Positions 1 through 33,346 of a DNA stretch of 33,346 nt are shown here, one piece after another. Under the pieces are notes generated by a model, which searched no databases, was not told the origin of the DNA, and saw only the letters and a program-made list of their open reading frames with translations. The DNA is from Candidatus Bipolaricaulis sp. (GTDB taxonomy: Bacteria > Bipolaricaulota > Bipolaricaulia > UBA7950 > UBA9294). A program made the translations under genes and the position numbers. How positions within the stretch are numbered: the first letter of the stretch is position 1; each line of letters starts with the position of its first letter. The stretch is from the NCBI GenBank assembly GCA_028707055.1, contig JAQTVA010000004.1, positions 1 through 33,346 of the forward strand, read 5' to 3'.

Positions 1-2900
1 CGTCGCGCTTCGGAGCGACGCCGCCGAGGCCTGGATCCACAACCCCGACTCCCGGTTGTCCGCGATCGACGAACCGATCATCAACAGGGCCGATCGCTCG
101 ACGAGACGGACGCCGACGCCGTGGTTCTCGGAGATCAGCGTGTCATCAAGGAGCGCCGCCACCGACCGCGTGAGCGACAGCCCACCCAGTCCGTTCGCCG
201 CCACAAGGGTATCGAGCGCCATGAACGCCGTCTGGGCCACCGCCTCGATTCCCCAGCCCTGGTTGTCGCGGATCGTGCTCCCGCTGAACGATGCGGGGGA
301 GTTGTCGAGCACGACGCCGGACGCCGGATGCTCGGACACCGTGGAATCGAGCATCGTCACAGTCGCATTCGACGTGTGAATCGCCACGTCACCGTTCGCT
401 CGGATGGACGACCCCGCGGCGACAACCGCCGAGCTGTCGATGAGATCGAGCGCGTACGATGCGTTCCCGCTGACGGTGCTCGCGGACACCGTAATCTGCG
501 AGTTCGACGCCAGGATTCCGATTCCCTGGTTGCCGGAGAGCGCGCTGCCGACCAGCTCCAACGAAGCACGATCGAGTCGCACCCCGTCCGTGGGGTGACG
601 GCTGATCGTCGTGTCGTCGAAGGCGACGGTCGACAGAACCGCGGTGACCCCAGGCCCTTGGTTGTCCTCGATTCGCGAACTGCGCACGTCGGCGCGGGAG
701 TCGGCGAGGTCAAGCGCGGCCGCTCCGTGCTGGCGAATCGTCGTCCCGGAGATGGCAATCGTGCCGCCCACCGCGGCGATGGCTCGTGCGCTGTTCTCGT
801 AGACCTCGCAATCCTGCAGATCGATCGAGCTTTGGTCCAGGACGATCGCGTCGCTCGGGTGCCGTGTCACCGAGCTGCCGACCAATGTGACCCGGGACTT
901 CTCCGCCGCGTCCACGGCTGAATCCCCGTTCCCCGAGAACAGGCACGTCGACGCCGTGATGGATGTGGCCGCCACGTGGAGGGCGTCGCCCCGGTTCTCG
1001 GTGATCGTGCATCCTTGAAGCGTGCCCTTCGACGCCTGAGCCTGCACAGCGTCGCCGCCGTTGCTCTCGATCGCCGAGTCGCGCAGCTTGGCGGAGCTGT
1101 CGACGAGGACGACGGCGTCGTCCGTGTGTCCCGAGACGACGCTTCCCGCCGAGAGGTTGACGATCCCCTGCTCGGCGACGATCCCATTCGCTCCGTTCCC
1201 CTCCAACTCGCTGCCGCTCGCATCCACGGCGGAGTCGACCACTCGAACCCCGCCGGCGCCGTTCCCCGCAACCCGTGACGAGCCGAATTGACACGTTGTG
1301 CCGTCGCTTCCCTCGACTCCCCAGCCACGGTTTGCCTGGACCTCGCTCTCGATCGCTTCGGCGTCCGTCCTCACGAGAGTCATCCCGTTCCCGGGATGAC
1401 CGGAGATCACCGTCGCGTCGAGGAGCACCTTTCCCCCCGTCGATTCGATCCCGACGGTTCCGTTGTCGCGGATCTTCGTGTCCACCGACTCCACCGAACT
1501 CGAGTCCAGAGAAACCCCCGCTGCGCCGTTTCTGGCGACCGAGCACGCCGCCAGCTTCACCTCGCTGTTGGCAATCGCCGTCACCCCACATCGACGGTTG
1601 TCCTCGATCTTCGAGAGCTCGACGTCGGCCTTGCTCCCCTGCAGTCGCATGCCGTCCTGGGGGTGGGCGGTGATCTCCGAGTTCCCGACCTGCAAGCTCG
1701 TCCCCACGGCCTCGACTCCGTATCCGGTGTTCGCCGTGATCGTGCTTCCCTTGACTTCGGCGAATGCGCCGCTCAGAACGACCCCGCTGGCGGCATTCCC
1801 TTGGATGGCACTGCCGTCGGCGACGCGAAGAACGCAGTGGTCCCCGCGCACGCCTTCCTTCTGGTTGGCTTCCACGCGGCTCGCGCGAACATCGGCCGTG
1901 GAGTCGAGAAGACGGACTCCGCCTTCCGGGTGTCCGGAGACGCGGGTGCCAACGAGGGTCACGCGCGACCGTGCCTTGGCGTCGATTCCGCTCTTCCCGT
2001 TGGTGGCAACCGCCCCGCCCTCGATCCGAACCTGAGCGAAGTCGAGGCTCGCCCCGCCTTCCGCGTTGTTCTCCATCGTGCTGTTCTGGAACTCCGCGCC
2101 CGACGACGTCGCATGCAGACCCAACCCGCCGTTCTTCGATACGTCCAATCCCACGGCGTGAAGAGATGCCTTCGCGAGGAGGATCCCGTGCGACGCATTG
2201 GCGCGGATGGCTCCGCCTTCCGAGGAGGCCACGGAGTGCAACGCGCGCAGCCCCACGCCTCCGCTCCGCTCGATCGTCGTGCCCTCGAAGCCGGCCGCCG
2301 CGTTCTGCAGCACGACTCCGTCCTTCGGATGGTCCGCGACGAGGCAATCTACGAGCGAAGCCGTCGAATCCACGGCGTAGAGACCTTCCTCACGGTTCTC
2401 GATGACCTCCGAGCCGGTGAGGTCGGCGGTCGAGTTGATGAGATCGACGCCTCGCCGGGCGTTGCCGGCCACCTGCGTCGTCGCGAGGACGATCGTGGAC
2501 ACCATGCCGGCGATTCCGTGGCCGCCGCTCGTCAGGATTTCGCAGTCGAGGAAGTCCCCCGAGCTGTTGGCCAGGCGCACACCGTCATCCGGATGTTCGG
2601 CGACCGTCGTTTCGGTCGCGGTCACGCTGGAGTTGCTGTGCCCGTGAATGCCGTGGATGCCGTTCGTGCGGATCTCCGACCTCAGGATGTCGGCCAGCGC
2701 GTGCTCGAGGAGCACGCCGTTCTGCGTGTTGTCGTGCACGCGGCTGTCCGCGAGCGCCAGTCGCGAGCCAATCTCGAACACACCCTCAAGGCGGTTGTGC
2801 GAGACGTCCGTCGTCGAGACCTGTCCGGAGCTTCGCTCCATGCGGATTCCGTGCTGCGGATGCTCCAAGATCGCCGATCCCGAGACTCGGGCCTCGGCGT
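1..2900 (-). repeat. Four-coil (about 267 bp) super-repeat within the beta-helix gene
   Basis: Besides the basic coil of about 67-69 bp, a variant coil with His-Pro in place of the usual Asn recurs at a nearly fixed interval. The His codons lie at plus-strand positions 328, 595, 859, 1126 (His-Thr here), 1396, 1663, 1930, 2329, 2593 and 2860. Intervals are 264, 267 or 270 bp, that is 88-90 residues or four coils. The exception is 1930 to 2329, which is 399 bp (six coils). Upstream of 2900 only one further HP coil (near 3880) was found. The period suggests growth by duplication of a four-coil unit, with later divergence at the sequence level. Confidence 0.7.
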
Positions 2901-4722
2901 CGACAAGCGAAATGCCGTTCTCCCCATTCGCGCGGACCGTGCTGTCCGCGACATCGACGAAGCTCTGCTCGGCGAGAACCCCGTTGGCTGCGTTCTCGAG
3001 GATCTCCGACGCGCTGCCGACGTACAAGGTCGACTCGTCCAGCGCGTACAGACCCTGTTTCCGGTTGCCTTGAACGAGGCTTGTCTCGACGGTCCCCGCC
3101 GAAGCACTGAGAAGAACTCCGTGCTCCGCGTTGCCGACAATCGCCGAGTGGTCCGTCACCGTCACGGTCGAGGCCGATCGCGCGTGCACCCCGTTCGCGC
3201 CGTTGCTCTCCACGCGGCTCGTCGAGATGTCGACGCGTGACGCCTCCGCCAACACGCCGTCGGCGACGTTCCCCGTCACCGTGGTCGCGGCAAGGCTTCC
3301 CTCCGCGCCTGTGGCCGCGCTGACGCCGTGGCGCTCATTCGAACGCACCTCGGACCCACGGAGCGCTCCCACCGCCGACTCGATCCGAACTCCATCCACC
3401 CCGTTGGCCGACACGACGCAACCCTGACGGACCTCGCCGCGCCCGCTTCCGTAGACGTAGACTCCATAGCGGACGTTGGCGCGAACGGTGCCTCCGGCGA
3501 TCGCACCGGACGACGCATCCACGGTGACCCCGTCCAATCCGTTCTCGGAGAGGGTGGAGTCGACCACCTCGCACGATCCGCTCCCCTCGACGAGGATGCC
3601 CGAGAGCCCGTTCTCCGAGATCGTTGAGGACGCCACGTAGGCGCTCCCGTAGTGGACGCGGAGGCCCTGCCCCGCGTTCTTGGATACCTTCGAGCTTGAC
3701 ACCGATGCGGCGGACGACGTCGTGACCGAGATCCCATCGCTCCCCTGGTCGGTCACGGACGTGCTCGTGACCGTCACATCGCTCCCCTCCGAGACGAGGA
3801 TGCCGAACCCGGCGTTGCCCACGACCGTGCTCGCCGAGATGCTGCCCGTGGAGCGGACGTACATCACCGCGGCGTCAGGATGCCCGCTGATCGTCGCGCC
3901 GTCCACGTGGACGGCGGCGTCCTCTCCGCGCACGCCGACGCCCCGGTTGTCGACGACCTCCGCCCCTCCACGCAGCGTGAAGGTGGCCCCAGAGACGAAG
4001 ACACCGCCCGAACCGTTCCCCGAGATCCGCGTCGGGGCTCCCCCGTCGGCGAATCGAACGGTCGACTCCCCATCGACGACGATCCCATACCCCTCGTTGG
4101 ATGTGAACTCGCACGCAGCGATGTCGGCCGAGCCGGAGTGAATGACGATCCCGCCGGCATTTCGACTCACGACGCAGGATGTCATCGCCAGCTTCGCACT
4201 CGTTCCGATCCCGCCACCCAACTCGACACCCCATCCCCCGTTGTCGACGATCTCGCAGCCCGACAGCGTGAACCCGCCTCCCCGCAGCCCCGCTTCGCTG
4301 TTTCCCTGGATGACACACCCGTCGAGGGTGACCGTCGACGTCGCGTCGAGCTCGATGGCCACAGATCCGCCCTGCAGGGTGAGGTCTTGGATCACGATGC
4401 CGGTGCAGTTCTCGAACCGCAAGACCGGGAGCGTCGCATCTCGCCCGGAAATGACGATCGCGCGCTGCTCGTCCGGGGAGGCGAACACGGTGACATTCTG
4501 CTTGTCCCTCACAACGACCGTCTCGCGGATCGGGCGGGTGATCTCGATCTTGCCCCCCTTCGAGACCTGCCGAAACGCCGCCGACAGCGAGGGCGTGGTG
4601 TCGGGAACCAGGATCCTCCCACGATTCTCAAAGTCCGTGGGCTGTCCTACCCCCATCAGGCACGCGATGATGACCGATCCCAGGGCCAAACCCAGGACAC
4701 TCCTTCGGGATGACCAACGCAT
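1..4722 (-). CDS. Giant secreted right-handed beta-helix repeat protein (3' end outside window)
   Basis: I checked every codon of this minus-strand frame from the ATG at 4722 to the left edge: 1574 codons with no stop, so the C-terminus lies outside the window. A strong GGAGGAGG ribosome site lies just upstream of the ATG. Residues 1 to about 25 form a signal peptide (RR, then a hydrophobic stretch). IIAC at 18-21 fits a lipobox, so it could be a lipoprotein, but cleavage after MGVG is equally possible. After an N-terminal segment (about 30-110) the whole chain is coils of 22-24 residues of the form S-x-[IV]-x-x-N-x-G-x-G-[VI] followed by alternating hydrophobic residues, the pattern of pectate-lyase-like or NosD-like parallel beta-helices with an Asn ladder. 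About 65 coils are visible. In the C-terminal two thirds every fourth coil carries HP instead of N. Such proteins are cell-surface or secreted adhesins or polysaccharide-active enzymes. No catalytic motif was recognised, so function is unknown. Confidence 0.9.
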   Translation of the reverse strand, partial: MRWSSRRSVLGLALGSVIIACLMGVGQPTDFENRGRILVPDTTPSLSAAFRQVSKGGKIEITRPIRETVVVRDKQNVTVFASPDEQRAIVISGRDATLPVLRFENCTGIVIQDLTLQGGSVAIELDATSTVTLDGCVIQGNSEAGLRGGGFTLSGCEIVDNGGWGVELGGGIGTSAKLAMTSCVVSRNAGGIVIHSGSADIAACEFTSNEGYGIVVDGESTVRFADGGAPTRISGNGSGGVFVSGATFTLRGGAEVVDNRGVGVRGEDAAVHVDGATISGHPDAAVMYVRSTGSISASTVVGNAGFGILVSEGSDVTVTSTSVTDQGSDGISVTTSSAASVSSSKVSKNAGQGLRVHYGSAYVASSTISENGLSGILVEGSGSCEVVDSTLSENGLDGVTVDASSGAIAGGTVRANVRYGVYVYGSGRGEVRQGCVVSANGVDGVRIESAVGALRGSEVRSNERHGVSAATGAEGSLAATTVTGNVADGVLAEASRVDISTSRVESNGANGVHARSASTVTVTDHSAIVGNAEHGVLLSASAGTVETSLVQGNRKQGLYALDESTLYVGSASEILENAANGVLAEQSFVDVADSTVRANGENGISLVDAEARVSGSAILEHPQHGIRMERSSGQVSTTDVSHNRLEGVFEIGSRLALADSRVHDNTQNGVLLEHALADILRSEIRTNGIHGIHGHSNSSVTATETTVAEHPDDGVRLANSSGDFLDCEILTSGGHGIAGMVSTIVLATTQVAGNARRGVDLINSTADLTGSEVIENREEGLYAVDSTASLVDCLVADHPKDGVVLQNAAAGFEGTTIERSGGVGLRALHSVASSEGGAIRANASHGILLAKASLHAVGLDVSKNGGLGLHATSSGAEFQNSTMENNAEGGASLDFAQVRIEGGAVATNGKSGIDAKARSRVTLVGTRVSGHPEGGVRLLDSTADVRASRVEANQKEGVRGDHCVLRVADGSAIQGNAASGVVLSGAFAEVKGSTITANTGYGVEAVGTSLQVGNSEITAHPQDGMRLQGSKADVELSKIEDNRRCGVTAIANSEVKLAACSVARNGAAGVSLDSSSVESVDTKIRDNGTVGIESTGGKVLLDATVISGHPGNGMTLVRTDAEAIESEVQANRGWGVEGSDGTTCQFGSSRVAGNGAGGVRVVDSAVDASGSELEGNGANGIVAEQGIVNLSAGSVVSGHTDDAVVLVDSSAKLRDSAIESNGGDAVQAQASKGTLQGCTITENRGDALHVAATSITASTCLFSGNGDSAVDAAEKSRVTLVGSSVTRHPSDAIVLDQSSIDLQDCEVYENSARAIAAVGGTIAISGTTIRQHGAAALDLADSRADVRSSRIEDNQGPGVTAVLSTVAFDDTTISRHPTDGVRLDRASLELVGSALSGNQGIGILASNSQITVSASTVSGNASYALDLIDSSAVVAAGSSIRANGDVAIHTSNATVTMLDSTVSEHPASGVVLDNSPASFSGSTIRDNQGWGIEAVAQTAFMALDTLVAANGLGGLSLTRSVAALLDDTLISENHGVGVRLVERSALLMIGSSIADNRESGLWIQASAASLRSAT

Positions 4723-4868
4723 GAGAACCTCCTCCCCGCGGCGACTCGCGCCGCTCTCCACGCACGTCTCGCTGTGCAACGTCGACCGAAGAACGCGGTT
4801 TACTCACCTACCCTGCCGCCCCGGGCGGGGTGTCGCCGGCAACGTCATAACTCTGCCACAAGTGTGCT

Positions 4869-4897
4869 TTGGCCGTCCCACAACCGAGGGGTATCCT
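4869..4897 (+). promoter_or_regulatory. Promoter of the tolC-macAB-like operon
   Basis: TTGGCC at 4869-4874 and TATCCT at 4892-4897 are separated by exactly 17 bases. Transcription would start near 4904, leaving a leader of about 43 bases before the GTG at 4947. The TTG that could start a longer reading frame at 4869 is thus the -35 box. Seen by eye only, not tested. Confidence 0.5.
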
Positions 4898-4946
4898 CTC
4901 GCCCGGAATGTTTGGATATGCCGGAAACACGCAGGAGGTGTCCCAG

Positions 4947-6338
4947 GTGCTGGTCCTACGCGTAGGCCATCGGGCGACGCTGGTTCTCTTGCTCCTTCTC
5001 ATCGTGCTCACGGTACCCGGAATGGCGTCCGCCGGGCAATCACGCGAGATCTCTCCGTCGGAGGCCATCGAGCGGGCCGTCGAGAACGACTTCGGACTTT
5101 GTCAGGCGAGGCTCGGCCTAAGTCTCGCCGTTCTCGAGCTTCGCGCCGCCAAGCTCTCCCTGTACCTTCCAACCGTCGGGTTCGCGCTCGACCTTCCCGA
5201 CCTCACGAACAACGGTCCCGGACAGGAGATCGGTGCTTCCCTCACGGCGTCGATCCCTGTCCCGTGGGGAAGCGGAAGTGTGACCGGGGGCGTCGGCTTC
5301 AGCTACAACGCGTCGACGTCCGAGCTTGTCGCACCGACGTGGAACGTGTCCCTCTCGGAGATCCTCGACCTTGCCCATCTCGACGGCCGCTCGGAGACGA
5401 TCCATACGCTCCAGCAGACGCTGGAGAGTGCCGAGCGATCCTACCGGACGGCCCATGCCGATCTTGTGATCTCAACGATTCGGACCTACGGAGACCTGCT
5501 CTCCGAAGCGCAGCAGGCAGAGCAGGACCTCCAGACGGTGGATCGCCTCACGACACGGCTCGGCCAGATCGAGGAGCTCGCCGCCCAGGGATACAAGGGC
5601 GAGTTGGACGTGAATGAGGCAAGACTCCTTGTGCTCGAGGCGGAGGTGCGAGCGGAGAAGAGCGCCGCCGTGTACGCGACCGACCTCGAAGCGTTCGGCC
5701 GGGAGACCCTCGGCGTCGAAGAGCCGTATCGCCTTTCGCCGTTCACCCTTTCGACGGGCGATCTCGTATTGTCCGCACGTGCCCTCCTCGCGGCGGAGAT
5801 CCCCACGAGTGCGATCTCCGACTCCTCGACGGTGATCGCTGCCCAACAGGGTGTAGCCGACGCCGAGGACGCCCTGCGGGAGGCGCGTGTCGGCGTGTTG
5901 CCGTCTTTGTCCGTCGAGGCCGCCGTAAGCGCCGACGAGTGGCGCGTGGGCCTCGGCCTGTCGCTCGACCTGTTCGACCCCGAGCGCGGCGCCGAGATCG
6001 AGATCGCGAAGATCGATCTCGAACTGGCGCAGGAGAAGCTGGGCTCGGCACGTGAGACGGTCCGCAACGCGATCCTCAGTCTGAAGTCTTCTCTCCTCTC
6101 AGCCGTCCGGAGTGCGGAGAGCCTGACGCTCGAGACCGAGGCGTGGCAGCTCGAAGAGCAGGTCAAGTCCGCGAAGCGCGACGCCGGCAGTCTCTCTGAC
6201 AGCGACTGGGCTGAGTTCCTCGAGGAGAAGGGCGCATTCGGGATCGAGGCGGCGAGCCGCTCGACCTCGCTCCTCGTCGCACACCTCGCGTATCGCAACG
6301 CCTTGGGAATGGAGCTGGATTGGGAGGAATGGCTGTGA
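4947..6338 (+). CDS. TolC-like outer membrane efflux channel
   Basis: A 463-residue protein of the outer membrane efflux protein family, which forms trimeric channel-tunnels for tripartite export. I chose the GTG at 4947 because AGGAGG (4933-4938) sits 8 bases upstream and a clean signal peptide follows (hydrophobic LVLLLLLIVLTV, cleavage after MASA at about residue 26). The in-frame TTG at 4869 would put extra residues before the signal peptide and coincides with the -35 box. The body shows the two alpha-helical halves typical of the family: long amphipathic, Glu/Ala/Leu-rich coiled coils separated by shorter beta-strand segments, for example the stretch with SVEAAVSADEWRVGLGLSLD. First gene of the exporter operon; its TGA overlaps the next start. 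Length is normal for the family. Confidence 0.85.
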   Translation: MLVLRVGHRATLVLLLLLIVLTVPGMASAGQSREISPSEAIERAVENDFGLCQARLGLSLAVLELRAAKLSLYLPTVGFALDLPDLTNNGPGQEIGASLTASIPVPWGSGSVTGGVGFSYNASTSELVAPTWNVSLSEILDLAHLDGRSETIHTLQQTLESAERSYRTAHADLVISTIRTYGDLLSEAQQAEQDLQTVDRLTTRLGQIEELAAQGYKGELDVNEARLLVLEAEVRAEKSAAVYATDLEAFGRETLGVEEPYRLSPFTLSTGDLVLSARALLAAEIPTSAISDSSTVIAAQQGVADAEDALREARVGVLPSLSVEAAVSADEWRVGLGLSLDLFDPERGAEIEIAKIDLELAQEKLGSARETVRNAILSLKSSLLSAVRSAESLTLETEAWQLEEQVKSAKRDAGSLSDSDWAEFLEEKGAFGIEAASRSTSLLVAHLAYRNALGMELDWEEWL

Positions 6339-7375
6339 AGATGAAACGAAGAACCTGGAGGATCATGGCCGGGGTCGGGTTGGGGGTCGTGGCGGGAGCG
6401 ATCGCCCTCGTGCTGCTGCTCAACCGCTTCGGCAAGGACGAAGCCGCGGTCGCCGTTCCGACGTTTGAGGTTCAGCGAGGCGACGTCACGAACAGCCTCG
6501 TCGTCTACGGGACCGTCCAGCCGAACCAGGAGTACACCTTCACGTTCGACGGGGATCGAGTCGACTCGCTCCTCGTGAGCGTCGGGGAGCGCGTGACCGA
6601 GGGACAGGCGCTGGTCAAGCTCGATCCGTCTCAGCAGGAACTGGCGCTCCTCCAGGCCGAACGAGCCCTCGCCGAGGCCAAAGCCGGCGGCGTCCGCGCC
6701 GAGATGAAGGAGAAGGAACTCGCCCTGAGGATCGCACAGGCCAACTACGACAGCGCGACGCTCGCGGCCCCCTTTGCCGGCGTCGTGACAGAGATCAACC
6801 AGGCGGCGGGCTCCAACGAGCTCTGGACGCTTCTTCTGATCGACACGAGCGCGCTGTACCTCGAGGTTGAGATCGACCAACTGGACGCCCCCTCCGTCGC
6901 CGTGGGTCAACCCGCGACCGCGGTCATCGAACCGCTTCCCACCAAGACGTGGGACGTCGAGATCACCGAGATCGCCGGCATGGCCGAGGAGTTGGGCAAC
7001 AGCACGGTCGTCATCGCGAAGGCGAGCTTCCCGTACGCCGATCCGCGCGTTCTCGTCGGATACACGGTGGAGATGGAGATCATCACGTCGTCCGCAACGA
7101 ATGTGCTCATCGCGCCGCTCTCGTACCTCACCGAGACGCCGCGGGGGTGGATCGTGACGAAAGTCGTCGACGGGCAGCCGCAGCCGCAGGCCGTGACCGT
7201 CGGCGTGACGTCCGACACGGTTGCGGAGATCACGAACGGCCTCCAGGAGGGCGATGTGCTTCGGAGCGCCGCGAGGTCCGGGGCGGCCGGCCCGACGAAG
7301 ACCCAGGAGAGCGGTCAGAACCCCGGCAGCGGAGTGCCGATGATGGTCCAGTTCAACGGGCCCGGGATGCCGTAA
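6335..7375 (+). CDS. HlyD/MacA-type periplasmic adaptor (membrane fusion protein)
   Basis: A 346-residue adaptor that would link the inner-membrane MacB-type transporter to the TolC-like channel. I chose the GTG at 6335 because GTGA overlaps the stop of the preceding gene by four bases and GGAGG (6323-6327) lies 7 bases upstream. ATG 6329 is too close to that site and ATG 6341 is a less well-spaced alternative. One N-terminal membrane helix (about residues 8-30) is followed by the split biotinyl-lipoyl half, a helical hairpin rich in Ala/Glu/Leu (about 95-140), the second lipoyl half around LAAPFAGVVTEI, then beta-barrel and membrane-proximal domains. The hairpin is short for a MacA (roughly 20 residues per helix), so contact with the channel may differ from that in E. 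coli. The C-terminal tail is Gly/Pro-rich. Confidence 0.85.
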   Translation: MKMKRRTWRIMAGVGLGVVAGAIALVLLLNRFGKDEAAVAVPTFEVQRGDVTNSLVVYGTVQPNQEYTFTFDGDRVDSLLVSVGERVTEGQALVKLDPSQQELALLQAERALAEAKAGGVRAEMKEKELALRIAQANYDSATLAAPFAGVVTEINQAAGSNELWTLLLIDTSALYLEVEIDQLDAPSVAVGQPATAVIEPLPTKTWDVEITEIAGMAEELGNSTVVIAKASFPYADPRVLVGYTVEMEIITSSATNVLIAPLSYLTETPRGWIVTKVVDGQPQPQAVTVGVTSDTVAEITNGLQEGDVLRSAARSGAAGPTKTQESGQNPGSGVPMMVQFNGPGMP

Positions 7376-7380
7376 CCGCC

Positions 7381-8064
7381 ATGATCGAACTCAAGAACGT
7401 CACCAAGGACTATCCGATGGGGGAACTCGTCTACCACGCGCTGCGCGGGGTCACCTTCGACATCCGTGAGCATGAGTTCGCCGCGATCACCGGGCACTCC
7501 GGATCGGGGAAGTCGACCCTCCTGCACATCCTCGGGGCTCTGCACCGCCCGACCTCGGGGGACGCGCTGTTCGACGGGGAGAACCTCGGAGCGATGTCGC
7601 GCGAGGCGCTCGCGAAGATCCGGAACGAGAAGATCGGTTTCATCTTCCAGCAGTTCTTCCTTCTCCCGCGGGCGACGGCCCAAGCGAACGTCGAGCTGCC
7701 CCTCGCCTACGCCGGCGTCCCGAGAAGAAAGCGGGCGGAGATTGCGCGTGCCTGCCTCGAACGCGTAGGTCTCACCGACCATGCCCACCATCGCCCGACG
7801 CAGCTGTCGGGAGGGCAGTCCCAGCGGGTGGCGATCGCTCGCGGCCTCGCGAACTCGCCTCGCTTGATCCTCGGAGACGAGCCGACAGGAAACCTCGACA
7901 GCCACACGACAAGCGAGATCATGGCCTTCTTCCACTCCCTTCACGACGAAGGGCGGACGATCGTCCTCGTCACCCACGAACAGGAGATCGCGCAGGTCAC
8001 GAAGCGCGAGATCGTCCTCAAGGACGGGCTCATCGCGGAGGACAACCACAATGGGACTTCATGA
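7381..8064 (+). CDS. MacB/LolD-type ABC transporter ATPase
   Basis: A 227-residue nucleotide-binding subunit with all ABC motifs: Walker [10 protein letters not shown] (38-46), Q-loop in [11 protein letters not shown], signature [14 protein letters not shown], Walker [13 protein letters not shown], and the switch His in VTHEQE. The motif set and the start [14 protein letters not shown] are typical of the MacB/LolD/FtsE group, which energises FtsX-like permeases from the cytoplasm. The ATG at 7381 lies 5 bases after the adaptor stop and has no good ribosome site of its own, so translation is probably coupled. The gene ends inside the permease gene (14-base overlap). In E. coli MacB the ATPase and permease are one chain; here they are two. 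Confidence 0.93.
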
Positions 8065-9280
8065 GATGTTGCGGACCGCTGTGACGGCGCTCCGCGCCCA
8101 CAAGATGCGAACCACGCTGTCCGTCCTGGGCATCGTGATCGGCGTCGCCGCGATCGTGGCGATCATCGCGATCGTCAACGGCGCTACGGCCTCAATGAAG
8201 GAGCAGATCTCCGGACTCGGAATGCGGACGATCAACGTGACGATCTTCCCGAACGCCATCTCTGCCGCCTCGTCGGCGCGGGCGCTCACGGACGAGTTGA
8301 CCGGTCGGTTCGAAGCCTTGCCGAGCGTCTCCAAGGCCGTGCCGACGTCGTCCTCCAACGCGCGGGCGATCATCGATGGGGAGGAGTACTCCGCTTCGAT
8401 CGCGGGTGTCGTGCCGGAGTACGCCGAGCTGTTCGACGGCTTCTACCCTACGAGCGGTCGATTCATCTACTCGATGGACGACAACCGGCGGGTCGTCGTT
8501 CTCGGCGCCGGGTTCGCCGAAGACTACTTCGCCGGCGAGGATCCGGTCGGCCGTCGCATCACGCTCGAGATCTCCAACCAGAAACTGGCATTCACGATCA
8601 TCGGCGTCATGAGCGCGCGCGGACGCGTCGGCATGCAGGACCTCGACGACACGATCTTCGTGCCTCTGTCCACGGTCCAGCTTCTATCCGGATCACGCCA
8701 GTTCACGTCGTACATCGCCCAGGCCGAGAGCGAGACCGTCGTCGACACCGCCGCGGAGGAGATCGAAGGGGTCCTCAAGGAGGTCATCTCAACCACCTCG
8801 ACCTCCGGATCGAGCAGTTGGCGCGGTCCCAGAACTCCCTACAACGTGTCGCTCCAGCAGCAGTTCATCGAGACGTACGAGTCCACCGTGGGGACCATGA
8901 CCCTCATCCTGGGTGGCGTGGCGGCGATCGCGCTCCTCGTCGGCGGGATTGGGATCATGAACATCATGCTTGTCTCGGTGACGGAGCGGACCCGAGAGAT
9001 CGGCATCCGCCTCGCCATTGGGGCGCGTCCACGCGACATCCGGACCCAATTCCTTGTGGAAGCTATCCTCACCAGCTCGCTCGGCGGACTGATCGGACTC
9101 GCCGCGGGGTGGCTGTGCGCCTGGCTCGGGTCGCTGCTTGGCGACTGGCCGTTCGTCATGTCCGTCTATCCGGCGCTCCTGGCGGTGGGGTTCTCGCTTC
9201 TGATCGGGGTCACTTTCGGCCTGTACCCGGCCGTTCGCGCGGCTCGGCTCGATCCAGTGGAAGCCTTACGGTACGAGTGA
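8051..9280 (+). CDS. MacB-type ABC transporter permease (FtsX family)
   Basis: A 409-residue inner membrane permease. The N-terminal LRTAVTALRAHKMRTTLSVLGIVIG and the first membrane helix (about 20-42) are diagnostic of the MacB_PCD plus FtsX architecture. A large periplasmic domain (about 45-280) is followed by three helices, starting with MTLILGGVAAIALLVGGIGIMNIMLVSV and the conserved TERTREIGIRLAIGA loop, ending in AARLDPVEALRYE. It would use mechanotransmission to drive periplasmic substrates into the TolC-like channel. Overlaps the ATPase gene by 14 bases. The substrate is not evident: macrolide, lipid, peptide and lipoprotein exporters share this fold. The remaining 152 bases to the next gene (convergent) hold small GC-rich inverted repeats but no convincing terminator. 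Confidence 0.92.
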   Translation: MGLHEMLRTAVTALRAHKMRTTLSVLGIVIGVAAIVAIIAIVNGATASMKEQISGLGMRTINVTIFPNAISAASSARALTDELTGRFEALPSVSKAVPTSSSNARAIIDGEEYSASIAGVVPEYAELFDGFYPTSGRFIYSMDDNRRVVVLGAGFAEDYFAGEDPVGRRITLEISNQKLAFTIIGVMSARGRVGMQDLDDTIFVPLSTVQLLSGSRQFTSYIAQAESETVVDTAAEEIEGVLKEVISTTSTSGSSSWRGPRTPYNVSLQQQFIETYESTVGTMTLILGGVAAIALLVGGIGIMNIMLVSVTERTREIGIRLAIGARPRDIRTQFLVEAILTSSLGGLIGLAAGWLCAWLGSLLGDWPFVMSVYPALLAVGFSLLIGVTFGLYPAVRAARLDPVEALRYE

Positions 9281-9432
9281 CCGCGTGCGGGAGGATCGAT
9301 CGCCTCTCCTCCGGCCCCGCCAGAGCCGGCACGGCTGCCCGGCCGGCTTCACCGCTCCTTGCACACCGGCTCCGTCGACCCGTCAAGGCGGCCGAACCGG
9401 CGATGACCCGGCGTCGCTCGTTCGAGACCGTC

Positions 9433-10710
9433 CTAGTCCATGTCGCTCGAGTCCACCGGACCGCGAATCCACAGGTTATCGAACCGAACCGTCGTCTTCC
9501 CAGCGAAGTTCACCGTGCACAGCGCGACCGTTCCTCCGAGGGGAAGGACGACGCCAAGCGTCGCCGGCGATGCGCCGTTGAACGAAACCCGCGTGCTTCG
9601 GGTTCCGGCCTCCAGGTCGAGGCGGTTCACGACGTCCTTCCCTTCCTTCAGATTCGACGAAGGCATCCACGTGCCCGCAAGGCGCCAGGACGAGCTTTCG
9701 CCCGGGGCCTTCTTGAATGCGGCGTAGCTGCCTTCGGAGTCGATGAGGATCATGTAGACCCACGGGTCCGCGGCATCCTCCGCGGGGAAGAACACCAGCC
9801 CTGCGGCGCAGCTGTCGGTGCACCTGGAGAAGAGGATCTCGATCCCGAACGAGGGTCCGGATGCCTCGGCAGGGCACTCCAAGAACGTCACGACACCCTC
9901 GTCGGAGAGCGGAACCTCCACGAAGCCCCCCGAGTTCCAGAACTCCGCGAACCACTCGCGGGACTGCGAGAATGACTCTTCGTACTCGCCGTCCTTCGTG
10001 TAGACGTCGGACCACTCGACGTAGACGATCGCCGGCGCGGCCGCGGCGACGATCTCCCGTGACGTGAGGATCGCGTCGGCGGAGGAGACGCTCCAGCCGG
10101 GCACATGCTTGGCCGCCAATTGCGCCGCGAGGTTGATCGGGACGAGGAAGCTCACCCCCTCGACCTCTTCGCCGACGATCTTCGACGTAACGATCCCGAC
10201 GGCGCAGCCGTTCTTGTCGAGCGCCGGTCCGCCGCTGTTCCCGGGGTTGACGGCGGCATCGATCTGGAGGAGCTCCGGCGAGTCCTTGATCTCTCGGAAG
10301 GCGGTGACGTTCCCTCCGGTGACGTTCAGGCTTACGCCCAGTTCGAACGACAGGGGGTACCCGAGGACGATCACCTGATCGAAGAGCTGCACTTGATCGG
10401 AGTCCGCGATAGGAACGACGGCAAGCCCTGACGCCTCGATCTTCAGGAGCGCGGCGTCGTAGCCTCCTTCATCGATGGTGGGGCTGTGATCGACCACGCG
10501 TGCTTCGTACGTTCGACCATCCGACAACGTGACGGTGATCGGCCCCGTGGCACCCTCCACGACGTGATAGCTCGTGAGAATGTACCCGGACGCCCCGACG
10601 ATGAACCCCGTGCCCCCCGTCGAGTAGGTCTGGGCCGCGACGTGAACGGCCCCAAGGCCGGCGGTCGCGATCAGGCATGCCGCAAGAACCATGCGTCGGT
10701 ATCCTGTCAT
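9433..10710 (-). CDS. Exported trypsin-fold (HtrA-like) serine protease with C-terminal lectin-like domain
   Basis: A 425-residue protein with a signal peptide (cleavage near HVAA, residue 26). The protease domain (about 28-205) has the full triad: His49 (TSYHVV), Asp85 (GGYDAALLKI) and Ser159 (NPGNSGGPAL). Instead of the PDZ domains of DegP/HtrA, the C-terminal half (about 245-425) is beta-rich and resembles the concanavalin-like fold found in DUF1080 or LamG-type domains (WRLAGTW, VNRLDLEA, and the end pattern VRFDNLWIRG). It may direct the protease to a glycan or surface partner; this is inference. The start at 10710 is supported by GGAGGAG 9 bases upstream. It lies 144 bases downstream of the truncated sigma gene on the same strand, so it may belong to that transcript. 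Four Cys residues lie in the second half. Confidence 0.85.
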   Translation of the reverse strand: MTGYRRMVLAACLIATAGLGAVHVAAQTYSTGGTGFIVGASGYILTSYHVVEGATGPITVTLSDGRTYEARVVDHSPTIDEGGYDAALLKIEASGLAVVPIADSDQVQLFDQVIVLGYPLSFELGVSLNVTGGNVTAFREIKDSPELLQIDAAVNPGNSGGPALDKNGCAVGIVTSKIVGEEVEGVSFLVPINLAAQLAAKHVPGWSVSSADAILTSREIVAAAAPAIVYVEWSDVYTKDGEYEESFSQSREWFAEFWNSGGFVEVPLSDEGVVTFLECPAEASGPSFGIEILFSRCTDSCAAGLVFFPAEDAADPWVYMILIDSEGSYAAFKKAPGESSSWRLAGTWMPSSNLKEGKDVVNRLDLEAGTRSTRVSFNGASPATLGVVLPLGGTVALCTVNFAGKTTVRFDNLWIRGPVDSSDMD

Positions 10711-10854
10711 CTCTGATCTCCTCCGCGCGGTAGCGTTGTCTCCCTTACTTTACCCGGGACGGAGCCTCCCGCCCATCCTTGCCGGGCAAGAAGGCACCTC
10801 CCCCAGCCGGATGGCACGACACCGGATCGCGTGCGCCGACCCCGTGCGGCGACG

Positions 10855-11550
10855 TCAGTCCGTTGGACCGGACGAGGCGTCGGTGGGAGCCTCAAAGAGG
10901 TGTCGAAAGAGGTACTGCTGCAGCTCGGCCAGCCGGTCGAGTGCGGACGCAATGCGGATGCGATGTTCGATGGGGAAGGCCGTCGGGCGTTTCCCGCGGA
11001 TCCGCTCCGCGTCAATCGTCGGCGCGGGGTCCTTGGCGCGCTGATCGATGTCGAGCGACACGTAGCTCAGCGCCTCCCGCGCCTTGAAGATCTCGACGAC
11101 GCCTTCCTCCGAGATGTTCACCGCGTCGGCAAGCTCGGAGAGCGTCGGAAGGCGCCCCGTTTCGCGGAGAAGACGGGCCTCGGCAGTCTCGATCTGGCGG
11201 TTGAGGTCGTTCATCCACGGCGGCACACGAAAGGATTGCTCCCGATCGCGGATGTGTTGACGAATCTCACCTCGGATCAGGTTTCCGGCATACTCGCGGA
11301 ACGGCCGGCCGCGCGCGAGCTCAAGGTTGCACACTGCGTTCAACAACCCAAGATATCCGGCGCGAAACAGGTCCTCCGCCGAATACCCGCTACGCGCGAA
11401 GGACTCCGCGATCACCTCGTAGACCCACGGGGTCGCCCGTCGCAGAGCCTCCTCGCGAACGCTTCCGTCTGCGTCTCCACGCCGGAGCAGGTCGATGAGA
11501 TCGGCGTCCGCGTCACGCGGCGCTCCGTCGCGCCGTCCGTTGGTCGCCAT
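10855..11550 (-). CDS. Sigma-70 family factor lacking region 4.2 (truncated paralog)
   Basis: A 231-residue protein with clear sigma regions 2 and 3: core-binding and -10 recognition segment around DLFRAGYLGLLNAV (60-73) and RPFREYAGNLIRGEIRQHIRD, then FRVPPWMNDL, then region 3 TGRLPTLSELADAVNIS (131-147). It aligns along its length with the complete sigma factor at 24317-25174, but stops 13 residues after the helix LAELQQYLFRHLF. That is just where the other factor goes on into the helix-turn-helix that reads the -35 box. The 144 bases downstream hold no remnant of that helix in the other two frames, so a simple frameshift is unlikely. The ATG at 11550 is 2 bases after the stop of the upstream exported-protein gene and has no Shine-Dalgarno site, so it should be translationally coupled. 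It may bind core polymerase without -35 contact, act with a partner, or act as a decoy. Confidence 0.85.
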   Translation of the reverse strand: MATNGRRDGAPRDADADLIDLLRRGDADGSVREEALRRATPWVYEVIAESFARSGYSAEDLFRAGYLGLLNAVCNLELARGRPFREYAGNLIRGEIRQHIRDREQSFRVPPWMNDLNRQIETAEARLLRETGRLPTLSELADAVNISEEGVVEIFKAREALSYVSLDIDQRAKDPAPTIDAERIRGKRPTAFPIEHRIRIASALDRLAELQQYLFRHLFEAPTDASSGPTD

Positions 11551-11552
11551 GG

Positions 11553-12722
11553 TCAGATCGCGAAGTGGAAGCCGAACGTGACAAGCTCGATTCCCGCGAA
11601 GTCGAACTCGACGTGTGTGAAGAGAACCACTCCCGAGAAGGTCACCTTCGCACAGACGCACTGCTCGGCGAACCCGCCGGCATCAAAGGTCGTCAGGCTG
11701 ACGAAGGTCACCGGCCCGAACGCCGCCTCGATCGCGATCCGCTCCTCGCTGAACAGGAACACGTCATCGAACGACGTCGCGCTGGTCACCAGCACGCCGC
11801 AGACCGCGAACGAGACGCCAAACTGCTGACCGGAGAAGGCGATCGGGATCACCGTCGGAACGACGGGAGCCGCGAACGTCGTCGACGAGGTGAAGCGCAC
11901 CGCCGCGATCTCGAGGTCGAGGATGAACCCCGCCCCCACAATCCCGAAGGTGCCGTCGAGGGTCATCGTGGTCAGGAAACGGAACGCGGGGTCGTCGAAA
12001 CGATAACCCAACTCGAACAGCATCCTGTCTAGCCCGTACGCGTCGAACCATGTCGTGTTGCTCGCCATCATCCCGAGGTAGTCGACCTCGAGTCGAACGA
12101 GCTCTTCTTCGAAGTAGAAGCCGCCGACGATCGTCACATCGAGATCGGCCGTCTCGGCACACAGCGCATCCAGGTGTCCGAACAGAGCGAGCAGTTGGTG
12201 GGAGAACGGTGCCTCGATCCCGTCGAGCAGGTTCACCAGGTCCACGGCGCCGAATCCGGTCAAGCTGGTGATCGCGAACCCGCAGGCGATGTTGCTCCCG
12301 AGCTCGAACACAACTCCCGTGCTGTACGAGGGGGTCTGCGGCCCGCCGATGTCGGCCAGAATCCAATGCATCCCGATGTCGATGCCGACGATCGACAGGT
12401 CGAAGGACAAGTCGTTCCAGACGAAGTAGGGTTCGAATCGGATCTCTTCCGCGATGCGTACCGCACCGAGATCCACGGCGATCGTCAGGGCTTCGGAGAC
12501 GAAGCCGCTCAAGCTGAACGCAGTCTCTGAGAGCAACCCCACGCCGGTGAAGGCGAATCCGAGCGTGAGCTCGGAGGTGATGTCGTAGGACGGTGGCACC
12601 GGAGCGTACGTCACCTCCAGCCCGATGTCGGCGGAGAAGCCGAGGCCCCCAGCCGTCGCCACCCCGCTTGACGCGAGGAGCAGGGCAATCACTGCAACCC
12701 ACTGCGCGCTCATCCGATGCAT
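11553..12722 (-). CDS. Exported beta-strand-rich protein of unknown function
   Basis: A 389-residue protein I do not recognise. A signal peptide is clear (hydrophobic VAVIALLLASSGVA, cleavage after ATA at about residue 24). The mature part is almost all alternating hydrophobic/polar strands rich in Phe, Thr, Ser and Gly, with repeated TF or TSLTTF patterns, and ends in FGFHFAI. This suggests an outer membrane beta-barrel or an extended beta-sheet surface protein. A terminal Phe, the usual barrel end signal, is three residues short of the end rather than last. Four Cys lie at scattered places, including CVC near the end. The start at 12722 is supported by GGAGGAGGA 5-6 bases upstream. It is the first gene of a unit with the truncated sigma gene, which starts 2 bases after its stop. 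This tight coupling hints that the sigma-like protein regulates or responds to it. Confidence 0.75.
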   Translation of the reverse strand: MHRMSAQWVAVIALLLASSGVATAGGLGFSADIGLEVTYAPVPPSYDITSELTLGFAFTGVGLLSETAFSLSGFVSEALTIAVDLGAVRIAEEIRFEPYFVWNDLSFDLSIVGIDIGMHWILADIGGPQTPSYSTGVVFELGSNIACGFAITSLTGFGAVDLVNLLDGIEAPFSHQLLALFGHLDALCAETADLDVTIVGGFYFEEELVRLEVDYLGMMASNTTWFDAYGLDRMLFELGYRFDDPAFRFLTTMTLDGTFGIVGAGFILDLEIAAVRFTSSTTFAAPVVPTVIPIAFSGQQFGVSFAVCGVLVTSATSFDDVFLFSEERIAIEAAFGPVTFVSLTTFDAGGFAEQCVCAKVTFSGVVLFTHVEFDFAGIELVTFGFHFAI

Positions 12723-12901
12723 GAGTCTCCTCCTCCCAAGACGGACGGTCCTGGCTCGCTCCCCAAGCGTAGGTAGGCGCGAGGAGACTCAGGCGGAAAT
12801 GCGACAGAGAGTGAGCGTGGATTCGTCACCGGTTGCAGGGACACCTGTACCGTCGTCTCCTTACGAGACAAACGGCGGGCTCGGCCGCGGACGGCGCTTC
12901 C

Positions 12902-14203
12902 CTACTTGCGGATCTCCATCTTGGAGAACACGAGGCCGGTGAGGAGCTTGGGATAGAAGTCGGTGGATTTCTGCGGCATCTTCTCCCCGTGATCGGCAAC
13001 ACCGACAACCTCGCCCGCCGATGTCGCATTCAGGATGAAGAACATCTGCTCCGCCCCCGACTCGACGCCCTTCCGCCCCTTCTCGACGTTCACGGAGTAC
13101 GTGATGTTCGCCTGCTCTTCAAGCGCCTTCGCATCGATCCCAAGCAGCGGCTCGAGAATCGCCGCGTGGAGGATCGAGACACCGAGTCTGCGGTACTCCT
13201 TCGACCACGCACCGCCGATCCGCTCGTCCATCACCCGCTCGTCGCGTAAGCGCAGCGAGGCGGCGACGTCGCGCGCGAAGAAACCGAAGGTGTGGTGCCC
13301 CTTTCCAGCAGCCACGGCCTCCTGCATCGCCTCGAACGTACCATGACGGGTCACGTCGAACCACTCGCCGGCTCTTTCGAGGAAGGTCTCGGGCGCAAAT
13401 CCCGCGACGCCATGCACCATCCGGTGAATGGGTCGAATCGACATACCGGGCTCGGCGATATTGAACAGCGTCATCAATCGGGCGTCGAACGACTCGGGCG
13501 CCGCCGGGCTCCACCCCCGCTCACGACACTCGCGCATGTAGTTCACCGAGGTCTCGTAGCGGTGATGTCCGTCGGCGATGTACAGGTCCTTGTCAAGCAG
13601 CGCCGCGCGGACCTCGCCGATCGTCCGCGGGTCGGAGACCCGCCAGACGCGGTGCTCGTTCCGATCGGCATCTTCCGCAACCATGTCCGGGGGTCTATCG
13701 GCGATCGCCGCGCCCAGCGCACGCTCCGCGGCACGGCGCGGATCGTTGTACAGCATGAAGACGTGCTCGAAGTTCGCCTCGGATGCCCGCATCAGCCGCA
13801 GCCGGTCTTCTTTCGGCCCCTTCAGCGTTCGCTCGTGGGCATGAACCTTCTCCGGCTCCAGCGTCGCCAGCGCCATCACGCCCTTTCGCACCAGGCGCTC
13901 GGCGTCGAAGGTGTACTCCTGGTGGTAGACGTAGAGCGACGGCTCGGGGTCGCGAACGAGAACGCCTGAGGCCGACCACTCCTGGAATGTGCGTGCCGCC
14001 CGCGTGTAGACGTTGTCTCGCTCGTCGTCCTTCGGCTCCGTCCGCCCTTTGATGATGCGAACCATGTTGACCGGACTGCGCGCATAGAGCGCCGCCTGGA
14101 CGTCTTCAGGCACGCGGTCGTACGGTGGGGTGACGACATCCGTCAGCGAACGAACCTTCCTCGCGTCATAGCGGATGCCTCGGAACGCTCTGATCTCGGC
14201 CAT
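12902..14203 (-). CDS. DUF1015 family protein, third gene of serine-type operon
   Basis: A 433-residue soluble protein of the DUF1015 family. Family hallmarks are visible: VTPPYD (24-29), HAHERT (121-126) and the highly conserved ADGHHRYETS (around 210-219), with His213/His214 as likely functional residues. Length is normal for the family. The start at 14203 is set by the GGAGAG site that overlaps the stop of the preceding dehydrogenase gene. The family is often found beside serA and a class V aminotransferase, as here, and a role in serine or phosphoserine metabolism has been suspected on that basis. No phosphoserine phosphatase is in this window, so this protein is a candidate for a linked step; that is inference only. 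No terminator is visible in the 179 bases beyond its end. Confidence 0.85.
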   Translation of the reverse strand: MAEIRAFRGIRYDARKVRSLTDVVTPPYDRVPEDVQAALYARSPVNMVRIIKGRTEPKDDERDNVYTRAARTFQEWSASGVLVRDPEPSLYVYHQEYTFDAERLVRKGVMALATLEPEKVHAHERTLKGPKEDRLRLMRASEANFEHVFMLYNDPRRAAERALGAAIADRPPDMVAEDADRNEHRVWRVSDPRTIGEVRAALLDKDLYIADGHHRYETSVNYMRECRERGWSPAAPESFDARLMTLFNIAEPGMSIRPIHRMVHGVAGFAPETFLERAGEWFDVTRHGTFEAMQEAVAAGKGHHTFGFFARDVAASLRLRDERVMDERIGGAWSKEYRRLGVSILHAAILEPLLGIDAKALEEQANITYSVNVEKGRKGVESGAEQMFFILNATSAGEVVGVADHGEKMPQKSTDFYPKLLTGLVFSKMEIRK

Positions 14204-14212
14204 CGGCTCTCC

Positions 14213-15133
14213 TTACCGAGTGCGCGCGAACTCGATGATGATCCTCGCCGCTTCGTCCCCCACCCGCGCCTGGGCCTCCTCCGTCGCGGCGCCGATGTGC
14301 GGCGTGAGGGATACGGCGTCCAACGAGAATAGCGGGTCGTCCGCAGGGGGCGGCTCCATGCCGAACACGTCGAGCGCCGCCCCAGCGACCTTGCCGCCCT
14401 TCATCGCCTCGACGAGGGCCGCCTCGTCCACGACGCCGCCGCGGGCGCAGTTCACGATCCTCACCCCGTTCTTCATCCGGGCGATCTCCGCCGCCCCAAT
14501 GACGGCACCGACTTTCGGATCGAACGGAATGTGCAGCGAGATGAAGTCCGACGCTGCCAGGAGTTCGTCGAACGCGACCATTCTAGCGACCTGCGGGATG
14601 GGGCTGACTTTGAGGTATGCGTCGAAACAGAGGACCGTCATCCCCAGCGCGCGTGCCTTCGCCGCGAGGAGTTGTCCGATTCGGCCGATGCCCACGATGC
14701 CGAGCGTCCTTCCTTCGATCTCGATCCCTGAGAGCTTCTTCTTCTCCCAGTTTCCCGCCTTCATCGAAGCCGTCGCTCGTCCGATGTGGCGGGCCAGAGA
14801 GAGGATGTGGCCCAGCGCAAGCTCAGCCACCGAGTTCGAGCTCGCCGCCGGCGTGTTCCGCACGGCAATGCCCTTCTTCGCCGCGTGCTCTGCATCCACG
14901 TTGTCCAACCCGACGCCGGCGCGAACGATCAACTTGAGGTTCGGCGCCGCGTCGATGATCGGCGCCTTCACCTTCGTGGCGCTCCTCACGACGATCGCAT
15001 CGTACGATGCGATCTCGGCCTTCAATTGGTCCGGAGAGAGATCCGTCTTCTCATCAACGACAAGTCCGGCCCCGCGCATCGCGGCGACCGCCGACGCGTC
15101 CAGCGGATCCGAAACGAGGACTGTGAACGGCAT
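14213..15133 (-). CDS. serA: D-3-phosphoglycerate dehydrogenase, short form
   Basis: A 306-residue NAD-dependent 2-hydroxyacid dehydrogenase that would oxidise 3-phosphoglycerate to 3-phosphohydroxypyruvate, the first step of serine synthesis. Seen: N-terminal substrate domain, NAD motif VGIGRIGQ (Gly148, 150, 153), catalytic Arg231 (CARGGVVDE), Glu260 (DVFGMEPP) and His279 (LTPHIGAAT). The C-terminal ACT domain of longer enzymes is absent, so serine feedback by that route is not expected. The ATG at 15133 is supported by GGAAGGAGG, which overlaps the stop of the aminotransferase gene. The pairing with a class V aminotransferase supports phosphoglycerate over other hydroxyacids such as glyoxylate. 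Confidence 0.88.
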   Translation of the reverse strand: MPFTVLVSDPLDASAVAAMRGAGLVVDEKTDLSPDQLKAEIASYDAIVVRSATKVKAPIIDAAPNLKLIVRAGVGLDNVDAEHAAKKGIAVRNTPAASSNSVAELALGHILSLARHIGRATASMKAGNWEKKKLSGIEIEGRTLGIVGIGRIGQLLAAKARALGMTVLCFDAYLKVSPIPQVARMVAFDELLAASDFISLHIPFDPKVGAVIGAAEIARMKNGVRIVNCARGGVVDEAALVEAMKGGKVAGAALDVFGMEPPPADDPLFSLDAVSLTPHIGAATEEAQARVGDEAARIIIEFARTR

Positions 15134-15146
15134 GCGCGCCTCCTTC

Positions 15147-16217
15147 CTACAGACCCAGGATGGTGTCGATCGCCCGCAGGAGCCCCAGGATCTCGTCCAC
15201 CTGCACGTCTCCCATGTGAGCGATCCGGAACGTCTTCCCCTTGAGGTCGCCGTACCCGTTCTCGATGCGTGCGTTGTACTCACTCGCCAGCGTCTTGACC
15301 ATCGCGGAGGCATCCACCTCACGCGTGTTCTTAACGCACGTCAACGTCTGCGACCAGTACCCCTCTTCCGGATAGATGTCGAAGTGCTTCTTGGCCCACG
15401 CCTGGACGATGCCCGCCATTTTCAGGTGGCGAGCGAATCGCTTCTCCATGCCCTCAGACAGCATGTCGCTGAGCTGGGCGTTCAGCGCGAACAGCTGCGG
15501 AATGGCCGGCGTTGACGGAGTCTGGTTCTTCTGATGGAACTTGTGCATGTCGAGGAGATTGAAGTAGTAGCTGCGTGGCGGAACGGTCTTGGCCCGCTCG
15601 AGTGCCCGCTCGCTGACCGCCGCCACCGCGAGTCCCGGAGGCAGAGCGAATGCCTTCTGCACGCCCGCCAGCACGTAGTCGATGCCCCAGGCGTCGGTGT
15701 CGATCTTCGCCCCCGCCATCCCGCTCACCGCATCGACCAGGAGAAGGACCCCGCGGTGCTGCCGCACGACCTCGGCGATCGACTCGAGCGGGTTCATCAT
15801 CCCCGTCGACGTCTCGTTGAACACCAGGGTCACGGCGTCGTACTTCCCCGTCGCCAGCTGCTCGTCGACCATCCCCGGCTTGATCGCCGTGTCCCACGGA
15901 ACGGCGAACTCGTCACACGGAACTCCGTTGCCCTTCGTGATCTCGTGCCAGCGATGCGAGAACGCCCCGTTCACGAGATTCAGGCAGCGCTTGGCCACCA
16001 AGTTCGTGACTCCCGCCTCCATCGCCCCCGTGGACGATGAGGTGAAGACGAGCACCGGGTTCTTCGTGTACAGAACCTGTTGGAGCTTCGGTTGAATCGC
16101 CGCGTAGAGCTCCGAGAACTCCGGCGATCGGTGGTGGATTTGCGGTGTCGCCAACTCTTTCAGGATCTCCGGACGCACCTGGGTTGGTCCTGGCGTGAAC
16201 AGACGCTTGAACATCAT
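15147..16217 (-). CDS. Class V PLP aminotransferase (phosphoserine or serine-pyruvate/alanine-glyoxylate type)
   Basis: A 356-residue fold-type I enzyme of the serine-pyruvate / alanine-glyoxylate aminotransferase family. Seen: FTPGPTQVRPEIL at the start, STGAMEAGVTNL cofactor phosphate loop (62-73), VDAVSGMAG with the PLP-binding Asp (161-169), and the Schiff-base Lys188 in AGVQKAF. Followed directly by serA, it most likely transaminates 3-phosphohydroxypyruvate to phosphoserine, a role this family takes in some bacteria and archaea lacking classical SerC. Two ATGs are adjacent; GGAGG lies 2 bases before 16217 and 5 bases before 16214, so the second may be the true start. It has its own promoter and is first of three genes. 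Confidence 0.87.
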   Translation of the reverse strand: MMFKRLFTPGPTQVRPEILKELATPQIHHRSPEFSELYAAIQPKLQQVLYTKNPVLVFTSSSTGAMEAGVTNLVAKRCLNLVNGAFSHRWHEITKGNGVPCDEFAVPWDTAIKPGMVDEQLATGKYDAVTLVFNETSTGMMNPLESIAEVVRQHRGVLLLVDAVSGMAGAKIDTDAWGIDYVLAGVQKAFALPPGLAVAAVSERALERAKTVPPRSYYFNLLDMHKFHQKNQTPSTPAIPQLFALNAQLSDMLSEGMEKRFARHLKMAGIVQAWAKKHFDIYPEEGYWSQTLTCVKNTREVDASAMVKTLASEYNARIENGYGDLKGKTFRIAHMGDVQVDEILGLLRAIDTILGL

Positions 16218-16252
16218 CGCCTCCTACCGCTCGGTGATAGCACGACGGGCCG

Positions 16253-16281
16253 AGGATACCCTTGTCCGCTTCCGCTCGCAA
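16253..16281 (-). promoter_or_regulatory. Promoter of the aminotransferase-serA-DUF1015 operon
   Basis: On the minus strand TTGCGA (16281-16276) and TATCCT (16258-16253) are 17 bases apart. The expected transcript start is near 16246, giving a leader of about 29 bases that contains the GGAGG site. It is back to back with the lemA promoter at 16315-16343. Read by eye. Confidence 0.55.
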
Positions 16282-16314
16282 CGACCGCCGGCTCCGCCGG
16301 CCGACGGCCGGAGC

Positions 16315-16343
16315 TTGGCGTTCCTCCCCCCGCCGACTAGAAT
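16315..16343 (+). promoter_or_regulatory. Promoter of the lemA-DUF2207 operon
   Basis: TTGGCG (16315-16320), 17 bases, TAGAAT (16338-16343). The transcript would start near 16350, about 20 bases before the lemA ATG, with AAGGAGG inside the short leader. It is divergent from the aminotransferase promoter, with 33 bases between the two -35 boxes. Confidence 0.5.
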
Positions 16344-16369
16344 CGACACGAAGTTGTCAAGGAGGGGAC

Positions 16370-16927
16370 ATGAATCCTGTCTTGATCGGGATCCTGGCCG
16401 CAGCCGTCCTCGTGGTCGTCTGGGCCGTTGGCATCTACAACCGCCTCGTACGCCTGCGGGTTCAGGGCGAGGAGTCCTGGCGCGACATCGACACGCAGCT
16501 GAAGCGACGCTGGGATCTGATTCCGAACCTCGTGGAAACCGTCAAAGGGTACGCGACCCACGAAAGAGAGGTCTTCCAGCGAGTAACCGAGGCCCGCGCC
16601 CACGCCCAGGCAGCTACGGGACCGAAGGAGACGGCCGCTGCAGAGGCCCAGCTCCGCAACGCGATGGTGAACCTGTTCGCCGTCGCCGAGGCGTACCCCC
16701 AGCTCAAGGCCAACGAGAACTTCCTCCAGCTGCAGGGTTCGCTCGAGCAGGTCGAGGACGCGATCCAGAAGTCCCGCCGGTACTACAACGCCGTCGTTCG
16801 CGACTACAACACCGCCCTGCAGATCTTCCCCAGTAGCCTTGTCGCCAGCCTGTTCGGGTTCAAGCCGCGGGAGTTCTACATGCTGGAGGATGAACAGCAG
16901 CGCGAGGCCCCGAAGGTCACGTTCTGA
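16370..16927 (+). CDS. lemA: LemA family protein
   Basis: A 185-residue LemA protein: one N-terminal membrane helix (about 4-22), then the family signature VRLRVQGEESWRDIDTQLKRRWDLIPNLVETVKGY (split here only by reading; residues about 28-62), a helical bundle, and the characteristic IQKSRRYYNAVVRDYN followed by FPSSLVASLFGFKPREFY. The ATG at 16370 is chosen over longer in-frame starts because AAGGAGG lies 4-5 bases upstream, a promoter ends just before, and the upstream residues are non-family. LemA proteins are membrane-anchored with unknown biochemical role and are commonly paired with DUF2207 or TPM-domain proteins, as here. Its stop TGA shares one base with the next ATG. Confidence 0.93.
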   Translation: MNPVLIGILAAAVLVVVWAVGIYNRLVRLRVQGEESWRDIDTQLKRRWDLIPNLVETVKGYATHEREVFQRVTEARAHAQAATGPKETAAAEAQLRNAMVNLFAVAEAYPQLKANENFLQLQGSLEQVEDAIQKSRRYYNAVVRDYNTALQIFPSSLVASLFGFKPREFYMLEDEQQREAPKVTF

Positions 16928-18675
16928 TGCGTTCCGTCCTCGCGGCCCTGGCTCTCGCCGTGGCGCTCGGTGTTTCCGCCGGCGCCACGCTCTACGTCGA
17001 GAGCTTCGATGCTGTGATCGGCCTCACGACGGCCGGCGACCTCGAGGTGATCGAGACCCTGGCCGTGGTCTTCGTGACCCCGCACCACGGGATCGAACGG
17101 TACATCACGATCTCGGGCAGGACGCCGCTCGGAAAGCGCGTGACCATTGACCTCCGGGTCGGCGAGGTCACCATGGACGGCGCGAACGTCGCCGTAGAGG
17201 CCCGCCGATCGGGCAGCCACCAGTACCTGCGCATCGGCGATCCCGATCGCACCATCACGGGAACCCACGTCTACCGGATCGCGTACACGGCCGGTCGCGC
17301 GCTCCTCTTTCACGACGACTACCTTCAGCTCTACTGGAACGTCACCGGCAACGACTGGGAGATCCCCATCCGACGCGCGACGGCGGTGTTCGCTCTGCCC
17401 CCCGGGACACCCTCTGAGAACGTCAGCACGACGAGTTACGTGGGACCGAAGGAAAGCACGGCCCTCGGGCAGCCCGTCACGGTCGATGCCACCGGTCGCT
17501 TCGTCTTCGCGACGGGTGCAATCAATCCGGGCTCCGGACTGACGATCGACGTTTCGATCCCTCGCAGCCTGCTTCCCATCACTCCGCCGACGCTCACCCA
17601 GAAGCTCGGCCGCTTCCTGTGGGACAATAAGCTCGCCGCGCTCCCGATGGCGACCCTGGCCTTCATGATCGTCCTTTGGTCGCGCATCGGAAAGGATCCC
17701 CGGAAGGGCGTGATCGCGCCGGCGTTCGAGCCGCCCTCCAACCTGGGGCCGGGCGCCGCCGGCGTGCTCGTCGACGATCGCATGGACCTGCGCGATGTTT
17801 CCGCCATGGTGATCGGACTGGCGGTCGACGGGTACCTTACGATCCGCGAGGATGCGCCCGGCGACGAGTCGCTGGCCGACAAGGCACGCTCGTGGTTTGG
17901 GGGTTCCACGACCCGCTACACGTTTGTGCGCGGGCAACGTTCACCCGACGACCTGTTCGCGGCGGAGCGCGCGCTCTACGACGCGATCTTCCCGGATCAA
18001 GAGGCGAAGGAAACGCCGCTTGACGCCCTTGAGAACCGGTTCTACAGGCATCTGCCGACCATCCGCCTCCGGCTGTTCGACGACGTCATTGCGAAGAAGC
18101 TCTATCCACGGAACCCGGAACGGGTTCGCGCGGCGTATGCCGGGTGGGCGGGAGCCCTCGTCGCGGCTGGCGCCGGCCTCGGTGTCTGGCTCCAGTCTCT
18201 CTACGTCGGCGTGGCCGTCGCCCTGTCGGGGCTCGTCGTGCTGTGCTTCGCCCCCATCATGCCCCGCAAGACGACGCAAGGGGCGGCCGCCCTCGCGGAA
18301 GTCCTCGGCCTGGCGGAGTACATCCAGCGCGCCGAGGTGGACCGGATCGAGTTCACCGACGCGCCCGCCAAGAGCCCGGAGCGGTTCGAGAAGCTCCTGC
18401 CGTACGCTGTTGCCCTAGGGCTCACGTCCATCTGGATTCGCCAGTTCGAGGGCCTCCTCCGCGTGCCGCCGCAGTGGTACTCCGGAGGCGCAACGTTCAA
18501 CGCCCACCTCTTCGGCCTCTCCCTCGGCCGGCTGACAAGCGGGATGCAGAGCACGTTCGTGTCGATGCCGCGGACGGCGGCAAGCTCCGGACGATCGGCG
18601 TGGGGCGGACGGTCCAGCTTTGGGGGCGGCTTCTCCGGCGGAGGGTTCGGCGGAGGCGGCGGGCGCGGCTGGTAG
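16927..18675 (+). CDS. DUF2207 family membrane protein with Gly-rich tail
   Basis: A 582-residue membrane protein. Signal peptide about 1-20 (cleaved near SAGA), then a beta-rich extracytoplasmic domain (about 20-215) with the DUF2207 pattern VTPHHGIERYITISG and YRIAYTAGRALLFHDDYLQLYWNVTGNDWEIPI. A membrane helix follows at about 236-256 (AALPMATLAFMIVLW), then a cytoplasmic region, two further helices at about 400-445, another soluble stretch and a C-terminal tail of Gly/Ser/Phe ending GGGGGRGW. Such tails are common in this family. It overlaps lemA by one base (TGATG), the usual partner. Function is unproven; envelope stress or proteolysis roles have been suggested for such pairs. Confidence 0.9.
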   Translation: MRSVLAALALAVALGVSAGATLYVESFDAVIGLTTAGDLEVIETLAVVFVTPHHGIERYITISGRTPLGKRVTIDLRVGEVTMDGANVAVEARRSGSHQYLRIGDPDRTITGTHVYRIAYTAGRALLFHDDYLQLYWNVTGNDWEIPIRRATAVFALPPGTPSENVSTTSYVGPKESTALGQPVTVDATGRFVFATGAINPGSGLTIDVSIPRSLLPITPPTLTQKLGRFLWDNKLAALPMATLAFMIVLWSRIGKDPRKGVIAPAFEPPSNLGPGAAGVLVDDRMDLRDVSAMVIGLAVDGYLTIREDAPGDESLADKARSWFGGSTTRYTFVRGQRSPDDLFAAERALYDAIFPDQEAKETPLDALENRFYRHLPTIRLRLFDDVIAKKLYPRNPERVRAAYAGWAGALVAAGAGLGVWLQSLYVGVAVALSGLVVLCFAPIMPRKTTQGAAALAEVLGLAEYIQRAEVDRIEFTDAPAKSPERFEKLLPYAVALGLTSIWIRQFEGLLRVPPQWYSGGATFNAHLFGLSLGRLTSGMQSTFVSMPRTAASSGRSAWGGRSSFGGGFSGGGFGGGGGRGW

Positions 18676-18746
18676 TCGACGACGTTCACACAACATTCAC
18701 AGCCGCCCTGTACGATGCCCCTGCGAAAGGGGGACGGGGTCGTCTC

Positions 18747-19352
18747 ATGAATGCCCGCACGTTCGTCTGGTCTTGTCTTTTGTTGGTCTGTTTGTCGCTT
18801 CTTGCATCCGCGTACGAGCTTCCTGCGACGTGTGTACGCTGGAGTTCTGCTCGGCCGCTCACATGGTCGGACTTCCTCTCCCCACCGCCGGCCAACGCCT
18901 CCGATCTGATTGATGTCGCCGCGATTCACATGACCATCCACTGGTCTGCGAGCTACGCGATCCGCAACCAAGGGGGGGCGATGTGGGTCGGCACAGTGCA
19001 AGGGCTATCCGTTGTGAACGCTATGGACACCGCCCGGTCATGGGTTGTGGCAAACCGGCAGAGCGCTCAGGCACTGAGTCACGAGCAGACCCACTTCAAC
19101 CTGAACGAAGTCTACCGCCGCAAGGTCGAGCTGGCGTTGCGTTGCCTTCAGACGACCGGACCGACGGCGCAGGCCGCGGAGAGCACTCTTGCGCAGAGGC
19201 TGCACCAGACCGCCGACGCGATTCTGGACCATCTGGCCGAGATCCAAGGCCAGTACGATCGCGAGACGCGGCACGGAAGCGACGCCGCGAAGCAGGCGGA
19301 GTGGGATCAGCGCGTTCTTCGATGGCTGGCGCAGCCGACGCTTGCACCGTAG
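18747..19352 (+). CDS. Exported DUF922-like putative zinc metalloprotease
   Basis: A 201-residue exported protein. Signal peptide 1-22 (LLLVCLSLLASA, then YEL). The mature part has SARPLTWSDFLSPPP at its start and, at 112-116, HEQTH followed by FNLNEVYRRK. This HExxH motif with a downstream Glu121 matches DUF922, a family of presumed secreted Zn-dependent peptidases. The C-terminal half is helical (QRLHQTADAILDHLAEIQGQYD). The ATG at 18747 is preferred because it begins the signal peptide and a purine-rich AAAGGGGGA lies upstream; the same frame is open further 5' but inside the DUF2207 gene. The 71-base gap from DUF2207 has a TACGAT (18711-18716) but no good -35, so co-transcription is likely. 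No proteolytic activity is shown by sequence alone. Confidence 0.75.
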   Translation: MNARTFVWSCLLLVCLSLLASAYELPATCVRWSSARPLTWSDFLSPPPANASDLIDVAAIHMTIHWSASYAIRNQGGAMWVGTVQGLSVVNAMDTARSWVVANRQSAQALSHEQTHFNLNEVYRRKVELALRCLQTTGPTAQAAESTLAQRLHQTADAILDHLAEIQGQYDRETRHGSDAAKQAEWDQRVLRWLAQPTLAP

Positions 19353-19439
19353 AGCGGAGCCTCTCCGTGCCCGCCCGCCCGGGGAGAGAGACAACCTCAG
19401 CGAGATAAGGCTTCTCGCCGCACTGCAAAGGAGGACGGG

Positions 19440-19544
19440 ATGAACCCTTGGCACGCCACGCGTCGATTCGCCCTCACGGCCCTTCTAGCCGCCGTGCTCG
19501 CGGCCGCCCTCGCCGGCTGCTGCGTCGGACCCGTTTGCTTCTAG
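19440..19544 (+). CDS. 34-residue Cys-rich micro-lipoprotein, overlapping the end of hypF
   Basis: A very short gene with unusually good signals. AAAGGAGG lies 5-6 bases before the ATG. A basic N-region (HATRR) precedes a 14-residue hydrophobic core and a textbook lipobox LAGC (24-27). After lipid attachment at Cys27 the mature part would be only CCVGPVCF, with three cysteines in eight residues. A small hairpin (GCGAGA / TCTCGC, 19400-19418) lies 11 bases before the ribosome site. The last 60 bases are antisense to the C-terminal extension of hypF. In shape it recalls entericidin-class small lipoproteins, but the mature sequence is different. It could also be a leader peptide or chance; the ribosome site and lipobox together argue for a gene. 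Confidence 0.6.
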   Translation: MNPWHATRRFALTALLAAVLAAALAGCCVGPVCF

Positions 19545-21809
19545 CAGACGCCAGCGGAGGCCCGCGGCCACGGCCTGGCCGAATGCGACGCCGCCGTCGC
19601 CGCACGGCGCCCACTCGTTCGTCAGAAGCATCCGGCCCGACGCCTCCACAATCGTGCGGAGTTCCCCAGCAATGGCGTCGTTTGCGGCAACCCCTCCGGA
19701 CAGACAGACCGCCCGAATCCCTCGCTCCTGCGCGACGGCGATCGCCGCCGTCGCGACGCCCCGCGCCAGGGCGCTCTGCGCCGTCGCCGCCAGCCGCCCG
19801 AGGGGCGCTTCGCCGACACCCTCGGCCAGCTCGCGAAAAACAGGAACAAGGTCCACCTCCCAGCCGCTCCCCAATCGCCGCACAGGAACCTCCAGCGGTA
19901 GAGGCTTGGACCTCGCTGCAGCCGCTTCGAGCCGCATCGCAGGCTCTCCTTCGTAGGTCCGCTCCCGACAGACACCGAGCCACGCCGCGACCCCATCAAG
20001 GAATCGGCCCGCGCTGGTCGTGCGCGGCGCGTTCACCCCGCGCTCCCACTGTCGCAATAGCGCGCCGCTCGCCTCCGCGCCGAGGCCGCGCCGACTCAGC
20101 TCCGCCTCGAGCCTCGCCAGCGGCACACCGGCTTCTGCGAGGTACGCCGCGGCGACGCGGAGCGGGAACCTCGTCGCAACGTCTCCTCCCGGAAGGTGAA
20201 CCGCTCGAAGCGACCCCACGCGTTCGACGATCCCCCCGCTCGCCACGAAGATCTCCCCGCCCCACGCCGAGCCGTCCTGCCCGTAGCCGTACCCATCGAG
20301 CACGACACCCACGGCATCCTCGACGCGATGCTCGGCCATGACCGACGCCAGATGGGCGACATGGTGCTGAACCCGAACGACCCGGCCGCCCGATGCCGTT
20401 GCCATCTCCTCGGCGAGCGACGAGGTGAGGAATCGGGGATGCGCGTCGCACGCGAGGATACGCGGGGCCTCCAGGCCGAGCAGCCGTTCCATGTGATCGA
20501 CGGCTCCCTTGAGGAAGGCGTAGGTCTCGAGGTTGTCGACCGATCCGATGTGCTGGGACATCGTGAGCTCGCCGGCGCCGTACACGGCGAACGCGATCCC
20601 CGTCTCCGGCCCGAGTGCGAGGATCGGCTCGACGCCGAGGTCGATCGCGAACTGCGCCGGCGTGTACCCCCGCGACCGTCGAAGGAAGACGGTTCTCCCT
20701 CCCGCGCGGCGCACGACGGAGTCGTCACAACGAGCCACGATTCGCCGCTCGTGTGTGACGCAGTGGTCGGCGATTCCCACTGCCTTTCGTTCGATCTCCT
20801 CGCGGTCGATCCACATCGGCCGACCCGGTCGGTTCGCGCTCGTCATGACGAGCGGGCCGTGCACCCGGTCCAAGAGAAGCGCATGGAGCCCCGTGTACGG
20901 AAGCATGACCCCAACGGTGTGGAGCCCCGGAGCCACCGCATCCGGAAGCACGCCGCACCGCTGCAGGAGGGCCACGATCGGCCGCTCCGGCCCTCGCAAG
21001 AGCGCCCACTCCTCCGGTGCGACCTCGGCGAACGATGGAACCACCGCCTCGGTCGTCATCAGGGCGAACGGCTGACCGGGCCGCCCGAGCCTCCGCCGGA
21101 GCCGAGCCAGCGCCGTCGAGGACAGCGCGTCGCAGGCCAAGTGCGTGCCTCCGAGCCCGTGGATCGCCACGACCTCCCCCCCGGAGAGCGCCGCCGCCGC
21201 CCGCTCGAGCGGTTCATCCTCAGTGCCGTCGAACCACAGGCGGGGGCCGCAGACCGGACACGCCGTGGACTCCGCGTGGTAGCGGCGGTCCAGTGGGTCG
21301 AGGTACCCCCCCTCGCACGTCGGACACAGCGGAAAGTCGGCCATCGCCGTGCGCGGACGGTCGTATGGGAGCCCTTCGATGATCGTGAATCGCGGTCCGC
21401 AGTCGGTACAGCTCGTGGCCCAGTACCCGCGGTACCGGGTCGCCCCCCGGATCTCCGCCAGGCACTTCCGGCAGATCGCGGTGTCCGGAGGGATCGTTCC
21501 GCTCGCTCGTCCCTCCCCGCGCGAGGGAACGATCGCGAACCCGAGGTCGCCCTCGGGAGTCCTCTCTTCCACGGACACGCCGGCGATCGAAGCCAGCGGG
21601 GGTCGATCCCTGAAGAGCGCTTCCAGAAAGGCATCCGCCGCCAGCGCGGGGCCCTCGACGAAGACCTCCACCCCCGAGTCTCCGCGATTGCACACGCTCC
21701 CGCGAAGTCCGAGATCCACCGCGGTTCGGTAGACGAACGGCCGGAAGCCGACGCCCTGGACGACGCCTCGGACCACGATCCTTCGGCGAACGATCACCGG
21801 GTCACGCAT
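19485..21809 (-). CDS. hypF: Carbamoyltransferase HypF, hydrogenase maturation
   Basis: A 774-residue HypF, which uses carbamoyl phosphate and ATP to make the carbamoyl group later turned into cyanide ligands of NiFe-hydrogenase. Domains in order: acylphosphatase-like (about 10-98, VVQGVGFRPFVYRTA), paired zinc-finger segment with four CxxC pairs (about 110-195; CRKC, CTDC, CPTC, CPVC), YrdC-like (about 205-390), and Kae1-like carbamoyltransferase (about 400-755; HHVAHLASVMAEH, LDGYGYGQDGSAWGGE, LSGGVAAND, CGDGGVAFGQA). The last roughly 20 residues (RWRLLEAN to EHGG) extend past the usual family end and overlap the micro-lipoprotein gene on the other strand. It starts 8 bases inside the end of hypA. 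Last gene of a hypB-hypA-hypF operon; hypC, hypD, hypE and hydrogenase genes are not in the window. Confidence 0.95.
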   Translation of the reverse strand: MRDPVIVRRRIVVRGVVQGVGFRPFVYRTAVDLGLRGSVCNRGDSGVEVFVEGPALAADAFLEALFRDRPPLASIAGVSVEERTPEGDLGFAIVPSRGEGRASGTIPPDTAICRKCLAEIRGATRYRGYWATSCTDCGPRFTIIEGLPYDRPRTAMADFPLCPTCEGGYLDPLDRRYHAESTACPVCGPRLWFDGTEDEPLERAAAALSGGEVVAIHGLGGTHLACDALSSTALARLRRRLGRPGQPFALMTTEAVVPSFAEVAPEEWALLRGPERPIVALLQRCGVLPDAVAPGLHTVGVMLPYTGLHALLLDRVHGPLVMTSANRPGRPMWIDREEIERKAVGIADHCVTHERRIVARCDDSVVRRAGGRTVFLRRSRGYTPAQFAIDLGVEPILALGPETGIAFAVYGAGELTMSQHIGSVDNLETYAFLKGAVDHMERLLGLEAPRILACDAHPRFLTSSLAEEMATASGGRVVRVQHHVAHLASVMAEHRVEDAVGVVLDGYGYGQDGSAWGGEIFVASGGIVERVGSLRAVHLPGGDVATRFPLRVAAAYLAEAGVPLARLEAELSRRGLGAEASGALLRQWERGVNAPRTTSAGRFLDGVAAWLGVCRERTYEGEPAMRLEAAAARSKPLPLEVPVRRLGSGWEVDLVPVFRELAEGVGEAPLGRLAATAQSALARGVATAAIAVAQERGIRAVCLSGGVAANDAIAGELRTIVEASGRMLLTNEWAPCGDGGVAFGQAVAAGLRWRLLEANGSDAAAGEGGREHGG

Positions 21810-22188
21810 CGGTCAGGGGCTCGTCGGACAGCGTGACGTGATCGACGTACAGCTCTCGCCCGGCGACGACATCGACCGGAGCGGTGCACTCCGGACAAGC
21901 GAGAACAGGAATCGAGAAGTGATCGTCCGCTTCCCCCAGCCGCCCCGCGGCTCCGCGATATCCGCACGCCGGGCAAGCCACGACCGTCGGCACGACCTCG
22001 ACCACGAGCTGTGCCCCCGCCAGACGGGTTCCATGGGACAGAATCTCGAACGCATTCCCGAGGGCTCGATCGGAGAGGATTCGAAGCTCCCCTTTCTTCA
22101 GGACCAGGGTCTTGACCCGGCCGGGGTGCTCCGTCAGTCGCGGCAGCACCGCGCTGATCAGCGCATCTACCACTGAGTACTCGTGCAT
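21802..22188 (-). CDS. hypA: HypA, nickel and zinc metallochaperone
   Basis: A 128-residue HypA. The strictly conserved start MHEYSVVDALI supplies the nickel-binding His2, and the zinc domain has two CxxC pairs: Cys72/Cys75 (CPACGYRG) and Cys98/Cys101 (CPECTAP). The loop between the pairs is 22 residues, longer than the 13 or so of the E. coli protein. HypA passes nickel to the hydrogenase large subunit with HypB. The start overlaps the end of hypB by 22 bases and its end overlaps the hypF start by 8, so the three are one translationally coupled unit. Confidence 0.95.
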   Translation of the reverse strand: MHEYSVVDALISAVLPRLTEHPGRVKTLVLKKGELRILSDRALGNAFEILSHGTRLAGAQLVVEVVPTVVACPACGYRGAAGRLGEADDHFSIPVLACPECTAPVDVVAGRELYVDHVTLSDEPLTDA

Positions 22189-22832
22189 CGCAGCCCCAGG
22201 AGGTCAAGCAGCGCGTCGATCCCCTCTCCGGAGCGCAGCGAGGTCAGAATCACCTTTCCGTGTGGGTTCACGCGCGCATAGTCATCGACGATTCGCTGGG
22301 GGTTCACCCCGACGGCGGCGGCGAGATCCACCTTGTTGACGGCGACAAAGTCCGTCTGAGCGAAGATCTTCGGGTGCTTCCGAACCATGTCGTCCCCCTC
22401 GGTAACCGAGATGACGACGATCTCCACGTCGGTACCGAGAGGGAAATCTGCTGGACAGATCAGGTTTCCAACGTTCTCGACAAACAGGACATCCATGGCT
22501 TCCAGGGGGAGATGGTCGAGCGCGTGATGCACGGTGTGAGCATCGAGGTGGCAGTCATCCTGCGTGTTGACGTTGACGGAGACCGCCCCTCTCTCCAGGA
22601 AGCGGCGGTGGTCATCGTCGCCGGCAGAGTCCGCGGCGATCGTGCCCACCCGAAGTCCCTGTCGGCGGAGTCGGTCGATCGCCTGTTCGATCAGCGTCGT
22701 CTTGCCGCTTCCAATCGCACCCATGACGCTGATGGAGCGAATCCGCTTCTCGTGCAGCCTCTGGTAGTTGGCTTCGGCCAACTCCAGCTGCCGTGCAAGG
22801 ATATCCTCGCCGGCGAAGCGAACGTCATGCAT
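22167..22832 (-). CDS. hypB: HypB, GTPase for nickel insertion
   Basis: A 221-residue GTPase of the SIMIBI class. Walker A GAIGSGKTT (38-46), DSAGDDDHRR (69-78), metal-site Cys94-His95 in DDCHLDAH, VGNLICPADF with Cys126 (121-130), and NKVD (167-170) are all in place. The N-terminal His-rich or CxxCGC nickel-storage segment of some HypBs is absent. The ATG at 22832 is chosen because family homology begins there and a GAGAGGGGG site lies 7-8 bases upstream. The frame is open for hundreds of codons further 5', but that stretch is antisense to the DUF1573 gene and is not coding. First gene of the hyp operon, with its own promoter. Confidence 0.95.
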   Translation of the reverse strand: MHDVRFAGEDILARQLELAEANYQRLHEKRIRSISVMGAIGSGKTTLIEQAIDRLRRQGLRVGTIAADSAGDDDHRRFLERGAVSVNVNTQDDCHLDAHTVHHALDHLPLEAMDVLFVENVGNLICPADFPLGTDVEIVVISVTEGDDMVRKHPKIFAQTDFVAVNKVDLAAAVGVNPQRIVDDYARVNPHGKVILTSLRSGEGIDALLDLLGLRCTSTQW

Positions 22833-22856
22833 GGTGTACCCCCTCTCTGCGACCGA

Positions 22857-22885
22857 ATGATAGGGCCGGCGCAGATCGCCCGCAA
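22857..22885 (-). promoter_or_regulatory. Promoter of hypB-hypA-hypF
   Basis: TTGCGG (22885-22880), 17 bases, TATCAT (22862-22857) on the minus strand. The start of transcription near 22850 leaves a leader of about 18 bases with the GAGAGGGGG ribosome site. Confidence 0.55.
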
Positions 22886-22929
22886 ACGGCGCCAATCCCG
22901 GAGGAGTCGAATTATCCGCCGTCGCAACG

Positions 22930-22972
22930 TATGATCGTGTTTTGACACCGACGGCTCCGCCGAGGGTATGTG
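22930..22972 (+). promoter_or_regulatory. Candidate promoter region of the DUF1573-rhodanese gene
   Basis: Two weak solutions are visible. One is TATGAT (22930-22935) as a -10 with a poor -35 (TCGAAT, 17 bases upstream). The other is a perfect TTGACA (22942-22947) with only TATGTG 19 bases downstream. With the first, the hairpin at 22978-23012 would be in the leader. With the second, transcription would begin near the hairpin's left arm and may include only part of it. I cannot choose. Confidence 0.3.
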
Positions 22973-22977
22973 ATCGT

Positions 22978-23012
22978 AGCGAGCGCCGGCCCTGCTCGGC
23001 CGGGGGCTCGCT
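22978..23012 (+). promoter_or_regulatory. Strong leader hairpin next to the ribosome site
   Basis: AGCGAGC (22978-22984) pairs with GCTCGCT (23006-23012), and inside it CCGGCC (22986-22991) pairs with GGCCGG (22998-23003) around a 6-base loop. A single G on the left faces two Gs on the right at the junction. That is 13 G/C-rich pairs. The ribosome site GGAAGGAG starts 2 bases after the stem and the ATG follows at 23028. There is no T-run, so it is not a normal terminator. It may stabilise the mRNA or limit ribosome access. Confidence 0.6.
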
Positions 23013-23027
23013 GGGAAGGAGATACGA

Positions 23028-23717
23028 ATGCGAAGAGTACTGCTGACTCTCTTGCTGTGCGCCACCGTGAGCGTGGCGGCTGCGGCGAACGGAGCCCTGC
23101 TCGTCGACGCCGCAGACTTCAACTTCGGGAAGGTCATCGAAGGGACGATCGTGGTTCACACGTTCATCCTCTCCAACCCGGGGCCTCAACCGATCGAGAT
23201 CAAGAAGGTCCGGGCCAGCTGCGGCTGTACCGCCATGGCGCTGTCCGACTACTCGCTCGACGCGGGGGAGTCCGTTCAGCTCGACACCCGAGTGGACACG
23301 AGCGGCTTCGGCGGCGACGTCGTGAAGTCGATCTACGTCGACTACATGACCGGGAGCTCCGAGTCGAAAACCCTGACGCTGCATGTCGCGGGGAACGTGT
23401 CCCGCGCCCAGCCGTACCACATCACGGTCGGCGACCTGAATTACCTCTTCTACATCCTGATCGACCTCCGCGACGCCGAGGCCTACGCCGCCGGCCACCT
23501 CATGGGCGCGATCAATATCCCGTACGGGGAGTTCGCCGCGTGGGCGGCCCGACTTCCCAAGGGAGTCATCATCGTCCTCTATGACCAGGACGGTGCGCTG
23601 AGCGACGAGATCGCCCAAGCCCTCTTCGCACAGGGGTACAGCGACGCGCGGAGTCTCCAGGGCGGGCTCAACGCGTGGACCATCGCCTACGACGAGCAGT
23701 TCATCCTGGAGCCGTAG
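23028..23717 (+). CDS. Exported DUF1573-rhodanese fusion with degenerate rhodanese site
   Basis: A 229-residue exported protein. Signal peptide 1-19 (LLTLLLCATVSVAAA). A DUF1573 Ig-like domain (about 25-125) carries the typical FGKVIEGTIVVHTFILSNPG and the Cys65-Gly-Cys67 pair in VRASCGCTAM. A rhodanese-like domain (about 130-225) has ILIDLRDAEAYAAGHLMGAINIPY and the closing QGGLNAW. The loop where active rhodaneses have the sulfur-carrying Cys reads LYDQDG (184-189), with no Cys, so sulfur transfer is not expected. It could instead bind anions or proteins. The ATG at 23028 has GGAAGGAG 6 bases upstream. The following thioredoxin-like gene makes a redox or cofactor-related envelope role plausible. 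Divergent from the hyp operon. Confidence 0.85.
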   Translation: MRRVLLTLLLCATVSVAAAANGALLVDAADFNFGKVIEGTIVVHTFILSNPGPQPIEIKKVRASCGCTAMALSDYSLDAGESVQLDTRVDTSGFGGDVVKSIYVDYMTGSSESKTLTLHVAGNVSRAQPYHITVGDLNYLFYILIDLRDAEAYAAGHLMGAINIPYGEFAAWAARLPKGVIIVLYDQDGALSDEIAQALFAQGYSDARSLQGGLNAWTIAYDEQFILEP

Positions 23718-23722
23718 GGCGA

Positions 23723-23767
23723 TGCGTCGTGGGCGGCGGCGCGTCGAGGCCCCCCGCCCACGGCGCA
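23723..23767 (+). other. Inverted repeat between DUF1573-rhodanese and thioredoxin-like genes
   Basis: CGTGGGCGG (23728-23736) pairs perfectly with CCGCCCACG (23754-23762). The stem extends by a G-T wobble and TGCG/CGCA to 23723 and 23767, about 14 pairs around a 17-base loop. A run of seven Gs follows, not Ts, so it is more likely an mRNA-stabilising or attenuating structure than an intrinsic terminator. Confidence 0.5.
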
Positions 23768-23784
23768 CAACGGGGGGGATCGTA

Positions 23785-24267
23785 ATGCGGACCCGCTTCG
23801 TCTTGGCTCTCGCGGTGGTCCTGTCTCTGTCCGCCATGGTCGGCTTCGCGGAGTCGGCTCTGGACCTGCCTGTCGTCGTGGTCTTCTACGCAGACGGGTG
23901 CCCCGATTGCGCGTTGATGGAAGAGCTGTTGGTCGGTCTCGCCTACGATCTGCCCCCCTCTGCGATCCGACGCTATGAGATTTCGCAACCCGGCTCGATG
24001 CGGATCCTACGACGACTGGAGGCCGCGTACGAGATCGACTCGACAACGAGCGCCATCCCCATCGTGTTCGTCGGCGACACCTACGTCATCGGCGCGGGTC
24101 GTTCCCAGGAATTCCGATTGAGGGATGCGATCGGCCGCTGCGTCACCGTCGGCTGTCCATCGCCGCTCGCCCGCATCGAGCTCACGTCGTTCCCGTGGAA
24201 GGACGTCGCTCGCCTTGCCCTCATCGTCGGGCTCATAGCCCTTCTCGCGCTCCTGCAATTCCCCTAG
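23785..24267 (+). CDS. Membrane-anchored thioredoxin-like protein with CPDC motif
   Basis: A 160-residue exported protein. Signal peptide or N-terminal helix (5-22, VLALAVVLSLSAMVGFA), then a thioredoxin/glutaredoxin-type fold: VVVFYADGCPDCALMEELL with Cys39-Pro-Asp-Cys42, and a cis-Pro at 92 in SAIPIVFVGD. Two more Cys (119, 124) lie beyond. The C-terminal helix (about 141-158, ARLALIVGLIALLALLQ) would anchor it with the redox domain on the outer face. The ATG at 23785 is preferred to an upstream in-frame start because the signal peptide begins there; the upstream segment lies in the hairpin region. The ribosome site (GGGGGGGA) is weak. Second gene after the DUF1573-rhodanese; it may act on disulfides of exported proteins. 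The physiological electron partner is not in the window. Confidence 0.8.
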   Translation: MRTRFVLALAVVLSLSAMVGFAESALDLPVVVVFYADGCPDCALMEELLVGLAYDLPPSAIRRYEISQPGSMRILRRLEAAYEIDSTTSAIPIVFVGDTYVIGAGRSQEFRLRDAIGRCVTVGCPSPLARIELTSFPWKDVARLALIVGLIALLALLQFP

Positions 24268-24316
24268 ATCCGAGAACCCGACTGCCTGAGAGCGGTATAC
24301 TCTTCGCGGAGGCACT

Positions 24317-25174
24317 TTGAGCGACGCCAAGCGCACGGAGCGTCGACCGCGATCGGTCGCGTTCGACCAGCTCAACAACGAGGAGCTGATCGGCCTTCTG
24401 CGCAGAATGGATCCTGCGGGACGCACCGACGGCGAGGCTCTGCGGCTGCGTGAGGAGATCGTCTCGCGGAACATCGGTCTGGTGAAGTCGATCGCCGCCA
24501 AGTTCCTTTCCTCCGGTGAGCCCCTCGACGACCTGATCCAGGCGGGGTATATCGGTCTTCTCAACGCCGTGGCCAACTTCGACTTGGCGCGCAACACCCG
24601 GTTCTCGACGTACGCGACGTACCTGATTCAGGGAGAAATCCGCCACTTCATCCGCGACAAGCACGCTCCGATCCGCGTACCTCAGTGGGTGCAGACCATG
24701 AACCGTCGGATCAAGGAGGCCGAGGAGGCGCTCTTCAAGGAGCATGGGCGGGCTCCGACGTTGGCGGAATTGGCGGGCTCCCTCGACCTGACAACGGATC
24801 AGCTCGCGGCGCTGCTCCGTGGGCGGGAGTCGATGACGTACGTCTCGATCGATCGGGACCGCCGGTCGACGGACCCGAACCCGTCTCCTCCGTCACTCGA
24901 CGAGGTTCTGCCTCCGCTGCGCGAAGACATGCCGCTCCATACGCGACTCCGCATTGCCGTAGCCATCGAGGAGCTGGCCGAGATCCAGCGGCAGATCATC
25001 GACGGGCTCTTCTACCGAGGCAAGAGCCAGTCGGAAGTCGGACAGGAGCTTGGAATCTCCCAGCGCCAGGTCTCGCGGATCAAGGATCGAGCGCTCTCCG
25101 ATCTTCGCGATAGCCTAACCCGGGCGGCCGATTCGGCGAACCGGGAAACTGGAGAGGGACATGACGTGGAATAA
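24317..25174 (+). CDS. Sigma-70 family factor, complete (SigB/SigF/FliA-like group)
   Basis: A 285-residue alternative sigma factor. Region 1.2/2.1 at about 20-65, core-binding DDLIQAGYIGLLNAVANFDLA (71-91), -10 reading segment FSTYATYLIQGEIRHFIRD (96-114), region 3 GRAPTLAELAGSLDLT (145-160), and region 4 with the helix-turn-helix KSQSEVGQELGISQRQVSRIKDRAL (236-260). The start is TTG at 24317, with GGAGG 4 bases upstream; no nearer ATG fits. TATACT at 24296-24301 could be its -10 box, but no -35 matching the other promoters is visible, so it may be read by an alternative sigma, possibly itself. That placement would leave a leader of only about 9 bases. It is a clear paralog of the truncated factor at 10855-11550. 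No anti-sigma gene is recognised next to it. Confidence 0.92.
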   Translation: MSDAKRTERRPRSVAFDQLNNEELIGLLRRMDPAGRTDGEALRLREEIVSRNIGLVKSIAAKFLSSGEPLDDLIQAGYIGLLNAVANFDLARNTRFSTYATYLIQGEIRHFIRDKHAPIRVPQWVQTMNRRIKEAEEALFKEHGRAPTLAELAGSLDLTTDQLAALLRGRESMTYVSIDRDRRSTDPNPSPPSLDEVLPPLREDMPLHTRLRIAVAIEELAEIQRQIIDGLFYRGKSQSEVGQELGISQRQVSRIKDRALSDLRDSLTRAADSANRETGEGHDVE

Positions 25175-25198
25175 TCCGAGCGTGTGGGGAGAAGCAAC

Positions 25199-25480
25199 GT
25201 GAATCGAACCGAAGAACGAGCGGACCTCTTGCTGTTGATCGGGCACGCGATCGACGGCTTGCGACGATCGATCGATGACCTCGACACGGCGAACCGTACC
25301 GACGGGCTCCTCCATCTCGGCCAGGTGATCCGTGAGATCGAAGACTACATCGAGCACATCCACGAGGATCCCCTGCTCGGGCTCGCTCCCGTAGCGCCGG
25401 CGCACATCCGGTCCGGGTTGCTGAAGGTACGCGACGATCTCGCCATGGTGATTCGGGATCTTGGCCAACCCACGACGTAG
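25199..25480 (+). CDS. Small helical protein, unknown function
   Basis: A 93-residue acidic protein that I do not recognise. It is predicted to be all-helical (ADLLLLIGHAIDGLRRSIDDL, HLGQVIREIEDYIEHIHEDP, SGLLKVRDDLAMVIRDL), with no signal peptide, membrane segment or Cys. The GTG at 25199 is chosen because GGGGAGAAG ends about 3-4 bases upstream; another GTG at 25184 lacks a site. It starts 24 bases after the sigma gene and overlaps the following SDR gene by 20 bases if that begins at 25461. Its position invites a role as a sigma regulator, but nothing in the sequence proves this. Confidence 0.6.
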   Translation: MNRTEERADLLLLIGHAIDGLRRSIDDLDTANRTDGLLHLGQVIREIEDYIEHIHEDPLLGLAPVAPAHIRSGLLKVRDDLAMVIRDLGQPTT

Positions 25481-26207
25481 CCCGGCAGGCCCCCCCCCGG
25501 TGGCCCTGATCACCGGCGGCACCCGGAACATCGGCCTCGCCATCGCCGAGGAGCTTGGCATGATGCCCTATCGGCTGGTGCTTGCCTATCAAACCGACGT
25601 CGCGAAGGCCGAAGTCGCCGTCCGCCGCTTGGGGACGCTCGGAATCGCCGTGCGAGCCGTGCGAACCGACGTGACGGAAGACGGGGATGTCCGCCGCCTT
25701 CTCGACGATGTCCGAAACGTCGAGGGACGACTCGACCTGCTCGTGAACAACGTCGGCGACTTCCTGTGGAAGCCGTGGGCGGAGACGACCCTCGCGGAGT
25801 GGAACGACACTCTGCGCAGCAATCTCACGAGCGCCTTCCTGTGTGCGAAGACTTCACTGCCGCTCTTGCGCGAGCGCGGAGGGCAGATCATCTCGGTCGC
25901 ATCGATGCACGCGGACGTCCTGCGTGCCGTCCCGAATACCCTGCCGTACGCGATCGCCAAGACGGGACTCGTCGTCCTCACGAAGTCCGCCGCGAAGTCC
26001 GAGGCGCGTTACGGCATCCGGGTCAACGCCGTCTGCCCCGGATTTGTGAGCTCAGGCGCAGCACCGGAGGTGGATCCGAACTCGATCCCCTGCGGTCGAC
26101 TCGCCACGCCTTCCGAGATTGCCCACGTCGTGCGCTTCCTCGCCACGGAGGAGGCATCCTACGTCACGGGGGCGGTCATCAACGTCCACGGCGGCGCGCT
26201 TCTCTAG
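25461..26207 (+). CDS. Short-chain dehydrogenase/reductase
   Basis: A 248-residue classical SDR. Cofactor motif ALITGGTRNIG (about 15-25), NNVG (96-99, in place of the usual NNAG), catalytic Ser148, Tyr163 and Lys167 (YAIAK), then CPGFVSSG and the C-terminal SYVTGAVINVHGG. It is FabG-like in length and layout, but it is not in the fatty acid operon, and the TGGTRNIG variant is nearer pteridine-reductase-like or sugar-alcohol SDRs; substrate unknown. The start is uncertain: TTG 25461 overlaps the preceding gene by 20 bases, while GTG 25500 would begin directly at the Rossmann strand, after a run of nine Cs. The gene ends 1 base before the stop of the convergent von Willebrand A gene. Confidence 0.85.
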   Translation: MANPRRSPAGPPPVALITGGTRNIGLAIAEELGMMPYRLVLAYQTDVAKAEVAVRRLGTLGIAVRAVRTDVTEDGDVRRLLDDVRNVEGRLDLLVNNVGDFLWKPWAETTLAEWNDTLRSNLTSAFLCAKTSLPLLRERGGQIISVASMHADVLRAVPNTLPYAIAKTGLVVLTKSAAKSEARYGIRVNAVCPGFVSSGAAPEVDPNSIPCGRLATPSEIAHVVRFLATEEASYVTGAVINVHGGALL

Positions 26208-26208
26208 G

Positions 26209-27747
26209 CTAGCCTCCGACCGCGGCATCGTAGCCGCCGTTCGAGCGCTCGACGGTGATCCTCGTCGTCTGTTGATCGGAGATCACAACCTGGTCGAGCA
26301 CAATCTGCGGCGATGTGTCGATCACGACGCGGTACGTCCCCGCCGGGAGCTTCGGGCCTTGGTCGCCTAGACGCCCGCTGTACACGACATTCCCTGTCGC
26401 ATCGTACACCGTATACGTGAACGGAACGGCTAGGCTCAGGGCCGCGCGGAGCTCGGCGGTGTTGTTGGCATCGAAGTAAAGCCCGCCCGTCGCCTCGGCG
26501 ATGTCCATCAGCTGCTGACGCGTCTTGTTGTCCTGACCGAGGCTGAACCCGACCACATCGATCCGTAGGTCGTGGCCGGCCGCGATCAGCTGGCGCGCCT
26601 CGGCCACCGGGTTGCCGCCGCACGTCTCCATCCCGTCGCTCACGAGGAGAATCAACTTCGTGCCGGGAGCGTCGGCGAAGTCCTCCGCCGCGAGACTCAG
26701 CGCGTAGGCAAGCGGAGTCGCCCCCGCGGGCTGCATCGCACGCACCTGCGTCTTGAACCACTCGTGGTTCGGCTCCGAGACGATCTTGGAGATGACCTCG
26801 CTGTGCCCACATCCGCCGAACGACCTCATGCCCACGTGCATCGTCGATGGCAGCGAGTCGATGAGGTCGATGATCACGCTCTTCGCGACCTCGATCTTCA
26901 GCTGACCTTCAATGACCTCACCCATGCTCGACGACGTGTCCAGCATGATCAGCAGGCTGTCCGGAGCTCGGTTCAGGGACAGCGAGAGCTCTCCGGCGGG
27001 CTGCAACTCGAGGGTGCCGTACTCCTCCCCAACGATGATCTCCTCAGCAGGCCCCATCGCCCCGATGGCATCGATGCTGGGACCCGAGCAATCGGAGTGG
27101 TTCTCGTCCCCAGGGACGTCGCTCAACCGCACAAAACGGAAGCGACCGCCCGAACCCGCATACGGAGCGATGTCCACTGCGCCGGGGTATCCAACGGTCT
27201 GCCCGACGTAAAGGAAGTTCATCCCATCCTCGCTGATCTCGACGCGGCAAGGCTGGTCGTTGGTGATGTAGATAAACAGGTCCGCTCCCGGGCCGTCCAC
27301 CAGGACATTGTCGATGAACTCCACGATCAGATACCCACGAGAGTCCAAATCACTCAGACGGAAGCCGAGCGCCACGGCGTTCGTGTCGCAGCCGTCGCAC
27401 GCCTTGAGACCGTCTAGGTTCGCGGCCGCGGGAGTACCGACCCCCGGCGTCTGGCCGGATGCGGATGCAGATCCGGCCCCGGTAGGACCGGCCCCGCACA
27501 AGGAGCAACCGCACGGCCTTGCGTCGGGAGGGCCAAGGGCTTCCTCAGGGTCATCGTACGCGTCCCGCACGCAACTGGCGACAACGTACTCCACGACGCG
27601 ATCGGCAAACGCCCGATCGCCGTGCTGGAACGTCACTCCATAGTACGTGGCCGGCTGGGCAATCAACACCACCGTGACGGCTACGAGGATCCACGCTACG
27701 ACGACAGCTCCACGCCCCACCCACCCGGTGCGCGTCCTGCGTTTCAT
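26209..27747 (-). CDS. Exported von Willebrand A domain protein with Cys-cluster insertion
   Basis: A 512-residue protein. N-terminal signal or anchor helix at 13-31. An extracellular beta domain (about 48-232) has the ALGPPDA and VDGPGADLFIYI patterns seen in many bacterial surface proteins. Inside it, after ALGPPDA, lies an insertion with CGCSLC (79-84) and CDGC (117-120) separated by a Gly/Ala/Ser/Thr-rich linker. The VWA domain (about 262-455) has a complete metal-ion-dependent adhesion site: Asp270-x-Ser272-x-Ser274, Thr344 and Asp371. A C-terminal beta sandwich (about 455-500, YTVYDATGNVVYSGRLG, LPAGTYRVVI) resembles carboxypeptidase-regulatory-like domains. The start at 27747 has GGAGGTGG about 5 bases upstream. 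Likely surface binding protein; ligand unknown. Confidence 0.85.
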   Translation of the reverse strand: MKRRTRTGWVGRGAVVVAWILVAVTVVLIAQPATYYGVTFQHGDRAFADRVVEYVVASCVRDAYDDPEEALGPPDARPCGCSLCGAGPTGAGSASASGQTPGVGTPAAANLDGLKACDGCDTNAVALGFRLSDLDSRGYLIVEFIDNVLVDGPGADLFIYITNDQPCRVEISEDGMNFLYVGQTVGYPGAVDIAPYAGSGGRFRFVRLSDVPGDENHSDCSGPSIDAIGAMGPAEEIIVGEEYGTLELQPAGELSLSLNRAPDSLLIMLDTSSSMGEVIEGQLKIEVAKSVIIDLIDSLPSTMHVGMRSFGGCGHSEVISKIVSEPNHEWFKTQVRAMQPAGATPLAYALSLAAEDFADAPGTKLILLVSDGMETCGGNPVAEARQLIAAGHDLRIDVVGFSLGQDNKTRQQLMDIAEATGGLYFDANNTAELRAALSLAVPFTYTVYDATGNVVYSGRLGDQGPKLPAGTYRVVIDTSPQIVLDQVVISDQQTTRITVERSNGGYDAAVGG

Positions 27748-27797
27748 CCAGCCACCTCCGCTCGAATCGAGTCCCCACCGATCATTGCTTACGGCCC

Positions 27798-27826
27798 ATC
27801 ATAGAGCGATCCGCAAAAGAAGGCAA
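27798..27826 (-). promoter_or_regulatory. Promoter of the von Willebrand A gene
   Basis: TTGCCT (27826-27821), 17 bases, TATGAT (27803-27798) on the minus strand. The predicted leader to the ATG at 27747 is about 44 bases and contains GGAGGTGG. Confidence 0.55.
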
Positions 27827-27876
27827 GTCGCGGGCCCTTCCCCATTCGTTTCGACGAGTATTCCTTGCCGGACCTG

Positions 27877-27905
27877 TTGAAAGCCGCGGAGCCGTTCGCT
27901 ACCAT
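27877..27905 (+). promoter_or_regulatory. Promoter of tRNA-Leu
   Basis: TTGAAA (27877-27882), 17 bases, TACCAT (27900-27905). Transcription would begin about 27911-27912, only a few bases before the mature tRNA 5' end at 27916. It may also serve the plsX operon by read-through. Confidence 0.55.
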
Positions 27906-27915
27906 CGTCTCCGTT

Positions 27916-28002
27916 GCCGAGGTGGCGGAATTGGCAGACGCGCATGGTTGAGGGCCATGTGGACATACAACGTCCGTGCGGGTTCAAGTCCCGCCCTCGG
28001 CA
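27916..28002 (+). tRNA. tRNA-Leu, anticodon GAG
   Basis: An 87-base class II tRNA. Acceptor GCCGAGG pairs with CCTCGGC, followed by the discriminator A. The D arm begins GGCGGAATTGGCAGACGC. Anticodon stem CATGG/CCATG encloses the loop TTGAGGG, giving anticodon GAG (Leu, codons CUC and CUU). The long variable arm and the T arm GCGGGTTCAAGTCCCGC are regular. The 3' CCA is not encoded (CATTCC in the DNA), so it is added later. It lies 44 bases before plsX; the gap has T-rich stretches but no stem, so co-transcription with plsX is possible. Confidence 0.95.
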
Positions 28003-28046
28003 TTCCTCTTTCTTGCCTTTTCAGCCGTCCGGGAGAGTGAGGCCCG

Positions 28047-29060
28047 ATGAGAATCCTGCTCGACGTCATGGGGGGCGATCTTCCTCCGCAGGAACTGATC
28101 CGGGGCGGAATCGCCGCAGCGCGCAACCAGTCCATCGACATCGCCTTCGCGGGAGACGCTCGGACGATCGAAGCCACGCTCGCGGAAGCCGGCGAGCGGT
28201 CGGGAGAGCGATTCAGCATCGTCCCGAGCACCGACGTGATCTCCATGGACGACCCTCCCGTACGCGCCATTCGTGAGAAGAAGGGGTCCTCCCTCGTCGT
28301 CGGCCTCGCGGCGCTGCACCGCGGCGAAGTCGATGGTTTCGTCTCGCCGGGAAACACGGGCGCCGTGGTCGTCGGTTCCATCTTCACGCTGGGTCGGATC
28401 GCGGCCATTCCGCGTCCGGGACTTCTCGCCGTCCTGCCGACCCTTCGCGGCCCGAACCTCCTCGTCGTGGACGTGGGAGCGAACACGGACTGCTCTCCAA
28501 GCCACCTCGCGGCGTTCGCACTGATGGGAGCCACCTACGCGCGGGAGATCCTCCGCATCGAGCATCCACGCGTCGGTCTGCTCAACATCGGAACCGAGGA
28601 GACGAAGGGGAACCGCATCACCCAGGAGGCGTTCGCCCTTCTGCGCACGTCCGCGCTCGACTTCGCCGGCAACGTGGAGCCGCACCACCTGCTCACCGAC
28701 CGACCCGTCGACGTCGTCGTGTGCGATGGATTCATCGGCAACGTCTTCTTGAAGTCGATCGAGGGCGGGATCTCGGCCGTCACGAGCCTCCTGAAGAGAT
28801 CGATCATCCAGAACGCCTTCGCGAAGGTCGGCGCACTCCTGCTCAAGCGCGCTTTCTCCGACGTCCGTCAGGTCCTGTCCTACGAGCGCCACGGCGGCGC
28901 CCCGCTCCTCGGCGTCAACGGCACGGTCGTCATCGCCCACGGACGTTCGGACGCGGTGGCCATCGAGAGCGCCGTTGACGTCGCGCGAAGACAGGTCGAG
29001 GCGCGACTTGTTGAGCGTTTCGGGCGCGGCATGCAAGGGTGGGCCCGAGATGGCGGCTAG
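28047..29060 (+). CDS. plsX: Phosphate acyltransferase PlsX
   Basis: A 337-residue PlsX, which converts acyl-ACP to acyl-phosphate for phospholipid synthesis at the membrane surface. Seen: the invariant start ILLDVMGGDLPPQELIRGG, DPPVRAIREKKGSSLVVGL, FVSPGNTGAVVVGS, VDVGANTDC, LLNIGTEETKGN, and the C-terminal APLLGVNGTVVIAHGRSDAVAIESAV. Length is typical. GGGAGAGTGAGG precedes the ATG. First protein gene of plsX-fabH-fabD-fabG-acpP, the classical bacterial order. Its end overlaps fabH by 11 bases. Confidence 0.96.
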   Translation: MRILLDVMGGDLPPQELIRGGIAAARNQSIDIAFAGDARTIEATLAEAGERSGERFSIVPSTDVISMDDPPVRAIREKKGSSLVVGLAALHRGEVDGFVSPGNTGAVVVGSIFTLGRIAAIPRPGLLAVLPTLRGPNLLVVDVGANTDCSPSHLAAFALMGATYAREILRIEHPRVGLLNIGTEETKGNRITQEAFALLRTSALDFAGNVEPHHLLTDRPVDVVVCDGFIGNVFLKSIEGGISAVTSLLKRSIIQNAFAKVGALLLKRAFSDVRQVLSYERHGGAPLLGVNGTVVIAHGRSDAVAIESAVDVARRQVEARLVERFGRGMQGWARDGG

Positions 29061-30027
29061 GATCGTCGGGAGCGGGTCGTACCTCCCGCCCCACACCGTC
29101 GCGAACTGCGACCTCGAGAGCGTGGTCGACACCTCGGACGAGTGGATCGTCCAGAGAACGGGAATCCGCGAGCGGCACCTGCTCGACGAGCACGAACTCC
29201 CGTCCGACATGGGAGTCGTTGCCGGACGGCGTGCGTTGGAGGCCGCCGGCTGCGTCGCCGGCGACATCGACTTTCTCCTTGTCGCCACCACGTTTCCGGA
29301 CATGACGTGTCCGGGGACGGCGCCCTTCGTGGCCCGGGAACTGGGCACAGGCGATGCACCGTTCTTTGACCTCACGGCGGGCTGCACGGGGTTCGTGTAC
29401 GGGCTGGCCGTGGCCGAGGGCCTCCTCGCGTCGGGACTGGCCCAGTGCGTCCTCCTCGTCGGGTCTGAGGCGTTGTCAAGGGTCACGGACTGGAACGACC
29501 GCCGAACGTGCGTCCTGTTCGGCGACGGGGCCGGCGCGGTCGTCCTCCGATCCGGACCCGCGGGAACCGGGGTGCTCGGCGTCTCTGTTCACGGAGACCC
29601 TGAGAAGGCCCTTCTCCTTCACATGCCCGCGGGAGGCGCTCGTCAACCGGCCAGCCACGCCACCGTGGACGCCCGCCAGCACTTCCTCCAGATGGAGGGC
29701 TCGGGTGTGTTCCGGAGCGCCGTTCCGCTGATGGAACGCGCCCTGGAGCGCGCCCTCGCGAAGGCCGGGCTGACCCTGACCGAGGTCGACTGGGTGATCC
29801 CGCACCAGGCCAACCAACGGATCATCGACGCCCTGGCACGGCGTCTCGGGGTCTCCCCCGATCGAGTGATCGCAAACGTCGATCGCGTAGCCAACACGTC
29901 CGCGGCGTCGATCCCGATCGCCCTCGACGAAGCGATGCGCCAAGGGCGGATCAAGCCTGGAGACGTCGTGGCCATGACCGCTTTCGGAGCCGGCGTCACG
30001 TACGGTGCGGCGATCGTGAGGATGTGA
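29050..30027 (+). CDS. fabH: 3-oxoacyl-ACP synthase III (FabH)
   Basis: A 325-residue KAS III, which condenses acetyl-CoA or a branched primer with malonyl-ACP to start fatty acid synthesis. The triad is in the expected places: Cys112 (DLTAGCTGFVYGL), His252 (VIPHQANQR) and Asn282 (VANTSAAS). The N-terminal ARIVGSGSYLPPHTV and DEWIVQRTGIRERH are canonical. The ATG at 29050 is chosen because homology begins there; the frame is open 25 codons further upstream inside plsX. AAGGGTGGG lies upstream. Overlaps plsX by 11 bases and shares GTGA with fabD. Confidence 0.96.
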   Translation: MAARIVGSGSYLPPHTVANCDLESVVDTSDEWIVQRTGIRERHLLDEHELPSDMGVVAGRRALEAAGCVAGDIDFLLVATTFPDMTCPGTAPFVARELGTGDAPFFDLTAGCTGFVYGLAVAEGLLASGLAQCVLLVGSEALSRVTDWNDRRTCVLFGDGAGAVVLRSGPAGTGVLGVSVHGDPEKALLLHMPAGGARQPASHATVDARQHFLQMEGSGVFRSAVPLMERALERALAKAGLTLTEVDWVIPHQANQRIIDALARRLGVSPDRVIANVDRVANTSAASIPIALDEAMRQGRIKPGDVVAMTAFGAGVTYGAAIVRM

Positions 30028-30920
30028 CGGTGGATCCCACGGCCGATCGAATCGCCTTCCTGTATCCCGGCCAAGGAACCTTGCCCCGGGAGATCGTCCC
30101 TGCGCCCGACGACCTCGAACGGCTCTACGCCATCGCCGAAGATGCGGGACTGCCGCTCCGTCGCTGGACCCGCGATGCGGACGTAGACCGCCTCTCTCGA
30201 ACGGATGCCGCCCAGCCCGCGCTTTTCCTCGACTCCCTCGTCCGAACCGCTGCGCTGCACTCGTCGGGGCTCGCCCCAGATGTTGTGGCAGGTCACAGCC
30301 TCGGGGAGTACTCCGCCCTGGTCGCAGCCGGGGTTCTCGCGCCGCACGATGCGCTCCGCCTCATTCTCCGCCGTGGCTCGCTGATGCGCGACGTCCTGGG
30401 TGGGATGGTGGCCGTCGTGAAACTGGATCTCGAAACGGTCCGCTCGCTGTGCCGTGAGATCGGGCCCGACCTGCACGTGGCGAACCACAACGGCCCCGCG
30501 CAGGTCGTCGTCTCCGGGCCCGCCGCCGCGCTCGACGCCGTCGTGAAGGCCGCCGCGAGCCGGGGCGGCCGAGGACTGCGCTTGGCGGTGTCGGGTCCGT
30601 TCCACTCGCCGCTCATGCGCCCGGCCGAGACCGCCCTCGCCCCGGAGATCGAGCGCGCTTCGTTCTCGGCCCCGTGCGTCCCGATCGTCTCATCCGTCAG
30701 CGGAGCCGAGGAGGGGGATCCGAGCCGGCTGAAGGCGCTGCTCACCACGCAGATGACATCCTGCGTGCTCTGGGCGGACGTGCTCGAAGCCCTCGAGGCC
30801 AGGGGCGTGACGCACGCCGTGGAAGTCGGCGCGGGCGACGTCCTCACGAATCTCGGTCGGCGGGCCTCGAAGGGAGTCCGTTTTCTGACCTACCAGGAGG
30901 CTGTCGATGGCGCGCTTTGA
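30024..30920 (+). CDS. fabD: Malonyl-CoA:ACP transacylase (FabD)
   Basis: A 298-residue malonyl transferase that loads ACP with malonate. Seen: FLYPGQG (12-18), catalytic Ser92 in GHSLGEYSALVAAG, the Arg116/Arg117 region LRRGSLM that binds the malonyl carboxylate, VANHNGPAQVVVSG (152-165), catalytic His194 in SGPFHSPLM, and VEVGAGDVLTNLGRR near the end. The start is GTG at 30024, four bases overlapping the fabH stop (GTGA), with GTGAGGAT just before; GTG 30030 is an alternative. It ends 14 bases inside fabG. The segment between the GQG motif and SRTDAAQPALF is a little shorter than in E. coli FabD. Confidence 0.94.
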   Translation: MTVDPTADRIAFLYPGQGTLPREIVPAPDDLERLYAIAEDAGLPLRRWTRDADVDRLSRTDAAQPALFLDSLVRTAALHSSGLAPDVVAGHSLGEYSALVAAGVLAPHDALRLILRRGSLMRDVLGGMVAVVKLDLETVRSLCREIGPDLHVANHNGPAQVVVSGPAAALDAVVKAAASRGGRGLRLAVSGPFHSPLMRPAETALAPEIERASFSAPCVPIVSSVSGAEEGDPSRLKALLTTQMTSCVLWADVLEALEARGVTHAVEVGAGDVLTNLGRRASKGVRFLTYQEAVDGAL

Positions 30921-31638
30921 GAACAAGGTTGCCCTGATCACGGGGGCTACTCGCGGAATCGGCCGTGCCGTCGCCGCTCGGCTGCACGCCGAGGGGGCCC
31001 AGGTCGTCGGCCTCGGCCGCGACGAAGCGGCTGGCACGACGTGGACGAGCGAGTTCCCCGGTGCGCAGTTCTTCGCGGTCGACGTCGCCCGCGGCGGGGA
31101 CCTTCGCGCGGCGATCGAGGAGATCGTCCGCCGGTTCGGCGGGATTGACCTTGTCGTCTGCAGCGCCGGAATGGTGCACGACGCTCTGGCTCTGCGAATG
31201 TCCGAGGATGCCTGGAACCAAGTCCTGGCTGTGAACCTGACCGGCACGTTCCTCACGATCCAGGGGTGCCTGCGAACCCTCCTGCGCCGGCCCGGATCGG
31301 CGATCGTCGCGATCGCTTCGGTGGTCGGCGAGACAGGGAACGCCGGGCAAGCCAACTACGCCGCGTCGAAGGCCGGCATCGCGGGCCTCTGTCGAAGCGT
31401 CGCGAAAGAAGTGGCCGGGCGAGGTGTTCGCGTCAACGTGGTCGCTCCGGGCTTCGTCGAGACGGACATGACCGCATCCCTGCCCGCCGCCGCTCGCGCC
31501 GCGTATCTAGAGCGTATCCCGCTTGGACGCCCGGCCCGCCCTGAGGAGATCGCGGACGCGGTGTGCTTCTTGCTTTCGCCGGAGGCATCCTATATAACTG
31601 GGCAGGTGATCGGCGTCAACGGCGGGCTATTCCCATAG
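30907..31638 (+). CDS. fabG: 3-oxoacyl-ACP reductase (FabG)
   Basis: A 243-residue NADPH-dependent SDR. TGATRGIG (12-19), catalytic Asn110, Ser138, Tyr151 and Lys155 (YAASK), and the end SYITGQVIGVNGGLFP are typical FabG. The usual NNAG reads CSAG (85-88). ATG 30907 has CAGGAGG 6 bases upstream and overlaps fabD by 14 bases. Near its end, the codons for Tyr-Ile-Thr are TAT-ATA-ACT, unusual in this GC-rich DNA, and create the -10 box of a promoter for acpP. The homologous place in the SDR at 25461-26207 uses TAC-GTC-ACG. Confidence 0.95.
   Translation: MARFENKVALITGATRGIGRAVAARLHAEGAQVVGLGRDEAAGTTWTSEFPGAQFFAVDVARGGDLRAAIEEIVRRFGGIDLVVCSAGMVHDALALRMSEDAWNQVLAVNLTGTFLTIQGCLRTLLRRPGSAIVAIASVVGETGNAGQANYAASKAGIAGLCRSVAKEVAGRGVRVNVVAPGFVETDMTASLPAAARAAYLERIPLGRPARPEEIADAVCFLLSPEASYITGQVIGVNGGLFP
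31570..31598 (+). promoter_or_regulatory. Internal promoter in the end of fabG, for acpP
   Basis: TTGCTT (31570-31575), 17 bases, TATAAC (31593-31598), all inside fabG codons. A transcript would begin near 31605 and reach the acpP ATG at 31669 with a 64-base leader holding AAAGGGAGG. It would let ACP, needed in large amount, be made beyond the level set by the upstream operon promoter. Confidence 0.6.
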
Positions 31639-31668
31639 AGTGCGCATGCAAAGGGAGGTTTCTCTGTC

Positions 31669-31917
31669 ATGAGTGACATTGCCGACAAGGTGAAGGCGAT
31701 CATCTGTGACCAGTTGATGGTCGACGCGGATGAGGTCACCGATGCATCGTCCTTCGTCGAGGATCTCGGGGCGGACTCGCTCGACACGGTCGAGCTGATC
31801 ATGGAGTTCGAGGACGAGTTCGGGGTGGAGATCCCGGACGAAGAGGCCGAGAAGATCTCGACCGTCGGAGAAGCCACCGCGTATCTCGAGAAGCTCCTTG
31901 CGAAGAAAGCGGCCTAG
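31669..31917 (+). CDS. acpP: Acyl carrier protein
   Basis: An 82-residue acidic ACP with the phosphopantetheine site Ser37 in [20 protein letters not shown] and the typical [16 protein letters not shown] following. Ends in a short Lys/Ala tail (KLLAKKAA). The AAAGGGAGG site is strong. It closes the fatty acid operon, 30 bases after fabG, has a likely internal promoter and is followed by an intrinsic terminator. Confidence 0.97.
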
Positions 31918-31931
31918 CCTGAGGCGGCGCG

Positions 31932-31966
31932 AAGGGGACAGCGAGTCGAATCGCTCGTCCCTTTTT
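31932..31966 (+). terminator. Intrinsic terminator after acpP
   Basis: GGGACAGCGA (31935-31944) pairs with TCGCT (31951-31955) and GTCCC (31957-31961) with one bulged C at 31956, around a 6-base loop. Flanking bases from 31932 pair with the start of the T-run. Five Ts follow at 31962-31966. It ends the plsX-acpP operon and is the only standard terminator I found in the window. Confidence 0.85.
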
Positions 31967-32005
31967 CGTTGGGTTCGTCCGGCGCCCGTTCGATGAGGAG
32001 ATCCC

Positions 32006-32638
32006 ATGACCGATCGCTCGTGGACTGAGGACACGCTGACAACCTACCTCGATCGACTTGCCTCGGGCGAGCCGACCCCCGGTGGCGGAAGTGCCGCCTG
32101 CGTCGCAGGCGCACTCGGGGCCGGCCTCGGCTCCATGGTCGTCGCCGTCGCTCAGAAGAAGGGCGGCGGCGGCGATTGGGCGGGGTTCGACCTCGCCTTC
32201 CGAACCCTCGGCGAATCGTTCCTCCGCCTTGCCGAGGACGACGAGGCCGCCTTCGCGGTGGTCATGGACGCCCTGCGGCTTCCCAAGGGCGACCCGTCTC
32301 GACCGGAAAGGCTGGAGCAGGCCCTCGAGGAGGCCGCGACGGTCCCTCTTCAGGCCGCCGAGCAGGCCGTTCAGCTCCTGCGCCACCTCGAAGACCTCCT
32401 TCCCTACGCCTCCGTTTCGATCATCAGCGATGTGGGCGCCGCCGCTCACCTGGCTCTGGCCGCGCTACGCTCCTCCCTCCTCAACGTCGACGTCAACCGA
32501 CGGGGGCTCAAGGACCCGGACCGGCGAGCGCAGCTCGTCGAGGAGCGCCGCGCGCTCGATCAGACCGGCGTGGCGATCCACGACCGCATCGCAGGCGCCG
32601 TCTGCGCGCGGCTCGCCTCGGAGTCGCACGCGGGCTGA
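32006..32638 (+). CDS. Cyclodeaminase/cyclohydrolase family protein (FtcD C-terminal / FchA-like)
   Basis: A 210-residue all-helical protein of the formiminotransferase-cyclodeaminase family. Family motif TPGGGSAACVAGALGAGLGSMV (24-45) and the downstream LEDLLPYASVSIISDVGAAAHLALAALRSSLLNVDVN are clear. Stand-alone members act as methenyltetrahydrofolate cyclohydrolase (FchA) or formiminotetrahydrofolate cyclodeaminase in one-carbon metabolism; the sequence does not decide which. In acetogen-like metabolism the FchA role would be expected. GATGAGGAG precedes the ATG. Stands after the acpP terminator; only 10 bases separate it from the next gene. Confidence 0.85.
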   Translation: MTDRSWTEDTLTTYLDRLASGEPTPGGGSAACVAGALGAGLGSMVVAVAQKKGGGGDWAGFDLAFRTLGESFLRLAEDDEAAFAVVMDALRLPKGDPSRPERLEQALEEAATVPLQAAEQAVQLLRHLEDLLPYASVSIISDVGAAAHLALAALRSSLLNVDVNRRGLKDPDRRAQLVEERRALDQTGVAIHDRIAGAVCARLASESHAG

Positions 32639-32648
32639 ATCCCCTCCC

Positions 32649-33346
32649 ATGACACCCGACCGAATCTTCCCATCCAAGGATTCGGTGCTTCGCGATGCCC
32701 TCGCCGTGGCCACGGCTGCGGCGCGGCGCGTCGGAGCCGTTCTTCGCAGCGGTCTCGAAGACGTCGACAAGACCTGCGAGACGAAGGCCCACCGCCACGA
32801 TCCCGTGACGCGCTACGACCGTGACGCGGAGCAAATCCTCGTCGACGCGCTCGGATCGGCGTTTCCCCGGTGCGGCATCCTGACCGAAGAGGGAACGAAC
32901 CGCGCCGGCTCTGGCGCATGCCGTTGGATCCTCGACCCCCTCGATGGGACGAACAACCTTCTTCGCGGCGTGCCTCACTTCGCCACGTCGATCGGGCTCA
33001 CGGATGACGAAGGCCCGGCGCTGGCTTGCATCTACGACCCGTGCCGCGACGAGCTGTTCACGGCGATCCGTGGGAGCGGAGCCCACCTGAACGGCCGTCC
33101 CATCCGAGTCAGCGTCGGCTCGGCCCTGGAGGGCGCCGTTCTGGGTGTCGGCTTCCCCACGCTTCCCGAACCGCGGAAGACGATGATCGGCCAACTCCCG
33201 GGGCTCGCTCCGCACGTGCGCTCGCTGCGGGTGACCGGCTCGGCGGCCCTCGACCTCGCGTATGTCGCCGCCGGGCGCTTCGATGCCACGTGGTACTTGT
33301 CCCTTCACGACTGGGACGTCGCCGCGGGGCGGCTGCTCGTGACGGA
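32649..33346 (+). CDS. Inositol monophosphatase-family phosphatase (3' end outside window)
   Basis: 232 codons are visible, cut by the right edge. All family metal-site motifs are present: ILTEEG (Glu80/Glu81), WILDPLDGTNN (Asp96, Asp99) and HDWDVAAG (Asp221/Asp223). GSGAHLNGRPIRVS is also typical. The family dephosphorylates inositol phosphate, fructose bisphosphate, NADP or PAP, and sequence alone does not decide. The ATG at 32649 is 10 bases after the cyclodeaminase gene and lacks a clear Shine-Dalgarno site, so coupling is likely. Only the last C-terminal part, perhaps 25-40 residues, is missing judging by family length. Confidence 0.88.
   Translation, partial: MTPDRIFPSKDSVLRDALAVATAAARRVGAVLRSGLEDVDKTCETKAHRHDPVTRYDRDAEQILVDALGSAFPRCGILTEEGTNRAGSGACRWILDPLDGTNNLLRGVPHFATSIGLTDDEGPALACIYDPCRDELFTAIRGSGAHLNGRPIRVSVGSALEGAVLGVGFPTLPEPRKTMIGQLPGLAPHVRSLRVTGSAALDLAYVAAGRFDATWYLSLHDWDVAAGRLLVT

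Follow-up and report, generated by a model that had tools for sequence, protein, structure and literature searches.

The window analysed here, an entire contig of 33,346 nucleotides from a 1.64-Mb draft genome of Candidatus Bipolaricaulis (214 contigs), encodes a giant right-handed β-helix protein in which one outer face, that of strand S3, is conserved along the ~43 C-terminal coils, a length of about 20 nm. The residues of this face differ from coil to coil, while each coil retains its own. Such a face, fixed coil by coil, suggests lengthwise packing in a precise register, and the presence of distinct conserved residues on each coil points to a non-uniform partner rather than to a uniform glycan or polymer. 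We favour, with somewhat less than even confidence, a model in which the protein is a Sec-exported rod that packs lengthwise through S3, in fixed register, on a non-uniform partner, and in which the His-Pro (HP) turns that first drew attention to the gene are not the binding face. The partner would most likely be another such rod or a different envelope protein, and the rods would contribute to a scaffold at the surface or in the periplasm.

In long repeat proteins of bacterial surfaces, the number of repeats commonly changes and the surfaces drift. Here, about 40 coils keep a fixed register in different families of one phylum, with one face changed far less than the others. We consider this more remarkable than the HP series. 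The protein may thus lend itself to testing whether a partner reads the length of such a rod and the order of its residues, and it is a candidate envelope protein for a phylum with an unusual cell shape and an unresolved envelope type. Candidatus Bipolaricaulis carries bipolar prosthecae; it has not been settled whether a true outer membrane exists in the phylum, a simple diderm organization being possible, and the single closed genome described for the phylum contains no lipopolysaccharide genes (PMC6092417).

The gene and its predicted structure

The coding sequence begins at window position 4722 on the minus strand and is cut off by the end of the contig at base 1 (Table 1). The 1574 codons present match the earlier note on this DNA, which had given the protein at least 1574 residues of β-helix. 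A search of the same genome for the missing 3′ part of the gene found nothing. Full-length orthologs stop ~90 residues past the last codon of the window, in coil-like sequence straight after the helix. No surface-anchoring domain was recognised, and the orthologs end soon after the last coil. The protein of the window contains 64 coils, the first at residue 134. These are β-helix coils as the note had stated; most of them measure 22 residues and a number of them 23. A helix of ~67 coils corresponds to a rod of about 30–32 nm, the usual β-helix rise being 4.8 Å per coil.

Table 1. Features of the β-helix gene in the window
Feature	Window positions	Strand	Remarks
β-helix CDS	1..4722	-	1574 codons present, 3′ end lost at contig end; Pfam Beta_helix PF13229 460 bits, 16 stretches
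Signal-peptide-like segment, residues 1-30 (RRSVLGLALGSVIIACLMG)	4633..4722	-	Predicted from sequence
N-terminal capping region, residues 36-133 (RILVPDTTPSLSAAFRQV...)	4324..4617	-	Model pLDDT mostly 83-94
N-terminal coils 0-20, residues 134-613	2884..4323	-	Turns with Asn; HP series absent; outer face of S3 unconserved (20-22%)
C-terminal coils 21-63, residues 614-1574	1..2883	-	A and B coils alternate; H/Q barcode; outer face of S3 conserved; without indels in orthologs
HP turn, residue 281, coil 6	3877..3882	-	Outside the series
HP turn, residue 621, coil 21	2857..2862	-	
HP turn, residue 710, coil 25	2590..2595	-	HP in 10/10 aligned sequences
HP turn, residue 798, coil 29	2326..2331	-	Gln in most orthologs
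HP turn, residue 931, coil 35	1927..1932	-	His in all aligned sequences, Pro not
HP turn, residue 1020, coil 39	1660..1665	-	
HP turn, residue 1109, coil 43	1393..1398	-	
HT turn, residue 1199, coil 47	1123..1128	-	Member of the ten-site series
HP turn, residue 1288, coil 51	856..861	-	HP in every covering ortholog
HP turn, residue 1376, coil 55	592..597	-	HP in every covering ortholog
HP turn, residue 1465, coil 59	325..330	-	HP in every covering ortholog

Two Pfam models match along the protein, PF13229 (right-handed β-helix region), whose score compares with a cut-off of 25.9 bits, and PF05048 (NosD), with 202 bits against a cut-off of 23.6; the latter model overlaps generic β-helix repeats. 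AlphaFold models were obtained for residues 600–1574 (pLDDT 96.6), which form continuous, regular three-strand coils, and for residues 1–640 (pLDDT 90.9), likewise continuous coils. Each modelled coil consists of the strands S1, S2 and S3, and the ladder turn sits between S1 and S2. The capping region passes into the helix unbroken, and a low-confidence helix was modelled at residues 10–22, inside the signal-peptide-like segment. Based on this N-terminus, the protein is predicted to be exported by the Sec pathway. The segment contains a lipobox-like IIAC (residues 18–21, window 4660–4671), which reads IVAC in the other species of the genus and is missing from the remaining orthologs; lipid anchoring may be specific to the genus.

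The His-Pro turns form a barcode on a two-coil repeat

The earlier note had described a coil with HP in place of the ladder Asn that returns at ten sites every 264–270 bp, with one interval of 399 bp. These spacings were confirmed, with the correction that the regular ten-site series consists of nine HP turns and HT1199; it extends from residue 621 to residue 1465 (window 2862 to 330) at intervals of 89, 88, 133, 89, 89, 90, 89, 88 and 89 residues, and the nine HP turns without HT1199 would leave a gap of 179 residues. The tenth occurrence of the dipeptide, HP281 (window 3882), is an eleventh site that lies N-terminal of the series and outside it. It is the single HP in the N-terminal third, where it is accompanied by one Gln turn, in agreement with the statement that this part mostly lacks the HP coil. 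Exactly four coils make up eight of the nine intervals in the series, and six coils the remaining one. None of 200,000 random draws of ten sites among coils 21–63 gave eight of nine four-coil gaps, and with the draws confined to coils of the same parity such a result still had a P of only 1.6e-4. In the structural model, all HP sites of the series occupy the same six-residue turn, on one edge of the helix, so that the expected alignment of the HP loops is supported by the prediction.

The self-identity of the C-terminal half peaked at lags of 356 (4 × 89) and 89 residues. When compared by coil lag, even lags were positive and odd lags mostly negative, as is characteristic of two alternating coil types. 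After removal of the two HP columns, lag 2 (z 6.0) exceeded lag 4 (z 3.8), indicating that the four-coil signal resides mainly in the turn residues and is laid on a two-coil repeat. The A coils have an Ala or Gly core and an Asn turn, and the B coils have a Leu core and an acidic outer residue: position 20, in S3, is acidic in 58% of B coils versus 2% of A coils. Every HP coil of the series is of the B type, and the A/B alternation is also present in the orthologs. Several 23-residue A coils of the helix protein, namely coils 24, 34, 40, 50 and 62 (residues 680–702, 901–923, 1035–1057, 1258–1280 and 1526–1548), have an extra residue ahead of S3 together with near-invariant motifs (NSSVT, RSRVT, NSEVK, KSRVT, RSALL).

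The ladder Asn is replaced by His or Gln only on selected B coils, at coil intervals of 4-4-6-4-4-4-4-2-2-4. The 89-residue period noted earlier is thus real, but the register is this barcode over a two-coil repeat and not a regular run of four-coil steps. The barcode is common to the orthologs of family f1, either whole or over the stretch covered by partial sequences, with two exceptions: one site is Asn in G016, and G021 has one additional site. More distant families show 4-4-4-6-2-2-4-4-4-2-2-4 and, with small variations, 4-4-4-4-6-2-6-4-4-2-2-4; counted from the last site, their barcodes coincide at most positions (0, 4, 6, 8, 12, 16, 24, 30, 34 and 38).

One outer face of the C-terminal coils is selectively conserved

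Inward and outward facing was assigned from the strand pattern and the alternation of residues. In the comparison of residues 600–1574 with six orthologs, the outward S3 positions 1 and 3 were 82% and 69% identical, the outward S1 and S2 positions 16–23% and the core 43–68%, so that the S3 outer residues are conserved at least as much as the hydrophobic core. An independent clade gave 88% and 75% for S3 against 21–30%, and the same pattern was found in ortholog pairs that leave out the protein of the window, as well as within the genus. When coils were paired by ordinal number with those of a distant ortholog (33% identical), idx18 matched in 68% of cases versus 11–24% at other offsets. The N-terminal 21 coils served as the internal control, and their S3 outer face was only 20–22% identical. 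Of two β-helix families considered as outside controls, L081–L084 did not resolve into coils with the coil profile, and the members of the sister family L085–L087 are so similar (82–83% identical) that the faces do not differ measurably.

In a comparison of the two species in the genus, 3 of 74 codons for outer S3 residues had changed (4%), as against 48 of 156 for the remaining outer residues (31%). Synonymous change was equal (38% and 39%), indicating that selection acts on the amino acids. This result bears on the possibility that the protein is a generic secreted β-helix whose repeat is a relic of duplication and whose S3 conservation stems from constraints of folding or export. The generic Pfam matches along the protein fit such an explanation, as does the recent four-coil duplication in the sister family described below. 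However, the N-terminal coils share the fold and the export route and lack the conservation, the S3 outer residues are kept no less well than the core, and the evidence of selection on amino acids likewise speaks against it. We regard it as rather improbable.

The earlier note had proposed that the regular line of HP turns is itself a binding or assembly face. The choice between His/Gln and Asn is indeed conserved at the ordinal coils, the turns are predicted to lie along one edge, and at coils 25, 51, 55 and 59 all aligned sequences that extend over the site read HP. These four are the only such coils, however: at most ladder sites, the orthologs read HP, HR, HG, HS, HA or Q-x, with His and Gln replacing each other and the proline frequently missing. 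Next to the ladder site, the turn residues vary almost as much as those of the ordinary surface, and it is S3, across the helix and opposite the edge that carries the HP turns, that forms the strongly conserved outer face. A role of the HP edge as the contact face is therefore very doubtful. In the model that we favour, the HP turns would be a trace of old duplications of four-coil cassettes and would probably adjust the turn ladder on the edge opposite S3.

Two further properties of the S3 face were assessed. A calculation of charge complementarity for an antiparallel pair of S3 faces gave no signal (P 0.47) and hence no support for self-association of the rods. An ice-binding face was rejected, as S3 is not a uniform array of Thr.

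The duplications are old and the length of the C-terminal part is fixed

The four-coil units within the helix gene are 26–29% identical, with 45% nucleotide identity. Orthologous units are more alike, at 33–64% identity across genera and families, indicating that the duplications are older than the family. Tandem Repeats Finder reported no array in the helix gene, because its units are too diverged. In the sister family L085–L087 (~1010 residues), we found six consecutive four-coil HP-N-N-N units of 88–95 residues each, three of which are 65–68% identical. Such fresh units make growth by four-coil cassettes credible. The suggestion that the register records how the gene grew is therefore plausible as regards the mechanism, but in this gene the units are old.

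Comparison of the homologs showed no variation in the number of units in the C-terminal part, where orthologs that are 42–48% identical have no internal indel of more than 2 residues across 975 residues. The number of coils in the whole protein varies from ~65 to 80, and it does so towards the N-terminus. The low nucleotide identity between units may prevent slippage.

Comparison with known β-helix proteins

The protein has a known right-handed β-helix fold, but its family is undescribed in the literature that we searched, in which no description of this helix protein was found. It resembles the PF13229/PF05048 proteins in its 22–23-residue coils with an Asn turn followed by a G-[IVL] strand, and differs from them in forming one unbroken rod of ~67 coils, built on a two-coil repeat, with an H/Q barcode and with an S3 face that is selectively conserved. 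No nos (nitrous-oxide reductase) genes were present among the neighbours scanned in the window and in the relatives. Foldseek also matched the passengers of the type V autotransporters Pertactin, Antigen 43 and Fap2, which are likewise long secreted right-handed β-helix rods; unlike these, the protein lacks a C-terminal β-barrel, since the full-length orthologs end just past the helix.

The only sequence-level match in the PDB (E 2.4e-6), which was also the best fold match, was the tail fibre gp15 of Staphylococcus phage Andhra (8egr). In contrast to the genes of phage tail fibres and tailspikes, the helix gene lies among ordinary bacterial genes (a MacB-like transporter, HypF and fatty-acid synthesis) and is found colinear in many of the phylum's cellular genomes. 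Based on this ordinary bacterial neighbourhood and the lack of a phage structural module in it, a phage origin of the gene was rejected.

β-Helix carbohydrate enzymes and phage tailspikes possess a long polymer-binding groove. By analogy, the S3 face could be a long groove for an extended polymer such as a polysaccharide, peptidoglycan or nucleic acid, on a rod that is either envelope-bound or secreted. The closest solved folds found with Foldseek include, besides tailspikes, the PL6 alginate lyases and the AlgE/AlgG epimerases, which share the right-handed parallel β-helix. The S3 residue of the B coils, on every second coil and acidic in 58% of them, would suit such a groove, as would a gene with SNase, PKD and lamin-tail domains (LTD) that follows the helix gene on the same strand in another branch of the relatives. 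However, a uniform repeating polymer would have no need of residues kept separately on each coil, and the alignments to PL6, AlgE and AlgG are poor (E 1e-5 to 1e-3, query-normalised TM-score mostly <0.25, 8–13% identity), so that these enzymes share only the type of fold. We consider a polymer groove unlikely, though less so than a generic helix.

Relatives and neighbouring genes

The named relatives are nearly all metagenome-assembled genomes of Candidatus Bipolaricaulota, one being labelled Atribacteria and one an uncultured bacterium; as judged from these sequences, the predicted rod is conserved within Bipolaricaulota. A gene for a PPC-LVIVD β-propeller protein lies downstream of the helix gene, convergent with it and adjoining it, in G002, G005, G013, G016, G019, G022, G029 and G087, and in G021 it is downstream with one gene between. 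By locus, this neighbour was found in all nine f1 and f5 relatives with an available downstream flank (L011, L012/L030, L013, L014, L015, L017, L020, L022 and L079), one gene separating the two in L013. LVIVD repeats occurred in 9 of 39 relatives, all of them helix-positive, and in none of 28 helix-negative ones (Fisher P 2.6e-7, a value that ignores kinship); in one of the nine, G032, they are located elsewhere in the genome. No LVIVD gene was found in the genome of the window, whose contig ends inside the helix gene. In the other branch (L018, L074, L076 and L077), the next gene downstream is the SNase-PKD-LTD gene mentioned above (L018:8423-9685). The upstream neighbours of the helix gene vary among the relatives.

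A possible, if still unlikely, extension of the favoured model is a scaffold specific to Bipolaricaulota, in which rods of ~30 nm would be held in exact register by their 20-nm coil-addressed face and would act together with the neighbouring β-propeller protein. As far as can be judged from its title, a system described in 2002 and cited in PMC2447325 is similar in the kinds of modules, here a β-helix with a PPC-LVIVD propeller or a PKD protein as its neighbour, and appears to differ in that the modules here reside in separate neighbouring genes.

On the other side of the helix gene and divergent from it, window positions 4869–9280 (plus strand) encode an outer-membrane efflux protein, an HlyD-type fusion protein, an ABC ATPase and a MacB-type permease. 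An efflux protein gene likewise adjoins the helix gene in G002.
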